Of a stretch of DNA of 64,000 nucleotides, positions 1-64,000 are shown in pieces (the first letter of the stretch is position 1; each line of letters opens with the position of its first letter). Origin of the DNA: Ruminiclostridium cellulolyticum H10. Lineage in GTDB: Bacteria; Bacillota; Clostridia; Acetivibrionales; DSM-1351. The DNA lies in contig NC_011898.1 of assembly GCF_000022065.1 (NCBI RefSeq), forward strand, positions 3,909,501 to 3,973,500, read 5' to 3'. Below the pieces are notes generated by a model. That model saw only the letters and a list, made by a program, of their open reading frames with translations. It made no database searches and was not told the DNA's origin. The translations under genes and the position numbers were made by a program.

Positions 1-353
1 AACACTCCGAATATCTCAAATAAAACCCAAGGAATAAATTGTAATACTGTTAATGCTAGTACTATTGCTTTTTTATGCTTTATACCGAAATACCCGATGT
101 AGCATAAGAGCAGGAAGTCAAATCCTTTAATCAACCAGCCCACAATCTCGAGTACATGCTCATCCATCTGGAAAACAAGTTTCCCTTCAGGAGAGTTCAT
201 TATAAGTGCTATGAAGCCGCCTGCAACTGCAAAAAGCAGTAGAGTAGAAATGCTTACTACAGCAATACGCACCTTCTGATTCTTTAGAATGAAGCATAAT
301 GCCGCACTTAGTGCAGGCAGCAGAATAGCTGCCAGTAATAAATACCAATCCAC
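1..353 (-). CDS. N-terminal part of a membrane ion-translocating (NuoL/Mrp-like) subunit, cut by window edge
   Basis: The frame opens with GTG at 353, preceded by a clear AAAGGAG ribosome site 8 bases upstream, and stays open for 117 codons to the window edge. The peptide begins MDWYLLLAAILLPALSAALC and contains at least three hydrophobic segments, one at the very N terminus, one near residues 30-52 and one or two after residue 70. Short N-terminal helices followed by a central loop resemble the start of complex-I-like proton-conducting subunits found beside clostridial hydrogenases. The conserved antiporter core lies outside the window, so the family call is an inference; another polytopic membrane protein is possible. 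Confidence 0.5.
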   Translation of the reverse strand, partial: MDWYLLLAAILLPALSAALCFILKNQKVRIAVVSISTLLLFAVAGGFIALIMNSPEGKLVFQMDEHVLEIVGWLIKGFDFLLLCYIGYFGIKHKKAIVLALTVLQFIPWVLFEIFGV

Positions 354-760
354 AGCTTATTCTCCTTTCAAAATGTAATTTTAACCCTCATATTTTTAAG
401 AATCTCATTAATTTAAAATCATAACAAAATTCTAAAAAAGACATAAAAATAAAAAAACTGATTAAATCCCTTATCCATGATAATTTATAAACAGTGTATA
501 AGTCAATCTCGCTATTTGTTAAAAAAAATATTCAATTATGACTTTTGTCACTTATTCTCCTGCAATGTCTTCCGTTTATCAATTTACATATATTTTTTTA
601 ATGAATTGAATTAAAAGCCTATGTTTTAAGGCATTTGGATATGCTATAACTGTGTATTGTATACAAAATTTCTAGAAACCTACTAATAGTGTTCCAAATT
701 ACCTTTTCAGGTTCTATTTCTGAACTTTAAGTTTGTCATATAGTATTTCCAGTAATTTTT
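354..760. other. AT-rich divergent intergenic region
   Basis: About 400 bases between the divergent membrane subunit and ytvI. I see no ORF, no RNA fold and no repeat that I can support here; the ytvI promoter candidate lies just after it. Confidence 0.5.
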
Positions 761-789
761 TTGAATATGTACTTTTGTACAATTATATT
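761..789 (+). promoter_or_regulatory. Candidate sigma-A promoter of ytvI-like gene
   Basis: TTGAAT (761-766) and TATATT (784-789) are separated by 17 bases. Expected transcription starts about 30 bases before the ribosome site. Moderate match to the housekeeping consensus. Confidence 0.45.
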
Positions 790-839
790 GTATAAATTAA
801 ATATAAGGATTTACAAACAGCATAAAGGAGTAATAGCAC

Positions 840-1901
840 ATGGAGTTATGGAACAAATATCAACATATAATAAAAAAAATATTACTGATTTTGTTTATTT
901 TCGCATTGATTTATCTATCTATTACATATTTGCTGCCATTTTTCGCTCCATTTATTATAGCTTTAATAGTCTCCTATATAAATGAGCCGGTTATAAAGCT
1001 TCTTCTAAAATTTAAAATATCAAGAAAGTCCGCTGCTGCGATTTCTCTATTATTTACCATGTCAGTACTTGGATTTGGAATAACTGTAGGAATCATAAAA
1101 ATATATAATGAATTGACAATATTACAGGACAACCTCACAGCATATTCAAGTGATATATCCGGAAAAATAAACGGCTTGATTGATAAGGCAACCCTCTTTT
1201 ATAACGGGCTTCCGGATCAGGTGACAAACACTATAACCAAAAACCTGGAATCCTTTTCGGAACAGCTTGGAACAATGATAGCTTCAATTATACAGTATGT
1301 AATAAATACCGTATCATCAATTCCAAGGCTTACGGTTTTTGTGATTGTAACCATTCTGGGTACATATTTCATAAGCAGCGACAGAAAAAGTATTTCATCC
1401 TTTTTTTACAGGCAGTTACCCTTTTCATGGCGAAAAAATATAGTCAGCCTGAAAAAAGATACCTTTAAGGCACTTATAGGTTATTTTAAGGCTATTCTTA
1501 TTCTTATGGGCTTTACTTTTCTGGAAGTAAGTGCTGGCTTGTTCATTTTAAATGTAAAGTATGCATTTCTTATAGCGTTGATAGTGGGATTATCAGATGC
1601 AATTCCCATCGTTGGTACAGGCGTTGTAATGGTCCCGTGGATTTTGTGGACTATAATTACTGGAGATATGCCTCTTGCTTTCGGCCTTGGCATAATATAC
1701 GTCCTTGGAATACTCATAAGACAGATAATGGAGCCTAAGATAGTTGGCAGTCAGATAGGCTTGCATCCACTTGTAACCCTTCTTGCAATGTATATAGGAT
1801 TAAAGTTTTTCGGTATAATTGGAATGTTTGTAGGCCCCATAAGCATTATAGTGGTAAAAAATTTTCAGGATTCCGGTGCAATGCGGTTATGGAATGACTA
1901 G
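840..1901 (+). CDS. ytvI: AI-2E family permease, YtvI-like sporulation membrane protein
   Basis: A 353-residue polytopic membrane protein of the PF01594 (AI-2E exporter/YtvI) family. Helices near residues 15-50 and 65-85 are followed by a polar stretch (about 95-155) and then the cluster of C-terminal helices with the family's conserved elements: a GTYF-like segment around residue 175 and a DAIPIVGTG motif near residue 255. In endospore formers the YtvI subgroup is linked to sporulation, but transported substrates are not firmly known. The ATG at 840 has an AAAGGAG site. It converges on prmC, ending 2 bases away, and forms no operon with its neighbours. The sporulation assignment rests on length and overall pattern and is less certain than the family. 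Confidence 0.8.
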   Translation: MELWNKYQHIIKKILLILFIFALIYLSITYLLPFFAPFIIALIVSYINEPVIKLLLKFKISRKSAAAISLLFTMSVLGFGITVGIIKIYNELTILQDNLTAYSSDISGKINGLIDKATLFYNGLPDQVTNTITKNLESFSEQLGTMIASIIQYVINTVSSIPRLTVFVIVTILGTYFISSDRKSISSFFYRQLPFSWRKNIVSLKKDTFKALIGYFKAILILMGFTFLEVSAGLFILNVKYAFLIALIVGLSDAIPIVGTGVVMVPWILWTIITGDMPLAFGLGIIYVLGILIRQIMEPKIVGSQIGLHPLVTLLAMYIGLKFFGIIGMFVGPISIIVVKNFQDSGAMRLWND

Positions 1902-1903
1902 CC

Positions 1904-2761
1904 TCAAGGTATCAGCTGCCCTATTACGACCCTGTCATTACCTCCGTAGTCCTTGAATATCTGTATGTCGACAAAGGATTCCTTCATTAGTGCAGAAACC
2001 TTTTCTCCTTGGTTATATCCTATTTCAAAGGCCAGCCACCCATTCCGGTTCAGACGTTCAGGGGCACTTGAAATGATTCTTCTGTAAAAAACAAGCCCAT
2101 CTGCACCGCCGTCAAGTGCTAAGCCCGGTTCATAACTTCGTACTTCCTTCTGGAGTCCCGCTATTATATCTGTTTCTATATACGGCGGATTACTGACTAT
2201 AATATCAAATTTCTGCCCGCCTTTTATTGCATCGAATAAATCCCCGCAGCAAAGCTCAACTCTGTTTTGGACTCCGTTCAGCTCACTGTTTGCTTTTGCC
2301 ACATCAAGTGCTTTCTGTGATACATCACAAGCCACAATACTGCATTCAGGGCAGAAATACGCTATGCTTACAGCTATACAACCGGAACCTGTACACATAT
2401 CCAGGACTTTCTTGTTTGTACCAGTTTTCCCTTGATTTAACAGGTCAATAGTCTTTTCGACCAAAAGCTCTGTATCCTGTCTGGGTATAAGTACTGCCGG
2501 GGTTACCAGAAACCTTAAAGACATAAATTCTGTATCACCTACAATGTACTGCAACGGAATATTGCCAGTCCGCTGAACCAGCATATGGTCAAGTACGGCC
2601 TTTTCATCAATGCTCAATTCTCTGTCACCGTGTGAATAGAGATATGTTCTGCCGCATTTAAGCACTTTACAAAGCATAACCCCGGCTTCATGTACCGGGG
2701 CCTCAATATTTGCATTTTTTAAGATATCTTTCGCGTAATGCATACACTCATTAATATTCAT
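1904..2761 (-). CDS. prmC: Peptide chain release factor N5-glutamine methyltransferase
   Basis: PrmC (HemK) methylates the glutamine of the GGQ motif in release factors RF1 and RF2 using S-adenosylmethionine. The 285-residue protein has the family's helical N-terminal domain (about 1-85), then a Rossmann methyltransferase fold with the SAM-binding segment VLDMCTGSGCIAV (about residues 120-132) and the diagnostic NPPY active-site motif near residue 190. It is the last gene of a minus-strand run rho, rpmE, DUF1385, prmC; the release factor gene prfA that often follows in clostridia is absent, as the next gene is convergent ytvI. Length is typical. Confidence 0.95.
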   Translation of the reverse strand: MNINECMHYAKDILKNANIEAPVHEAGVMLCKVLKCGRTYLYSHGDRELSIDEKAVLDHMLVQRTGNIPLQYIVGDTEFMSLRFLVTPAVLIPRQDTELLVEKTIDLLNQGKTGTNKKVLDMCTGSGCIAVSIAYFCPECSIVACDVSQKALDVAKANSELNGVQNRVELCCGDLFDAIKGGQKFDIIVSNPPYIETDIIAGLQKEVRSYEPGLALDGGADGLVFYRRIISSAPERLNRNGWLAFEIGYNQGEKVSALMKESFVDIQIFKDYGGNDRVVIGQLIP

Positions 2762-2779
2762 ATTTCACCGCTATATTTG

Positions 2780-3706
2780 TTAGCCTTTTCCCCAGTCATC
2801 AATAACGCTGCTGCTCGGTATAACCTCATTGAATGCCGCTATTGCAACTTCTATCTGACTATCATCCGGCTCTCTCGTAGTAAATTTCTGAAACATAAGG
2901 CCAGGTGCACTCAAAACCTTAAACAGCCAGTTTTCGTGTCTTACCGCAAATTTTATAAGTTCCAGAGAGACTCCCGCTACAAGAGGAACAAGAAGAATTC
3001 TTATTGTAGCATTCAAGAATATATTGTGCCAACCTGTAAATGAAAAGATTAAAATACTGATTATCATTATGGTAAAAAATAACGAAGTACCGCACCTGGG
3101 ATGCTTTGTAGTATATTTCCTTACATTCTCCACAGTAAGCTCGTCACCATGCTCATAGCAATGTATAGTCTTATGCTCTGCACCGTGGTATTCCCACACC
3201 CTTTTCATCTCTTTAAGCAGCGATACAAGTGCCAGGTAACCTATAAATAAACCAACTCTAAAGGCTCCTTCGATAAGATTCTTAAATATAACCCCCTTTA
3301 CGGGTATAAAACCTGCTATCAGGTTTGGCAGAAGTATAAATAAACCAACACTGAAAAGAATAGATATCACTACTGAAAAATATATGGCGATATCTGTTAT
3401 TTTGTCTCCGAATTTCCGTTCTAGGAATTGCTCGAATTTTGAAGGCTCATAGCTTTTGTCCTCATCCTCAATATCTATAAACTCCGCCGAGTACATCAGA
3501 GCCTTAACCCCTATAACCATCTGGGAAAATAAATTTACGGCACCTCGTATTATTGGAATCTTTGATAGCTTTCCTTTAGGCTTTTGCGGATGTTTTTCAA
3601 CAATTATCTCCCCATCCGGCTTCCTAATTGCTGTAGCCCTGTACTGTGGTCCTATCATAAGAAGACCTTCTAGCAAAGCTTGACCACCAATCGTCGTCTT
3701 TTTCAT
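2780..3706 (-). CDS. DUF1385 (YqhQ-like) membrane protein
   Basis: A 308-residue protein of the DUF1385/YqhQ family, recognised by its start (KKTTIGGQALLEGLLMIGP), the pairs of hydrophobic helices around residues 105-165 and 205-250, and a central conserved WEYHGAEHKTIHCYE segment near 190 followed by HPRCGTS. The histidine- and cysteine-rich core is conserved through the family, but the biochemical role is not established. It lies 18 bases upstream of prmC and downstream of rpmE, the usual clostridial arrangement, so co-expression with translation genes is likely. The ribosome site is a reasonable AGGAGG-like GGAGG before ATG at 3706. Confidence 0.9.
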   Translation of the reverse strand: MKKTTIGGQALLEGLLMIGPQYRATAIRKPDGEIIVEKHPQKPKGKLSKIPIIRGAVNLFSQMVIGVKALMYSAEFIDIEDEDKSYEPSKFEQFLERKFGDKITDIAIYFSVVISILFSVGLFILLPNLIAGFIPVKGVIFKNLIEGAFRVGLFIGYLALVSLLKEMKRVWEYHGAEHKTIHCYEHGDELTVENVRKYTTKHPRCGTSLFFTIMIISILIFSFTGWHNIFLNATIRILLVPLVAGVSLELIKFAVRHENWLFKVLSAPGLMFQKFTTREPDDSQIEVAIAAFNEVIPSSSVIDDWGKG

Positions 3707-3835
3707 TTTTCCTCCTATTATAAGCAGAGATAAACTGCAGACTAACTCTAATAAGACTTAACCCTTACAAAAGATTATAACTCGAATATTATTAAATGGA
3801 AAGCGGAATAACAATTAATTTACAGATAAGAAACA

Positions 3836-3864
3836 AAAGACCAGGAAAAGTTTTCCCAGTCTTT
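3836..3864 (-). terminator. Terminator downstream of rpmE
   Basis: Inverted repeat AAAGACTGGGAAAA/TTTTCCTGGTCTTT with a very short loop, ending in a T-rich stretch on the minus strand. It lies between rpmE and the DUF1385 gene and would limit read-through. Confidence 0.7.
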
Positions 3865-3876
3865 ATAATACCTTCA

Positions 3877-4086
3877 TTATTCGTTATCAACAATACCGTA
3901 TTTCTTTTTAAACTTATCAACACGTCCACCAGTATCAACGAGCTTCTGTCTACCTGTGTAGAACGGATGACACTTTGAACAAATTTCAACGTGAAGGGAT
4001 TTCTTTGTAGAACCAGTTGTAAAAGTCTCGCCACATGCACACTTTACTACTGCTTCAGAATAATCTGGATGAATTCCTTCCTTCAT
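3877..4086 (-). CDS. rpmE: Large-subunit ribosomal protein bL31, zinc form
   Basis: A 69-residue L31 with the start [20 protein letters not shown] and the family motif [21 protein letters not shown]. Cysteines at 16, 18, 36 and 39 form the zinc-binding (C+) type, in contrast to zinc-independent paralogues used under zinc starvation. It sits between rho and the DUF1385/prmC pair, a conserved gene order. A good GAAGGTG ribosome site precedes ATG at 4086. Confidence 0.97.
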
Positions 4087-4273
4087 TGCTTTTCACCTTC
4101 TTTCAAAACATAATTGCAATGTCCTCAATGAACAGCATTATTATCATATATTCAACGTACAAAAAAATGTACTTAGTTGCTTATTAAAGAGGCAAGTGAT
4201 ATTTTAACACAAAATCTATAATACCGCAATACCTTTTTTAGCACTAAAATTAAGCAGTAATGGTACAGTTTGA

Positions 4274-6346
4274 TTATCTATCCTGAGAATTTTTATCTAA
4301 AAACGATATTTTTATACTATTTACAAAGTCTTCGTTTGTTCTAGTTTGCATTAGCTTGTTAATTAAAATCTCTGTAACCTCTGCTGTTCCCATATTACTC
4401 ATTGCTTTTCTTATAGCCCATACGCTCTCAAGCTCTTTTTGGCTAAGAAGAAGCTCCTCACGTCTGGTTCCCGACTTATTAATATCGATTGCAGGGAATA
4501 TTCTCTTTTCAGAAAGCTTTCTATCCAGATGAAGTTCCATGTTACCGGTTCCCTTGAATTCCTCAAAGATTACATCATCCATTCTGCTTCCTGTTTCTAT
4601 GAGAGCGGTGGCCATAATTGTCAAACTGCCTCCGTATTCAATATTCCTTGCTGCTCCAAAAAATCTTTTCGGTTTATGAAGCGCACCCGGATCCAAACCG
4701 CCGGATAAAGTTCTTCCTGTCGGAGGAATAGTAAGGTTATAAGCCCTTGCCAGCCTTGTTATACTATCCAGAAGAATAACAACATCCTTCTTTTGCTCAA
4801 CAAGACGCTGTGCTCTCTCCAGAACCATCTCGGCAACCTTTATATGGTGTTCGGGAACCTCGTCAAATGTAGAATATATAACCTCTCCCTTTATAGAACG
4901 CTGCATATCGGTTACTTCTTCAGGTCTTTCATCGATAAGAAGTACTATTAACTCTGCTTCGGGGTAATTGATTGTAATTGCGTTTGCAATTTTCTTTAAA
5001 AGTATTGTTTTACCGGCTTTAGGGGGAGATACTATCATTCCTCTCTGGCCTTTTCCGATTGGAGCTATGAGATCTATAAGTCTGGTTGAAAATTCCCTTG
5101 GTGAAGTTTCGAGCGTAATTCTGTTATCAGGATATATAGGCGTTAAGTACTCAAACGCTACTCTCTTTGATGCAACATCAGGAGTGTCCCCGTTTATGGA
5201 CTGTACATATAATAATGCCTGAAATTTTTCGCCTTCTTTCGGAATTCTGCCTTTACCTCTGAGCTTATCCCCTGTTTTAAGTCCAAAACGTCTTATTTGT
5301 GAAGGTGAAACATAAACATCTTTGGGGCCGGACAGATAATTCTCACTTCTTAAAAAACCATATCCGTCTGGTAACACTTCAAGAACTCCTTCTACAGGGT
5401 CATCACTTTCAATTTTTTCACTACCTTGCGGCTGCTGAATTTGAGGTGAAATAACCTGAGACTGGGGCGGCACCACTTGTTGAGGCTGAACCTGCTGTGG
5501 CTGCTGATTTAGCGGTATACGCTGAGGTTCGGGTGCATTGTCAGACTTGTTGTTTGTATTTGTATGCTGTTTAACTTGCCTATGCAATTGCCTAGTATCT
5601 TGCCTTGCTGTTGGTTGTTCTTCCTTCTTGTATATTTTAGGTTTAGAATCCTTTTCAACTTTAACGGGTATCTTCTCATCAGGAACGTTTTTTGGCTGTT
5701 CTACCGTTTGCTCCGGCTTTGCCCTGCCATTTTTCCTTTGAGGCAGGTTAACGATAGAATCATTCACTGTAGCCCCTGCTGAAACTGCTGATGTATTGGT
5801 TTCTGCCTTATTTTCAGTATTTGGGGATTCAATAGAAGGTTGAACATCCTTTTTGCGACCTCTGCCATGGGCCTTCTTCTCAATATTCTTTGTTTCCAGA
5901 TGCCTTAATGTGTCAGACAATCTATCGGGTTTGCCATTTTGCTCAGGTACGATATTTAGATTATTTCCTGGAATGACTGTTTCCTGAACTGGAACACTAG
6001 TGATTGGATCTGCTACACCATTATTTTCCGGCTTGTCCATTAATTTGGATGCCTTGCTCGGCCTTCCTCTTCGGGATTTTCTTAAAACAGGAATCTCCTC
6101 CGATGCTTCTTTGGACCTTTCTTCGCTTACGTGAGTATCTATTGTATTAGCAGCTGGTTCAGCCTTTTTAGGTTCTTCAGAAACAACCGTTTCCACAATA
6201 TTGTCGGCTTTAATTTTTTCAGCGTTTTCGCTAAGCAATTTTACCAACTCACTCTTCTTATATTTGGATATACTTTTAATCCCAAGCATCTTTGCAATAT
6301 ATCTCAAATCTTCTAACGTTTTTGATTGTAAATTAATTTGGTCCAT
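4274..6346 (-). CDS. rho: Transcription termination factor Rho with long disordered insertion
   Basis: Rho is the hexameric RNA-dependent ATPase that ends transcription of untranslated RNA. This copy has 690 residues, far more than the roughly 420 of E. coli Rho. Residues 1-43 form the Rho N-terminal SAP-like helices. Residues about 45-315 are a low-complexity linker rich in K, E, P, N and Q, with a glutamine-rich block at about 272-305. The cold-shock RNA-binding domain follows ([17 protein letters not shown] onward), then the RecA-like ATPase with Walker A PPKAGKT near 450 and the LIDERPEEV motif. All catalytic motifs look intact. In C. botulinum a similarly inserted Rho can adopt a prion-like state (known for that species; inference here). 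A consensus promoter is at 6484-6512. Confidence 0.96.
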
Positions 6347-6483
6347 AATTCACCACCTTATAAAATCTTTTACTATTTAGACCATAAAAAAGTAAGGAAA
6401 ATATTTTCACGAAAATCTTTATAGAAAATCAAACTACTTGTTCCGTTTTCTAGAGGAGAATTTTTGAATATCCCACAAAACTC

Positions 6484-6512
6484 ATTATATCAAAAGTGTA
6501 AATACATGTCAA
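6484..6512 (-). promoter_or_regulatory. Consensus sigma-A promoter of rho
   Basis: TTGACA (6507-6512) and TATAAT (6484-6489) on the minus strand with a 17-base spacer: a perfect housekeeping promoter. It gives a leader of about 130 bases before rho. The rest of the 6347-6912 interval shows nothing else I can support. Confidence 0.85.
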
Positions 6513-6912
6513 TGTTATTAAAATCTACTAACATGGAAAATAGTCTCAATACGGCTATGTAAACATAGTAAATTAATAGCTTTCCACTTTTGCAGCTTAG
6601 GAAATAGTTTTTCTCCCTTTAATTATTATTGCCACTATATAAACTTTAATTCAAATAGCTTTCTATTATATACCAATATAATACGTTATAATGCCATTTT
6701 TCAGCTGTATCTGTGGATATTTGACCAAGAATAGTTTACGTAATGTCAATTTTTGAGAATAAAAAACTTTAATTGCCTTTTACACTTTTAGATTATGTAT
6801 ACCGATCTAATGACATATTCTATAATAAATGGTATAGTTGTAAAGAATAAACGCATTTTTACTAAGAGTTATTAATGTTGGTTGTCATATTTAATTTGAA
6901 AGGAGGATAAAA

Positions 6913-7257
6913 ATGAAATTAGGAGAAGTTTGCATTGAAACAAATAATGTAGTTAAAATTTCAGATTTTTATAGAAACATCTTAGGCATTTCTTCAGACT
7001 GCAAGGATGAAATACACCAATTCATCATTACAGAAGGTACTACCTTAACTGTATACAATAATGGTAGAGCAAAGAATAACCAAAATCAAAATATCAGTTT
7101 AGCTTTTACCGTCGATGATGTAGATAAAGAATATAAAAGATTATTGAATTTAGGAATAGATATTATTGATGCTCCAAAATTACAGCCATGGGGAGCAAAA
7201 AATATGCATTTTTGTGATCCAGACGGCAATCATATATATTTTAGGAGTTTGCCATAA
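6913..7257 (+). CDS. Small VOC (glyoxalase/dioxygenase-like) family protein
   Basis: A 114-residue single-module vicinal-oxygen-chelate protein. It shows the paired beta-alpha-beta-beta-beta pattern: MKLGEVCIETNNVVKISDFY at the start, a central LTVYNN strand, SLAFTVDDVD at the start of the second half, and the typical ending DPDGNHIYF. VOC proteins include glyoxalase I, fosfomycin- and bleomycin-resistance proteins and many enzymes of unknown substrate; the sequence does not decide. A strong AAAGGAGGA site precedes ATG at 6913. It stands alone, next to degraded mobile DNA. Confidence 0.85.
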   Translation: MKLGEVCIETNNVVKISDFYRNILGISSDCKDEIHQFIITEGTTLTVYNNGRAKNNQNQNISLAFTVDDVDKEYKRLLNLGIDIIDAPKLQPWGAKNMHFCDPDGNHIYFRSLP

Positions 7258-7333
7258 ATTGCCATATATAGTGTGAACAATTATATCCATGTCGCTTGTC
7301 TCTATATTCACACCAAGCAAAGCCTCGCTGGTA

Positions 7334-7622
7334 CTACCAATTATACACTATTCGATTCCGTTCTTCGAGAATTTTTGAGTGAGCAATAACAAGACGTTTT
7401 TTCCAATCGAATACCCCATAAAACATAGATTGCCCTAACCGTGCAAAATTTCTTTTAATTAGCTCTTTGATAAACTCCTCCATCCTCCATATTTTTAGGA
7501 TAGATTTTCAAGAATCTATTATCGGTTTTCTTATACCACGCATATAGAAAATTTTCCTCGTTTTCATTTTCCGAATCCTCAACGGAAAATACAAAACAAG
7601 TTTCATAGCAGTAACACTTCAT
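7334..7622 (-). pseudogene. Frameshifted small hypothetical gene
   Basis: From ATG at 7622, with a G-rich ribosome site, the minus strand reads 55 codons (start MKCYCYETCFVFSVEDSENE) and then stops. A one-base shift near 7463-7470, in the run reading GGATGGAGGAG, restores an open frame that continues EEFIKELIKRNFARLG to a stop at 7334. The total span of 289 bases is 96 codons plus one, as expected for a single indel. Both halves are polar and look like genuine coding sequence. No family recognised. A sequencing error rather than a true mutation is possible. Confidence 0.55.
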
Positions 7623-7781
7623 GGAATATTATCCCCCCTCAATTAAAAATTCGTACTATATTTTATTTACATTAACATAACTAAGGAAATTTTTCTTGGC
7701 TTGAATTGCGAACATTATATAAATTATTATCATTGAACAATATAATACTATTGTGCAGTAGACAACTGCCTACCTATTCCA

Positions 7782-7990
7782 TTATATCTCCACCATCAAG
7801 TAAATACTGTCCTTCTGTTCCTGAGTAATACCAATGTATCTCAACGTAATGAACGGGCTTGAGTGGTTCAACATATCCATGACAAGGCCGAGGTTGTTCC
7901 AGTGCTCATGTATGTCCAGTAGCCCCATGTCTTCCTCAGGGTATGAGTTCCGAAGTTAATGTCAATCCTGCAGTCTACGTTATAATTACA
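7782..7990 (-). pseudogene. Degraded C-terminal fragment of a tyrosine recombinase (phage integrase family)
   Basis: Two minus-strand frames together give the end of a tyrosine recombinase. The first reads FGTHTLRKTWGYWTY, carrying the H-x-x-R pair of the active site; the second, after a frameshift, reads LVMDMLNHSSPFITLRYIG followed by a tail, carrying the second histidine and the nucleophilic tyrosine. No upstream catalytic domain is present: a stop lies just before the fragment. This is a decayed remnant of an integrated element near tRNA genes. Confidence 0.75.
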
Positions 7991-7997
7991 TTACCCT

Positions 7998-9077
7998 TTA
8001 CAGCATTTCAGCAAGCTTCTTGATTAACATCATCCAGAAAGTTGACTCAAGTTCATTTGCTATCTTAGCTCTACGGTTCTCCCCAAGTCCCATATGCATA
8101 CCGTATACCCAGTACCCTTCCTTTTCTCCGAGGTAGTGCTTGGGAAAGTTATATGTGCCCTTACCCGTTCTGAAAGTCTCAAGGTGGTCAAGGGCACTTG
8201 CAAACCATGTCGTTCTTACAACAAAAGGGAAATGTGCCATTAGCTCCATCCGCTGAATTAACAAATTACCTTTCCTTGTAACTTCCTCCCCTATTCCAAA
8301 GAAACCCGGTACTTTAGCATCCCACCCCATACCATGATATTTGCCGTTTGGAGATGCAAGAATGCCATAGCCGTCAACAATCTTTCCATGATACTCAGGT
8401 GCCATGATGTATTTAATAACAGTATCAATCTTATCATCTGCCGCCATGTCACCCTTGTTTATCATCGTGGATAAACCATACACATCATATATTAATGGAT
8501 ATCTATAGTTTCCCTTTACATAAAGGTGTGGATTAATGATAGGCCTTCCCTGGAATGCCTTGGGAACACCTTTATATTTACCTGTATCGTCATATATATC
8601 ATAATTACCCATGCTTGTAAACGCATACAGTGTTTCAAGACGACTGTTGAGAAACTCATTGATTGCAGTATCAGTATATCCGGCAACTGCAAAAAATGAG
8701 GCAAATATTGTCATTGCAAATACATCCCATTGTTCGATTGGGGTATTTACCATGTTTACCAACCAATTTCGAAGAGGCTGCGTCCTTTCATCCAATGCTG
8801 ACATCCCCGCCCTCATGCCTAACTGAGCTAACTTACTCATTGAATTCTCAAAGCATATGTTGGCACATCCGTGATATGTACGTTGATTTACATTCTTTGG
8901 GTCAAGGTTATCAAGCCAAACCTTAACCTCCCGACTCTCAACCAAATTTTCCACCATTCGGTTAATATCAAGACCACTATTAGGTTCCATTAGTTCTGTA
9001 ACAGTACGAAGCCGGATTGTAGGACCCCCATTTTCAAGTAACCACAATAATATCTCTTGCGTATTCAATAGATTCAC
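7998..9077 (-). CDS. Hypothetical protein, helical, possibly alpha/alpha-toroid
   Basis: A 359-residue soluble protein with no signal peptide or membrane segment. It is rich in amphipathic helices with W and Y (WLLENGGPTIRLRTVTEL at the start; HGCANICFENS near 70; YPLIYDVYGLSTMI near 197). The spacing of helices recalls prenyltransferase/terpene-cyclase-type toroids, but I recognise no catalytic motif, so no function is given. It is flanked by an integrase remnant and a tRNA fragment, which suggests it may have come with a mobile element. The start with GGGGGTG ribosome site before ATG at 9077 looks good. Confidence 0.7.
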   Translation of the reverse strand: MNLLNTQEILLWLLENGGPTIRLRTVTELMEPNSGLDINRMVENLVESREVKVWLDNLDPKNVNQRTYHGCANICFENSMSKLAQLGMRAGMSALDERTQPLRNWLVNMVNTPIEQWDVFAMTIFASFFAVAGYTDTAINEFLNSRLETLYAFTSMGNYDIYDDTGKYKGVPKAFQGRPIINPHLYVKGNYRYPLIYDVYGLSTMINKGDMAADDKIDTVIKYIMAPEYHGKIVDGYGILASPNGKYHGMGWDAKVPGFFGIGEEVTRKGNLLIQRMELMAHFPFVVRTTWFASALDHLETFRTGKGTYNFPKHYLGEKEGYWVYGMHMGLGENRRAKIANELESTFWMMLIKKLAEML

Positions 9078-9280
9078 CCCCTTTTATCATATCCATATTA
9101 CACCATGCCATCGACTGTATACAATACTTATGTCTTCACATCATCCAACCTATTGGTGCCTAAGCCCAAAGTATACCTTCGTGGTCAGAGTAATATCCCC
9201 GATAAAATCTTACATTCGTATGTAGTTGTGTAGGGCATCTGATTCGGTTAAAAACATGAGAAAATTAGGTGGACTGGTGA

Positions 9281-9317
9281 GTCGGTGTAGCTCAGTTGGT
9301 TGAGCACTTGACAAACC
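9281..9317 (+). pseudogene. 5'-half tRNA fragment
   Basis: GTCGGTGTAGCTCAGTTGGT and the following GAGCAC match the acceptor 5' strand and D-arm of a tRNA, similar to the start of the tRNA-Thr gene at 9376-9451. The anticodon stem begins but the rest is missing, replaced at once by the terminator region of tRNA-Thr. It is either a recombination scar (attachment-site remnant) or a decayed tRNA gene. Confidence 0.65.
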
Positions 9318-9330
9318 TCCAAAGAATTGC

Positions 9331-9365
9331 AAAAAGGGCATTGAGTGGTTTTCTCAATGCCCTTT
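9331..9365 (-). terminator. Terminator of tRNA-Thr
   Basis: Stem GGGCATTGAG/CTCAATGCCC with a 7-base loop, followed on the minus strand by TTTTT. It lies 11 bases beyond the tRNA CCA end. Confidence 0.85.
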
Positions 9366-9375
9366 CGGTACTTAC

Positions 9376-9451
9376 TGGAGCTGGCGGACGGAATTGAACC
9401 CCCGACCTGCTGATTACAAGTCAGCTGCTCTACCTGCTGAGCTACACCAGC
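9376..9451 (-). tRNA. tRNA-Thr (anticodon TGT)
   Basis: The minus strand folds into a full cloverleaf: acceptor GCTGGTG/CGCCAGC, D-arm with AGCTCAGCAGGTAGAGC, anticodon loop CTTGTAA giving TGT, and T-arm with GGTTCAATTCC. The CCA end is encoded (9376-9378). It has its own promoter and terminator. Confidence 0.95.
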
Positions 9452-9497
9452 ATACTATTTTGCACTGAACAAAACGAATTTGTCCAACTGCTTGTAT

Positions 9498-9527
9498 ATA
9501 ATAACATGAGATTAATAAAAATGTCAA
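9498..9527 (-). promoter_or_regulatory. Promoter of tRNA-Thr
   Basis: TTGACA (9522-9527), 18-base spacer and TATTAT (9498-9503) on the minus strand, about 45 bases before the tRNA. Confidence 0.65.
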
Positions 9528-9580
9528 CACTTAAAGATTGATTAAAATTAATTTTACTTTTGCTGCTCGGTATTAGTATT

Positions 9581-9613
9581 AAAAAACAGTTACCATTGAA
9601 ATGATAACTGTTT
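9581..9613 (-). terminator. Terminator of tRNA-Val
   Basis: Stem AAACAGTTATCATT/AATGGTAACTGTTT (one mismatch) with a 2-base loop, then a T run on the minus strand. Confidence 0.8.
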
Positions 9614-9614
9614 C

Positions 9615-9690
9615 TGGTGGGAACTATAGGGCTCGAACCTATGACCCTCTGCTTGTAAGGCAGATGCTCTCCCAGCTGAGCTAAGCTCCC
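9615..9690 (-). tRNA. tRNA-Val (anticodon TAC)
   Basis: Minus-strand cloverleaf beginning GGGAGCTTAGCTCAGCTGGG, with anticodon loop CTTACAA (TAC), T-arm GGTTCGAGCCC, discriminator A and encoded CCA (9615-9617). Confidence 0.95.
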
Positions 9691-9703
9691 TTATGCATCA
9701 ATT

Positions 9704-9732
9704 ATTATAAAGATATTAGCTTAAAATGTCAA
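9704..9732 (-). promoter_or_regulatory. Consensus promoter of tRNA-Val
   Basis: TTGACA (9727-9732) and TATAAT (9704-9709) with a 17-base spacer, 14 bases before the tRNA on the minus strand. Confidence 0.85.
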
Positions 9733-9850
9733 TATTTTTAAGGTGAAATCATTATGTAAAATTTTTACTGTTTTTTTGCCTGGAAAATTGTATAATTTAT
9801 ATATATTAGTTTTGTTAGAATAAGATACTAAATTTTAGGGAGAGTGAATT

Positions 9851-10558
9851 ATGATTCCTACACCACATATCAATGTAAGCAAGCAGGGTATTATCGCTGA
9901 AACAGTATTAATGCCGGGAGACCCTCTTCGTGCAAAGTTTATCGCTGAGACTTACCTGGAAAACCCGGTTCAGTTTAACTCGGTAAGAAATATGTTTGGA
10001 TATACCGGTACTTACAAGGGCAAAAAAATCTCAGTTATGGGTTCTGGAATGGGTATGCCCTCTATGGGGATATATTCATATGAGCTGTTAAACTTCTATG
10101 GAGTTAAGAACATTATCAGAATAGGTTCCTGTGGAGCTATTCAAGAAGACGTAAAAATCAGGGATATAATTATCGGGATGTCAGCCTCTACCACATCCAA
10201 CTATGCCTCACAGTTTAATTTGCCTGGAACCTACGCACCAACTGCATCCTGGCCATTAATGAAAAAGGCTTTGGATGTTGCTGAAAACAAGGGAATATCT
10301 GTAAGAGCAGGAAATATACTATCAGCAGACATATTTTATGACGACGAACCAGAGGTTTGGAAAAGGTGGGCCAGAATGGGTGTTCTAGCAATTGAAATGG
10401 AAGCTGCGGCATTATACATGAATGCGGCTCGTGCCGGAGCCAATGCCGTATGCATACTGACTGTATCTGACTCTCTTGTGTCACGTGAAGCTACCACTGC
10501 GGAAGAGCGTCAGACTTCATTTACAAACATGATGGAAATCGCACTTGAGCTGGCATAG
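9851..10558 (+). CDS. deoD: Purine-nucleoside phosphorylase, DeoD type
   Basis: Hexameric trimer-of-dimers type purine-nucleoside phosphorylase, which splits purine (deoxy)ribonucleosides with phosphate to free base and (deoxy)ribose-1-phosphate for salvage. The 235 residues match the family's usual length. Visible family features are TPHINVSKQGIIAETVLMPG at the start, the phosphate-binding GSGMGMPSMGIYSYEL near residue 63, IRIGSCGA near 92, the substrate loop IEMEAAALY near 180 and LTVSDSL near 200 with the catalytic aspartate. An AGGGAGAG site precedes ATG. It is a single-gene unit followed by a terminator. Confidence 0.97.
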   Translation: MIPTPHINVSKQGIIAETVLMPGDPLRAKFIAETYLENPVQFNSVRNMFGYTGTYKGKKISVMGSGMGMPSMGIYSYELLNFYGVKNIIRIGSCGAIQEDVKIRDIIIGMSASTTSNYASQFNLPGTYAPTASWPLMKKALDVAENKGISVRAGNILSADIFYDDEPEVWKRWARMGVLAIEMEAAALYMNAARAGANAVCILTVSDSLVSREATTAEERQTSFTNMMEIALELA

Positions 10559-10581
10559 AATATTAATATAGTATAAAATTA

Positions 10582-10614
10582 AGAGCCTTTCCCATAATAT
10601 TTTGGGTAGGCTCT
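10582..10614 (+). terminator. Terminator of deoD
   Basis: Stem AGAGCCTTTCCCA/TGGGTAGGCTCT with one bulge, followed by an AT-rich tail with a later T run. The tail is not a classic uninterrupted T tract. Confidence 0.6.
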
Positions 10615-10851
10615 AAATTTATAAATTTTTTGTTACATTTGAATTTTTGTACTTTTAGCCACTTTAATATTTATCATTACTTTGATATAATCGTTTTCGT
10701 GTTAAAAAGTCAGCAAGTCCATACAATAATACTTTGCAGGCAAATAGTATTTATATTTTACTAGTTTCTTTTCAAAGACGATAAACATGAACATACAGCT
10801 TGCAGGTATTATGTGTTTCTGACTTAAATAATAACAGGAAGCTGGGTAAAT

Positions 10852-13329
10852 ATGAAAAATATAAGAAATAATTTAATTATCTTTTTTTTAGTTGCATTAA
10901 TAAGTACAGTGGATATATTTAATACCGGAAACGGCTTTGTTCAATTGGCTTTAGTTCTTTTGGCTTCAATTGTAATATTCAATATGTCTGCGGTTAAATT
11001 TAAACATAAGAGGCTGATATTTACTATTCTCTTTATTGCCAATGTCGCTGTTTTGGCGTTGACTTTCACTCAAAGAATATACCTGTTAAATATGCTTTGT
11101 CTCTCTTATGTGGTATGGAGTATTATTACTCCTAAATTGCACCGGTTCAAATTATTGTTCCCTATAACCTTTTTACTTTCGTTTATTTCCGTGTATGCCG
11201 CAGCCTTGCTGGATTTTAGTTTACCGATTTTTATTATATCGTTTTATCCTGTATATGTATTCGGCTCCATGTTAGATGGAAAAAATATAATCAAATCTAA
11301 AAAGATATGGAGTTTTGCATTTTTAAATCTAGCAATTTCTGCCTTAGGCTTGGCGATCTTTTTGTTTAAATCTCTTGGCCGTTCAATTATTGACAGTGCA
11401 CTTTTACTTAATTTTGTAAAACTTGGTTCGGTAACAGCTGTTTATTTACCGTTTATTACTCTTTTTATTATTTGGTTTGTAATATCCGCAAATACGATTT
11501 TCCGTATGCTTATTTCGCGATTTATAAACGGTAGTTCAGCTTTTGATCTTACTGATTATATTAAACCCGTTATAGATCTTATATCTTTCTTTGCAGTTAC
11601 AGGTATTACAACCTTTATTTGTGAATTTTCAATAAGGCGGGATTTTAAGGAAACAGTTAAGGACGTTCTTGACCCTAATCTTCTGTTTAATATGCTGGTT
11701 CTATGCGGTATCTATTTGTGCCTGATGGCATTGATCGGAAAGGGTATTCCTAAAATTATTATTGGTATATTAACAATTTTCCTTACAGTTGCCAACTATA
11801 TTAAGTTCACCTATTTTGATGAACCTTTTTACCCATGGGACTTATATCTGGTACGGAATTTAATCGGAATTTCCAGAGAGTATCTGAATATACCTATTAT
11901 AATTGGTGTCGTTGCAGCTATTGCATTTCTGGTTTTTCTTGTAATACGTTTCAGAAAGGCTATAGGAAAATATCTTAAACCTAGGTTTACTTTATTCCTG
12001 CTTCCTTTTGCAGCTGCACTGTTTCTATTGAATTCAGTAATTCTGACAAATACTCCTCTGTCAGTACAGTTGGGAATACAGAAGTCATGGTATATCGGCA
12101 AGGATGAAATAATGGCTAACGGTATGTTTGCCCAGAACTATTTTTATCTTACAGAGCTTGATAAGTATCTTAATCCTAAGCCTCAAGGATACAATGAAAA
12201 TAAAATGGCTGAAATTAATTCAAAGTACGGTAAAACAGGCGAAAGTGTGGCCGCCTCTGCTGTTGTTTCAAAAGAAAAGCCTAACGTTATTGTGATTATG
12301 AGTGAGAGCTTTTGGGATATTACCAAGCTGAACGATGTAAAATTCAGCAAAGATATAACAGAGTATACCCGTAAATATCATAAAGGTCAGATTGCCGCAC
12401 CTATTATCGGTGGAGGAACAGCCAACACTGAATTCGAAGCACTTACAGGTATGTCGATTTCTTCTTTAAGTCCGGGTATTATCGTTTACAATGCATACCT
12501 TAGGACAGAAACATCCAGCATTGCATCTGTTTTCAAGGACAACGGCTACAGCACCACTGCTATCCACCCTAATTACGGATGGTTTTACAATAGGGACAAG
12601 GTATACAATTACTTCGGATTCGATAATTTCTACGATGTTGATAGCTTTAGTCTTAGCACCCAGTGTAAAGGTCCGTATATATCCGACTATGCATTAGTTG
12701 ATAAAATTGTAGATACTCTGAATAACTCTAATAAGCCGGCATTTGTCTTCGGAGTTTCAATGCAGAACCATGATCCGTACATTGATAAATACAGTTCTCA
12801 TGATGTAACTGTGGAATCAACCAAATTGGATAGTGAGCAGAAAAATATTGTAGGTAACTTTGCTCAAGGTATTTACGATGCTGATCAGTCTTTTGGAAAG
12901 CTTATACAGGAATTAGGCAAGATTAATAAGCCTACGTTGGTATATTTCTTTGGGGACCATGCACCTAGACTTGGAAGTCTTAACGATTATTACAAGGTGT
13001 ACGATCTGCTGGGTACTGACGACAGGTCTGCCCAGAACCAAGGCCTGGAAAAACTTAAATATTACACGACTCCGTTTGCTGCATGGTCAAACTATAAAGA
13101 TATTGATTCCTTCTCCGAAATTGTTTCTCCATCGCATTTAGCATATAAGATACTTAAGGACACAGGTATTAAATATCCAAACTATTTTAATATACTTTCT
13201 GAGCTGGAGAAAAGCTTCCCTGTTCTCCATCAGCAGACCATAAATACAGTTGACAATAACAATGATCTTATAAAGGATTACCGTTTAATCCAATATGATC
13301 TCTTATTTGGAAAAAAATATTTGTATTAG
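10852..13329 (+). CDS. LTA synthase family phosphoglycerol transferase
   Basis: An 825-residue membrane enzyme with about ten hydrophobic helices in residues 1-410 and an extracellular sulfatase-fold domain from about 475. The domain has the metal- and nucleophile-site motifs of LtaS-type enzymes: MSESFWD at 483-489, GGGTANTEFE at about 520 with the nucleophilic threonine, QNHDPY near 640 and FFGDHAPR near 701. Such enzymes move glycerol phosphate from phosphatidylglycerol onto a growing teichoic acid or other surface glycan. The doubled N-terminal membrane region is larger than the five-helix LtaS of S. aureus, so acceptor specificity is open. The next gene is an orphan sensor kinase with its own promoter. 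Confidence 0.9.
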   Translation: MKNIRNNLIIFFLVALISTVDIFNTGNGFVQLALVLLASIVIFNMSAVKFKHKRLIFTILFIANVAVLALTFTQRIYLLNMLCLSYVVWSIITPKLHRFKLLFPITFLLSFISVYAAALLDFSLPIFIISFYPVYVFGSMLDGKNIIKSKKIWSFAFLNLAISALGLAIFLFKSLGRSIIDSALLLNFVKLGSVTAVYLPFITLFIIWFVISANTIFRMLISRFINGSSAFDLTDYIKPVIDLISFFAVTGITTFICEFSIRRDFKETVKDVLDPNLLFNMLVLCGIYLCLMALIGKGIPKIIIGILTIFLTVANYIKFTYFDEPFYPWDLYLVRNLIGISREYLNIPIIIGVVAAIAFLVFLVIRFRKAIGKYLKPRFTLFLLPFAAALFLLNSVILTNTPLSVQLGIQKSWYIGKDEIMANGMFAQNYFYLTELDKYLNPKPQGYNENKMAEINSKYGKTGESVAASAVVSKEKPNVIVIMSESFWDITKLNDVKFSKDITEYTRKYHKGQIAAPIIGGGTANTEFEALTGMSISSLSPGIIVYNAYLRTETSSIASVFKDNGYSTTAIHPNYGWFYNRDKVYNYFGFDNFYDVDSFSLSTQCKGPYISDYALVDKIVDTLNNSNKPAFVFGVSMQNHDPYIDKYSSHDVTVESTKLDSEQKNIVGNFAQGIYDADQSFGKLIQELGKINKPTLVYFFGDHAPRLGSLNDYYKVYDLLGTDDRSAQNQGLEKLKYYTTPFAAWSNYKDIDSFSEIVSPSHLAYKILKDTGIKYPNYFNILSELEKSFPVLHQQTINTVDNNNDLIKDYRLIQYDLLFGKKYLY

Positions 13330-13386
13330 ACAATAAATAGACCGTAATAAAGGCTTAAAAGCTCGAATTTTGGCGTATAATAGTAT

Positions 13387-13414
13387 TTGACTTATTTTTA
13401 CATAACAGTATAAT
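13387..13414 (+). promoter_or_regulatory. Promoter of the orphan histidine kinase
   Basis: TTGACT (13387-13392), 16-base spacer, TATAAT (13409-13414), 27 bases before the start codon. Confidence 0.7.
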
Positions 13415-13441
13415 ATTATGGTGTAGAGAGAGGTCATATAT

Positions 13442-15295
13442 ATGTGTTATTTGTCCTATTCGGTTTTATTGCCGGTAATATCACTTATAATTTTGTTAAC
13501 TTACGCGGTTACTACCTCCTGTGTCTTTATCATAAAGCGTAATATTAGTAAGCTAAAGTTATATATGCTTTTAAATATAGTACTTACACTTTGGTCTTTG
13601 TCGTTTATATTCTTTTTCAGTTCTCCCGACGAAGATGCTGCTCGTATGTGGTATAAGGTAAGTACTATAGGTTTTAGCACATATTATATTTTGTCAATTA
13701 ACATTGCATCAATACTTAATGACGGGCATCAGAAGACAAAATTGACTGTACCCGTCATATTTTCATTATGCGTTCCTATAGTCATACTCTTTCTCTTTGA
13801 TGACCTGAGGTTTATATCCTTTTATAAAAGTAACGGTGTTTGGCTTTATATCTTTAAATCACCTGACCCATGGTTTATACCCTGTTTTCTGTTTATTGCT
13901 GTGCTTTTATATTTTAATTTGAAAACAACTGAATTGAAATCGGTTATTACATATGTTATTTTCCAGACTATTCCTTTAAGCATAGGAATTGCAACAAATG
14001 TTATTCTTCCTGTTTTTAACAGTAATATGTCTCCGACTATTGTACATACTGCTGTGCTTATATACTCTATAGCTCTGAATTTGATATATGGAAAACAAAG
14101 CCTTAGTACTACATCGTCCTCAATTTCAGCTAAACATATTATTTCAAAAGTAACGGATATGGTTATAATCACTGATGCAACCGGTAAAATCCTGGAAGCC
14201 AATAATAGTCTTAAGGAGCTTTCCGGATATTCTGATACTGATTTATCCGAAAAAGATATCCACACTCTTTTTTCACCGAAAATATGCTCGGATAAATCAA
14301 GTGTTAAGTTATCTGGCTATAAATTTTTAACTAAAGAGAACCGCACTATACCTGTCAATATCTCTATATCCCAGATTTACTCCGAAGATAAGATAATTCT
14401 TGGAACTGCTTATGTTTTACAAAAAAATTTACTCAACCTTACCGATAAAGCAGCAGAAGAAGCCGCTGTTACCAGATATTCTAGTCAAACAAGCGAAAAA
14501 CTTAAAGAATGGGACAAGTTAAAAACAGATTTTCTGTGTAATGTTTCTCATGAGCTTAGAACTCCTTTAAACCTTATGATTAGCAGCCTAAAACTTTCAT
14601 CACTAAAAATCAGTCAAAACCATGGCGTGTTGGATACCGCACTGATGCATAAGCATTTTCACATTATGAACCAAAATTGTTTCAGGCTAACGAGAATTAT
14701 AAACAATATTATAGATATTACCAAAATTGATGCAGGGTCATTGGAACTCAATCTATCCAACAACAATATAGTTGATATCGTCGAGGAAACAGTTCTGTCT
14801 GTTGCATCTCATATTAAAGATAAGGAGATTACTCTGATTTTTGATACTGATGTGGAGGAAAAGTTTTTAGCCTGTGATCCTGACCAAATTCAGAGAATTC
14901 TTCTTAATCTGATTTCCAACGCCGTAAAGTTCAATAATGACGGCAGAGAAATTTACGTAAGTATTGCAGACTCTATTGATAGTGTCAAGATATCGGTTAA
15001 GGATAACGGAATAGGTATTTCTTTAGAAAATCAGCCTTTGATATTTGAACGGTTTATACAGGTCGATAAATCTCTTACACGCCAACATGAAGGAAGCGGT
15101 ATGGGGCTGACTATTACAAGGTATCTGGTAGAACTTCATAAGGGTACTATAGCTCTTGAAAGCGAGCCAAACATAGGCAGTACCTTTACTATCACACTGC
15201 CTGTTTACCTGGTTCCAAAAGGTGTAGGTAAAAAGGTGTCTACAGTTGTTACTTTAAACGAAAAAGTAAATATCGAGTTTTCAGACGTTTACTAA
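13442..15295 (+). CDS. Orphan sensor histidine kinase with 7TM N terminus and PAS domain
   Basis: A 617-residue hybrid-free sensor kinase. Residues 1-220 contain about seven hydrophobic helices of the His-kinase 7TM N-terminal type. A PAS domain follows (KVTDMVIITDATGKILEANN near 233). The dimerisation/phosphoacceptor helix has NVSHELRTPLN with His370, and the HATPase domain shows the N box LNLISNAVKF (near 490), G1 DNGIGIS and G2 GSGMGLTI. All catalytic motifs are present. No response regulator gene is adjacent; upstream lies the LTA-synthase-like gene, downstream arcA on the other strand. The signal is unknown. An AGAGAGG ribosome site precedes ATG at 13442. Confidence 0.9.
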   Translation: MCYLSYSVLLPVISLIILLTYAVTTSCVFIIKRNISKLKLYMLLNIVLTLWSLSFIFFFSSPDEDAARMWYKVSTIGFSTYYILSINIASILNDGHQKTKLTVPVIFSLCVPIVILFLFDDLRFISFYKSNGVWLYIFKSPDPWFIPCFLFIAVLLYFNLKTTELKSVITYVIFQTIPLSIGIATNVILPVFNSNMSPTIVHTAVLIYSIALNLIYGKQSLSTTSSSISAKHIISKVTDMVIITDATGKILEANNSLKELSGYSDTDLSEKDIHTLFSPKICSDKSSVKLSGYKFLTKENRTIPVNISISQIYSEDKIILGTAYVLQKNLLNLTDKAAEEAAVTRYSSQTSEKLKEWDKLKTDFLCNVSHELRTPLNLMISSLKLSSLKISQNHGVLDTALMHKHFHIMNQNCFRLTRIINNIIDITKIDAGSLELNLSNNNIVDIVEETVLSVASHIKDKEITLIFDTDVEEKFLACDPDQIQRILLNLISNAVKFNNDGREIYVSIADSIDSVKISVKDNGIGISLENQPLIFERFIQVDKSLTRQHEGSGMGLTITRYLVELHKGTIALESEPNIGSTFTITLPVYLVPKGVGKKVSTVVTLNEKVNIEFSDVY

Positions 15296-15331
15296 ACAGA
15301 CAAATATTTGTTATTTGCTCACAAAACCTGC

Positions 15332-16564
15332 CTACTTATATGGATTTTCCCTGTACAAAGGCATACTCATACACCTTGGTCCTCCCCGGCCTCTGGACAA
15401 TTCATATGACTCAAATTCCAGTACCTCTATGTGATTTCTCCTTAAAGCGTTGTTAGTTACAATGTTACGATTGTAGCATACAACTTTGCCCGGAGAAACC
15501 GCCAAAGTGTTGCTTCCGTCACTCCACTGCTCACGGCTGGCAGCAATAGGATCCCCGTCCCCGCATCTTATAAGGTTTACAGCCGGCAGCTTTAAGTATT
15601 CCTTTAGAGTATTGGATAAATCCTTGTATTCATATCTAATTTTCAACTGATTGTTTTCCCCCTTTGTAATACTGTATACATCGAGAGGGTCCTCAATTCC
15701 CGGAAATATGGTGAATTGGTCGTAATCAACCATGGTAAATACCGTATCCAAATGCATATACGCCCTTGTTTTCGGAATATCAAATGCCAGCACAGTTTCT
15801 ATGGGTTCGCTTGAATTAAGAAGATTATGTGCTAGCCTCTCAACTGCTACAGGGCTTGTTCTATCACTTATTCCTATAGCCAGTACCTTTTCAGACAGAA
15901 CAAGTATGTCTCCCCCCTCTATAGGGTGGGTTTTATCCCGATTATACCACCTTGGAACATTTTTGAATCCGGGATGGTAATTTAAAATATATTTTGCAAA
16001 CAGTGTTTCCCTGTTACGGGTCTCATTTGCCATGACATTGAGGGAAACACCTCTTCCTATGGATGCAAAGGGATCTCGTTGAAAATATAGATTTGGTATA
16101 GGGTCAAGATAAAACGGATATGCATTCTTGACCATATCACCCAATTCTTTAGGTTTAATATTTTTCAGATCCTCCTGTCTAATGCCAGCTACACACTTAT
16201 TTATGAGTTCCTTTGGAGACAAATCATCCAGATATTCGAAAATTGCCTCCTGAAGGCCTTCAGTCACAGCCTTTCCCTCTATCATAAACTCTTTTAGGAA
16301 GTTCTTCCTGATGTCCTGATTTTCCAGTATATCTGCCATTAAGTCAGTAAGATATAAAACCTCCACACCTTCTTTTCTGAGTATGCTTGCAAACTGATCA
16401 TGCTCTCTACGTGCTTGCTCCAGAAATATTATCTCATCAAAAAGCAGCCTTCTCAGATAATCGGGTACAATATTTTCTACTTCTTCACCAGGACAGTGAA
16501 GAAGTACAGATTTCAGTTTTCCTATTTCGCTATAAATATTAATAGTATGGTTTTGTGAAGACAT
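15332..16564 (-). CDS. arcA: Arginine deiminase
   Basis: Hydrolyses L-arginine to citrulline and ammonia, the first step of the arginine deiminase pathway. The 410-residue protein has the guanidine-modifying fold with the substrate/catalytic motifs FQRDPFASIG (about residue 160), EGGDIL (near 217), HLDTVFTMVD (near 272) and a C-terminal GGPRCMSMPL holding the nucleophilic cysteine. An upstream TTG at 16579 keeps the frame open, but the GGAGG ribosome site lies between it and ATG 16564, which decides the start at 16564. No arcB, arcC or arcD gene adjoins, so the pathway partners must be elsewhere or absent. Confidence 0.93.
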   Translation of the reverse strand: MSSQNHTINIYSEIGKLKSVLLHCPGEEVENIVPDYLRRLLFDEIIFLEQARREHDQFASILRKEGVEVLYLTDLMADILENQDIRKNFLKEFMIEGKAVTEGLQEAIFEYLDDLSPKELINKCVAGIRQEDLKNIKPKELGDMVKNAYPFYLDPIPNLYFQRDPFASIGRGVSLNVMANETRNRETLFAKYILNYHPGFKNVPRWYNRDKTHPIEGGDILVLSEKVLAIGISDRTSPVAVERLAHNLLNSSEPIETVLAFDIPKTRAYMHLDTVFTMVDYDQFTIFPGIEDPLDVYSITKGENNQLKIRYEYKDLSNTLKEYLKLPAVNLIRCGDGDPIAASREQWSDGSNTLAVSPGKVVCYNRNIVTNNALRRNHIEVLEFESYELSRGRGGPRCMSMPLYRENPYK

Positions 16565-16731
16565 GGAATCCTCCGTCAATTGCTAACTGCGGATGCAATT
16601 ATAAAGTGTATTTCTTGTTTATGGTTTCCTTATTTCATAACCATTATTCTTTTATCTATATTTAAATTGACGGATTTTCACTGTAAATCGGTGTCATGCT
16701 ATAAGTGTTCTTTTTTCCGCTCTGCATTAAG

Positions 16732-18093
16732 TTATGACCGATTCTCGGTAACTACCGATTTATGTTTCCATTTACCCTGCCTGTATCTTATTATACTTGC
16801 AATTGCAGTAATAGCCCATGTTAATCCTGTAGTACTCCAAATACTCCAAACTCCAATAGTAGGAATCATTGCTAAGACAGTTGAAAACCCAACCCTACCT
16901 ATAACTTCTACAAAACCGTTTATCATAGAATAGAACGCATCTCCGGTACCGTTTAACACTCCTCTTGTTACATATATCATACCTAAAGCAAAATACATAC
17001 AACTTGTAATTTTTATTGCTTTAGCTCCAAGGCCTATTACATCCGAATCTTTAACAAACATACTCATAATGGCATAGCCCCCAAACTGGGCCGCCAACAG
17101 TGCTAAAAGGCTGAAAACCCCAACTATCATAATACTCTTACGATATCCCTTTCTAACGCGTTCAAGCTTACCTGCACCCATATTCTGCCCTGCGAATGTG
17201 GACATGGCCGCTCCTAAAGAGTTAAAAGGCTGTATTATAAGTTGTTCTACTCTGCTGGTTGCTGTATATGCAGCGACAGCCACCTTTCCAAAACCATTTA
17301 CGACGCTCTGTAAAGCTACCAGTGAAATAGCAATCATTGAGTTTTGCAATGCAACCGGTACCCCGATTTTTATACATTTTTGAATTATGGGCCAGTTTAT
17401 TTTCATATTCTCTTTTTTTAATTTAAAATACGGATTGGTCATTATAGCGAAAATAATACAGCCCAAAGCCGCCAGTGCCTGAGATATAACCGTAGCACAT
17501 GCTGCTCCTGCAACACCAAACCCAAACTTCAGCACAAACAACAAATCCAGCCCGACATTAACCCCGCAAGATAGTATTAGAAATATCAATGGTGTCCGCG
17601 AATCTCCCAATGCTCTTAGTATTCCGGCTATGGCGTTATACGCTGCCACTGCAATCATACCGCCCGCTGTTATTCTCAGAAACTTAACCGAATCATCAAT
17701 AATTTCATGAGGCGTCCTCATCACTTGTAATATAGGACGGGCTAGCAAACAGGTTATTATACTCATAATTATACCTGATACGGCTATTACATAAACTGCA
17801 TTTGCTATAGCACTCTTTACATCTTCTTCTTTTTTTGCACCAAAATACTGTGAAATTATTATACCAATTCCTATGGACAGCCCTAAACAAATTGAAAATG
17901 TCAGAAAGTTTAGAGAAGCCGTAGCTCCTACTGCTGCAAGAGCATTAGCACCTATATACTTTCCTACAATAACTGAATTAATTAAATTATAAAACTGTTG
18001 AAATATGTTACCAATAAGCATTGGTATTGAAAACTTTATCAGAAGTTTGGCTTCATTTCCTTCTGTCATATCTTGTACGTACTTAATTGACAT
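16732..18093 (-). CDS. MATE family multidrug/organic cation exporter
   Basis: A 453-residue polytopic protein with twelve predicted helices arranged as two similar halves, starting MSIKYVQDMTEGNEAKLLIK and with the family pattern PMLIGNIFQQFYNLINSVIVG in the first helix. The repeat is visible as FAGQNMGAGKLERVRKG (second half, near 295) against ISQYFGAKKEEDVKSAI (first half, near 82). MATE proteins export drugs or metabolites in exchange for Na+ or H+; substrate not predictable. AGGGGA ribosome site before ATG at 18093; an extended -10 element (TGATATAAT) lies upstream near 18175. Confidence 0.92.
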   Translation of the reverse strand: MSIKYVQDMTEGNEAKLLIKFSIPMLIGNIFQQFYNLINSVIVGKYIGANALAAVGATASLNFLTFSICLGLSIGIGIIISQYFGAKKEEDVKSAIANAVYVIAVSGIIMSIITCLLARPILQVMRTPHEIIDDSVKFLRITAGGMIAVAAYNAIAGILRALGDSRTPLIFLILSCGVNVGLDLLFVLKFGFGVAGAACATVISQALAALGCIIFAIMTNPYFKLKKENMKINWPIIQKCIKIGVPVALQNSMIAISLVALQSVVNGFGKVAVAAYTATSRVEQLIIQPFNSLGAAMSTFAGQNMGAGKLERVRKGYRKSIMIVGVFSLLALLAAQFGGYAIMSMFVKDSDVIGLGAKAIKITSCMYFALGMIYVTRGVLNGTGDAFYSMINGFVEVIGRVGFSTVLAMIPTIGVWSIWSTTGLTWAITAIASIIRYRQGKWKHKSVVTENRS

Positions 18094-18474
18094 TTTAATC
18101 CCCTTAATTCAAACAATTAATGAAAACACTGTTATGCTGCGTATGTATTAGTTCTACTGTGGCTTATGTATACATATTATATCAGATATATTTATATTTG
18201 CTATTAGGTAATATCATAAAATAAGGGATTTTTTGTATCCGATGCTGATTATTATAAAATCAAAAAGCAATCATTAAAAAATGCCCAAGAAGACTATTTG
18301 CATTCTGGTCATTTTGGGAATAATATTTTACTAGAGGCTAATTTAGTTTAAACTTGTGTAATTCTTCATTTAGATAAATTTTTAAGACCCATTACATACT
18401 TGTTAAATTGATCCATTAAAACATAAGGCAATTAATAATCACCTTAGGCTATAATTCATTATTTCTGGTCTTTA
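18094..18474. other. Intergenic region with no gene
   Basis: About 380 AT-rich bases between the MATE gene and the AlkD-like gene. It holds the MATE promoter region near 18165-18185 and a weak imperfect inverted repeat near 18425-18450 that may end the alkD-side transcript. No ORF or RNA gene is supported. Confidence 0.5.
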
Positions 18475-19182
18475 TTAACATCTTACATTTTTTCGTTTAA
18501 AGCCAAGTTTTCCTTTATCGATTGCTTTTTGAATGTAATCTGCTGCAAGATTAGCTTGGCAGAGGGTTTTTCCCACATAAACATCAACTTTTCCTACTTC
18601 TTGAGCAATTTCCTTTGCTTCTTCATGAAGCGGTAAATAAGAAATACCCACAGACATAATAAAATTGTTCATAGCATATTTAGTACGGTTTGGCTGTTTG
18701 TGTATCGTATCACGTACCATTTTAAGCATTGACAAAAGCTTGTCTCTATTAAATTCACTGTCTTTTCGAGTACCCAATAACCACTCATAACAACTCCACC
18801 CGGCAGACATTGTTAATTCTTTTCCGCTATCAATCCAATGATCTGCTACGGTAAAAGCAATATCTGTTTCAGCTAGAGTAACTGCCACAATATAGTCCGA
18901 AATCATATAAAAGTAAGCCCCTTCTATCCACCGATTAAAATCATCTTCTTTCATTTTGTTTGGCTCTGCTATCATACCGGCTAAATACATTGCGTCGTAA
19001 TTCCCTGTAGCAAAAAGTTGTTCAGCAAGGGTCTGGTTGTATTTGACTTTCTTAAAAATCGGTTTCATAGCACTTATTGTTACGCCGAAAACCGGCTCTT
19101 TTGCACCACTACTCATATATTTTTTTTTCGTCCTCTCATTACCAAGGGACTTAAGTGCTTCCATAATTTCGTTAAGTTCCAT
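18475..19182 (-). CDS. AlkD-like DNA alkylation repair protein
   Basis: A 235-residue all-helical protein of the DNA alkylation repair (HEAT-like repeat, AlkC/AlkD superfamily) group. Family features include the start with ALKSLGNERTKKKYMSSGAK, the segment VFGVTISAMKPIFKK, DAMYLAGMIAEP (near 64), and the aromatic-rich W-containing repeats SAGWSCYEWLLG near 125. AlkD enzymes excise bulky cationic alkylated bases by holding the duplex without base flipping; whether this variant is a glycosylase is unproven. It lies 20 bases after rlmH on the same strand and may be the last gene of that transcript. Ribosome site AGGAG precedes ATG at 19182. Confidence 0.85.
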   Translation of the reverse strand: MELNEIMEALKSLGNERTKKKYMSSGAKEPVFGVTISAMKPIFKKVKYNQTLAEQLFATGNYDAMYLAGMIAEPNKMKEDDFNRWIEGAYFYMISDYIVAVTLAETDIAFTVADHWIDSGKELTMSAGWSCYEWLLGTRKDSEFNRDKLLSMLKMVRDTIHKQPNRTKYAMNNFIMSVGISYLPLHEEAKEIAQEVGKVDVYVGKTLCQANLAADYIQKAIDKGKLGFKRKNVRC

Positions 19183-19202
19183 ATATAAATTCTCCTAAAA
19201 AT

Positions 19203-19682
19203 CTATTTATGATAGGTTTCATTCTTGATAATCTTAAATGCCCTGTATATCTGCTCCATAAGTATAACTCTCGCCAACTGGTGCGGATAGGTCATTTTTG
19301 AAAGACAGAGCCTGTAATCAGCAACCTTTATAAGACTCTGATCCAAGCCTAGAGAGCCTCCTATAATGAATGTAATATGCGAATTACCCGAGAGCATTAC
19401 ATTTTCAAGCTTAGCGGAAAATCCTGAAGAAGTTGTCTGCTCTCCCGCCAAATCCAGTAATACAACATAGCTTCCCTGTTTGACTCTCTTTAGTAGCCTC
19501 TCTGCTTCCTTCTTCTTTACTTGGCTTTCCTGTGCTACGCTGAGTGAATCAGGTGCGTATTCATCATCTACTTCGATAATTTCAATCTCCGTAAAACGTG
19601 ATAATCTTTTAGAATACTCAGATACTGCTTCTTTCAGATACTTTTCTTTTAGCTTTCCTACAGCTGCTATTGTAATTTTCAT
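19203..19682 (-). CDS. rlmH: 23S rRNA (pseudouridine1915-N3)-methyltransferase
   Basis: RlmH, a SPOUT-class methyltransferase that methylates pseudouridine 1915 in helix 69 of 23S rRNA. The 159-residue length, start MKITIAAVGKLKEKYLKEA, SAM-binding knot segment FIIGGSLGLD (about 105-114) and invariant C-terminal HQLARVILMEQIYRAFKI are all diagnostic. It follows walJ on the minus strand, as in the walRK locus of many Firmicutes, but a terminator at 19759-19790 separates the two. Confidence 0.97.
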   Translation of the reverse strand: MKITIAAVGKLKEKYLKEAVSEYSKRLSRFTEIEIIEVDDEYAPDSLSVAQESQVKKKEAERLLKRVKQGSYVVLLDLAGEQTTSSGFSAKLENVMLSGNSHITFIIGGSLGLDQSLIKVADYRLCLSKMTYPHQLARVILMEQIYRAFKIIKNETYHK

Positions 19683-19758
19683 CCTACTGTCTCCTTGGCA
19701 AACTCTACATAATCTTGTCTAAAGCATCCTCTCAGGGATTATTTTACCCAACAAAAAT

Positions 19759-19790
19759 AAAGGGAAACCAGAACGTACTGTTTCCCCTTT
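19759..19790 (-). terminator. Terminator after walJ
   Basis: Stem AAAGGGGAAAC/GTTTCCCTTT with an interior loop and a T-rich tail on the minus strand, between walJ and rlmH. It should separate the wal operon from rlmH. Confidence 0.75.
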
Positions 19791-19804
19791 TCATACTTTA
19801 TTTA

Positions 19805-20596
19805 TTATATTTTATTTATATGTCCTACCCTGTCTCTTAGGGCAACCTCAAGCTCAACGTCACTGCCTACCGCTATTTTCTTTTCATTCAATGCATTATA
19901 TGTTGTCTGATAAGCAAGCTCCGGGAAGTTGTTTTCACTGCTCAAATGACCTAAAATAAAACGACTGCAACCTTTTTCAGCAAGATATGTAATTACCTTC
20001 GCCGCATTCTCATTTGACAAGTGTCCATGGTCTCCCAGAATCCTTTTTTTCAAAGGCCATGGGTAAGGGCCTACCTTTAGCATTTCTATATCATGATTGG
20101 ACTCCAGTAAAACCAAATCATTTCCGACGATAGAGTCAAGAAGTTCATCACTCATATGGCCAATATCAGTAGCTGTTGTAATCCTTTTACCGTCTGCGAA
20201 GAAGTTAAAACCCACGGGTTCTGCTGCATCATGAGGAATCGCAAATGGCCTTATACATATATCCCCGATTTCAAACTCTTCACCTGTACTGAATGCTACT
20301 TTGTTTTCAAGTTTTACAGGCCCGATACCATTTTCCATCGCACACCAGGTAGACTCATTCGCATATATGGGAATGTCCACTTTTCTTGAAAGAATTCCGG
20401 CACCCCTTACATGGTCAACATGTTCGTGGGAAATTAATATAGCACTTAATTCCTCCGGTTTTTCACCAATGGAACACAGTGCCTCAAGTATTTTTTTACC
20501 GCTTAAGCCGGCATCTATAAGAATCTTTGTTTTTTCTGTACCTATAAAAAGTGCATTTCCACTGCTTCCGCTATATAAACTGCAAAACTTGACCAT
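19805..20596 (-). CDS. walJ: Metallo-beta-lactamase-fold protein WalJ (YycJ)
   Basis: A 263-residue MBL-fold hydrolase, the typical last member of walRK operons. Metal ligands are visible in SHEHVDHVRG (near residues 55-64) and the later H of IPHDAAEPVG, plus DIGHMS near 145 and GHLSSEN near 215. WalJ homologues have 5'-to-3' exonuclease activity linked to mismatch repair and couple replication with cell division in some Firmicutes; the exact role here is inferred. It lies 22 bases after murA. Confidence 0.93.
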   Translation of the reverse strand: MVKFCSLYSGSSGNALFIGTEKTKILIDAGLSGKKILEALCSIGEKPEELSAILISHEHVDHVRGAGILSRKVDIPIYANESTWCAMENGIGPVKLENKVAFSTGEEFEIGDICIRPFAIPHDAAEPVGFNFFADGKRITTATDIGHMSDELLDSIVGNDLVLLESNHDIEMLKVGPYPWPLKKRILGDHGHLSNENAAKVITYLAEKGCSRFILGHLSSENNFPELAYQTTYNALNEKKIAVGSDVELEVALRDRVGHINKI

Positions 20597-20618
20597 TTAT
20601 TTGACCCCATCGTAATTA

Positions 20619-21899
20619 TTAATCCTCGGACGACACTCTGCTAATATCAGCTCCGAGAATATTCAGCTTGTGTACAAAGTCCTCGTATCCTCTGTCAATA
20701 TACTTGATATTTAAAATTTCAGTGCGTCCCTTAGAGATTAGTCCTGCAAGAACCATAGCTGCTCCGGCTCGCAAGTCGGTAGCTTTAACAGGTGCACCAG
20801 AGAGGGGATTTCCTCCTTCTATGACTGCAATCCTACCTTCAACCTTGATCCTTGCACCCATCCTTTTTAATTCATCCACATATTGAAATCTGGAATCCCA
20901 TACACCTTCGGTAATAGTACTTACACCCTCTGCAAGACTTAAAAGAACTGTGGCTTGCGGATGAAGGTCTGTAGGAAATCCCGGGTAAGGTAACGTCATT
21001 ATGTTTACATTTCGTATCTTATTTCCGCCTATTATTCTTATAAAATCCTCATCTTCTTGAACGGTCACACCCATTTCAATCAGCTTGGCAGTGAGTGACT
21101 CCATATGCTTTGGAATTACATTTTTTACGGTTACATCACCTTGTGTAGCAGCTGCTGCAATCATAAAGGTTCCCGCCTCAATCATGTCAGGAATAATTGA
21201 ATGAGTTCCTCCGCCTTTTAGGTGATCAACTCCCCTAATCTTAATGACATCTGTTCCGGCCCCTCTGATGTGTGCACCCATGGCATTCAGAAAATTGGCA
21301 ACGTCAACTACATGAGGTTCTTTTGCAGCATTCTCAATAGTTGTCTGCCCTTTTGCCTTTACAGCTGCCAGCATCAGGTTTATGGTAGCACCTACACTGA
21401 CAACATCCAGATAGATCTGAGCCCCGGTAAGATTTGAAGCATCTACTTTAACGATACCATATTCAATCTCTACACTGGCTCCCATTGCTTCAAAACCCTT
21501 TATGTGTTGATCAATGGGTCTGAATCCGAAATCACATCCGCCGGGAAGTGATACCTCTGCTCTTCCAAACCTTGCAATCAATGCTCCTAACAAATAGTAT
21601 GAAGCCCTCATACTTTTAACGAGCTCATATGGAGCTGTCCAGCAATTTATTTCTCTGGTGTCACATATAACGGTGTTGGCATCTTCTTTAGTAATTCTAG
21701 CACCTAACTTACTTAATATTTCCAATAAAACTTTTACATCCTTGATATCAGGAACATTTTCTATCCGGCTGATACCGTTTATAATGAGTGCAGCAGGCAG
21801 AACGGCTACTGCAGCATTCTTGGCTCCGCTTATTGTAACTTCGCCGTTTAGGGGACATGGCCCATTTATTATAAACTTATCCAAACCCTTATACACCAA
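20619..21899 (-). CDS. murA: UDP-N-acetylglucosamine 1-carboxyvinyltransferase
   Basis: MurA adds enolpyruvate from PEP to UDP-GlcNAc, the first committed step of peptidoglycan synthesis and the fosfomycin target. It is 426 residues long with the N-terminal ISGAKNAAVAVLPAAL motif and the catalytic-loop GGCDFGFRP with Cys122. Fosfomycin-sensitive enzymes keep this cysteine, so sensitivity is expected by family knowledge. No ATG start is available: the candidates are TTG 21899, GTG 21896 and TTG 21884; ribosome-site spacing does not separate them clearly, and family alignments usually begin close to the DKFIING segment. The gene sits inside the wal operon between yycI and walJ, an arrangement that ties wall synthesis to wall sensing. 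Confidence 0.95.
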   Translation of the reverse strand: MVYKGLDKFIINGPCPLNGEVTISGAKNAAVAVLPAALIINGISRIENVPDIKDVKVLLEILSKLGARITKEDANTVICDTREINCWTAPYELVKSMRASYYLLGALIARFGRAEVSLPGGCDFGFRPIDQHIKGFEAMGASVEIEYGIVKVDASNLTGAQIYLDVVSVGATINLMLAAVKAKGQTTIENAAKEPHVVDVANFLNAMGAHIRGAGTDVIKIRGVDHLKGGGTHSIIPDMIEAGTFMIAAAATQGDVTVKNVIPKHMESLTAKLIEMGVTVQEDEDFIRIIGGNKIRNVNIMTLPYPGFPTDLHPQATVLLSLAEGVSTITEGVWDSRFQYVDELKRMGARIKVEGRIAVIEGGNPLSGAPVKATDLRAGAAMVLAGLISKGRTEILNIKYIDRGYEDFVHKLNILGADISRVSSED

Positions 21900-22083
21900 C
21901 CTTTTGTATAAACTGTCCAGGCTATAACAGCAATACCTGATTAATAAAGCAAATTTGCAAATACATCAAATTATGTAATAAAATAGCAACTTGCTAAAAC
22001 ATTACACACACGGGTTTATTATACCATTTAGATTTAAATTATTCTACCTTTAATATTATATATCAAAAATTACCAACTATATA

Positions 22084-22917
22084 TTATTTTATTTCCTCTC
22101 CATTACGTGCATTAAAATAAAATTCTTTTCCTTCAGTATTCCTTATTCTCCAGGATAATCCTTCGTACAGTGTCTTTGTTTCTTTGTCTACCCCAGTATA
22201 TCCCTTAAAGCCCATATCAACATTGCATATGTCCATACCCGGATATTTAGTCATTTTCGTAATTAATATCTGATAAACCGGTATAACATTTACGTCCCTT
22301 CTTGCAGTTATACTTATAGGTTTTTTATATTGGTACTTTATGCTTTGTATTTCTTTATTCACTACCCCGATCTCAATAAAATTGTCAAAAACCTCATATC
22401 CCTTATAAATTCCTTTATATATTAATTGCTTCTCATTTACTTTCTTTGTATCAGGATAATAATCCTGCTTAAATTCATCGAACGGTATATCCATTTTAGC
22501 AGCTAATACCTTAAATTTAGCATTAATACCTTCTTTGCTGTCGGTATAAACCTTCACACTGTTTTCACCAGTGCCTGTATATTCAAACCCAGAATCAGAT
22601 GTGAAAACAAGCTTATTCTCACCCTTTACATATGTATCACTACCGGCTTTAACATATCCCTCACCAAGTAATACATCCAGTATTTTTGAACTATTCAAAG
22701 GTCTCTCTTCATATTTGAGTATGTAATCCTTGCCCTTGTACTTTGGTATAGGACATTCTACGTTTATGCCGCTTTTAGCCATAATTAGTCCCGTATTAGT
22801 TATAGTTTGCTGTGATACCTGATCTACCTTAATATTTTTGTACCAGGCAAAAGCCAAAACTATATTCAATATTGTAAATACGACTATTAAAATTATCTTG
22901 GCTCTTTTCCAGTCCAT
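22084..22917 (-). CDS. yycI: WalRK regulatory protein YycI
   Basis: A 277-residue protein with a single N-terminal membrane helix (about residues 7-24, after MDWKRAKI) and an extracytoplasmic domain, the architecture of YycI. In B. subtilis YycI and YycH contact the WalK sensor through their membrane helices and lower its activity. Family signatures are the MDWKRAKIILIVVFTILNIV start and the C-terminal WRIRNTEGKEFYFNARNGE. It follows yycH by 63 bases. Its separate start has a good GGAGGGAGCA ribosome site. Confidence 0.88.
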   Translation of the reverse strand: MDWKRAKIILIVVFTILNIVLAFAWYKNIKVDQVSQQTITNTGLIMAKSGINVECPIPKYKGKDYILKYEERPLNSSKILDVLLGEGYVKAGSDTYVKGENKLVFTSDSGFEYTGTGENSVKVYTDSKEGINAKFKVLAAKMDIPFDEFKQDYYPDTKKVNEKQLIYKGIYKGYEVFDNFIEIGVVNKEIQSIKYQYKKPISITARRDVNVIPVYQILITKMTKYPGMDICNVDMGFKGYTGVDKETKTLYEGLSWRIRNTEGKEFYFNARNGEEIK

Positions 22918-22980
22918 TGCTCCTCCCTCTGGCTATTATGTAATTATTTCCTCTTGTATCCTGTTATAATCATATATTTT

Positions 22981-24486
22981 CTATTTTCCACTTAAAGGAA
23001 TAACATAGCTACTACCGTCTTCTGAATACATTACAAAACTTGGTGCTATATTCTCCTTTAGTACTGAATTTGACAAAACATAATATATCCCAAAATTTTT
23101 AACAGACATTTCTTTATTGTTTAGCTCCGGATATTTTTCGAATGCCTTTGAGTACATATACTGGAACGCCCATTGATAATTCACCATTTTACCGGTCTTG
23201 AACTTAATAGGTATCATTTGGTAGTGAACTACTCTTTTTGAATTTGCCTCAATGATAATACTATTCTCCTGATTATCCATACCCTTAGCAACTGCGTAAT
23301 CCTTGAGTATTACAGGAACTTCACCATACTGTTCACTTATGATAATTGCATAGTCAAATTTAAAAATATATGAATTTGACCTTTCCTCGACAGAGCTAAG
23401 ATACACATTTACTTTAGACAGAAAGTCATTTTGTTTGTTAATATCTATGATAAACTCTATTGCTTTCTTATAGGCATCCAACAATTTTAGATTATAGGCT
23501 GAAGTCTGACTCCCTGTATATTTATATTCAAAAACGGAGTTCTTGTACAGTCGATATACTATATCAAGTCTTTTAAATACGACAGAGCCGTTAATGTCCC
23601 TGTCATAATCGTAATCCCTGCTCGACTCTCCGAATAGTTCCAAAGCAATCTTTTCATAGTCTTCGTAATCCATAGAGTTTAAATCGGCTTTGTCCGTTCC
23701 GCTAAAAGTTGAACATGTAATGCTTGGATAAGCCTCTTCTGTATTGTCCAGCATCGGCCCAAGCATATCCTTTGGGAAGTTTATTTCCTCAGATTTTCCC
23801 CACTTTTCAGCAGCTGTCTGATAATTTTTTGATTCAGGGTTATTTTTAAGGACATTGTACATAGCTGTAAATTCATCTCTTCCCAGTGAATTAATGAAAG
23901 TATTCAAGCTATAGGTATAAATATTTGCGTCATCTCTGATATAAAGAGTATCACTGTATCCGTTATCCGGATCATCAGGACATATAATTAACTTATAAAT
24001 GCTTGAAAGACCATCTCCTGCAGACGGCTTGAGATTTAACACCCATTTAACAATATCTATTGGAATGGATGTTTTAAACTCGAGCATATAAGGTTTGCTA
24101 GCTGCCAGTTTTCCCCACATCTTGCCATTATAGGGTTGAGTTTTTTGAGGTTTAATATCCAGTGCTTGGGACAAATACAGCTTAGCACCATCCCAAATAT
24201 TATTATATTCTTTTGACCCATTGGGGATAATAAAATGATCTCCATCAAAGTCTGTTGACAGCACAATTCTTGAAGGCAAAAGATACTTTCCTTTTGTGTC
24301 TTCTACCGATACCTGTAATGCAATTTTAGAATCAGAAAAAAGAGACGATAAAAAAGGGAAACTGCTGGACTGAGTACTCCAGAGAATCCCCACCTGTACT
24401 ACACAAAGAATTATTAAAAATATTAGAAAAACTGTTTTAAGCTTTTCAAAATAAATTCTTACTTTATCTGAACTTAATTTTATCAT
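22981..24486 (-). CDS. yycH: WalRK regulatory protein YycH
   Basis: A 501-residue single-pass protein with an N-terminal helix (about 17-33) and a long extracytoplasmic part, matching YycH in size and in its position between walK and yycI. The family resemblance is through the topology, the early WSTQSSSFPF segment and the gene order; sequence conservation in this family is low. It is slightly longer than B. subtilis YycH. It starts only 5 bases after the stop of the small exported gene, so translational coupling is likely. Confidence 0.85.
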   Translation of the reverse strand: MIKLSSDKVRIYFEKLKTVFLIFLIILCVVQVGILWSTQSSSFPFLSSLFSDSKIALQVSVEDTKGKYLLPSRIVLSTDFDGDHFIIPNGSKEYNNIWDGAKLYLSQALDIKPQKTQPYNGKMWGKLAASKPYMLEFKTSIPIDIVKWVLNLKPSAGDGLSSIYKLIICPDDPDNGYSDTLYIRDDANIYTYSLNTFINSLGRDEFTAMYNVLKNNPESKNYQTAAEKWGKSEEINFPKDMLGPMLDNTEEAYPSITCSTFSGTDKADLNSMDYEDYEKIALELFGESSRDYDYDRDINGSVVFKRLDIVYRLYKNSVFEYKYTGSQTSAYNLKLLDAYKKAIEFIIDINKQNDFLSKVNVYLSSVEERSNSYIFKFDYAIIISEQYGEVPVILKDYAVAKGMDNQENSIIIEANSKRVVHYQMIPIKFKTGKMVNYQWAFQYMYSKAFEKYPELNNKEMSVKNFGIYYVLSNSVLKENIAPSFVMYSEDGSSYVIPLSGK

Positions 24487-24491
24487 ATTTT

Positions 24492-24923
24492 TTAAAATTT
24501 ATCTAAAAGCCAATTTCGGATATTATCTAACAAACTCTTCTTTTCTGCAGCATAAATTATAGTGTAATCCTTAGGGTCATCCTTGATATTCTTTGTATAG
24601 GCTATGACCCTAATACGATTTTCGCCTTTATATTTAAGTTCAACGTTCTTACCAAACAGTTTACTGCTGCCGACTTTAAAGGTTAGTTCGCCGTCAGTTG
24701 TCTCAAGTGGCTTGTACCTTTCGCTACTTTTATCCCAATACTCAAACTCTATAAAAGTTTCATCATAAGTACATACACCACAAATTGAAAAAATTGGTTT
24801 TTCAACAACTTCGTTTCCATCAGGTCTGGTAATCTTTACAATATTTGCTGCCATTGCAGGTGTTGCAAATATTGCTGTTAAAACAGAAACTATTATAATA
24901 AAAATCAGTATTTTTGATTTCAT
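24492..24923 (-). CDS. Small exported protein inside the wal operon
   Basis: A 143-residue protein with a clear signal peptide (MKSKILIFIIIVSVLTAIFATPAMA, cleavage expected after AMA at residue 25). The mature 118 residues are beta-rich and polar, with two cysteines close together (ICGVC near 48-51) and a segment NIVKITRPDGNEVVEKPIF that looks like the start of an Ig-like strand. I do not recognise a family. Its place between walK and yycH, 5 bases before yycH, suggests a role in wall sensing. A canonical AGGTGATAGC ribosome site precedes ATG. Confidence 0.8.
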   Translation of the reverse strand: MKSKILIFIIIVSVLTAIFATPAMAANIVKITRPDGNEVVEKPIFSICGVCTYDETFIEFEYWDKSSERYKPLETTDGELTFKVGSSKLFGKNVELKYKGENRIRVIAYTKNIKDDPKDYTIIYAAEKKSLLDNIRNWLLDKF

Positions 24924-25030
24924 GCTATCACCTCAAGAAAAAAACAACTATTTGTACTATTTTTTAGTACTATATATTTATTATAATACAAATTCTGTTA
25001 CAATTCCATTACATGGCATTTAAAAAACAT

Positions 25031-26854
25031 TTACATGGCACGTGGTATTTTGACGACTACCTCCGTACCTTTTCCAACTTCACTGGATATATTTATAGTC
25101 CCGCCATGTGCCTGAACAATTTCCTTGGCAATAGATAGACCTAATCCTGTACCTCCCATATCTCTTGACCTTGCCTTGTCCACCCTGTAGAACCTTTCAA
25201 ATACTCTGGGCAGTGATTCACCTGGAATTCCTATCCCGCTGTCTGTAACTTTCATATATACATCGTTGTAAATCTTACCCACATAAACTGTTATTTCACC
25301 ATACTCAGCGGTGTACTTGATAGAATTGCTTATAAGGTTTACTACAACTTGTTCCAGTCTGTCCTTGTCGGCATTTATTACAGGAATATCACCAATTACA
25401 TAGCTTTCAAGCTTTTGATTTTTTCTTTGTGATTCAATTTTTAGTCTTTCAACTATGGTTTTTACCATGGCGTCCAGAGATACTTTTTCTATTTTCCAAT
25501 TCATCTGCTGATTATCCAATCTTGATAGTTGAAGAAGATCCTTGACAAGTCTGGTCATTCTGTCAGCTTCAGAATCAATTACGCTAAGGAAACGGTTTGA
25601 TGTTTCATGATCCTCTACAGCACCGTCCAAGAGAGTTTCAGTGTAACTTTTTATTGAAGTAATTGGTGTGCGAAGTTCATGGGAAACATTTGCAACAAAC
25701 TCCCGCCTCATACTTTCAAGCTTTTGCTGTTCCGTTGCATCATGAAGTACAACAATAATACCTTCTGGCTTTTTATTGGTATCCGTAAATACGGCAAAAT
25801 ACACCTTTACATACATATCATTTATAATAGTATCAGATTCCCGCACCGGGGATTCCTCAAAATAAACTATATCTTCAATCCTTACATCCAATCCTACCTT
25901 AACGGCAAATTCTTTGAAAGGATGGCTCACTGCGTCATTTCCAAGGAGCTTTCTTGCAGCCGGGTTTGCGTGGATTGCCATTCCCTTCAGGTCAAAAGCC
26001 ATTACACCGTCAGCCATGTAATTAAGTATGGTCTCAACCTTGTTTTTCTGACTGGAGATTTCAGACAATGTTTTTTTCAGTTCGGCTGCCATATAGTTAA
26101 AGGTTTTTGTCAGATTACCTATTTCATCCTCAGATTTCACTGCAAGCTGTTCTCCAAAGTCTCCTTCAGCTACTTTTTCAGCCTTGTGCATAACACTTAT
26201 TATAGGAGACGTAATCGTTTTTGAAAGCAGGTATCCTAAAACCAACGATAAAAAAACTGCTATAAGGGCACTGGAAAGTATCAGATAGTTAAACTTCTCC
26301 AATATGGCTATCCATGCTTCCTCCTGATAGGTAAAATAAAAAATTAAATTTTCCTTCGGCTGCTTAATATATTCAAAATACTGGCCGTTAGGACCTTTAA
26401 TGAGACGTTCATTTTTCTGGGGTTTATTTCCCGCCCAGATAGCCATTAGACTTTCACTGGTCTTAATACGATCTGCAAATATCTCTGGTTCATCAGAATA
26501 ACCTTTTTCGGACGAATAAAGAATTCCTCCGTTGGAAGTCTGAATTTTTGTTAAGTCAATTATTGTCATACCAAGGTACGAGGAATTTGCCCCAAAGAAA
26601 AGGGCATCCCCGCTTTCATTAAAATATTGCGAAAGTTTTTGATTTGATTCCGGAACTCCGCCTCTTACATCTATCCAGTTATTATATCCTGCCTCTATAC
26701 TGTTTGCAAAGCTGTCATAATATATATTCTGAAGTCCTGTATTAATAACCACATATACTACGGACACCAGAATAATACACATAGAAACGAAAATATATAC
26801 AAGCTTCCATTGCAGACTGCTCAGAAGCCTAAAAATCCCCTTCCAAAATTTCAT
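25031..26854 (-). CDS. walK: Sensor histidine kinase WalK (YycG)
   Basis: The membrane sensor of the essential wall-metabolism two-component system. Its 607 residues contain two membrane helices (about 13-35 and 188-208) around an extracytoplasmic domain, a HAMP linker (about 208-262), a PAS domain (about 265-370), the phosphoacceptor NVSHELRTPITS with His392, and a HATPase domain with NLISNSIKY, DSGIGIP and GTGLGLSIAKE. This is the normal WalK order. It lies 35 bases after walR. The signal in B. subtilis is wall turnover products and possibly lipid II; here it is inferred. Confidence 0.95.
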   Translation of the reverse strand: MKFWKGIFRLLSSLQWKLVYIFVSMCIILVSVVYVVINTGLQNIYYDSFANSIEAGYNNWIDVRGGVPESNQKLSQYFNESGDALFFGANSSYLGMTIIDLTKIQTSNGGILYSSEKGYSDEPEIFADRIKTSESLMAIWAGNKPQKNERLIKGPNGQYFEYIKQPKENLIFYFTYQEEAWIAILEKFNYLILSSALIAVFLSLVLGYLLSKTITSPIISVMHKAEKVAEGDFGEQLAVKSEDEIGNLTKTFNYMAAELKKTLSEISSQKNKVETILNYMADGVMAFDLKGMAIHANPAARKLLGNDAVSHPFKEFAVKVGLDVRIEDIVYFEESPVRESDTIINDMYVKVYFAVFTDTNKKPEGIIVVLHDATEQQKLESMRREFVANVSHELRTPITSIKSYTETLLDGAVEDHETSNRFLSVIDSEADRMTRLVKDLLQLSRLDNQQMNWKIEKVSLDAMVKTIVERLKIESQRKNQKLESYVIGDIPVINADKDRLEQVVVNLISNSIKYTAEYGEITVYVGKIYNDVYMKVTDSGIGIPGESLPRVFERFYRVDKARSRDMGGTGLGLSIAKEIVQAHGGTINISSEVGKGTEVVVKIPRAM

Positions 26855-26889
26855 GTTAACTCCTACGTATTACATTTAGCTTTACTAAA

Positions 26890-27582
26890 CTAAACTTTAT
26901 TGAAATAGTATCCGACTCCTCTTTTAGTAACGATGTATTGCGGATTTGCAGGATCCTTTTCAAGTTTTTCCCTGACTCTTCTGACTGTAACATCAACAGT
27001 TCTTACATCCCCGTAATATTCATATCCCCACACCTTTTCCAAAAGAGTTTCCCTTGAAAATATGGTTCCTTGCTGTGCCGCAAGGAATTTTACCAGCTCA
27101 AATTCACGTAAGGTAAGCTCTATGGTTTCTTCTCCCCTCTTTACCTCATACCTATCTGTATCAATAGTTAAATCTCCATATTGGTTTACGCTATTATTTG
27201 ACACAGGCTGCTCACCCGGTATCATCCTCCTGAGATTTGCCTTCACACGTGCCATAAGTTCTCTTGGGCTGAATGGCTTTGTTATATAATCATCTGCCCC
27301 AAGCTCAAGTCCCAAGACCTTATCAACTTCCTCTTCCTTTGCTGTTAACATAAGGATAGGTGTTGAGATGGATTGTCTTAATTTCCTGCATACAGTAAAC
27401 CCATCCATTTTTGGAAGCATTATATCCAGCAAAATGAGATCCGGACTCTGGGATAGTGCAAGATTTACTGCTTCCTCTCCGTCATAGGCCTCAATTGTAT
27501 CGTAGCCTTCCTTCTTTAGATTGAATTTCAATATGTCGACAATATTTTTCTCATCGTCTACAATTAAGATCTTTTTGCTCAA
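26890..27582 (-). CDS. walR: Response regulator WalR (YycF)
   Basis: OmpR/PhoB-class response regulator paired with WalK, controlling autolysin and wall genes. The receiver domain has the acidic pocket DD (9-10), the phospho-acceptor Asp53 in LILLDIMLP, and the conserved Lys in TKPFSPRELMARV (near 105). The C-terminal winged-helix domain runs from about 130 with LTLREFELVKFLA and VRRVREKLEKDP. The open frame extends to TTG 27600, but the AGGGGTG ribosome site lies between it and TTG 27582, so the shorter 230-residue form, starting MSKKILIVDD, is preferred. Confidence 0.96.
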   Translation of the reverse strand: MSKKILIVDDEKNIVDILKFNLKKEGYDTIEAYDGEEAVNLALSQSPDLILLDIMLPKMDGFTVCRKLRQSISTPILMLTAKEEEVDKVLGLELGADDYITKPFSPRELMARVKANLRRMIPGEQPVSNNSVNQYGDLTIDTDRYEVKRGEETIELTLREFELVKFLAAQQGTIFSRETLLEKVWGYEYYGDVRTVDVTVRRVREKLEKDPANPQYIVTKRGVGYYFNKV

Positions 27583-27701
27583 AATGACACCCCTAATCAA
27601 ATTTATGTATTCTATTTACTCAAACCTACTTTGAATTATACCATTAATTATACGTAATTAAAAATTAATATTTTGGTAATAGCACTTTTACACAAAATAC
27701 A

Positions 27702-27726
27702 AGGAGTATAAATAAAATATACTCCT
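27702..27726 (-). terminator. Terminator of the SLH/TolC-like operon
   Basis: Perfect 9-bp stem AGGAGTATA/TATACTCCT with a 7-base loop, then a T-rich tail on the minus strand. It separates the TolC-like genes from walR. Confidence 0.65.
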
Positions 27727-27767
27727 GTAACTTAGACGTAATCTGTCTGAAAAAGGTTCCAAAATAA

Positions 27768-28865
27768 TTAAACTATTCTATTGAAGTTTTCATATGCAAT
27801 TAAAAAATCTAATTTTGCTATTTCAAGTGCTATTTTTGCCTCATCTTCACTAGCCTTTACCTTTTCGTAATCTACTAAAGTAATTTGCCCTAACTTGTGC
27901 TTAACCGATGCTACCTCCGCAAGCTTCTCTGTCTTTTCATATTCAAGCCTGTTTATTTCTATATCATCACGAAGATTCATAAGACTATTAAAGTCTGAGA
28001 GTATCTTTACATTTAAATCTTTCCCCATCTCTTCCAGAGCATATTCAGCATCAAGTACACGGTCTTCAACTTCTTCAATTCCATTTGTATCCGGCTTGTA
28101 TGAATATTTTTTTACTATATCGTATTCCAGACGAGCTTCCTCAAGGTCTTTTTTCGCCTTTATAATATCATGGCTTTTTACAATCTGTTCTTCTGCTATT
28201 TTTTCTATGTTAATGTTATCTATATTGTTAACCGGAATATCAACCTTTTTAAGTGTAATTACACTGTTTAAATCCAGACCCAGCATACCGTTTAATTTTA
28301 TTTTCAGGACATCTCTGTCTCTTATCAGACCGTTAACTTTCTGCTGTTCCTGATTTATCGATATCTGAAGACTGGTAACAGTACTTTGGACATCTGTACC
28401 ACTCTTCACCTGCTTCTTTTTAATTTCCAATTCATTTTGGAGTCGTTTTACTGCCTTTTCGCGTAAAGTTATCAGTGTATTTTTATTTAATATTTCATAA
28501 TATGCCTTTGTAATGTCTAGTTCCAGTGACTCTGCTATATTTTGCTTTTCCCATATCAGTTGGTCTATTTGATTTTTTCTCTGTAACGGATACAACAGCT
28601 CTTCCTTTTTATTTGATATCAGTTCCGTATCATCATCCCAGCCCTTAGCCATTGCAGAGGCTGATTTTGCATATGCCAAATCATATCTTTGCTTTGCATA
28701 TGTAATCTTATCGTCGTATAGTTTTACTTCTTTACTGTTACTCAGTGCTGTTTCGATAGCAGACTCCAAACCTAATTCATTTGTAGCTTTTACTGGACTT
28801 AACGTATTTGCGTTAAGCAGAATTAAAAAACCAATTATTATACTACTAATAGCCTTTGCCTTCAT
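27768..28865 (-). CDS. TolC-like exported coiled-coil protein, second copy
   Basis: A 365-residue protein with a signal peptide (first 25-28 residues, ending in a small-residue region before ATNELG) and long amphipathic helices with heptad character. The pattern LESAIETALSNSKEVKLYDDKITYAKQRYDLAYAKS near the start and LGQITLVDYEKVKASEDEAKIALEIAKLDF at the end are the half-repeats typical of the outer-membrane efflux protein (TolC, PF02321) family. In Gram-negatives TolC forms a barrel through the outer membrane, which a clostridium lacks. It follows the paralogue by 18 bases. AGGAG site before ATG. Confidence 0.8.
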   Translation of the reverse strand: MKAKAISSIIIGFLILLNANTLSPVKATNELGLESAIETALSNSKEVKLYDDKITYAKQRYDLAYAKSASAMAKGWDDDTELISNKKEELLYPLQRKNQIDQLIWEKQNIAESLELDITKAYYEILNKNTLITLREKAVKRLQNELEIKKKQVKSGTDVQSTVTSLQISINQEQQKVNGLIRDRDVLKIKLNGMLGLDLNSVITLKKVDIPVNNIDNINIEKIAEEQIVKSHDIIKAKKDLEEARLEYDIVKKYSYKPDTNGIEEVEDRVLDAEYALEEMGKDLNVKILSDFNSLMNLRDDIEINRLEYEKTEKLAEVASVKHKLGQITLVDYEKVKASEDEAKIALEIAKLDFLIAYENFNRIV

Positions 28866-28883
28866 ATTTAAAAACTCCTTCCA

Positions 28884-30128
28884 TTATTTGTAACTAGGGC
28901 CGATATTATAAGAGTTCTTGAACTTATACACCGAATAATCGAACTCCCTTACCTTCGTGTCATAGTCATTTTGAGCCATTTCAACCGAAACCCCGGCAGT
29001 ATTATAATCCAAGCTACTCAGTGTACCAGCCTTATAAAGCACCTTTGAAGCTTCGAAGCTTTTCTTTTTAGTCTCCAAGGATAACTTTGAATTCTCCATT
29101 GTCTTACGCTTGTCCACAAGGTCTGCGTATGCTCTTTTCAGTTCCTGTTCCACTGCAACCTGCTTTTCCTTTATCTCATTGTTTATACCAGGTATCTGTA
29201 GCTCCATATTCCTTTTATAAAGGTCTAGTTCGGAAGTACTAAATTCAAATGAATATATCAGGTTAAATGTATATAACTGTATTTCGGCTGCCTTTAAGTC
29301 CATTTTAAGAGAAGTAATCTCATATCTGTTCATCAGTGCTCTTTCCAGATAATTTTCATATTTATCTATCCTATAAACAGGATTTGATTTATATGGCACA
29401 AGTGCAATATCTGTGTCCAAACTGATTCCCAGTTGTCTTTTAAAGGACATCTCCAAATTTTGCAGTGTCCTTTTCAGCTTCTTTAATTCAAGACCCTGTT
29501 TCTTATATTCTGTTTCAATTGTTAATCTGTCAATTTCTGAAATTGTTCCATTTTTAAGATCTTTTTCTGCTTTATTAAATCTCTGCTTTTGTAATTCATA
29601 TGACTTCTGTGTTATATAAATACCCTGCTTGAGACTCAATATTGAATCGAATGCTTGTCTTATACTATCCTCTATAGATAAATATGTTAATTCCTTATTT
29701 AAGCAGCTCTTTACAATTGCTGCACATGCCGCAGCATCCGGAAAATCCTTTGAATTAATATACGGCTCAAGTTTTATATTTTTGACCGCTTCAGTGTCAT
29801 TTAAAACTGTGTAAAGCATCAGCAGCTCACCTTGCTCATTAAGACTCATGAGTTTTTGTGAAGTTAACTTTGCATAAAGTTCATTGAGTCTGTCTACCAT
29901 TACATATCGGTCAGTGTTGAGTACGTCAACGGCATATGAGCCTTCATATTTCCTTCTCAGATCCTTGATTGTTTTTCCAAGACGGGTCAACTGTCTGCTA
30001 TTTTTCACCGCAAGCTGTGTTGCATCTTTAAGATTTAAAGTAGTTGTGCTTTTCTCTTGGGCATATATATTTACAGACGAAAAAGTAACTGAGAATAATA
30101 ATATAATTAGTATTATTTTTTTGTACAT
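28884..30128 (-). CDS. TolC-like exported coiled-coil protein, first copy
   Basis: A 414-residue exported helical protein with a signal peptide (MYKKIILIILLFSVTFSSVN). Two TolC-type repeats are visible: the first with LKDATQLAVKNSRQLTRLGKT at about 32, the second ending in LYKAGTLSSLDYNTAGVSVE and a run of alternating helix residues near the C terminus. The frame is open to a far-upstream Met at 30209, but the AGGGAGGGATAAA site immediately before ATG 30128 and the signal peptide decide that start. It lies about 100 bases after the SLH gene and 18 before its paralogue. Only about the helical (periplasmic) half of TolC is matched; a barrel-forming segment is not obvious. Confidence 0.8.
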   Translation of the reverse strand: MYKKIILIILLFSVTFSSVNIYAQEKSTTTLNLKDATQLAVKNSRQLTRLGKTIKDLRRKYEGSYAVDVLNTDRYVMVDRLNELYAKLTSQKLMSLNEQGELLMLYTVLNDTEAVKNIKLEPYINSKDFPDAAACAAIVKSCLNKELTYLSIEDSIRQAFDSILSLKQGIYITQKSYELQKQRFNKAEKDLKNGTISEIDRLTIETEYKKQGLELKKLKRTLQNLEMSFKRQLGISLDTDIALVPYKSNPVYRIDKYENYLERALMNRYEITSLKMDLKAAEIQLYTFNLIYSFEFSTSELDLYKRNMELQIPGINNEIKEKQVAVEQELKRAYADLVDKRKTMENSKLSLETKKKSFEASKVLYKAGTLSSLDYNTAGVSVEMAQNDYDTKVREFDYSVYKFKNSYNIGPSYK

Positions 30129-30230
30129 TTTATCCCTCCCTTTGCATATATACGGGTTTGTTCTGCCAAATGTCTGTAAACCAAAAAGGAATAGCAGAAT
30201 ACCCACCATTCCCTTTTATTTAAGTTAAGC

Positions 30231-32513
30231 CTATTTGTCCGAACCCATTATTACCTGAACAGGATTAAATTCAGACCCTGATGACTTATACATTCCTGAG
30301 ATATCCTTTAATGATGTAAACCGAATTGTATATCTGTTATTAAAGTCTAGTTTATCAAACTTGAGTATCATTGTAGTAGCATTAATATAGTTTACAGAAA
30401 TTGGTATCTTTTTAATGGTATTTACACCATCACTATACTCTAACACATAGTTTGAATTCAGTATGTTGGGAGTTTCTAGAGATAGCTCTCTTGAAAAGGT
30501 CAATTTAACGGCATCCTTTGCAATTATAACCGCATTACTGATATTGGGTTTGACTGCTTTTATATCTGTATTGCACGGAAAAGATGCGTATAACAATGTC
30601 CCAACAGGATTACCCATGTAGTCCTTCAAAGCAGCCTGCACAACAAGCCTGTAATTATCCTTGTATTTAAACTGGTTGTCACTTCCAAGGAATAGGCGTA
30701 CTTTTTTTGGCTGCTGAGGGTCAAAATATGCCTTGACAGGTATTGATGAATACATTGCATTTGTAATACCTATAAATGTGTAGTTATTGCTTACCGCAGC
30801 TGTTTCACTATCCAACTCGCGGTTAAAATAAATATCCAGTGTACCGGTATCGATAACCTTTATATCAGAAACACTCAAAACACCGCTGTCAGTGTATTTC
30901 CCGGAAAATGAGTATTGTCTTTCGGTAATGCTTTGCTGTCTTGATATATCATTCAGGTTATTTATCATAAGCTTATATTCCTGGGAGGAATCCAATCCGC
31001 CATTTATGGTCAAAAGTATACTTTTCCCGTTGCTGGACACGTCAGGTGCAACTACAGCCTTGGTAATCTGAATCTGATAATCACTTTGTGAAGTAAGGCT
31101 GTAATTGTATATCTGCTGTGCAAGAGTAGGATTAACCTGCTTATTAAAATCAATCCTTATAGTCTTGCTATTTAATGCATATATTTTATCTACAGCAAAT
31201 TCCACATTATCTTCATTTATACTTATAAATGTCCCAGAGTCACCCTCTGCTTCTCCCAAACGAACACCGTATTCACTGTTCAGATCACCTGAAACCTTTA
31301 TCCTGTATTCTTTGTCTGGTGCAAGGCTTATCCCTTTTAGTGTCAATGAAACCGCATTTTTTTGAGAATCTAGAGCCTTTACCGCTATAGTACCTGCACT
31401 ACCTTTTACTATCTCATTATCGCCATCAAAAATTGAGTAAAAGGTTGGATCTTCGGCATTAATATTAACCGGCTGTGTAAAATAGATATTAATTGCATTC
31501 TTGCTTACAGGCTTTATACTGCTTATTTTAAAGAAATCAGAAAGTATCTCCTTCTGTATATATCCCGGAAATGCCGCCTCAACATACGGGAGCTTAATAT
31601 TATCATCCAGATCCGATACATTATTTATTTTAAAATAATAATTCTTTTGCGGAACCTGTAAAGCAGTTTTTACTGTTAGTGTATTTCCTTCCTGTTTAAC
31701 AATGGAGGCATTGAGTACTTCACTGTCATTACCGAAGGTATTTATTTGGACATCATCTGCCGTCAGCTTCTGAATTTCCTTATTAAATTTTACAATCAGT
31801 GTCATGGCACTCTGTGGAATTACTTCTGTTATTTCCAATTTATCGGCTTCAGAAAGTAAGCCTGCTGATATCGCTGAATTAATTTTGACCGCACCACTGC
31901 TTACAAGTGTTTTCAGAACTGATACCTGAGAACCATTGGGGCTTATGCTGAGTGTGTGATAAAGCAGTGTTACCACGTCACCACGCTTATACTCGCTGTT
32001 TACATCTGTCTTATCAAGATATGAGTTGTCTGTCACAAGTCCTGCTTCATATGCCTTTGTATATACTTCACTTCCTGTAAATTCACTATACCCTATCGCT
32101 TTTAAAACCATTGTCAAAAATGCCTTCTCATTTAATCTGTCATTTGGGCCAAAATTCCCGTTGGGATATCCACCAATAATACCGCTCTCACTGCAGTATC
32201 CTACATATGGAGCATACCATGCAGACTGTACTACATCCGGAAAGCGGGATATCCTCAGACTGTCTTTTTCCTGGTTAACATATTCAGCCTTGCCCAATAG
32301 CTTCACTATAAAAGTGGTTGCCTCAGCTCTTGTCAAATATCCGTCAAGATTGAAACCTGTAGTTGTTCCCGTTAATAATGAAATCTTGTTCAATGCTGTT
32401 GCTTTTTCGTCTACTGTCATACTATCCTCATTACCAAACGCAAAAGCCTGCGTAAAAGATAGTAGGCAAATAACCAAAGCCAATACTACAGATAATTTTC
32501 TTCTTATGTACAT
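30231..32513 (-). CDS. SLH-domain surface protein with Ig-like repeats
   Basis: A 760-residue exported protein: signal peptide (residues 1-26, ending QAFA), three S-layer-homology repeats at about 30-215 (segments such as LTRAEATTFIVKLLGK, FPDVVQSAWYAPYVGY with GGYPNGNFGPNDRLNEKAF), and then at least five beta-rich Ig-like modules with repeated patterns of the kind FNKEIQ, FTQPVN, FNKQVN, FNRELD and FSRELS followed by Y-x-F/I or YKL segments. SLH repeats bind pyruvylated secondary wall polymers, so the protein should be anchored to the wall. It is the first gene before the two TolC-like genes. GGGGG ribosome site before ATG. Confidence 0.9.
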   Translation of the reverse strand: MYIRRKLSVVLALVICLLSFTQAFAFGNEDSMTVDEKATALNKISLLTGTTTGFNLDGYLTRAEATTFIVKLLGKAEYVNQEKDSLRISRFPDVVQSAWYAPYVGYCSESGIIGGYPNGNFGPNDRLNEKAFLTMVLKAIGYSEFTGSEVYTKAYEAGLVTDNSYLDKTDVNSEYKRGDVVTLLYHTLSISPNGSQVSVLKTLVSSGAVKINSAISAGLLSEADKLEITEVIPQSAMTLIVKFNKEIQKLTADDVQINTFGNDSEVLNASIVKQEGNTLTVKTALQVPQKNYYFKINNVSDLDDNIKLPYVEAAFPGYIQKEILSDFFKISSIKPVSKNAINIYFTQPVNINAEDPTFYSIFDGDNEIVKGSAGTIAVKALDSQKNAVSLTLKGISLAPDKEYRIKVSGDLNSEYGVRLGEAEGDSGTFISINEDNVEFAVDKIYALNSKTIRIDFNKQVNPTLAQQIYNYSLTSQSDYQIQITKAVVAPDVSSNGKSILLTINGGLDSSQEYKLMINNLNDISRQQSITERQYSFSGKYTDSGVLSVSDIKVIDTGTLDIYFNRELDSETAAVSNNYTFIGITNAMYSSIPVKAYFDPQQPKKVRLFLGSDNQFKYKDNYRLVVQAALKDYMGNPVGTLLYASFPCNTDIKAVKPNISNAVIIAKDAVKLTFSRELSLETPNILNSNYVLEYSDGVNTIKKIPISVNYINATTMILKFDKLDFNNRYTIRFTSLKDISGMYKSSGSEFNPVQVIMGSDK

Positions 32514-32664
32514 TGTGTCCCCCTTTTTGCTTTCCTGAAATATTACCTCTGTTTACCATTATATCAATTTAGTTACCGACAATAAAGGCAAATTTATATG
32601 TTCCGGCCTTCATATTGGTTAAATATTTGTAAACTATTGAAATTTGTCAAGTAAAAATCCATAC

Positions 32665-32696
32665 AAAAAGGAACTGCCCTAGGGCAGTTCCTTTTT
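32665..32696 (-). terminator. Palindromic terminator between SLH genes
   Basis: A 32-base perfect palindrome AAAAAGGAACTGCCCT/AGGGCAGTTCCTTTTT. It ends the S-layer-like gene at 32731 on the minus strand and would also work on the other strand. Confidence 0.9.
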
Positions 32697-32730
32697 AAAG
32701 TATGGATTTACATCCAAACTTTACTTTTAA

Positions 32731-35655
32731 TTATTTTTTAGCTGTTTTTTCGAAGTCAGCAACCTTGTTTCCAGATTCATCAGTAATTCCAGCAACTGAG
32801 TTGTATTTAACAACAGTTGAGTCTGAGAACTTCTTACCATCTTCAGGTGTAAGAGTTATTACCTTACCTGAAGCGCCAACTGATTTTATCTTAACATCTC
32901 CTGATACTGAGAAACCATTTAATGTTTTAGCTGCTAAAGTTGAAGCATCAATTTTCTCAAAGAATGTAACTTGAATAGTACCATCAGCCATAACCGTTGT
33001 TGTATCAACAGTAGGAACAATTACGTCTGAAGCGGTTTCAGAACTAGTTGAAATAACCGCACCTAAGTATGATTTAGTATCCAAAGCAACAGCTTCATCA
33101 ACAGACAACAATACTACTGTTACAGCTTCTTTATTAGCATATGTTGCATCCTCTTTGAGTTCTGCTCCAAGGTTGAATACAACTACTGACTTTCCATCGT
33201 CGTTCAATGCCACACTTGCAACTGACAACGCGATTTGCTCACCAGCTTCATTTGCGAGTTTAAATCCTTTAGCAGTTATTGTAGAAAGTCTACCATCAAA
33301 TGTAACCTTTATCTGCTTTTTAGCTATAGCTTCAACCTTTTCGATTTTTATAGCATCCTTTGCAGGTTTTACATCTTGAACATAAGTTGCCAGAGTATTT
33401 CCTGCAACATCTTTTACAAGACCAACCTTGATCTGAACTTGATCATATACGAAAGCATCAGCATTCTTATCTAACACAATTGTAACTGACTTTCCGTCAG
33501 CAGCAGGAGTAACTGTATCGTTGTCACCCAAAGCTACGAACTTAGTATCTATTGATAAAGGGTCACCAATTGCCTTCATGAAGTTAGCCTTCACAAGAGT
33601 AGTAGGATCCATTTGTTCACTGAATGGAATGTAGATGGATGCCTTCTTGTCTGCATTATTTGCTGAATCTTTACTGATAACAATTCTTGCTGAAGCAACA
33701 GTTACTTTTGGAGCAACTTTATCAGTAAAGTTCAATGTTGATGTATAAGTGTCCATTGCATTATTTACAAAAGCGTCATCCTTAACACCCTTTATTTCGA
33801 TAGTATAGGATCCACCACCCAATTCTTCTGTAAACGCAAGCTGTACCTTATTAAGTGAATCGTCATTAACAAGTGTTGCACCCGTAACAGCTATAACCTT
33901 TCCAGCTGAATCTTTGATTACATAGTTTCCTTTATCTTCTGCTGATGCCTTATTTAGTTTTTCTGAGAAAACAACTGTTAACTGCAATGTATTATCAAAC
34001 TTAACTTCTGTAACTGTTGGTTTAACAGTATCCAGAGTTATGTTCAAAGGAATAGTTGTAGCTGGTAATTTATTTCCCCATAAGTCCTGAATTTGAGTGC
34101 CATTTGCATCATCATATCCAATATAGAGATTAGTTGCTCCCAATGGTATTACATTACCTGAGAAGTCAATTGTAAGTGTGGTTCCTGAATCAGTGAGAGT
34201 AACTTTACTAATAGTCTCTAAATCAACTGTTTTTGTATCGTTACCTTTTACAACATATGTGTCAGTATTGTATGTATGTCTGTATCTAACGTTACCGCTC
34301 TTAACACTATCTTCTTTCAAAGGCTTGTTAGAAGTCAAAACTATTTGCTTCGGATCAGCTGACTTTAATGTAAGTACAGGAGCTGTGTTATCATTTGTTA
34401 CTGTGAATTCAACAGTCTTAGGCAGTACATTGTATCCTGCATAGTCAAATATGAATCCCTTTGACTCAAAGCTTACCTTGTGTGCACCCTCTGTTAGTGG
34501 AACACCTACTGTTAAAGTAACCTTATTAATATTTATTTCAATATCAGTAAGGATATAGTTTCCACCATCAATCTTGTATTCTCCACCAGAGATAGCATCT
34601 GTTACAGGTGTCGTAGATGACTTAAGTTGAACTGGTTCACTATATTCTACAGTAAGAGTGTTTGGACCAGATACTGTAACACCAAGTACTGTAGGTACAG
34701 TAGAGTCTTCAAACTTCACAGCATCACTTTTGTATGTAGCAAAATTCTTTACTTCAACAACAGCAGTTGCACCATTTGTGATACCCTGGCCCAATGTTAC
34801 TATAACTGACTTTCCATCAGCCTGAAGAGCAACACTTCCACCTGTAGCTTTGTCAGTTGTACCTTCAGTTACAACATAGTTTGCTATCTTTTCTGCATCA
34901 GCCTTTACAAGGTCTTTTGCAAATGTAATTTGAACCTGCTTCAAGTTTAAAGGCTTAACGTCAGTAACTGTCTGAGCAGCTGGAGCAACTATCAAACCAG
35001 CTTTTTCAGCAACTGCCTTCTTAGTAGCGTCAGTTCCAACTAAAACTTCAACAACTGTCTTAGTTGCATCTTTAGCCTTAACAGTTAAAGTGTCGAATAC
35101 TACTGCGGAAGCAGCATCTCTTGTAAGATCTGCATCAGTAATATCATCAGCGATAGCTACAAGAATTTTACCAGCTGACTTAGCAGCTAACAATTCAACT
35201 GATGTAGCATAATCGTTCTCAGCTGCAAAACCAAGAGCGTTCATGAACATAGATGCCAGATCTTTTCCCTTTAAAGGATCGCCAGCAGCTAACTTGTTGT
35301 TGCCACCCTTCATAACGCCTTCTTGAACAGCAAGAGCTACCCAACCTTCAGCCCATGCTGGAACTTCGTCAGCATCATCAAAGCTTGCGATTTTGGAAAC
35401 ATCTGCAGCTTCCATATCTTTGTCAGTCTTTCCTAATACGGTCTTTAGTACTAATACAGCACCTTGTGCTCTAGTTAAATCTTCACCAAGCATCAAGTCA
35501 CCGGTAGTGTCTCCCTGCCAAATGCCAAGATCCTTAAGTACTGTTGCTTGATCTTCAAATTCATATGAACCTGAAGCAGCGAATGCAGCAGTCATAGATG
35601 TTAGTACCAATGCTACGGCTATAACAACTGCAGTAAGCTTTCTGAGATTTCTCAT
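32731..35655 (-). CDS. S-layer-like SLH protein, first of two paralogues
   Basis: A 974-residue secreted protein: signal peptide (residues 1-27, cleavage after AFA), degenerate SLH repeats at about 30-225 (LTRAQGAVLVLKTVLG, AEGWVALAVQEGVMKGG), then repeated Ig-like (SbsA-type) modules recognisable by LNLKQVQITFAKDL, VEYSEPVQ, VVFSEKLNKAS, IPFSEQMDP and VEAIAKKQIKVTFDGRLS. It is strongly similar in order and sequence to the gene at 35954-38797, so the pair arose by duplication. Strong promoter (35819-35847), an approximately 155-base leader and AAGGAGG ribosome site suggest high expression, as for an S-layer protein. The role as main S-layer is inference. Confidence 0.9.
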   Translation of the reverse strand: MRNLRKLTAVVIAVALVLTSMTAAFAASGSYEFEDQATVLKDLGIWQGDTTGDLMLGEDLTRAQGAVLVLKTVLGKTDKDMEAADVSKIASFDDADEVPAWAEGWVALAVQEGVMKGGNNKLAAGDPLKGKDLASMFMNALGFAAENDYATSVELLAAKSAGKILVAIADDITDADLTRDAASAVVFDTLTVKAKDATKTVVEVLVGTDATKKAVAEKAGLIVAPAAQTVTDVKPLNLKQVQITFAKDLVKADAEKIANYVVTEGTTDKATGGSVALQADGKSVIVTLGQGITNGATAVVEVKNFATYKSDAVKFEDSTVPTVLGVTVSGPNTLTVEYSEPVQLKSSTTPVTDAISGGEYKIDGGNYILTDIEININKVTLTVGVPLTEGAHKVSFESKGFIFDYAGYNVLPKTVEFTVTNDNTAPVLTLKSADPKQIVLTSNKPLKEDSVKSGNVRYRHTYNTDTYVVKGNDTKTVDLETISKVTLTDSGTTLTIDFSGNVIPLGATNLYIGYDDANGTQIQDLWGNKLPATTIPLNITLDTVKPTVTEVKFDNTLQLTVVFSEKLNKASAEDKGNYVIKDSAGKVIAVTGATLVNDDSLNKVQLAFTEELGGGSYTIEIKGVKDDAFVNNAMDTYTSTLNFTDKVAPKVTVASARIVISKDSANNADKKASIYIPFSEQMDPTTLVKANFMKAIGDPLSIDTKFVALGDNDTVTPAADGKSVTIVLDKNADAFVYDQVQIKVGLVKDVAGNTLATYVQDVKPAKDAIKIEKVEAIAKKQIKVTFDGRLSTITAKGFKLANEAGEQIALSVASVALNDDGKSVVVFNLGAELKEDATYANKEAVTVVLLSVDEAVALDTKSYLGAVISTSSETASDVIVPTVDTTTVMADGTIQVTFFEKIDASTLAAKTLNGFSVSGDVKIKSVGASGKVITLTPEDGKKFSDSTVVKYNSVAGITDESGNKVADFEKTAKK

Positions 35656-35818
35656 GTTCTCAAATCCTCCTTGTGTATTTTGTAGCGGGCGGGCTTTAAA
35701 ATCCAGAGCGGGCTACGCCTCTCCCACCATTTATAGCCCAACTCGTTTAACCAAATTTCCAAGATGCGGTAGCAATAGATTTTTGATTACCTAAATTTAC
35801 CTATCTTGATTCATAAGT

Positions 35819-35847
35819 ATTATATCACTGGCAAATTTTGCAGTCAA
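35819..35847 (-). promoter_or_regulatory. Strong promoter of S-layer-like gene 1, with structured leader
   Basis: TTGACT (35842-35847) and TATAAT (35819-35824) with a 17-base spacer on the minus strand. The transcript would have a leader of about 155 bases in which GGGCTA/TAGCCC (35710-35739) forms a hairpin close to the ribosome site. Confidence 0.85.
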
Positions 35848-35878
35848 CGTGGTGTTTTTAAGTGTAAAGAATTTGTAA

Positions 35879-35928
35879 CAGAAATGAAACAAACTCCGGC
35901 AATAACTACCGGAGTTTGTTTCATTTCT
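35879..35928 (-). terminator. Terminator of S-layer-like gene 2
   Basis: Long near-perfect stem GAAATGAAACAAACTCCGG/CCGGAGTTTGTTTCATTTC with a 9-base loop, just after the 35954 gene on the minus strand. The following T content is low. Confidence 0.75.
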
Positions 35929-35953
35929 TATCTTTAGTTATAAAATATCTTGA

Positions 35954-38797
35954 TTATTTTGCAATCTGTGTAAAGCTTGCTATCAAGTTTGAACCGTTAT
36001 CAGCAATACCTGCTGCTGAGTTGTAAGATACTGAAGTCTGGTTAGCTACAAGACCTGTTCCTGTAAGAACTATTGTTGTTGCATCCCCACCCTTCAGAGC
36101 TACTGAAGTCAACTTAGCATCTCCTCCGGTTACTGAGAAACCGTTTAATGTTACTGCAAGAGTGTCCGCCTTGATTTCTTCGTCAAACTTAACTTCTATG
36201 GTTCCGCCAACTACTGTTACTGATACTATTGAAGCTGTTATCTTATCTTCCGCCTGTTTTCCTGCATTATCACTAACTACTGTTCCAAGGAAGCTCTTAG
36301 TACCTGCCGCTGATGAAGCTGCCAGTGATACTGCATAGTTTGAAGACTTAGCATCAGCACTTAATTCAGTACCCAGGTTGAATATAACCTCTGATTTTCC
36401 ATCACTGTTAACAGTGTGACCTGCTACTGAAAGGTTTATTCCAGTATCAGCACCGTTTGCTATTAGGCTGTAGCCTGCTGCTGTAACCGCTGATAATCTT
36501 CCGTCATATGTTACCTTGATTTGTTTCTTAGCTATTGCTTCAACCTTTTCGATTGCTATTGCATCTGCTGCAGGATCTGCATTAGCTGCAAACGCTGCTA
36601 GACCATTGCCTGCTACATCTCTTACAGCTCCTACTACAACATTGATGTCAGTTACTGCAGTAGTTCCGTTGTCAATTACAATTGTTACTGACTTCTTATC
36701 TGCTGCAACTGTAAGAGTATCGTTGTCACCAAGAACTGATGCTGTTCCATTATTTACAACCTTCATGAAGTTTGTCTTTACTAATGATGCTGCATCCATT
36801 ACCTCACTGAATGGGATGTAAACTGTTGCTTTTTGATGGTTTGCATCTGATGAATCAATTAAATGTTTAGCTGTACCGAGAGTCGGTCTAACTGTATCAT
36901 TTATATTCAATGTTACACTGTAATCATTCATTATGTTTGGAACAAGTGCTGTATCTTTTACATTCTTTACTTCTACTGTATAGCTTCCACCGCCAAGAGC
37001 ATTAGCTGTTGTAGTTGTCAATGTTACTTCATTAACATCTGTACCGCCAAGCACTGGTGTATTGATTGTAACTACTTTTCCTGCTGAATCTTTAACAATG
37101 AAGTTAGAAGCTGTTTCAGCTGATGATGCTTCTACTTTCTTGCTGAATATCACCTTCAATGTTGAAGCATCAACAAATTTAACTTCGGTAACTGCGGGCT
37201 TAACTGTGTCCATAGCTACTGACAAGTCAAGACTTAATGCTTCAAGCTTATTTCCCCACAAATCCTGGATCTTAGCTCCTGTATCACTGCCATAAGCAAT
37301 GTACAGCTTGTTAGCACCGAGAGGAATAGGCATTGCAGACCAGTCGATTGTAATTTCTGTTGAAGAATTAACTGTTACCTTATCACTTGTTCCGGCTAAT
37401 TCATACAGGTTACTATTATAAGTATGTCTGTAAAGTACGTTTGCTTCTTTTACATTAGTTACAGGCTTATTGAAAGTTACTTTAACTTCTGTAGGTGACA
37501 CAGACTTAACTGTTGCTACAGGAGCTGTAGTGTCAGCTGCAACTGTAAAGCTGATAGTTCTTGATATTACTTTGTAATCAGCATAGTCACTTACGTTTGT
37601 ACCGTTGATTTTAAGCGAATGTTCACCGTTTGTGAGGTTAACACCAACAGTAACATCTACTTTATTGTTTCCGTTTGCAGCTGCATTTGTTACAATGTAG
37701 TTGCCGTTGTCAATTGTGTACTCAGCGTTGTTAATTCCCTTTATAGGCTCGCTGTATTCAACTGTGATAGTTTGTGGTCCTGTTACTGTTACTCCAACAA
37801 CTGTTGGTACCGTTGTGTCTGCAACAGCCACTGAATCATTTGTATATGTAGCAATAGTCTTTACTACAACCTTTGCTACTGTTCCGTTATTAAAGTTTGA
37901 ACCCAGTGTAACAATTGCAGTTTTTCCGTCAGCCTGGAGTTCTACTGAACCGCCAGCTGCGAGGTCAGTTGTTGATCCGTTATTGTAAGCATTAAAATAT
38001 TCAATTTTTTCTACAACTGACTTATCAACTGTCTTATTGAATACTACCTGAATTTGTTTCAGATTCAACGCCTTAACACTATCAACTGCAAGAGTTTCAG
38101 GAGTAACCAAGAGTCCTGCGGTTTCAGCAATTGCTCTGAGACTAGGCTTAGCTTCTACGATTTTTTCTATTATTGTTGCTTTTCCGTCAGAGTATTCTGA
38201 GGTTAATGAACCATACATGATTCCTACTGCGTGATCTCTGAGAACTGCTTCTTTAGCATATGCAAGGTAATCAGCGATTTCCTTCGCACCATCAACCTTT
38301 GAAAGTTGATCTATTGCTTCAGACCAGCTGGACACTGTATATCCGAGCTGTTTAAGAATCAGAGTTGCAAATTGTCCACCTAGAAGAGCTTCGTCAGCGT
38401 TTACGAAAACATCTCCTGTAGTTGTGTCCTTTGAACCTGACATTATATTGTTCTTAATCAAGTATGCCAATCTGTTCTTTGCATATGTAGGTACTTTGTT
38501 GGCATCTGCAAAATCCTCGAGAATTGCATCTGCTTCATCTTCGGTTAATGCTTGTGCAGCAGTATCCATATTGAAGAGTTTTGCCAGCAAAGTTGCACCT
38601 TGTCCTCTTGTAAGCGATGTTTCAAGAGATGGTACAAATGAAGTATTGCTAGTTCCAGCATATAGTTCCAGCTGATTGAGAACAATAGCCTTGTCTCCGT
38701 TTACCGGAGTGTATGCCGCTGCAAATGATGGTACTACTGATGACAACATAATTGCACCAGCAACTACTGCAGCAGAAAACTTTTTAAAATTTCCCAT
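35954..38797 (-). CDS. S-layer-like SLH protein, second of two paralogues
   Basis: A 947-residue secreted paralogue of the 32731-35655 protein, with the same order: signal peptide (MGNFKKFSAAVVAGAIMLSS, cleaved after FA-A near 26), SLH-like repeats (about 30-235, LTRGQGATLLAKLFN), and Ig-like modules with shared motifs LNLKQIQVVFNKTV, VEYSEPIKG, IPFSEVMDA and VEAIAKKQIKVTYDGRLS. Differences are spread along the whole protein, so the duplication is not recent. Own promoter at 38933-38962, AGGGGAGGA ribosome site. Confidence 0.9.
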   Translation of the reverse strand: MGNFKKFSAAVVAGAIMLSSVVPSFAAAYTPVNGDKAIVLNQLELYAGTSNTSFVPSLETSLTRGQGATLLAKLFNMDTAAQALTEDEADAILEDFADANKVPTYAKNRLAYLIKNNIMSGSKDTTTGDVFVNADEALLGGQFATLILKQLGYTVSSWSEAIDQLSKVDGAKEIADYLAYAKEAVLRDHAVGIMYGSLTSEYSDGKATIIEKIVEAKPSLRAIAETAGLLVTPETLAVDSVKALNLKQIQVVFNKTVDKSVVEKIEYFNAYNNGSTTDLAAGGSVELQADGKTAIVTLGSNFNNGTVAKVVVKTIATYTNDSVAVADTTVPTVVGVTVTGPQTITVEYSEPIKGINNAEYTIDNGNYIVTNAAANGNNKVDVTVGVNLTNGEHSLKINGTNVSDYADYKVISRTISFTVAADTTAPVATVKSVSPTEVKVTFNKPVTNVKEANVLYRHTYNSNLYELAGTSDKVTVNSSTEITIDWSAMPIPLGANKLYIAYGSDTGAKIQDLWGNKLEALSLDLSVAMDTVKPAVTEVKFVDASTLKVIFSKKVEASSAETASNFIVKDSAGKVVTINTPVLGGTDVNEVTLTTTTANALGGGSYTVEVKNVKDTALVPNIMNDYSVTLNINDTVRPTLGTAKHLIDSSDANHQKATVYIPFSEVMDAASLVKTNFMKVVNNGTASVLGDNDTLTVAADKKSVTIVIDNGTTAVTDINVVVGAVRDVAGNGLAAFAANADPAADAIAIEKVEAIAKKQIKVTYDGRLSAVTAAGYSLIANGADTGINLSVAGHTVNSDGKSEVIFNLGTELSADAKSSNYAVSLAASSAAGTKSFLGTVVSDNAGKQAEDKITASIVSVTVVGGTIEVKFDEEIKADTLAVTLNGFSVTGGDAKLTSVALKGGDATTIVLTGTGLVANQTSVSYNSAAGIADNGSNLIASFTQIAK

Positions 38798-38932
38798 TAC
38801 TAAATCCTCCCCTGTTGTTTATCCAGCCAATGTTTTTACCGGGATGATTCGGCCACTTGAAATAGATTCCCGGCTTGAAATGTTGTAAAATCAGGGCATT
38901 GCGGGTTATCCGCACTCCTCAATTTCAAAGTT

Positions 38933-38962
38933 ATTATAGCAAAAGATTTTTAAGTCGGTCAA
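38933..38962 (-). promoter_or_regulatory. Strong promoter of S-layer-like gene 2, with structured leader
   Basis: TTGACC (38957-38962), 18-base spacer, TATAAT (38933-38938) on the minus strand. The leader of about 130 bases holds a hairpin CCGGGA/TCCCGG (38839-38873). Confidence 0.8.
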
Positions 38963-39020
38963 CATAAAATATAATATGTAAACTAAATGTAACTGGTATG
39001 TAATAGAGGGTTGGAGGATT

Positions 39021-39104
39021 AAAAAAAGAGCCCACATAACGATGTGACCCCACAAAGTTAGACCTTTGAGGGGTACATCATTCATTATTAACACTGGCTC
39101 TTTT
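39021..39104 (-). terminator. glgD terminator carrying an inserted IS3-like hairpin
   Basis: AAAAGAGCC (near 39096-39104, minus strand) pairs with GGGCTCTTTTTTT (39021-39033), the usual terminator form. Its loop is not short but holds a second hairpin, GATGTACCCCTCAAAG/CTTTGTGGGGTCACATC (39041-39079), whose arms end in TTAGAC. The arms resemble the terminal inverted repeats of IS3/IS150-family elements set end to end. A small ORF (about 62 codons) across this region is a by-product. Confidence 0.55.
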
Positions 39105-39131
39105 ATATAAGTTTTTTTAACAGCCTAATTA

Positions 39132-40250
39132 TTATACAACAACATTCTTTCCGATAATAATAGGCCATGTCTTTTCACCTTTAAGGCATTTGCTTTTTGA
39201 AAGTACCACGCTTTTATCAAGTATGGCATAGTTAAGAGCTGAATTCTCTTCAACAACACTTCCCTGCATTATAATACTGTCTTTTACGACAGCACCTCGT
39301 TTAACTGTAACACCTCTGAAAAGTACGCTGTTCTCAACTGTTCCTTCAATAATGCAGCCGTCTGCTATAATGGAGTTTTTAACCTCTGCTTCTTCATTGT
39401 ATTTGGCAGGTGCTTCATCCTTGACCTTTGTATATATTTTCAAATTACCCAGCAACTCGTTGTTTACAACAGGGTCAAGCAATTCCATATTGCACTTATA
39501 ATACATCTGGACCGTAGATATACTTCTCCAATATCCGCTGTATTTATATCCGTATATTTTTAGCTTATGGAGCATTTTTATTATAATATCAAGTACAAAG
39601 TCATAATACCCGTGTGCGACACTTTCCTCAAGAAGGGAAATCAACAGTTCCCTTTTTATCATATAAATACCCAGCGAACCATTGAGTGTATTAGGATGCA
39701 TTGGCTTTTCCTGAAAATCAATTACTCTGGATGAACTGTCTAGCTGCATTATGCCCATGTTTGCCAGTTCCTCAATCGGTATATCATTCATCTCACGATA
39801 CGCTACTGTTATATCTGCATCTTTTTCCTTATGGGCTTTGAGCATATCGTCAAACGTTGTGGTAAATATGCAATTTCCTTGAGAAATCAGAACATATTCC
39901 TCATTACTTCTTTTAAGAAAAGTCAGGTTGTTGTACATTGCGTCAGCCGTACCTCTATACCATCCAGTTCCTTCATCGGACAAAAACGGAGGAAAAAGGA
40001 AAAGGCCATCTGTTTTTCTGTCTAGGTCCCATTCCTTGCCTGAACCAAGGTGATCCATCAACGACCTGAAACTGTACTGTGCTATTACACCTATATTGGT
40101 AATTCCAGAGTTTACCATGTTTGAAAGGATAAAATCTATCGCCCTGTATTTACCTCCTACAGGCACTGCCGGACTGGATCGCATGGTTGAAAGCTCCTTG
40201 AGCTTTGTGTTGCGTCCACCGGACATTATTATTCCCATTACGTTTTTCAT
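39132..40250 (-). CDS. glgD: Glucose-1-phosphate adenylyltransferase regulatory-type subunit GlgD
   Basis: A 372-residue nucleotidyltransferase-fold protein of the GlgD type: N-terminal domain with [20 protein letters not shown] in place of the usual GGxGxRLxPLT loop, then the [18 protein letters not shown] motif, and a C-terminal left-handed beta-helix of hexapeptide repeats (about 275-365). The altered nucleotide loop fits a non-catalytic modulating partner; in Firmicutes GlgC and GlgD form a heterotetramer that makes ADP-glucose for glycogen. It overlaps glgC by 4 bases (ATGA), implying translational coupling. Confidence 0.94.
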
Positions 40251-41527
40251 TCAGCTACACCACCTTTGAATACGCTTTTGCCGGATTGAACATTTAAAGA
40301 TGTAAAATCAACTGCCGAAGCTCCTATATCTATCATGACGTTCTTACCTATTACAGCATCTGCGGGTATGCTTGACTTTTCTCCCACGACTGTAATTCCC
40401 GAGTCATAAATTCCCGGTTTGTATTCGTTCGGAACGTCGGGCCCTTCTCCAAGCCTTGCTTTTTCACCTATTATAGCCTGTTCGCTGATAATAGACCTGT
40501 TTATATATGCGTTTTTGCATACCCTTGAATTTGACATAATAATAGAATCCTGAATAACTGCACCTTCTTCTATATATGCACCAGGAAATAAAATAGAATT
40601 GATAACGGTTCCATGAACCGAGCAGCCTTCGGCTATTATTGATTTTTTTACACACGCAGAGCTTGCTATATAGTGAGCTGGTTTGACCGGATTAGGGGTA
40701 TATATTCTCCATTCGGGATCGAATAGATTAAATTGAGGTACTCTGCTTACCAAGTCCATATTTGACTCCCAAAAGGCTTGAATCGTTCCCACATCTCTCC
40801 AATAGCCGGAATACTGATATGCCCACATACTTTTGCCGTCTCCAAGCATTGCGGGGATTATATTTTTTCCGAAGTCATTTACCGAATCGGAGCATTCATT
40901 ATCCTTTATCAGATACTCTCTCAGAGTTGACCACGTAAAAATGTATACTCCCATAGATGCAAGTGTACTTTTTGGATTTTTGGGTTTTTCTTCAAATTCA
41001 TATATTTTGCCATTTTCATGACAATTCATAATACCGTACCTGCTTGCCTCTTCATATGGCACATTTATAACTGAAATTGTTGCATCGGCATGATTCTCCT
41101 TATGGAAATCAAGCATTTTAGAATAGTCCATTTTATAGATGTGATCACCGGACAAAATAATTACGTAATGAGGAGAATACTTGTCAATGTACTGTATATT
41201 CTGGTAAACCGCATTTGCAGTCCCTTTAAACCATTCTCCCATTTCAGCCTTGAGATACGGTGAAAGTATGGTTACTCCTCCGTCTATCCTGTCCATATCC
41301 CACGGCTTACCAATACCGATGTGGGCATTGAGCTTTAAAGGTTGATATTGGGTCAGAACACCTACTGTATCAATACCAGAATTTGTACAGTTACTAAGGG
41401 AAAAATCGATTATTCTATACTTTCCCCCATATAAAACCGCTGGCTTAGCTACATTTTTAGTAAGGACGCCCAGCCTGCTTCCCTGCCCTCCGGCCAGCAA
41501 CATTGCTATCATTTCTTTCCTAATCAT
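40247..41527 (-). CDS. glgC: Glucose-1-phosphate adenylyltransferase catalytic subunit GlgC
   Basis: Makes ADP-glucose and pyrophosphate from ATP and glucose-1-phosphate, the controlled step of glycogen synthesis. The 426-residue protein has the nucleotide loop [21 protein letters not shown] (residues about 10-30), [19 protein letters not shown], the DHIYKMDY motif near residue 130 for metal and sugar, and EEKPKNP near 170, then a C-terminal beta-helix domain. It is the first gene of the glgC-glgD pair. No other glycogen genes are in the window. Confidence 0.95.
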
Positions 41528-41657
41528 TGCACCAACTCCCGGTTTAACTGATTTTCTGTTACTTTACGTACAATGTACTGTAGATAATTTCTACATTTAA
41601 TTAGCAATTCCCTTTATAAGTAATATAGAAATTACTATTTTATTACAAAAAAAATTG

Positions 41658-42443
41658 TTAGCAGTGGGAAATTAACCACTTAAATGTATTTAACCTATCT
41701 TTATTTTGTATTAGCCTGCCTGAATCAAAAAAAACTATATTTCCACCATTAATATTTGTACTGATCAGATGCCTTTCCTCAAGCAACAGTTTGAGATATC
41801 TGATTGTTCCTTCACTTCCATCTATTATGTCAATAAACGGAGGAAGTACCTCCTTGAAAGCATTTATATATATAGGGAAATGGGTACACCCTAAAACGAA
41901 GGTTTTATAATTATTTAGGTTGTAGCCATCCAGTTTCTTTTTTATAACAGGTATTACCTTCTCATAATCAAATACCATATTTTCAGCCAGTTCAACCAGT
42001 TCAGGGAAAGGCAGATAATCCACCACATGTTCCTGATCCACTCTCTGGACCAAATTATGAAATTTTTCTTCCCTCAGTGTCAGTGCAGTTGCAAGGACAA
42101 GAACCCTTTTCCCGTTTCCATTCTGAACGGCAGGCTTAACTGCCGGTTCCATGCCTAAAATAGGAAACTCATACATGTTTCTGAGTTCCCTGACAGCTAT
42201 ACTTGTAGCCGTATTACATGCCACGACAAGAGCTTTTATTCCCTGACTAACCATAAATTCAACCGCTTGAAACACATACTGCCTTACCTCTTCCTTTGTT
42301 TTTGTTCCATAGGGTACGTGCTCTATATCTGCATAATATATGTAATTTTCTTTGGGAAGCTGTCTCAATGCCTCACTTAAAACTGTTATCCCGCCAAAGC
42401 CGGAATCCAAAAAACCTATTTTGTCGGCGTTCATAGAATCCAT
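41658..42443 (-). CDS. murI: Glutamate racemase
   Basis: Interconverts L- and D-glutamate for peptidoglycan, cofactor-independent with two catalytic cysteines. The 261-residue protein has FLDSGFGGITVL (residues 11-22), the first cysteine in VVACNTATS (near 77) and the second in VLGCTHFPIY (near 190), all in place. AAAGGAGCAA precedes the ATG at 42443; an inner ATG three codons later is also possible. The 133-residue membrane protein gene ends 23 bases upstream, so they may be co-transcribed. Confidence 0.95.
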   Translation of the reverse strand: MDSMNADKIGFLDSGFGGITVLSEALRQLPKENYIYYADIEHVPYGTKTKEEVRQYVFQAVEFMVSQGIKALVVACNTATSIAVRELRNMYEFPILGMEPAVKPAVQNGNGKRVLVLATALTLREEKFHNLVQRVDQEHVVDYLPFPELVELAENMVFDYEKVIPVIKKKLDGYNLNNYKTFVLGCTHFPIYINAFKEVLPPFIDIIDGSEGTIRYLKLLLEERHLISTNINGGNIVFFDSGRLIQNKDRLNTFKWLISHC

Positions 42444-42466
42444 TTGCTCCTTTGCTTTTGTACCTG

Positions 42467-42868
42467 TTAAAATTCCCTTCTACGGGTAGTTTTAAACATT
42501 TTTGCCATAGCGGCAAATATAATCCACCCTGTAATACAATAAATAGCTGAAGGAAGAAAATATATAAAATACATTAAGTCTTTAAACATAATGGAAAAAC
42601 CACCGGTTCCATAATAGCTGTATATTGATATTCCCAGTGAATACAATGCTGAAAGAATAAGACTGATAGGTACAATTACCATTGTTTCAGCTCCCCATAT
42701 TCTTATGTATAACAGCAGTACCACAACAGGGAAAAGTATTGAACTTACTCCGAAAACAGAATAGATTCCAGCCATGGGCAGATTAATCCTAATAATAATC
42801 ATCAGCATTATACATATTATAATTGCATTGAAAATACTAATTCCCAATGTCCTAAAAATTTTTCGCAT
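42467..42868 (-). CDS. Small membrane protein of unknown function
   Basis: A 133-residue protein with about four hydrophobic helices and short loops (MRKIFRTLGISIFNAIIICI at the start, PSAIYCITGWIIFAAMAK at the end). The longer reading from 42946 lacks a ribosome site; GAGGTAAAG before ATG 42868 decides the start. No family recognised; small size and basic ends suggest an inner-membrane accessory protein. It is 23 bases upstream of murI. Confidence 0.65.
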   Translation of the reverse strand: MRKIFRTLGISIFNAIIICIMLMIIIRINLPMAGIYSVFGVSSILFPVVVLLLYIRIWGAETMVIVPISLILSALYSLGISIYSYYGTGGFSIMFKDLMYFIYFLPSAIYCITGWIIFAAMAKMFKTTRRREF

Positions 42869-43062
42869 CTTTACCTCATCATTAATTAACATCATTTCAA
42901 AAACAAACTCAGTTATATTATATAATATCATGTTTCCAGTTATCAAATTTATTATTTAAAGTTGTATTGCGTTCGCAACATAATTAAAATACATTTTATG
43001 TTAACCATTTGGTGTATTATTGAATATAATGTAATAAAAACAAATAAAAGGAGTTTTAAACT

Positions 43063-44667
43063 ATGCCCGGAATGCCAATTTATCAAGATTCTCCGACGAA
43101 TCTAAAAAATCAGATTTTTGCAGCAAACGGATCATCTGTAGTTAATGTTCAGGCTGACAATACAGGTAGATTAAAGGTTGCAACCGACAGTTCGTCCCCA
43201 CTCGCTGTTGACGTAGATGAAGCTGTAAACAGTATAACTGTTTATGGCAGTGACGGTACAAGTAACCAAGTTTTAAGAACAACTGCTACGGGTCAGCTGG
43301 ATATCAGGCCTCTTACCGTTTCAGATACTGTCAATGTGAGTATTACTCAAGCAGATGACAGTATTACTGTCTATGGTAATGACGGTACTGCAAACCAGAT
43401 AATTAAAACTAACTCCACAGGCCAACTGGATATCAGACCTCTGACTTCTTCTGATACCGTCAGCGTTGATGTTTCCCAAGCTACCGATAGTATTGCTGTT
43501 TATGGTAATGACGGTACTGCAAACCAGATAATTAAAACTAACTCCACAGGCCAACTGGATATCAGACCTCTGACTTCTTCTGATACCGTCAGCGTTGATG
43601 TTTCTCAAGCTACCGATAGTATTGCTGTTTATGGTAATGACGGTACTGCAAACCAGATAATTAAAACTAACTCCACAGGCCAACTGGATATCAGACCTCT
43701 GACTTCTTCTGATACCGTCAGCGTTGATGTTTCTCAAGCTACCGATAGTATCGCTGTTTATGGTAATGACGGTACTGCAAACCAGATAATTAAAACTAAC
43801 TCCACAGGCCAACTGGATATCAGACCTCTGACTTCTTCTGATACCGTCAGTGTTGATGTTTCCCAAGCTACCGATAGTATCGCTGTTTATGGTAATGACG
43901 GTACTGCAAACCAGATAATTAAAACTAACTCCACAGGCCAACTGGATATCAGACCTCTGACTTCTTCTGATACCGTCAGCGTTGATGTTTCCCAAGCTAC
44001 CGATAGTATTGCTGTTTATGGTAATGACGGTACTGCAAACCAGATAATTAAAACTAACTCCACAGGCCAACTGGATATCAGACCTCTGACTTCTTCTGAT
44101 ACCGTCAGCGTTGATGTTTCTCAAGCTACCGATAGTATCGCTGTTTATGGTAATGACGGTACTGCCAATCAGATAATTAAAACTAACTCCACAGGCCAAC
44201 TGGATATCAGACCTCTGACTTCTTCCGATACCGTAAACGTTGATATTTCTCAATCTACCGATAGTATTGCTGTATACGGTAGTGACGGTACTGCCAATCA
44301 CGCTTTATTAACTGATTCGGCCGGAATACTACAGGTTAACAATACCCGGACCTTTACAACTGCTACTCTTACAACTTTAGAAACAACAGACAGCTATCAA
44401 TATACAACCCAACAGGAGATTGCTCAACTGAACACCTATCAGTTCTTTGTAAAGAATACAGGAGATACAAACAGTGTTACACTTGTTGTTGAATTGAGCC
44501 CAAATGGTACAGACTGGGTAGTTGACAGTGACGAACGTCCGATTACCTTCGGGGCTGCAACAATTATAACTTCGAACAAGTTCCTAAGATATATAAGATT
44601 AGGATACAAGTCCACAAGTACTGGTGCCAGCACAACTATAAGTGCTATTTTCCAAGGCCAAGGCTAA
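43063..44667 (+). CDS. Repeat protein with nine 43-residue tandem units and a DUF6385-like C terminus
   Basis: A 534-residue protein with no signal peptide. Residues 1-49 form a leader (MPGMPIYQDSPTNLKNQIFA). Nine tandem units of 43 residues follow (positions 43210-44370); six central units are nearly identical, with the pattern ATDSIAVYGNDGTANQIIKT and a DIRPLTSSDTV segment. The last 105 residues form a beta-rich domain (FFVKNTGDTNSVTLVVELSP with FLRYIRLGY) like the DUF6385 module found in clostridial surface and spore-associated proteins (family link by memory). Function unknown; a spore-coat or exosporium role is a guess. Strong AAAAGGAG ribosome site. Confidence 0.85.
   Translation: MPGMPIYQDSPTNLKNQIFAANGSSVVNVQADNTGRLKVATDSSSPLAVDVDEAVNSITVYGSDGTSNQVLRTTATGQLDIRPLTVSDTVNVSITQADDSITVYGNDGTANQIIKTNSTGQLDIRPLTSSDTVSVDVSQATDSIAVYGNDGTANQIIKTNSTGQLDIRPLTSSDTVSVDVSQATDSIAVYGNDGTANQIIKTNSTGQLDIRPLTSSDTVSVDVSQATDSIAVYGNDGTANQIIKTNSTGQLDIRPLTSSDTVSVDVSQATDSIAVYGNDGTANQIIKTNSTGQLDIRPLTSSDTVSVDVSQATDSIAVYGNDGTANQIIKTNSTGQLDIRPLTSSDTVSVDVSQATDSIAVYGNDGTANQIIKTNSTGQLDIRPLTSSDTVNVDISQSTDSIAVYGSDGTANHALLTDSAGILQVNNTRTFTTATLTTLETTDSYQYTTQQEIAQLNTYQFFVKNTGDTNSVTLVVELSPNGTDWVVDSDERPITFGAATIITSNKFLRYIRLGYKSTSTGASTTISAIFQGQG
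43210..44370 (+). repeat. Nine tandem 129-bp units
   Basis: The element GACGGTA recurs at 43252, 43381, 43510, 43639, 43768, 43897, 44026, 44155 and 44284, exactly 129 bases apart. Units 3-8 differ by only a few silent changes such as GTTTCC/GTTTCT and AGTATT/AGTATC. Units 1, 2 and 9 are more divergent. This shows recent expansion by slippage or unequal exchange from the centre, with selection to keep the reading frame. Confidence 0.97.
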
Positions 44668-44691
44668 AAGAAATAGTTCCTCCCAAGTATG

Positions 44692-44724
44692 AAAAACCCT
44701 CCACAGATTTTGTGGAGGGTTTTT
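44692..44724 (+). terminator. Terminator of the repeat-protein gene
   Basis: Stem AAAAACCCTCCACA/TGTGGAGGGTTTTT with a 5-base loop and a T tail. Confidence 0.9.
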
Positions 44725-44811
44725 CTAGTTGTTCAAGTCCTTTATACACAACAAAAGGGGTTATCACAAAATTTTTTTATCTTTTTTATCCTGTACTTAG
44801 AGTATAAATTG

Positions 44812-45001
44812 TATCAATGGAAGCTTGGTTAAAGATATTTGCAGTTGTTTATCGGCGAACACGGATATTTTGCCGAAAACCCGACCCGATGTAGTGTTTA
44901 GCGAAACAATGAATCATGGACGATGAATGTGAGCGACGGTGAAATATCCTAAGATGAGCCGCTAGAAACTCTTGCAAATATCTTGGAAGCAATCATTGAT
45001 A
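44812..45001. repeat. 190-base palindromic element with nested stems, unknown class
   Basis: Outer arms: TATCAATG (44812-44819) with CATTGATA (44994-45001). Middle arms: AAGATATTTGCA (44832-44843) with TGCAAATATCTT (44973-44984), a perfect 12-bp match. Inner arms: GGATATTTTGCCG (44863-44875) with CGGTGAAATATCC (44937-44949). The centre (44876-44936) is GC-richer than the surroundings and has a short hairpin GTTTAGCGAAAC. No ORF of useful length. It could be a structured RNA or a non-autonomous mobile element; neither is identified. Confidence 0.7.
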
Positions 45002-45064
45002 TAATTTTATACGGGAGTACCAGTGTTAAAACTGAAAAACTTTCTGTTTTGCAACAGCCCAATA

Positions 45065-45197
45065 TGGTCGGAGTGAGAGGACTGACCCTCTGCTTAACTT
45101 CGTTCGCAGCCTACCGCCTCGACTTTAGTCTCGGCCCACTCAGCTAAAAATGCTTTGCATTTTCTTCACGCTTCGTGCCTTCTCAGGTTCAAGTCCT
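45065..45197. repeat. Hairpin cluster beside tRNA-Pro bounded by copies of its T-arm
   Basis: 45065-45083 repeats the 19 bases that form the 3' end of tRNA-Pro at 45247-45265 in the same orientation. At the other end, 45186-45197 holds GGTTCAAGTCCT, the T-arm sequence in the opposite orientation, so AGGACT and AGTCCT can close a stem. Between them are four perfect or near-perfect small palindromes: 45090-45109, 45116-45135, 45147-45163 and 45167-45177. It looks like a small mobile or recombination-derived element that captured part of the tRNA. Confidence 0.6.
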
Positions 45198-45210
45198 TAT
45201 TTGGGGGTGC

Positions 45211-45243
45211 AAAAAATCCTCGACAGTTTCCTGTCGAGGATTT
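45211..45243 (-). terminator. Terminator of tRNA-Pro
   Basis: Stem AAATCCTCGACAG/CTGTCGAGGATTT with a GAAA-type loop and a T run on the minus strand, right after the tRNA. Confidence 0.9.
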
Positions 45244-45246
45244 AGT

Positions 45247-45322
45247 TGGTCGGAGTGAGAGGACTTGAACCTCCAGCATCTTGGTCCCAAACCAAGCGCG
45301 CTGCCAATTGCGCTACACCCCG
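45247..45322 (-). tRNA. tRNA-Pro (anticodon TGG)
   Basis: Minus-strand cloverleaf CGGGGTGTAGCGCAATTGGC with anticodon loop containing TGG, T-arm GGTTCAAGTCC, discriminator A and encoded CCA (45247-45249). The 3' end is duplicated at 45065-45083. Confidence 0.95.
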
Positions 45323-45358
45323 TTATTTACACTTGTTGTTTTTCTCAAGTGCAAAAGT

Positions 45359-45387
45359 ATTTTACTATAGCCCCAAAATATAATCAA
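45359..45387 (-). promoter_or_regulatory. Promoter of tRNA-Pro
   Basis: TTGATT (45382-45387), 17-base spacer, TAAAAT (45359-45364) on the minus strand. Confidence 0.55.
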
Positions 45388-45573
45388 TTCGAATATTCAG
45401 CATATTCTTGCATTTACCCTTTTATTTCTTTAACATGCTCGGTTTTGCACCGGTTTTTTACCCGTTTTGTCAGAGTATTTTCATTTTTTAAATTAAAACA
45501 GTGTTTTCAACCTTTTCATTTATTCATAAGAGCAATTTATCCAATATGTAACAAAATTGAAATGTAATATCTC

Positions 45574-45602
45574 TTGATACGTCATGGTAGTTTTTTTATA
45601 AT
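45574..45602 (+). promoter_or_regulatory. Promoter of the TtcA-like gene
   Basis: TTGATA (45574-45579) and TATAAT (45597-45602) with a 17-base spacer, about 24 bases before the start codon. Confidence 0.75.
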
Positions 45603-45626
45603 GTAGTAAAACTAAGGAAAAAGGAT

Positions 45627-46346
45627 GTGGTGTCTATACAGCGTATTTTAGGGCAAATGAGGCGTGTGGTTCAGGACTATAATATGATTGAGGATGGAGA
45701 TAGAATAGCAGTTGGCGTAAGCGGCGGAAAAGATAGCATGACCCTTCTTACTGCTTTAAGACAGCTTCAGAACTTTTATCCCAAAAAGTTTGAACTTGAG
45801 GCAATCAGCCTTACTATGGGCATAGGAAACGCTGATTTCACTCCAGTCGTCGAATACTGCAAAAAAATAGGTGTTAATTATACTATTGAAGAAACACTGA
45901 TTGGTAAGATAATTTTTGAAGTAAGAAACGAAAAGAACCCCTGTTCTATGTGTGCAAATCTAAGAAGAGGTGCTCTCCATAACAAAGCTAAAACGCTTGG
46001 CTGCAATAAAGTTGCTCTCGGACACCACAGGGATGATGCTGTTGAAACTTTGTTACTCAGTACATTCTATGAAGGAAGAATACATACGTTTTCTCCGGTA
46101 ACCTATCTTGACAGAAAGGATTTATACCTTATTCGTCCTCTTATTTATACTGAAGAAAAGCAAATAAAATCAGTTGTAAAGTCAGAGAGTCTTCCAATTG
46201 TAAAAAGTCCATGTCATGTAGACGGTAAAACCAAACGCCAATTTATCAAGGATTTGATTTTAGACCTCCAGAAGGATAACAGAGAAATAAAAAGTAACCT
46301 TTTCGGAGCAATTAAACGTGCAGAAATCGACGGATGGCACGAATAA
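45627..46346 (+). CDS. TtcA-like tRNA 2-thiolation PP-loop ATPase
   Basis: A 239-residue N-type ATP pyrophosphatase of the TtcA/TtuA family. The PP-loop GVSGGKDSMTLL (about 29-40) and the CSMC pair near 110, with a further cysteine in KSPCHVDGK, are the conserved set that binds a [4Fe-4S] cluster and activates the tRNA base. TtcA thiolates C32 of certain tRNAs; some Firmicute relatives act on other positions, so the substrate is not fixed. Start is GTG 45627 or GTG 45630; the AAAAAGGA site favours the latter slightly. Single-gene unit. Confidence 0.88.
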   Translation: MVSIQRILGQMRRVVQDYNMIEDGDRIAVGVSGGKDSMTLLTALRQLQNFYPKKFELEAISLTMGIGNADFTPVVEYCKKIGVNYTIEETLIGKIIFEVRNEKNPCSMCANLRRGALHNKAKTLGCNKVALGHHRDDAVETLLLSTFYEGRIHTFSPVTYLDRKDLYLIRPLIYTEEKQIKSVVKSESLPIVKSPCHVDGKTKRQFIKDLILDLQKDNREIKSNLFGAIKRAEIDGWHE

Positions 46347-46447
46347 CATAACACTATCCCGACAGTTGTTGCATAAGTACCTAAGTATAACTACTTAAAT
46401 TCACAACGGGGTAAATCAACATAAAATTGGGGGTATATAACGGAAAA

Positions 46448-49306
46448 ATGAAAAAATACATAAGGAAAAGTTTTGCACTTTTGGTTATATTAGCCACACT
46501 GCTGACCTCTTTCAGTGGTGTGTCTGCAGCACAGCAGCTTATAAGTCAGACTGTTGAAAAGCAGACGATTACTTCAGGTGTAACTTTGGAGAGCTACGAC
46601 CGCTTTACTACAAGTGGGTGGATTAAATCCTATGTTCTCAGAGTTGATCTGTCTAATAAAAATGTGAAGGTTGACACTCTTGTAAACAAAAAATCAGTGG
46701 TCGGTTATTCAACTGTATTGAACCTGGCTAAAAATAGCGGGGCTATTGCTGCAGTAAACGGTAGCTTTTTTGATTTCGGACCTAGTGGAAGCGGAAAAGG
46801 ATATACATACGGTCCTGTAGTTTCTTCAGGTGAAATTGATCTAGCAGCTACCAGAGACAGTAAGGATACTGCAACCTTCTCCCTAAATGATGTAAACGAA
46901 GCTCTTTTTACATACTGGAACACCAAGGTTGAGCTTGTAACTCCAAAGGGTGAAAGAAAAGTAGCTGCATCTTATAACAGATATAATGGTAAATTTAACG
47001 GAATGTCCATAGTAGACTCAAAATGGGGTGCTAAAACTCCGGGTGCTACATCCAACTATCCATACTGGATAGAAATGGTAGTTGAAGATGGTATTGTAAA
47101 AGAGTTCAACGAGAACAAACCCAGTATGGATATGCCAAAAAACGGTTTTGTTGTTTTAGGTGCGGGAAGTCATATCCAGTATTTAAAAGACAATTTCAAT
47201 GTTGGTGATCCAGTAGAATATAATATCACCATGAATGTTGACACCAATAATATGAAGATGGCCCTTACAGGCGGAGCAATGCTTGTAAAGGATGATAAAG
47301 TATTAACTTCTTTCTCGCACAACCCTGTTTCGCCAAGTACGAGGGCATCAAGGACAGCAATCGGTACATCAAAAGACGGAAAAACCCTTATTGTGGCTGC
47401 TGTTGATGGTAGGTCAAGTGCAAGTATAGGTATGACACAATCAGAACTTGCATCATACATGCATGAACTTGGATGTGCCAATGCACTTAATCTGGATGGA
47501 GGCGGCTCAACTACACTGGTAGCAAGAAAGCAAGGTACAACAGGTTTAAGCGTTCAGAATCGTCCCTCAGACGGTTCACAAAGAGGAGTAGGAGCTTCTC
47601 TGGGAATATTCTCGGTAGGACCTCAAGGTCCTGTAGATTCTCTTTATATAACCTCTTATGAGGATTATGTATTTGTCAATACCTCCAGAGCCTTTACCGC
47701 AAGGGGCATGGATAAGTACATGAATCCTGTTAATATTAACCCCAAAGATATAAAATGGTCTGTGTCTGGTGTCAAAGGTACTTTCAAGGGAAATGTACTG
47801 TATCCCACCACAGCAGGTGAAGCCGTAGTTACGGCAAAAATAGGCGACAATGTAGTTGGAACTTGTCCTATTACCGTATTGGAATCACCTTCCAAGCTCG
47901 AAATGAACTATGACACACTTAATGTTAATCCCGGAAGTTCGATTACATTTTCCGTCAAAGGATGGGATAAGAACGGCTACACAGCAAGTATTCCCCCTGC
48001 AAATATTAAGTGGAGTACAGGCGGAAATGTAGGTAATGTATCCTCATCCAACGTATTTACAGCAAATAAAAGCGGTGGAACAGGTTATGTAGCCGCCACT
48101 GTAGGTTCAGCAGTTGTATCATGTCCTGTGTCTATCCGTAAGTCTGGGTTAACAAAAGTTATACAGGACTTTAATTCAACCGGAATAAAGCTGATCACCT
48201 CACCAAATTCGGCTAAAGCATCTTATAGTATGGCGTCAAACGTTTATAAGTCAGCAAAAAACTCCGCAAAAATCACATATGATTTTTCTAAGGATGTGAA
48301 TGTAAACAGAACAGCATACTTAACTTTGCCAAATGGAGGCTATACATTGGAATCCTCTACTTCCAAGCTTGGTATGTGGGTTTACAGTTCCGCCAAAAAA
48401 CCAATATGGATAGGGGCTACCGTACACGATTCTAAAGGAAACTACTCTAGTGAGTATTTTGCAAAGGGGATCACCTGGACAGGTTGGAAGTACCTCGAGG
48501 TATCACTGGATAATTTGAATACACCTAAAAAAATAACAAACGTGTTTGCTGTCCAGCCTAAAAGCGGAAAGTCCTCGGGAACGGTCTATTTTGATGACCT
48601 TACAATGGTTTACACAGGCTATCCCGCTGTTGATATGACAAAGGTTCCCAAGACAACCGTACCTAAGGATGATAATTACAAGGAAAGTACTGTATCTGGC
48701 ACGGACTCAATGACGTTTTCAGTGTTTGGCCAATCAACTGCATATTCATCATCCAACAAGACACAGATTGACATGCTAAATACTCTTGCTAGCCGTATAA
48801 ACAGCTCTGTTGATGTCTCTGTACTGGTTGGCTCAAATGACGGGCTTACAAGAAGCAGTATCAAGATTCCACAGTTGGCTACCACAGCAAGTTATAAATC
48901 TTTAGATATTAATGGAAACAGACTTATTCAACTGAATACTTCCAAAGGTGGTATTCGTGCGACAAATACAAACGAGTGGTTATGGCTTAATAATCAACTT
49001 AAAACCTTTGATGGTAAAAACCTATTTGTTTTTCTAATGGAAGATCCTATAAAATTCAATGATACCAAAGAAGGGCAGCTTTTAAAGGACACTCTTTCAA
49101 ATTATCAAAAGGAAACTGGAAAAAATGTATGGGTATTCTATAAGGGAAATTCAAATTCAAGTTATATGGACAAAGGTGTAAAATATGTGGTTACCGCAGG
49201 ATTTGATTCTTATGGCTTCAGCGACAGCAACAAAAGTGCTGCAAAGTATGCGGTTGTAAAAGTTAAGGGAACCTCCATAACATACCAGTTTAAATCATTT
49301 AATTAG
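46448..49306 (+). CDS. Exported NAGPA-domain (phosphodiester glycosidase) multidomain protein
   Basis: A 952-residue secreted protein starting at ATG 46448 (an upstream TTG at 46427 is in frame but less likely). Signal peptide 1-28 (ends GVSA). The phosphodiester glycosidase (NAGPA, PF09992) domain covers about 80-390, with AAVNGSFFDFG, DGRSSASIGMTQSELA and the signature NLDGGGSTTL. Two bacterial Ig-like modules follow (about 395-560), then a jelly-roll carbohydrate-binding-like module (about 570-735) and a C-terminal metallophosphoesterase-like remnant (about 745-952). Related enzymes remove alpha-linked sugar phosphodiesters from surface glycans. Substrate here is unknown. Terminator at 49319-49367. 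Confidence 0.88.
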   Translation: MKKYIRKSFALLVILATLLTSFSGVSAAQQLISQTVEKQTITSGVTLESYDRFTTSGWIKSYVLRVDLSNKNVKVDTLVNKKSVVGYSTVLNLAKNSGAIAAVNGSFFDFGPSGSGKGYTYGPVVSSGEIDLAATRDSKDTATFSLNDVNEALFTYWNTKVELVTPKGERKVAASYNRYNGKFNGMSIVDSKWGAKTPGATSNYPYWIEMVVEDGIVKEFNENKPSMDMPKNGFVVLGAGSHIQYLKDNFNVGDPVEYNITMNVDTNNMKMALTGGAMLVKDDKVLTSFSHNPVSPSTRASRTAIGTSKDGKTLIVAAVDGRSSASIGMTQSELASYMHELGCANALNLDGGGSTTLVARKQGTTGLSVQNRPSDGSQRGVGASLGIFSVGPQGPVDSLYITSYEDYVFVNTSRAFTARGMDKYMNPVNINPKDIKWSVSGVKGTFKGNVLYPTTAGEAVVTAKIGDNVVGTCPITVLESPSKLEMNYDTLNVNPGSSITFSVKGWDKNGYTASIPPANIKWSTGGNVGNVSSSNVFTANKSGGTGYVAATVGSAVVSCPVSIRKSGLTKVIQDFNSTGIKLITSPNSAKASYSMASNVYKSAKNSAKITYDFSKDVNVNRTAYLTLPNGGYTLESSTSKLGMWVYSSAKKPIWIGATVHDSKGNYSSEYFAKGITWTGWKYLEVSLDNLNTPKKITNVFAVQPKSGKSSGTVYFDDLTMVYTGYPAVDMTKVPKTTVPKDDNYKESTVSGTDSMTFSVFGQSTAYSSSNKTQIDMLNTLASRINSSVDVSVLVGSNDGLTRSSIKIPQLATTASYKSLDINGNRLIQLNTSKGGIRATNTNEWLWLNNQLKTFDGKNLFVFLMEDPIKFNDTKEGQLLKDTLSNYQKETGKNVWVFYKGNSNSSYMDKGVKYVVTAGFDSYGFSDSNKSAAKYAVVKVKGTSITYQFKSFN

Positions 49307-49318
49307 GTCATTAAAAAT

Positions 49319-49367
49319 AAAACCGGAAACAATAAAAGCTAAACGCTTAAAATGTTTCCGGTTTTTA
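49319..49367 (+). terminator. Terminator of the NAGPA gene
   Basis: Stem AAACCGGAAACA/TGTTTCCGGTTT with a 21-base loop and a TTTTT tail. It also faces the convergent galU gene. Confidence 0.8.
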
Positions 49368-49385
49368 TTTTATACAAATGTTTTA

Positions 49386-50258
49386 TTACGGAAGCTGCTC
49401 CATTTTATGCCTCAAAAAGGCTGTAAAATCGTCCTTCAGGTCCTCTCTTTTTAAAGCAAATTCAACCGTAGCCTTTAGGAAGCCAATTCTGTCTCCAACA
49501 TCATATCTATCACCTGCAAAATCAAAGGCATACATCGCTTCCTGCTCCATCAGCTTCTGGAGTGCGTCTGTGAGCCAAATTTCTCCATTTTTACCCGGTA
49601 CTGCTGTTTCCAGGAATTCAAAAATCCTTGGAGATATAATATATCTTCCCAATATAGCTATGTTGGATGGTGCCTGCTCTACCTCCGGTTTCTCAACTAA
49701 TCCCTTTACCTTATAGACGCTTTCGTCTATCTGTGTTCCCCCAATAACACCATATTTTGTGACGTCCTGAAGGGGTACTTTCTGTACTCCCAGAATAGTA
49801 GTCTGGTATTCATTATATACGTCCATCAGCTGCTTGATACACGGTACCGGAGAATCCACTATATCGTCACCCAGCATGACTGCAAAAGGTTCATTCCCAA
49901 TAAATGATTTAGCACAGTAAATAGCATGTCCCAGGCCTTTTGCTTCCTTCTGCCTTATATAGTGTATATTTGCAATATTTGAAATCTCCTGAACCACACT
50001 TAACAAATCCAGTTTTCCCTTTCTATGAAGCTCCTCTTCCAATTCGTAGGATTTGTCAAAATGGTCTTCAATTGCCCTTTTATTCCTTCCGGAGATGATA
50101 AGTATATCTTCAATCCCCGCGGCAACTGCTTCTTCAACAATATATTGTATAGTGGGTTTATCAACTATAGGTATCATTTCCTTAGGCTGTGCCTTGGTTG
50201 CAGGTAAAAACCTAGTTCCAAGACCGGCAGCAGGTATTATCGCCTTTCGTACTTTCAT
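49386..50258 (-). CDS. galU: UTP-glucose-1-phosphate uridylyltransferase
   Basis: Makes UDP-glucose for glycolipid anchors, wall polymers and glycosylation. The 290-residue protein has the nucleotide-binding AIIPAAGLGTRFLPATKAQP (about 5-24), the VDKPTIQYIVEEAV motif, MLGDDIV near 130 with the metal-binding Asp, and GLVEKPE near 190. The GGAGGAAAGCT site before ATG 50258 decides this start over a longer frame to 50324. In Gram-positive bacteria GalU feeds the lipid anchor of lipoteichoic acid, which fits the LTA-synthase-like gene at 10852. Confidence 0.96.
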   Translation of the reverse strand: MKVRKAIIPAAGLGTRFLPATKAQPKEMIPIVDKPTIQYIVEEAVAAGIEDILIISGRNKRAIEDHFDKSYELEEELHRKGKLDLLSVVQEISNIANIHYIRQKEAKGLGHAIYCAKSFIGNEPFAVMLGDDIVDSPVPCIKQLMDVYNEYQTTILGVQKVPLQDVTKYGVIGGTQIDESVYKVKGLVEKPEVEQAPSNIAILGRYIISPRIFEFLETAVPGKNGEIWLTDALQKLMEQEAMYAFDFAGDRYDVGDRIGFLKATVEFALKREDLKDDFTAFLRHKMEQLP

Positions 50259-50356
50259 AGCTTTCCTCCGTATGTACTTTATTAAATTATATTTTACCAT
50301 ACATTTAAATTTTAACGCAACCAAATGTTTCCAATCACATCCTTATAACCCTTACA

Positions 50357-50385
50357 TTGATTCTTTATATATTGTATGTTATAAT
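50357..50385 (+). promoter_or_regulatory. Promoter of the FMN riboswitch-ribU transcript
   Basis: TTGATT (50357-50362), 17-base spacer, TATAAT (50380-50385), about 37 bases before the riboswitch aptamer. Confidence 0.8.
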
Positions 50386-50421
50386 TTCTGCATATACAAA
50401 ATTAAAAAAGTTAATATAATA

Positions 50422-50542
50422 TCTTCAGGGCAGGGTGCGATTCCCTACCGGCGGTAATGTACTATTTAGTATTAGCCCGCGAGCGTTTTGCAGACATGGT
50501 GTGATTCCATGGCCGACAGTACAGTCTGGATGAAAGAAGAAA
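50422..50542 (+). promoter_or_regulatory. FMN riboswitch (RFN element)
   Basis: The conserved blocks are in order: GGGCAGGGTG with ATTCCCTACCGGCGGT, then AGCCCGCGAGC, then GCAGACATGGTG, ATTCCATGGCCGACAGT, and AGTCTGGATGAAAGAAG, which close the six-helix aptamer. FMN binding is expected to favour the terminator at 50573-50606 and switch off ribU. Confidence 0.95.
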
Positions 50543-50572
50543 CAGCAAATAAATATTATTTTGTTATTTGAT

Positions 50573-50606
50573 TAAGCTCTGTGGATTATTATTCACAGGG
50601 CTTTTT
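50573..50606 (+). terminator. Riboswitch-controlled attenuator terminator
   Basis: Stem AAGCTCTGTG/CACAGGGCTT with a 10-base loop and TTTTT tail, between the aptamer and ribU. Confidence 0.85.
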
Positions 50607-50643
50607 AATTTATATTTATCTATAACCTAAGGGGGCAAAATTC

Positions 50644-51195
50644 ATGAATAGCAGTAAAATCAGAAAAATTACCACAATGGGTGTTTTGGTGGCAATTTCA
50701 GTAATACTTATAGTATCACCTTTAAAATTTCCATTTCCCAGTGCACCATTCCTTGTGTACGACGCCGCAGATGTTTCCATTATTATAGGTGGTTTTATTT
50801 TTGGACCAACTCAAGGTATTATTCTCACTATTGTGACAGCTGTAGTACAAACCATGTCTGACAGCTCAGGAGGAGGATGGATAGGCTGTGTCATGCACAT
50901 TGTTGCTACATCAGCTCTGGTATGTACCTCTTCTGTAATTTATTCAAGAAAAAGAACTCTTAAAAGTGCTGTTATCGGTTTAACACTTGGAAGTCTAGCA
51001 ATGACCGTACTGATGATACCAATGAACATGATATTTTACCCTTTGTTTGCAGGAACTCCTGTTGATGCTGTAATTAAAATGATGGTCCCCGCCCTTCTTC
51101 CTTTCAATTTAATGAAGGCAGGTCTTAACTCAGTAATAGCCTTATTGTTGTACAAGTCATCAGGCAGACTATTAAGGCAAATAGCCCTTAAATAG
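50644..51195 (+). CDS. ribU: Riboflavin ECF transporter S component
   Basis: The substrate-binding membrane subunit for riboflavin uptake, used with a shared ECF ATPase/T-component module coded elsewhere. The 183 residues carry six hydrophobic helices with a KFPFPSAPFLVYDAADVSI segment near residues 29-47, typical of RibU, and a conserved PMNMIFYPLF loop near 125. The FMN riboswitch directly upstream fixes the ligand pathway as riboflavin/FMN. GGGGG-rich ribosome site before ATG at 50644. Confidence 0.93.
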   Translation: MNSSKIRKITTMGVLVAISVILIVSPLKFPFPSAPFLVYDAADVSIIIGGFIFGPTQGIILTIVTAVVQTMSDSSGGGWIGCVMHIVATSALVCTSSVIYSRKRTLKSAVIGLTLGSLAMTVLMIPMNMIFYPLFAGTPVDAVIKMMVPALLPFNLMKAGLNSVIALLLYKSSGRLLRQIALK

Positions 51196-51426
51196 GGCTA
51201 TTTGGGTTATACCCTTTATGACTTTGAGGAAATGATTGCAATTGTTTGCTATAGCAATTATGATATATGTTATCAAAATTATTAAATATTAGAAATTACA
51301 TATTTACATTAAAATAATTTGCACGTATTATAATATATAACATCATATGCGTGACAAATGTCACATAGGCATCATAAGCCAATTATTATAATTTTGCTAA
51401 TGCAACAATTGCGGGGTGATATTGGT

Positions 51427-51726
51427 ATGGAATTTTGTAATAAATGCGGTTCTTTGAAGATTAACGGAAACTGCACCAACAAAAAATGTGATCAGCATGT
51501 TAAATCTATGGTAGAAATGGCTACAACTCAGCAAATTGAGTACATCAAAGAACTGGCAGAACAATTAAATGAAGATATCAGTGATATGAACTTTGAGAAC
51601 ATGACAAAAAATGATGCTTCATATCTTATTGATGATTATGTAGAACGGCTGGATGATAGCGATAAGAAATTAATAGCCGAAGATGAAATTCTTGATGATG
51701 ATGAAACTGACGAAGAAGAAGAATAA
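51427..51726 (+). CDS. Small acidic zinc-ribbon-like protein
   Basis: A 99-residue protein starting MEFCNKCGSLKINGNCTNKK with cysteines 4, 7, 16 and 21 in a C-x2-C ... C-x4-C spacing that suggests a treble-clef or ribbon zinc site. A helical middle (TQQIEYIKELAEQLNEDI, with the NASYLIDDYV helix) and a very acidic tail (EDEILDDDETDEEEE) follow. The longer frame from 51358 lacks a ribosome site; GGGGTGAT before ATG 51427 decides the start. It borders the DnaA-box-like array. Function unknown. Confidence 0.75.
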   Translation: MEFCNKCGSLKINGNCTNKKCDQHVKSMVEMATTQQIEYIKELAEQLNEDISDMNFENMTKNDASYLIDDYVERLDDSDKKLIAEDEILDDDETDEEEE

Positions 51727-51741
51727 AAGTATATTATGTTT

Positions 51742-51771
51742 AAAAAAGCGAGGTTAACTTCCTCGCTTTTT
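51742..51771 (+). terminator. Terminator, works in both directions
   Basis: Stem AAAAAGCGAGG/CCTCGCTTTTT with an 8-base loop and T runs on both strands, between the zinc-ribbon gene and the DnaA-box-like array. Confidence 0.85.
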
Positions 51772-51798
51772 GTTTTTTTAACAAATTCCTCGATAATC

Positions 51799-52004
51799 TG
51801 TTGATAACTTCTTAATTACTTGTTAATTTTAATATGTGGATATGTTATACTGTTTATAAAAAATTGTGAATAACTTTAAAAACTCATGTGGATGAAGCAT
51901 TTCAAGCGTTTTTTACATACTTTCTAATATTGTTTTATATATGTGGATAATGTGAATAAATCTGTGCATAATTTAGAATATATAGTTCAATTAAGTGTGG
52001 AAAA
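51799..52004. other. Array of nine DnaA-box-like 9-mers (origin-like or DnaA-binding region)
   Basis: Nine matches to TGTGGATAA, all in the same orientation, start at 51799, 51835, 51851, 51865, 51887, 51942, 51951, 51963 and 51996. One (51942) is the perfect box; those at 51865, 51951 and 51963 fit TTATNCACA read on the other strand; the rest have one or two changes. Spacing runs from 0 to 46 bases, with a very AT-rich background around 51815-51865. No coding ORF lies inside. No dnaA or dnaN is in the window, so this is not the classic dnaA-linked origin. Confidence 0.65.
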
Positions 52005-52009
52005 GTGGA

Positions 52010-53929
52010 TTAATTTGAATATTTCAGACTGAATCCATATTGGAAAAGGGCATCGTATACTTCGTTATTATCCAACTTTTCAATGGTAATGGGAAGTTGT
52101 TCAACTGATTTAGGCCAGCTCACAGGCAACCGCCCCTTAAAATTGCAGTTTTCTCCGTATATAACCTGTGCAACAGCCCTTCCTTCCGTCCCCGGAAGCC
52201 ATGCCTCAACCATAGCATCCCACTTATTAATCTCATTTGTGATTATCCTTGGCCTTCCTGATACAAGAATTACAACTATAGGCTTATTTGATTGGTATGC
52301 AATTCGCAGTACTTCGGCATTCTCTTTAAAGGCCAGTCCGTCACTTAATCCGAGAGCTTTTTCATCGCCCTTTCCCTCGGCATAAGGGTGTTCTCCAAGA
52401 ACCGCTAGAACGACATCTGCCTCCTTTACCCTTGAAGGGTCAGTGATAATAAGGCCGCCTCCCTTGTCTGCCATTTCCTTAAATCCATCCAGAATAGTGG
52501 TACCACTCATCCACTTTTCGTCTCCATCATCCAGTCCTCCCTGCCAGGTTTTTGTCCAGCCGCCACATTGTACGCCAATATTATCAGAGGCTGGTCCAAT
52601 GACTGCAACTTTGTCTGATTTTTTTAATGGCAGTATTTTCCTCTTGTTTTTCAAAAGAACTAATGACTCCTTTACAGCCTGTTCAGCAAGTTGAACATTG
52701 GATGTCTGCCTGAGCTTATAGTTCTTATTTGTCACGTCTTTTCCTTCAAATTTACCTGTTTCCATTTTTACTCTTAAAACCCTCGAAACAGCATCATCAA
52801 TCCTGTCCATATTTACATCCTGCCTCTTCTGACTTGCTGCCTCAAGTAAACATTTATAGGTTTCCTTCCACCGCTTCCCTTCAACTAGTACGTCAATTCC
52901 GGCATTAACTGCATTTACTACCTTAGTATAAAGACTGTTCCCGTCCAGATATTCAACGCCCTCGTAGTCGCTGATTACAATTCCTTGAAAGCCTATATCC
53001 TGCTTAAGCTTATATTCTATAAGATCTCTTTCCGAATGGTTTTTTCGACCCTTTATACTGCTGTACGATACCATAATTGTTTTAACGCCTGATTTAACTG
53101 CATCCTTATAAACAGATATATATTTATCTTTAAGTTCTTCCGTGCTGATGTTTGTGTTTCCACGATCCAGCAGTCCGTTGGTACCTGAACCAAATTCAAC
53201 CGCTCCATCTGCCACGTAGTGCTTTGCACAGGCAATTATCCCTTTGTTCTGGAGTTCTGTTATCAAAGCAGTTGCCATCATAGTCACAAGATCTGGGGTC
53301 TCGCTGAAACATTCATAATCCCTTCCCCATCTTATGTCATTGCTTACTGCAACACACGGCGAAAATGTCCAATCTACTCCTATTGCTTTTAATTCATCTG
53401 CCACAGCAGCTCCGATTTGCCTTGTAAGTTTTCCGTTACGTGTGGCTCCCAGACTGATATTATGAGGATAAATAATGGTATCCTTCATGTTGTTGTTACC
53501 ATGAACTGCATCTGTGGCAAATAAAAGTGGTATTGACAATCTCGAATCATTTGCGGCCTTTTTATATGTTTCTATCATTGACCTCCAGCCGTCCGGATTA
53601 TTGTCCTTGGGAGCTGAACCACCTTCCGCAAACACACATCCAACACCATAGGTTTTTACATCATGAGCCGAAATATAGTCCTTTTCCGCCATAATCATCT
53701 GACCTACTTTTTCCTCCAATGTCATCTTGCTTATGTATGCTGATATATTATCCTTGATCGATTTTTGTTTATTGTATATTGCTGTTACTTCTGAATTATT
53801 TCCGCTGTTTGTGGAAATATAGGGTTTATTTGAAACCTTGCGGGTATTTGATCCGGTATTACTGCAGCAACATAGAGACATTGCCAGCAAAGTAGTCAGA
53901 AGTACTCTTCCCAGTCCTTTTAAGCTCAA
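52010..53929 (-). CDS. Exported GH3 family beta-glycosidase
   Basis: A 639-residue secreted or lipid-anchored protein (signal region ending LLAMSLCCCS; the lipobox is plausible but not canonical). The GH3 N-terminal barrel covers about 70-380 with KHYVADG near 240 and the nucleophile Asp321 in SDYEGVEYL (most family members have SDW). The C-terminal GH3 domain (about 430-635) has the VAVIGPASD segment and acid/base candidates nearby. This arrangement is that of exo-beta-glucosidases and related enzymes; substrate specificity is not decided. TTG start with GAGGTGAT ribosome site; promoter at 53961-53989. Confidence 0.9.
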   Translation of the reverse strand: MSLKGLGRVLLTTLLAMSLCCCSNTGSNTRKVSNKPYISTNSGNNSEVTAIYNKQKSIKDNISAYISKMTLEEKVGQMIMAEKDYISAHDVKTYGVGCVFAEGGSAPKDNNPDGWRSMIETYKKAANDSRLSIPLLFATDAVHGNNNMKDTIIYPHNISLGATRNGKLTRQIGAAVADELKAIGVDWTFSPCVAVSNDIRWGRDYECFSETPDLVTMMATALITELQNKGIIACAKHYVADGAVEFGSGTNGLLDRGNTNISTEELKDKYISVYKDAVKSGVKTIMVSYSSIKGRKNHSERDLIEYKLKQDIGFQGIVISDYEGVEYLDGNSLYTKVVNAVNAGIDVLVEGKRWKETYKCLLEAASQKRQDVNMDRIDDAVSRVLRVKMETGKFEGKDVTNKNYKLRQTSNVQLAEQAVKESLVLLKNKRKILPLKKSDKVAVIGPASDNIGVQCGGWTKTWQGGLDDGDEKWMSGTTILDGFKEMADKGGGLIITDPSRVKEADVVLAVLGEHPYAEGKGDEKALGLSDGLAFKENAEVLRIAYQSNKPIVVILVSGRPRIITNEINKWDAMVEAWLPGTEGRAVAQVIYGENCNFKGRLPVSWPKSVEQLPITIEKLDNNEVYDALFQYGFSLKYSN

Positions 53930-53960
53930 TTAATCACCTCATTGCTTGGGATATATTACT

Positions 53961-53989
53961 ATAATATTAAATTAATTGTAATATATCAA
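53961..53989 (-). promoter_or_regulatory. Promoter of the GH3 gene
   Basis: TTGATA (53984-53989) and TATTAT (53961-53966), 17-base spacer, minus strand. Confidence 0.65.
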
Positions 53990-54059
53990 CATTAATCTAC
54001 TCATATCTTAATATAGTTAGTAGTATTTAATAAATCAATATTATGTCTGGAGGTTATCA

Positions 54060-54983
54060 ATGAAAAGAATACTACCTATTGTTGCCTTAATCCTTATTCT
54101 ATGCCTTACCTTGACCTTGGCATCTTCAGCTTCCACAGAAGTCCTGTATACCCAGAATAGCCATGTAAGTATGTGGAAAATTACATCCCGGATTACTGCC
54201 TCTGAAGGAAATATTATGTATCTCCTTGGATCATTATCTGTTTCAGAAAAAAGCATATTCCCTCTAGAAAATCAGCTTGAAAAGGTATACGAGGAATGTT
54301 CAAAAATTGTTGTAGAAACGGACATTTCTAAAACAACTCAGGATCAAACTGTAACAGCTTTATTAAAATATGGACTGCTATCAAAGACAACTATAGACAA
54401 GGTATTAACAAAGGAGCAGTATACCAAAGCAGACAACCTTATAAAGAAGTATACACTAAACAAAAAATCACTTTCTGCTTATAAAAGCTTTATGCCCTGG
54501 GTTATAGATAGTCTTATTGCCAATCTGGCATTTAGTAATTCGCAAAATTTCATACAAAACCCTGTCACCTCCTATTTTTTAGAAAAGGCAAAAAAAGACG
54601 GAAAGTCAATAGTTGAACTTGAGTCTCCCAATTCACAACTAAAAAGACTTAGCTCAATGTCGTACTCTCTTCAAGGTGCAATGCTTGAAAATACTATTAT
54701 GTTTGCAGAAAAAGGACCTGAAACTGTAAAAAATGCCACTGAGTTATGGAAAGACGGTGATATCGAGGGCCTCAATGAGCTATATACTTTTTATAAGGGC
54801 TCTCAAGCAGCAGCTTATAATACTTTTCTTATTGAAAAAAACAAAAAAGTCTGCGAGTACATTATCAAATGTCTGAAATCAGGAGGCAAATATTTTACGA
54901 TAACAGATATTTCAATGCTTACGGGAAAAAGCGGTATTATTAATATGCTCAAGGAAAAAGGCTATAAAGTAGAACAGCAGTAA
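54060..54983 (+). CDS. TraB/GumN family exported protein
   Basis: A 307-residue protein with a signal peptide (about 1-24, then ASTEVLYT) and a TraB/GumN (PF01963) domain. Family features are the MYLLGSLSVSEKSIFPLE segment (near 50-70; many members have GTxH where this has GSLS), IVVETDIS near 85, the VELESP segment near 188, and the C-terminal FTITDISMLTGKSGIINMLKE closing element. The histidine usual in the GTxH motif is replaced by serine, so peptidase-like activity is doubtful. Divergent from the GH3 gene and followed by the GH94 gene. Confidence 0.75.
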   Translation: MKRILPIVALILILCLTLTLASSASTEVLYTQNSHVSMWKITSRITASEGNIMYLLGSLSVSEKSIFPLENQLEKVYEECSKIVVETDISKTTQDQTVTALLKYGLLSKTTIDKVLTKEQYTKADNLIKKYTLNKKSLSAYKSFMPWVIDSLIANLAFSNSQNFIQNPVTSYFLEKAKKDGKSIVELESPNSQLKRLSSMSYSLQGAMLENTIMFAEKGPETVKNATELWKDGDIEGLNELYTFYKGSQAAAYNTFLIEKNKKVCEYIIKCLKSGGKYFTITDISMLTGKSGIINMLKEKGYKVEQQ

Positions 54984-55071
54984 TATCGGTTAGGTGCTTA
55001 ACACTTTGATATTTATTCAAAAACACCTGCCCTCTATTGTTTTGATAATATTTTTCTAAAGTTTTGAATTG

Positions 55072-55102
55072 TTGACATTTATTTTAATATTTATGATATT
55101 AT
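55072..55102 (+). promoter_or_regulatory. Candidate promoter of the GH94 gene
   Basis: TTGACA (55072-55077) with TATTAT at 55097-55102 (19-base spacer) or GATATT at 55095-55100 (17-base spacer). Confidence 0.5.
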
Positions 55103-55135
55103 TATCTCTGAATTTGGTTTTCGGAGGTGCTTTAA

Positions 55136-57610
55136 ATGAATTTTGGTCATTTTAATCCAGTTAACAAGGAGTATGTTATTACTCGCCCGGATACTCCTGC
55201 CCCTTGGTGTAATTACCTTGGGTCTGTAGACTACGGTGCAATTATATCCAACAATGCTACAGGCTATAGTTTTGTAAAATCCGGTGCAGCCGGGAGAATA
55301 ATTCGTTTCAGATTAAATTCCATGTCCAACGATCAACCCGGCAGATATATTTATATACGGGATAATGCAGACGGGGACTACTGGTCAGGCTCATGGCAGC
55401 CGGTTTGCAAATCAATTGACAGCTATAAGAGTGAGTGCAGACATGGAACTGCCTATACTATTATTTCTTCCTCCTACAAGGATATAGAAACCCGTACTCT
55501 TTATTACGTTCCCCTTGATAAAAATTATGAAGTATGGAATATCAGAATAAAAAACAGTAGTAATAATAAAAGACACCTATCCATATATGGTACGGCGGAA
55601 TTCACAAACCACGACCACTATGAAAATGACACTGTCAATCTGCAGTATTCGCAATTTATAAGCAAAACATATTTCAAGGATAACCACATACTTCAGGTAA
55701 TAAATGAAAACGGCAGCGAAGCATCATCAGATGTTGAAGGAACCTCCAATAAAAAGGGTGACCCCATATACAGATTTTTTGGTCTGGCAGGCCAGTCCGT
55801 TTCTGCTTTCGACGGCGAAAGAGATATGTTTATAGGTAACTACAGAAATTATGGAAATCCTGTTGCCGTAGAATTAGGAAAGTGTTCAAATACTGTTGCC
55901 TACAACGGAAATTCCTTTGGAGCTCTCCAGACAGATATAGAATTGAATCCTGGTGAGGAAACTGAAATGACTTTCCTTCTTGGAGCAGGAAATGAAGATT
56001 TCGCAAGAAATATTATTTCTAAATATGATTCGGTTGAAAAAGCTAATATATGTTCTTGTGAAGGTTTTTGCAACTTCAGCGAGGTTGTATCACATGAGCT
56101 TACGCAGCTGAAAAACTTCTGGCATTCACGATTGGATAACCTTCAGGTGGAAACCCCGGATGATAATTTTAATAACATGCTGAATGTCTGGAATGCCTAC
56201 CAGTGCTTTATAACATTTTTCTGGTCAAGGGCCGCCTCTTTCCAATACTGCGGCCTGAGAAACGGGTTAGGGTACCGTGACACTGTACAGGATATACAGG
56301 GTATAATCCACTTGGATTATAAAGCAGCTAAAGAACGGCTTTGGCTTATGCTTTCAGGACAAGTTTTAAATGGCGGCGGTCTGCCTCTTGTGAAGTTCGA
56401 CCATAAGCCGGGACAGGAAGCTACTCCTGATGAATCACAATATGCAAAAGAAACGGGACAATCCTTCTACCGGGCGGATGATGCACTGTGGCTCTTCCCG
56501 ACTGTAATTACATATATCAAGGAAAGCGGTGACTGGAACTTTATAGACGAAAAAGTTCCTTATGCAGACAAGGGTGAAGCAACCGTTTATGCCCATCTTA
56601 AACAGGCGATTCAGTTTAATCTGGACAGACAAGGCAGTCATGGCCTGCCTGTAGGGTTATTTGCAGACTGGAACGATTGTTTGAGGCTTGGCTCTAAAGG
56701 TGAATCACTTTTTGTTACCTTCCAGCTGTATTATGCACTTAAAATTTTTAAAGAATTTGCTACAAAAAAGGATGCTTTGGCTGACATTGAATGGGCACAA
56801 AACTGTCTTAATGAATTAAGTGGGAATATTCAAAAGTTTGCATGGGAAGGGGATCAATTTGTTCGTGGGTTTACAGAGGATGGATATACTATAGGATCAA
56901 AAAGTAATTCCGAAGCAAGCCTGTGGCTTAACCCTCAAGTCTGGTCCGTTATCAGCGGTGCTGCTGACGAAAAAACAGCTAAAACCGTTCTTGACAAGGT
57001 ATATGACAATCTCAATACTAAATATGGTGCAATGTTGTTTTACCCGGCTTTCAGAGAATACGGACTTCCTGTTGCAAGAATGTCCCTTTTTAATGCAGGA
57101 ACCAAAGAAAATGCCGGAATTTTCTCTCAGCCCCAAGGTTGGGTAATACTAGCTGAAACAATCATAGGAAATGGCAACAGAGCCTACGAATATTTTACTG
57201 AAATTAATCCTGCCGCCATGAATGACCATGCTGAAATAAGAAAACTGGAGCCGTACATACATGGTCAGGCCACTGAAGGGATTGATACCCTAAACCACGG
57301 ACGTTCACATGTTCATTGGCTGACAGGTACTGCCTCAACTGTTATGGTTTCCATGGTATACGGTATTCTGGGATTACAACCTGAATATAACGGTATAAAA
57401 ATAAATCCATGCATCCCTTCAGGCTGGAAGAATTTCAAAATGAACAAAGTATTCAGAAATACTGTTCTCAACATAACCGTCGATAACAGTCAGGGCGTTG
57501 AAAAGGGAGTACATTATATTACCGTAAATGGAAAACGTATTGATGGCTGTTATATCAGTGCGGATGAACTTAAAGATACTAATGAAATATTAGTAGTAAT
57601 GGGTAAGTAA
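55136..57610 (+). CDS. GH94 family disaccharide phosphorylase, cellobiose-phosphorylase-like
   Basis: An intracellular 824-residue enzyme of GH94, which splits beta-linked disaccharides with phosphate to sugar-1-phosphate and free sugar, saving ATP. There is no signal peptide. Order: N-terminal beta-sandwich (about 1-300, start NFGHFNPVNKEYVITRPDTP), linker, (alpha/alpha)6 barrel (about 330-760) with GLGYRDTVQDI, the general acid Asp511 in ADWNDCL, and GTASTVMVSM with the phosphate-binding loop, then a small C-terminal sheet. Cellobiose, cellodextrin and chitobiose enzymes are all in this family; the sequence fits either of the first two or the third in parts, so the substrate is open. It should act with intracellular cellodextrins. 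Confidence 0.88.
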   Translation: MNFGHFNPVNKEYVITRPDTPAPWCNYLGSVDYGAIISNNATGYSFVKSGAAGRIIRFRLNSMSNDQPGRYIYIRDNADGDYWSGSWQPVCKSIDSYKSECRHGTAYTIISSSYKDIETRTLYYVPLDKNYEVWNIRIKNSSNNKRHLSIYGTAEFTNHDHYENDTVNLQYSQFISKTYFKDNHILQVINENGSEASSDVEGTSNKKGDPIYRFFGLAGQSVSAFDGERDMFIGNYRNYGNPVAVELGKCSNTVAYNGNSFGALQTDIELNPGEETEMTFLLGAGNEDFARNIISKYDSVEKANICSCEGFCNFSEVVSHELTQLKNFWHSRLDNLQVETPDDNFNNMLNVWNAYQCFITFFWSRAASFQYCGLRNGLGYRDTVQDIQGIIHLDYKAAKERLWLMLSGQVLNGGGLPLVKFDHKPGQEATPDESQYAKETGQSFYRADDALWLFPTVITYIKESGDWNFIDEKVPYADKGEATVYAHLKQAIQFNLDRQGSHGLPVGLFADWNDCLRLGSKGESLFVTFQLYYALKIFKEFATKKDALADIEWAQNCLNELSGNIQKFAWEGDQFVRGFTEDGYTIGSKSNSEASLWLNPQVWSVISGAADEKTAKTVLDKVYDNLNTKYGAMLFYPAFREYGLPVARMSLFNAGTKENAGIFSQPQGWVILAETIIGNGNRAYEYFTEINPAAMNDHAEIRKLEPYIHGQATEGIDTLNHGRSHVHWLTGTASTVMVSMVYGILGLQPEYNGIKINPCIPSGWKNFKMNKVFRNTVLNITVDNSQGVEKGVHYITVNGKRIDGCYISADELKDTNEILVVMGK

Positions 57611-57611
57611 A

Positions 57612-57656
57612 AGAAAAAGGAGTTATCGCAAAATTAATTTTTTTGCGATAACCCTT
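57612..57656 (+). terminator. Terminator of the GH94 gene
   Basis: Stem GGAGTTATCGCAAAA/TTTTGCGATAACCC, short loop, then T-rich; it also serves the convergent znuB-like gene. Confidence 0.75.
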
Positions 57657-57660
57657 CTTA

Positions 57661-58497
57661 TTATATAAACCTTTTTCTTAATCCAAGTGTTATAAAGTAA
57701 ATAACCGCCGCAATAATAACAATAGTCGCTCCCGTGGCAGTATCCAGATAGTATGACAGGATAAGTCCCCCAATACTTGAAGTAAAAGAAATCAGCAACG
57801 CAATAATATTATACTGACGTGCATTTGTTGATACATTTCTGGCGGCAGCAGCAGGAAGTACCAAAAGTGAATTAATAATCAGAAGTCCTATCCACTGTAT
57901 GCTAACAGTTACCGCTACCGCAATAGCAGAGGTAAAAGCCAGTTCAACCGCCATCGTATTAATTCCGCGGCTTTTTGCCAATGATTGATTCAGGCTGACC
58001 AAAAGTATTTTATTATAAAACATTAACCAAAGTACAATTATTACAATGGCTATAATAAGTAAAAGCCCTACCTCTCCCGCACTTATACTTAAAAGATCCC
58101 CTACCAGAACTGAAGAATATTTACCGCTGCCTCCTGAATACATTAGTACAACACCTAATGAAATTGCAGCAGATGAAAATACTCCTATAACCGTATCTGT
58201 AGATGTTTTTGTTTTATTCTTAACAATTGTAATCAGAATAGAAAAAGCTATTGAAAACGCTATTGCAGACCACATAGGCTGGAAAATACCTATTGCCGTA
58301 CCTATAGCAATACCCGTAAAGGCACCATGTCCCAGTGCATCCGAGAAAAATGCCATGCGGTTGTTAACAATAATCGTTCCAAGAATACCGAATACTGGAG
58401 CAATCAATAAAACAGCCAGAAATGCATTTTTCATAAACTCATAACCAAGCCAGCTGAACGGAAGCACAATATCAAGTAATTTATATATCTGATCCAC
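57661..58497 (-). CDS. Metal ABC transporter permease, ZnuB/MntB-like
   Basis: A 278-residue membrane protein of the ABC-3 family with about eight helices. The segments DALGHGAFTGIAIG (about 54-67) and the NSLLVLPAAAARNVS part near 205 are characteristic of manganese/zinc-type permeases. It starts at the base that ends the ATPase gene (shared base 58497), giving tight coupling. No solute-binding-protein gene or Fur-type regulator is adjacent, so the metal is not decided. Confidence 0.9.
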   Translation of the reverse strand: MDQIYKLLDIVLPFSWLGYEFMKNAFLAVLLIAPVFGILGTIIVNNRMAFFSDALGHGAFTGIAIGTAIGIFQPMWSAIAFSIAFSILITIVKNKTKTSTDTVIGVFSSAAISLGVVLMYSGGSGKYSSVLVGDLLSISAGEVGLLLIIAIVIIVLWLMFYNKILLVSLNQSLAKSRGINTMAVELAFTSAIAVAVTVSIQWIGLLIINSLLVLPAAAARNVSTNARQYNIIALLISFTSSIGGLILSYYLDTATGATIVIIAAVIYFITLGLRKRFI

Positions 58498-59306
58498 TAT
58501 TTCCCGCCTCCGTTCTCATCCGCCTCATTTCCCAATATACTGGAAAAACCGAAGGTTTCGTGCATCCGTTTATTGGTATAAACCTCTTCCGGGGTTCCAT
58601 TTAGTATTACAGTCCTGTTTAGCAAAACAACCCTGTCTGCATGTTTTCTTACCAAATCAAGGTCATGGGAAACAAGTATAATCGTCAAATCATATTCTTT
58701 CCTGATTTTTGATACTATCTCATAGAAAACTTCAAGACCCTTCCTGTCAACTCCTGATACCGGCTCGTCAAGAAGCAGGAGCTGCGGTATTGGTTCCAGT
58801 GCCAATGCCAGCAGTACCCTTTGAAGTTCTCCTCCTGACAAAGCACCTAACCGTTTGTCTATAAGTTTTTCCGACTGAACTCTATCCAGACAATCTATAA
58901 TCCTTTTGTTTAGCTTTTTTGAAACACCCTGCCAGGCAGGTTTCCTGCTCATACAAGATGTAAACAGGTTCCTTACGCTAAGGGGTGCCGCCGTATCAAA
59001 TTCCAACTGTTGGGGAACGTATCCCACAACAGGCCTCCCTGCTGCTTCTCCATTTGCACCTGCGAACACGACACTACCCTCATGCTTAATTTCCCCAAGT
59101 ATTGATTTCAGCAAAGTACTCTTTCCTGCTCCATTTGGACCGATAATAGCAGTCAGCTCCCCGCAGTGCAAGTGCAGGTTTACATTCTGTAATATTTGTG
59201 TTCTGCCTACTTTTACGCCAAAATTTTCTATTTTAGTGCAGCAGTACCCGCAGCAGCCCATGCTATTCTCACAGTTTCCCCTATGCTTTCCAATAAACTC
59301 GTCCAT
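58497..59306 (-). CDS. Metal ABC transporter ATP-binding protein, ZnuC/MntA-like, with cysteine-rich N terminus
   Basis: A 269-residue ABC ATPase: Walker A GPNGAGKST (about residues 57-65), signature LSGGELQRV (about 155), Walker B LLLLDEPVSG, and a switch histidine near 210 in ILVSHDLDL. Before the nucleotide-binding domain is an extension, MDEFIGKHRGNCENSMGCCGYCC, with five cysteines, which could bind Zn or another thiophilic metal. Some clostridial relatives have a similar extension (from memory). The partner permease overlaps. Confidence 0.92.
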   Translation of the reverse strand: MDEFIGKHRGNCENSMGCCGYCCTKIENFGVKVGRTQILQNVNLHLHCGELTAIIGPNGAGKSTLLKSILGEIKHEGSVVFAGANGEAAGRPVVGYVPQQLEFDTAAPLSVRNLFTSCMSRKPAWQGVSKKLNKRIIDCLDRVQSEKLIDKRLGALSGGELQRVLLALALEPIPQLLLLDEPVSGVDRKGLEVFYEIVSKIRKEYDLTIILVSHDLDLVRKHADRVVLLNRTVILNGTPEEVYTNKRMHETFGFSSILGNEADENGGGK

Positions 59307-59589
59307 TATATTTCCTCATATTTCTATTAAATTGCAGTTTATTTCAGTATTAACTATTATACACCTTTCCCTTTGAAATGATAATATTTTTAAGAATATA
59401 TGGTATGAAACACTATCCATAAGCAAACACTTAATCATATCTATCCATTTAGGTTAAACTTTTGTAAAAATATAATCAAACCTGCAATAGTTTTTATATA
59501 TAGTTATAATTTTTTATAATAGATACTCATTTTTATATAATTTTGTGTTAATATGTTTAATGTAATAATTATATTGGGGAGGACTAATA

Positions 59590-61578
59590 ATGAGCATGAT
59601 AGACACAGCTTGTATTAACACTATAAGGGTGTTGGCTGCAGAAGCAATTCAAAAAGCATCGTCAGGACATCCAGGTTTGCCGCTGGGTGCAGCACCTACA
59701 GCCTATACTGTTTGGGCAAAGCATATGAAACATAATCCTAAAAACCCACAATGGCCGAACAGAGACAGATTCGTACTCTCAGCCGGTCATGGATCAGCAA
59801 TGCTTTATTCAATGCTGCATGTGTTCGGTTATGATGTTTCAATGGAAGATTTAAGAAACTTCAGACAATTCAACAGTAAAACTCCGGGACATCCTGAATA
59901 CGGACACACACCGGGTGTTGAAATTACAACAGGACCACTTGGTCAGGGTATTGCCAATGCAGTTGGTATGGCAATGGCCGAAGAATTTATGGCCGCAAAA
60001 TTCAACAAGGACGGCTACAAAATAGTTGATAACTATACTTTTGCACTATCAGGAGACGGCTGTCTGATGGAAGGTGTTGCAAGTGAAGCAGCTTCTCTTG
60101 CAGGTACCTTGAAACTGGGCAAGCTTATCTTACTTTATGACAGTAACAATATTACTATAGAAGGAAATACAGACATAGCTTTCACAGAAGATGTTGCAAA
60201 ACGTTTTGATGCGTATGGCTGGCAGGTACTTAATGTTGAAGACGGAAACAGTGTTGAAGATATTAGTACTGCAATTGCCAAGGCAAAGGCCGATACAAGT
60301 GCACCTTCAATTATTATTATAAATACTCAAATCGGTTATGGATCACCAAAGGCAGGAAGCTCTTCTGTTCATGGTGAACCTCTTGGAGAAGAAGGACTTG
60401 CAAAGACTAAGGAATTCTTAGGAATGTGTAAGGATGACTGCTTCAACGTAAGCGAAGAAGTTTCAGCTTACATGAAAGAACTCGTTGATTCCGGTATTAA
60501 AGCAGAAAACGAGTGGAATGAAATGTTTAAAAAGTATGCTGCTGAATACCCCGGTCTCGCAAAAGAATGGGAAATGTGGCATAATGACAGCTATGAAGAA
60601 ATGTTGCTTAATGATGCGGACTTCTGGAAAGCTGATGCAAAACCAAATGCAACCAGATCAATTTCAGGAAATCTCATAAATTATCTTGCACAAAGGATTC
60701 CGAACCTTATTGGTGGTTCTGCAGATCTTGCACCTTCTAATAAAACTGCTATGAAAGGTGTTGGAGACTTCTCAGCTCAAGATTACAGCGGAAGAAACCT
60801 TCACTTTGGCGTAAGAGAACACGGAATGGCAGCTATAGCAAATGCAATGGCTGTATACGGCGGTCTTAAGACTTACTGTGCAACCTTCTTTGTATTCACT
60901 GATTACATGAAGGGTGCTATGAGACTTTCAGCTCTTATGAATACACCTGTAACCTATGTAATGACTCATGACAGTATCGGTGTTGGAGAAGACGGACCTA
61001 CTCATCAACCTATTGAACAGTTGGCATCAATAAGAAGTATACCGAACTTCATAGACTTCAGACCGGCCGATGCAAACGAAACAGCAGCAGGCTGGTTTAC
61101 AGCAGTAACAAACCAATCTTCACCTACTTGTCTGGTACTAACAAGACAGAACCTTCCTGTTCTTGATATTGACGGAAAGGTAGCTTTAAAGGGTGCATAT
61201 ACTCTGTTGGATTCAAAGAATTCAACTCCTGAAATAATCCTCATAGCTACAGGTTCTGAAGTACATGTGACATTAGAGGCAGGAAAGCAGCTTCAAGCTG
61301 AAGGCATTGATGCAAGAGTTGTAAGTATGCCGTCAATGGAACTCTATGAAAGACAGTCAGCCGAATATAAGGAAAGCGTACTTCCATCATCTGTTGCTAA
61401 CAGAGTAGCAGTTGAAGCAGCTACCTCATTCGGATGGCATAAGTATGTTGGATTAAAGGGAGAAGTAATTTCCATAGACACCTTTGGTGCTTCCGGCCCT
61501 GCTGATCAACTGTTTAAACACTTTGGCTTCACAACAGAAAATGTTGTAGCAAAAGCTAAGGCTGTTTTGGCTAAGTAA
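59590..61578 (+). CDS. tkt: Transketolase
   Basis: Thiamine-diphosphate enzyme of the non-oxidative pentose phosphate pathway, moving two-carbon units between sugar phosphates. The 662-residue full-length protein has the His residue in SGHPGLPLGAAP (about 26), the TPP-binding motif SGDGCLMEGVASEAASLAG (about 155-173), GPTHQP and DGP-type active-site segments, and a C-terminal domain. Unlike the split N/C-half form of some Firmicutes it is one chain. GGGGAGGA ribosome site before ATG. Single-gene unit with its own terminator. Confidence 0.97.
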   Translation: MSMIDTACINTIRVLAAEAIQKASSGHPGLPLGAAPTAYTVWAKHMKHNPKNPQWPNRDRFVLSAGHGSAMLYSMLHVFGYDVSMEDLRNFRQFNSKTPGHPEYGHTPGVEITTGPLGQGIANAVGMAMAEEFMAAKFNKDGYKIVDNYTFALSGDGCLMEGVASEAASLAGTLKLGKLILLYDSNNITIEGNTDIAFTEDVAKRFDAYGWQVLNVEDGNSVEDISTAIAKAKADTSAPSIIIINTQIGYGSPKAGSSSVHGEPLGEEGLAKTKEFLGMCKDDCFNVSEEVSAYMKELVDSGIKAENEWNEMFKKYAAEYPGLAKEWEMWHNDSYEEMLLNDADFWKADAKPNATRSISGNLINYLAQRIPNLIGGSADLAPSNKTAMKGVGDFSAQDYSGRNLHFGVREHGMAAIANAMAVYGGLKTYCATFFVFTDYMKGAMRLSALMNTPVTYVMTHDSIGVGEDGPTHQPIEQLASIRSIPNFIDFRPADANETAAGWFTAVTNQSSPTCLVLTRQNLPVLDIDGKVALKGAYTLLDSKNSTPEIILIATGSEVHVTLEAGKQLQAEGIDARVVSMPSMELYERQSAEYKESVLPSSVANRVAVEAATSFGWHKYVGLKGEVISIDTFGASGPADQLFKHFGFTTENVVAKAKAVLAK

Positions 61579-61604
61579 TCAATTTTTATTAACAAAATAG
61601 ATAT

Positions 61605-61649
61605 AAAACAAACCGTGAAAATGTATATCATTTTCACGGTTTGTTTTTT
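61605..61649 (+). terminator. Terminator of tkt
   Basis: Stem AAACAAACCGTGAAAATG/CATTTTCACGGTTTGTTT with a 5-base loop and a T tail. Confidence 0.9.
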
Positions 61650-61702
61650 CCCAAGATATATTGAGAAACAAAAACTATTTATCAATATTTAATACTTTTT
61701 TA

Positions 61703-61731
61703 TTTACAAACGATAATAAAGAGTGTATATT
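61703..61731 (+). promoter_or_regulatory. Promoter of the DUF2975-HTH-DUF4173 unit
   Basis: TTTACA (61703-61708), 17-base spacer, TATATT (61726-61731). Confidence 0.55.
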
Positions 61732-61785
61732 ACAGTAGGAAAGCAGTAAAATAAATACATAAAAATAAAAAGGTGTGAATTATTT

Positions 61786-62256
61786 ATGGGTTATCAGATA
61801 CTAGGCAAAAGAGGTCTAAGTCAGATTATGGAAGTACTCTGCACAGTATTTCAGGTTTTCGGCGTCATATTGATTGCCACCCTACCTTGGACACTAAATT
61901 ATTACCTTCTGCTGAAAAATACAACTGTTGGGCCTAGAATATATTACTCTATGATGATACTTTTGGTGATATCGGGCATATGTGCTTTTACAATATTGAT
62001 TCAGGCAAAAAAGGTTTTGCATAATATTAATACCAAAAGCCCCTTTACATTTGACACAGCCAATCGGATAAAGTCTATATCCTACCTGTGTTTACCGATA
62101 GCATTTGCGTATTTTATAGGCGTGTTCTTTATCCCGTCGGTATTCGTTATCCTTGTAGGCCTTACATTCTTATTTTTGGCTGCCTGCATATTTATTATTG
62201 CTGAATTGTTCTTCCAGGCAGTTAAGTATAAACAGGAAAACGACTTGACAATATAG
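61786..62256 (+). CDS. DUF2975 membrane protein
   Basis: A 156-residue protein with four hydrophobic helices (about 15-38, 53-72, 93-112, 116-140), the arrangement of the DUF2975 family. These proteins are usually coded next to a short Xre-type regulator, as here. Family function is unknown; they may sense membrane state. AAGGTGTG ribosome site before ATG; next gene follows after 15 bases. Confidence 0.85.
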   Translation: MGYQILGKRGLSQIMEVLCTVFQVFGVILIATLPWTLNYYLLLKNTTVGPRIYYSMMILLVISGICAFTILIQAKKVLHNINTKSPFTFDTANRIKSISYLCLPIAFAYFIGVFFIPSVFVILVGLTFLFLAACIFIIAELFFQAVKYKQENDLTI

Positions 62257-62271
62257 ATAAGGAGAAATAAT

Positions 62272-62505
62272 ATGCCGATTGTAGTAAATGTAGATGTAAT
62301 GCTTGCAAAAAGGAAAATGAGTTCAACGGAACTAGCCGAAAAAATAGGTATAACCACTGCCAACCTATCGATATTAAAGACCAATAAAGCTAAAGCTATC
62401 CGATTTTCAACCCTTGAGGAGATATGTAAGGCTTTGAATTGCCAACCCGGTGATATTCTTGAATACGTACCAAGTAAAGAAAAAAACACAGAAACCAGCG
62501 AATAA
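62272..62505 (+). CDS. Short Xre-family (YozG-like) transcriptional regulator
   Basis: A 77-residue helix-turn-helix protein: the DNA-binding part is about residues 8-62 with MSSTELAEKIGITTANLSILK and the conserved helix FSTLEEICKALNCQPGDIL. It is a minimal domain with no effector part. The partner is the upstream DUF2975 protein, a known two-gene pair that may regulate itself. An AAGGAGAA site precedes ATG. Confidence 0.92.
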   Translation: MPIVVNVDVMLAKRKMSSTELAEKIGITTANLSILKTNKAKAIRFSTLEEICKALNCQPGDILEYVPSKEKNTETSE

Positions 62506-62536
62506 AAATATTTTTATTGATGAAAGGAGTTTTACA

Positions 62537-64000
62537 ATGGAAAATAAAGAAACCATATCAGGAACTCCAGGTTCCCCGGTGCCCCCGCCATATTACGCAA
62601 GCTATGTTCCAAGAAATAAAAAACCCGAATATCAGGGATTTAAATCACTTGTCACCTCTTCCAAAGGATTGACTATCTCCGTACTAAGTATTGCATTATG
62701 TATATTATTTTTAGAAACGATTTTTTACCAATCTCCAGGAATAGCTGCTCCAATATATCTTTCCGCCTTTTATTATAGCCTTTATTACTTCTTTAGAGAA
62801 AATAATACACCTATTAATAGAACTGCTATACTTTTAGCAATACCGGCAATGCTAATGGCAGTAAGCTTTTTTATTCACTACAATCCCAGTACCAGATGGA
62901 TCACATGGCTTACTTTGATAGGAATTATATGTATACAGCTAATCCTTCTTGGAAACCTTAAGATAAACAGTATATTTTCCTTGGATACATTTGTAAAAGT
63001 CATTATAAACCTATTCGCTAAACCGTTTACTAATCTTGCAATGCCTTTTCATTCTTTTGGAATACTTAAGAACAAGAAATCTACTACTGTTAAAAACCTA
63101 TTTTATGTCTTGCTAGGTATAATCATAGCTATACCTGTTGCTGCTATCCTTATGGGTTTATTTGTTAGGGCAGATGCAGTTTTCGCTGCATCGGTAAAAT
63201 CCTTTAAAACTTTTATAGGGCTGGACTTAGGCAGAATAACCTTAGATATATTTTTGGGGCTTCCAGCAGGTATATTTCTTGGTGCAGCATTATTAGGCTT
63301 AAAGTATGAAAAACATAAAGAAAAAACCTTAAAAAATGTGGATGGGTGCATAAACACAATTATCACGGGTACTTTCTTGTCTATTATAAACATATTTATA
63401 ATAGCATTTGTAGGATTTCAGTTTATGTACCTTTTCGGTGGATCAGACAATATTAAAATTACCGGATTAAGCTATGCAGAGTACGCAAGACGAGGCTTCT
63501 TTGAGCTATGTACTGCTTCGGCAATAATATTTGCAATTGCCCTTTTTGTAATAGGTATGACAAAGAAAACTAACGGAAAGCTTCCCCTATGGGTAAGCCT
63601 TGGAACAGTAATCCTATGTGCAGGTGATGGTATTTTGCTTATATCTGCCGTTAAGCGTATGTTCCTGTATATCAGTGCATATGGTCTTAGTATCAAACGT
63701 GTCCTGACACTTTGGCTTATGGCTGTAATTGGATTATGTCTACTATGGATGATAATCAAGTGTTTTAAAATAGGAATAGATGTTAAAAAGTGGATAGGAA
63801 TCACTATAATTGTAGGAGTATGCATATTAAGCCTTATTAACATAGAAAAAATAATTGCCGACTACAATGTAGACAGCTACCTTAAAAATCCTGATAACCC
63901 AACAATAGTACACTATTTAGATCAACTGTCTTTTACAGCAACTCCCCAACTGGAAAAGCTCAAGGATTTATCAGAGAGCCAAAAAACAGATATAAAGCTT
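62537..64000 (+). CDS. DUF4173 membrane protein, 3' end outside window
   Basis: ATG at 62537 with a GAAAGGAG site; the frame stays open for 488 codons to the window edge. A proline-rich cytoplasmic head (MENKETISGTPGSPVPPPPY) is followed by about ten to twelve hydrophobic helices and then the start of a soluble part with the segment NIEKIIADYNVDSYL, as in DUF4173 proteins. The function is unknown. It is the third gene of the DUF2975/HTH unit, so its expression is probably under the small regulator. Confidence 0.85.
   Translation, partial: MENKETISGTPGSPVPPPYYASYVPRNKKPEYQGFKSLVTSSKGLTISVLSIALCILFLETIFYQSPGIAAPIYLSAFYYSLYYFFRENNTPINRTAILLAIPAMLMAVSFFIHYNPSTRWITWLTLIGIICIQLILLGNLKINSIFSLDTFVKVIINLFAKPFTNLAMPFHSFGILKNKKSTTVKNLFYVLLGIIIAIPVAAILMGLFVRADAVFAASVKSFKTFIGLDLGRITLDIFLGLPAGIFLGAALLGLKYEKHKEKTLKNVDGCINTIITGTFLSIINIFIIAFVGFQFMYLFGGSDNIKITGLSYAEYARRGFFELCTASAIIFAIALFVIGMTKKTNGKLPLWVSLGTVILCAGDGILLISAVKRMFLYISAYGLSIKRVLTLWLMAVIGLCLLWMIIKCFKIGIDVKKWIGITIIVGVCILSLINIEKIIADYNVDSYLKNPDNPTIVHYLDQLSFTATPQLEKLKDLSESQKTDIKL

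Follow-up and report, generated by a model that had tools for sequence, protein, structure and literature searches.

A conserved, one-directional DnaA-box array outside the origin of Ruminiclostridium cellulolyticum contains a box triplet of recurring, polar geometry

The DNA analyzed here, called the window throughout, is a stretch of 64,000 nucleotides of the R. cellulolyticum H10 chromosome (bases 3,909,501 to 3,973,500 of a 4,068,724-bp contig). Positions 51799 to 52004 of the window hold a real, conserved DnaA-box array that is not the origin of replication, and the new part of the finding is the core of this array, a polar triplet of boxes that recurs in other genomes. Judging from the sequence, we consider it probable that the gap harboring the array is an extra-oriC DnaA-box cluster, which DnaA would bind cooperatively and in one direction and which would serve as an origin-proximal reservoir delaying re-initiation.

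Within these 206 bp, eight matches to TTATCCACA with at most one mismatch were found, all of them on the minus strand, with starts at 51799, 51835, 51865, 51887, 51942, 51951, 51963, and 51996. Only the box at 51942 to 51950 is a perfect TTATCCACA, and TTATNCACA is fitted by four boxes, the perfect one included, exactly as the earlier note on this DNA had counted (one perfect box and three further fits). The same note had listed nine box-like 9-mers pointing in one direction; the cluster and its orientation were borne out, but at one mismatch or fewer there are eight boxes and not nine, the closest candidate for a ninth being a sequence at 52004 to 52012 that has two mismatches (by eye) and overlaps the stop codon of the glycoside hydrolase family 3 (GH3) gene. 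The complete gap measures 283 bp, is AT-rich as had been claimed (75% AT), and contains eight minus-strand boxes and no plus-strand box. Dinucleotide shuffles of the gap (n = 20,000) gave a maximum of three boxes in total, versus eight in the real sequence, and shuffles of the whole window (n = 60) gave at most two boxes per 206 bp. The gap is bounded by a plus-strand open reading frame (ORF) of 122 amino acids and by the minus-strand GH3 gene; since these genes converge, neither neighbor has its 5' region in the gap. The features of the locus are as follows.

51358..51726, plus strand: upstream convergent ORF of 122 amino acids with four cysteines near its N terminus; homologue in place in 11/11 genus genomes.
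51743..51771, plus strand: terminator-like hairpin separating the upstream ORF from the array; one found versus 0.7 expected in shuffles.
51799..51807, minus strand: DnaA box TTATCAACA, one mismatch; in 10/11 genus genomes, with a two-mismatch form in the alignment in genome G003.
51835..51843, minus strand: DnaA box ATATCCACA within the invariant stretch TGTGGATATGT; in 11/11 genus genomes.
51865..51873, minus strand: DnaA box TTATTCACA; in 5/11 genus genomes (G000 and G004-G007).
51887..51895, minus strand: DnaA box TCATCCACA, one mismatch; in 1/11 genus genomes, that of R. cellulolyticum H10 only.
51942..51971, minus strand: core triplet, TTATGCACA-GAT-TTATTCACA-TTATCCACA in the minus-strand reading, with spacers of 3 and 0 bp (boxes at 51963-51971, 51951-51959, and 51942-51950).
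51996..52004, minus strand: DnaA box TTTTCCACA, 24 bp from the triplet; in 11/11 genus genomes with at most one mismatch (TTTTCCACA, TTGTCCACA, or TTATCCACA).
52010..53929, minus strand: downstream convergent GH3 gene; homologue in place in 11/11 genus genomes, in two frames in G006.

No Pfam family was matched by the upstream 122-amino-acid ORF. Of the two flanks named by the earlier note, the GH3 gene is in place, and the terminator corresponds to the hairpin at 51743 to 51771; this was reported on the plus strand only, and its description as bidirectional is at most plausible. With eight boxes in 206 bp at 107 kb from dnaA, the array falls under the definition of an extra-oriC DnaA-box cluster, which an excerpt of PMC7561715 gives as at least three boxes with a mean distance below 100 bp. 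An RNA element was rejected as the identity of the array because an Rfam scan of the surrounding stretch gave no match over it, the only match being an FMN riboswitch at the far end. This riboswitch (window positions 50442 to 50545) lies upstream of an ECF transporter substrate-binding gene identified by Pfam. Elsewhere in the window, positions 43063 to 44667 hold an ORF of 534 amino acids containing seven repeats that are nearly identical and each exactly 43 residues long; the strand opposite this ORF is open over 326 codons.

Three roles had been suggested for the array in the earlier note, namely, the origin, a second unwinding region, or a DnaA-binding control locus. The position of dnaA and the GC skew refuted the first. 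The dnaA gene starts at about base 27 of the same contig, placing the array about 107 kb to its left, and the statement that no dnaA gene is nearby is right for the 64-kb window. Clusters of four and three boxes with at most one mismatch were found in the rpmH-dnaA and dnaA-dnaN gaps, respectively (rpmH being recognized by eye). Sampling of the GC skew gave -0.192 for the final 20 kb of the contig and +0.205 for its initial 10 kb; along the right arm the skew is positive in all sampled stretches up to 1.77 Mb, and along the left arm all sampled values are negative, with the exceptions of the final 4 kb of the window (+0.04) and some patches of 2 kb within the window. The window therefore sits in the negative-skew half, with negative sampled skew on both of its sides, and the skew check that the note itself had proposed, sampled here over the contig, puts the switch at dnaA, far from the array. 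In Firmicutes, oriC (rpmH-dnaA-dnaN) lies at the GC-skew switch beside dnaA. The array resembles it in being a cluster of DnaA boxes, and at least 9 of at least 117 loci with the triplet elsewhere lie within 1 kb of dnaA, but the array locus itself has neither dnaA nor a skew switch. No triplet within four substitutions was found in the regions extending 20 kb to each side of the dnaA start of this genome. An AT-rich stretch dense in DnaA boxes is what an origin would offer, but with dnaA, the bipartite box clusters, and the skew switch all 107 kb away and negative sampled skew flanking the window on both sides, the array is almost certainly neither the chromosomal origin nor a second one. A second unwinding region found no support either, there being no lasting skew switch at the array. 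The change in gene strand along the window, taken before as a sign that replication leaves from within it, is the pattern to be expected with the origin 107 kb to the right. The third suggestion fared better: a control locus at which DnaA is predicted to bind is supported by conservation and by further occurrences of the core away from origins, both described below.

The array is present in the same gap of all 11 Ruminiclostridium genomes searched, with both neighbors in place, and each of these gaps contains between five and eight boxes, all on the minus strand and none on the plus strand. Plasmid iterons had been considered and were set aside once the flanks proved conserved in 11/11 genus genomes. 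In the 11-row alignment, 52/72 box columns are invariant versus 21/141 non-box columns beyond the hairpin, a comparison that is only indicative and overstates certainty, since the rows are related by descent. Spacers drift while the box columns stay conserved, and the stem of the hairpin is kept despite changed bases (by eye). The exact TTATNCACA triplet was found in 9/11 genus gaps, the outer box being altered in G002 and G009. In five genus genomes, the array lies at -107.3, -124.1, -124.5, -124.4, and -226.6 kb from dnaA, with the domain match used to estimate where dnaA starts in the relatives; the assemblies of the remaining six genomes consist of many contigs. In G002, the array is about twice as far from dnaA. 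In G006 (C84), seven boxes are kept even though the neighboring GH3 gene is broken into two frames.

The pattern of conservation also bears on whether the boxes could be similar-looking sites of another protein or a functionless relic. Binding of DnaA is predicted from the letters of the boxes, which leaves room for such a reading, but the boxes fit the DnaA consensus and are where conservation is concentrated, and the same core lies within 1 kb of dnaA at the loci mentioned above and of tsaD/gcp at at least 4 of the at least 117 loci. We thus regard another protein or a relic as highly improbable. The DnaA of this genome carries the Pfam DnaA helix-turn-helix domain with GGRDHTTV, which we take to be the motif contacting the DnaA box.

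The core of the array consists of three boxes, TTATNCACA-3 bp-TTATNCACA-0 bp-TTATNCACA, with start-to-start offsets of 12 and 9 bp, a geometry written (3,0) below. At up to two mismatches, this triplet was found in 135/393 genomes of the class, and the reversed control pattern had no match in the same 393 genomes. The triplet is absent at this threshold from the other 258 genomes, indicating that it is no general requirement. In order not to presuppose one spacing, we ran a scan for three TTATNCACA boxes on one strand with any spacers from 0 to 14 bp, which returned 59 rows from 52/393 genomes and none for the control. The (3,0) combination accounted for 28 of these rows, (0,3) and (2,2) for 4 each, and every other combination for at most 3; outside the genus, (3,0) made up 22/53 rows. 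Pairs of boxes gave a similar set of distances. Among the matches listed, which comprised 53 rows from the genus and 96 from 24 other genomes, the pairs outside the genus favored spacers of 0, 3, 12, 21, and 22 bp (72/96, with 15.5/96 expected if all 31 spacers were equal). In the relatives fetched, the triplet is mostly preceded by a further same-strand box at 21 to 22 bp, the spacer in R. cellulolyticum H10 being 24 bp. Over 81 rows (80 loci and the window), a same-strand outer box at 21 to 24 bp was present in only 17 and an opposite box at 28 to 29 bp in 21, showing greater variation in the outer boxes than in the core. Two more copies of the triplet, each with one mismatch, were found in the same genome at 3,864,950 and 421,100 when up to three mismatches were allowed. 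Among open-licence PubMed Central papers, we found no description of the tandem (3,0) triplet geometry and none joining the DnaA box with hibernation promoting factor or with cellulolyticum, and papers on DnaA-box clusters and Clostridium concerned the C. difficile origin only. The cluster figures for B. subtilis in the primary literature could already show the (3,0) spacing.

An exact triplet scan with one genome per species gave at least 117 loci in other genomes, nearly all of them in Bacillota (Clostridia, Paenibacillus, Listeria, and others), with three exceptions noticed (L103, L117, and L192). Among the matches listed, the module is mostly non-origin. The gene for hibernation promoting factor, hpf (Pfam S30AE), lies within 1 kb of the triplet at at least 22 of the at least 117 loci, its start always toward the triplet; the other genes at this distance include DUF1294 (at least 11), dnaA (at least 9), polC (at least 8), and tsaD/gcp (at least 4). 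These families were named by Pfam on one member each, and dnaA by likeness to the DnaA of this genome; genes at the loci are longest-ORF calls, and some gene names come from reading the translations. The hpf and dnaA counts use all of the at least 117 loci, while the counts of outer boxes, spanning ORFs, and skew signs use 80, the first 80 including 2 that are the same gap in Ruminiclostridium cellobioparum. At 16/80 loci, the triplet is covered by an ORF of at least 80 codons, some such ORFs being surely spurious. Of the relatives fetched, 15/20 have the triplet upstream of hpf.

At hpf, a promoter role for the triplet would be natural, and at the array itself the positions of gene and hairpin suggest that the GH3 transcript may cross the boxes before reaching the hairpin. 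DnaA might accordingly act here mainly on transcription of a neighbor or on an antisense or 3'-end transcript, but both neighboring genes end toward the gap, and we consider such a main role unlikely. A palindrome like CACAAAACAGGTGTTTTGTG (at most two mismatches) was seen in 16/20 fetched relatives (L196-L209, L212, and L215, most of them loci upstream of hpf), directly following the triplet in those inspected, and also in the hpf cluster of this genome (L008 near 6130, at 421 kb); it is absent from the gap in the window and may be the site of a second protein.

Further clusters of DnaA boxes occur in the R. cellulolyticum H10 genome. Those given here were drawn from sampled stretches and exact-site lists, and there are possibly more.

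421 kb: sister cluster upstream of hpf.
936,301-936,550 (L009:5301-5551): sister cluster of six boxes in the convergent gap between tsaD (gcp) and an SLT-domain gene (Pfam).
3,865 kb: sister cluster flanked by an RNase III-domain gene and an exonuclease/endonuclease-family gene (Pfam).
4,042 kb: sister cluster with neighbors without annotation.
4,046 kb: sister cluster upstream of a QRPTase (nadC-type) gene (Pfam).

The tsaD cluster occupies the same place as the gcp/ydiF site of B. subtilis, and three of its boxes are adjacent in the reverse spacing order, 0 and then 3. In eight genomes that were placed against dnaA, the TTATNCACA strand of the triplet runs along the replication fork in 17/18 rows, the exception being a triplet with two mismatches in G005 (at 564,254), beside the tsaD position. 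At the 75 non-dnaA loci among the 80, the skew sign was matching in 49, opposite in 16, and within 0.05 of zero in 10. Since the sites are related by descent, this orientation bias is a lead and not proof. As a separate observation, 36/48 exact TTATCCACA sites of R. cellulolyticum H10 are oriented against the fork, opposite to most triplet modules, in a count that sets the terminus at 2.0 Mb and includes the boxes of the modules themselves.

The array shares several traits with the extra-oriC clusters of B. subtilis (notably gcp/ydiF), namely, several boxes in about 200 bp, a location outside oriC, and more than one cluster per genome, and like gcp/ydiF it lies between two convergent 3' ends. 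It differs from these clusters in that all of its boxes point one way, and a place between a 122-amino-acid ORF and a GH3 gene is not among the top regions shown in the part of PMC4447404 cited here. That part counts the gcp-ydiF gap, with its convergent 3' ends, among eight high-affinity DnaA regions of B. subtilis and reports that ATP-DnaA binds 16-fold more DNA there than ADP-DnaA does at 55 nM (PMC4447404). According to excerpts of two reviews, titration by six DnaA-box clusters is the model proposed for B. subtilis, deletion of the clusters leads to early initiation, and one re-inserted cluster partly restores initiation timing (PMC5295017, PMC13220808). Another statement in one of these excerpts gives the clusters no significant role in initiation (PMC5295017), and about 10-fold overproduction of DnaA is described in the other as causing no over-initiation (PMC13220808), which argues against simple titration in B. 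subtilis.

For the R. cellulolyticum array, we favor a reservoir that would operate as follows. Nucleation of DnaA would take place at the perfect box together with the two boxes in tandem with it, and DnaA would bind the tandem boxes cooperatively, head to tail, and in one direction. The array would be copied soon after each initiation, and its binding capacity would thereby be doubled; it is from this early duplication that the reservoir effect would arise, as the doubled capacity would lower the amount of free, probably ATP-bound, DnaA and re-initiation would be delayed. By these steps, the array may help to time replication, possibly with a preference for ATP-DnaA. Several results count against this reading, namely, the roughly doubled distance from dnaA in G002, the altered triplet of two genus genomes, the 258/393 class genomes lacking the triplet, and the ORFs covering it at 16/80 loci.

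We also considered that the array does more than store DnaA and alters its nucleotide state, by ATP hydrolysis as at E. coli datA or by ADP release as at DARS. The triplet has a fixed, polar geometry ((3,0) in 28 versus (0,3) in 4 of the 59 rows of the any-spacing scan), which is more than simple storage should need. The regulators seen in the genome point the same way: a search for the YabA family gave no match in this genome, with a positive control in B. subtilis and L. lactis, and the only DnaA-ATPase-family match besides DnaA is an IstB/DnaC-like ATPase, the gene of which adjoins a DnaB_2 (DnaD-type) gene near 43-45 kb, so that no Hda-like protein was seen. The E. coli elements, examined at what we take to be the map positions of datA, DARS1, and DARS2, resemble the array in being non-coding clusters of DnaA boxes, datA lying outside oriC and DARS1 and DARS2 setting DnaA activity. 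The regions examined nevertheless differ from it in layout: the datA region has no (3,0) triplet within four substitutions, and DARS1 and DARS2 differ in box orientation and spacing and likewise have no triplet within four substitutions. A link to datA or DARS by sequence layout was thus not found at this threshold. E. coli datA moreover needs IHF, as stated in an excerpt of PMC5295017. The part of PMC13220808 cited states that B. subtilis has neither datA nor DARS and that what regulates the nucleotide state of DnaA there is unknown. On balance, we hold a role of the array in switching the nucleotide state to be doubtful and prefer the reservoir.

More broadly, and as a tentative proposal, box-3-box-0-box could constitute a defined DnaA element of Bacillota, lying mostly outside origins and found in this gap, at hpf, at the RNase III-domain gene, and at other loci, with its box strand usually along the fork. 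Such an element might template a single directional oligomer of ATP-DnaA and might be the functional counterpart of datA and DARS in bacteria in which neither an Hda-like protein nor YabA is seen; its presence at hpf would link the status of DnaA to ribosome hibernation. How DnaA is controlled in bacteria without the Hda, SeqA, and datA of E. coli is only partly understood, and the portion of PMC4447404 cited here considers the regions available too few to learn which features confer a preference for ATP-DnaA. The triplet, recurring as it does in 135/393 genomes of the class, provides a small and exact DNA module on which such a preference can be tested, together with a conserved locus open to deletion.
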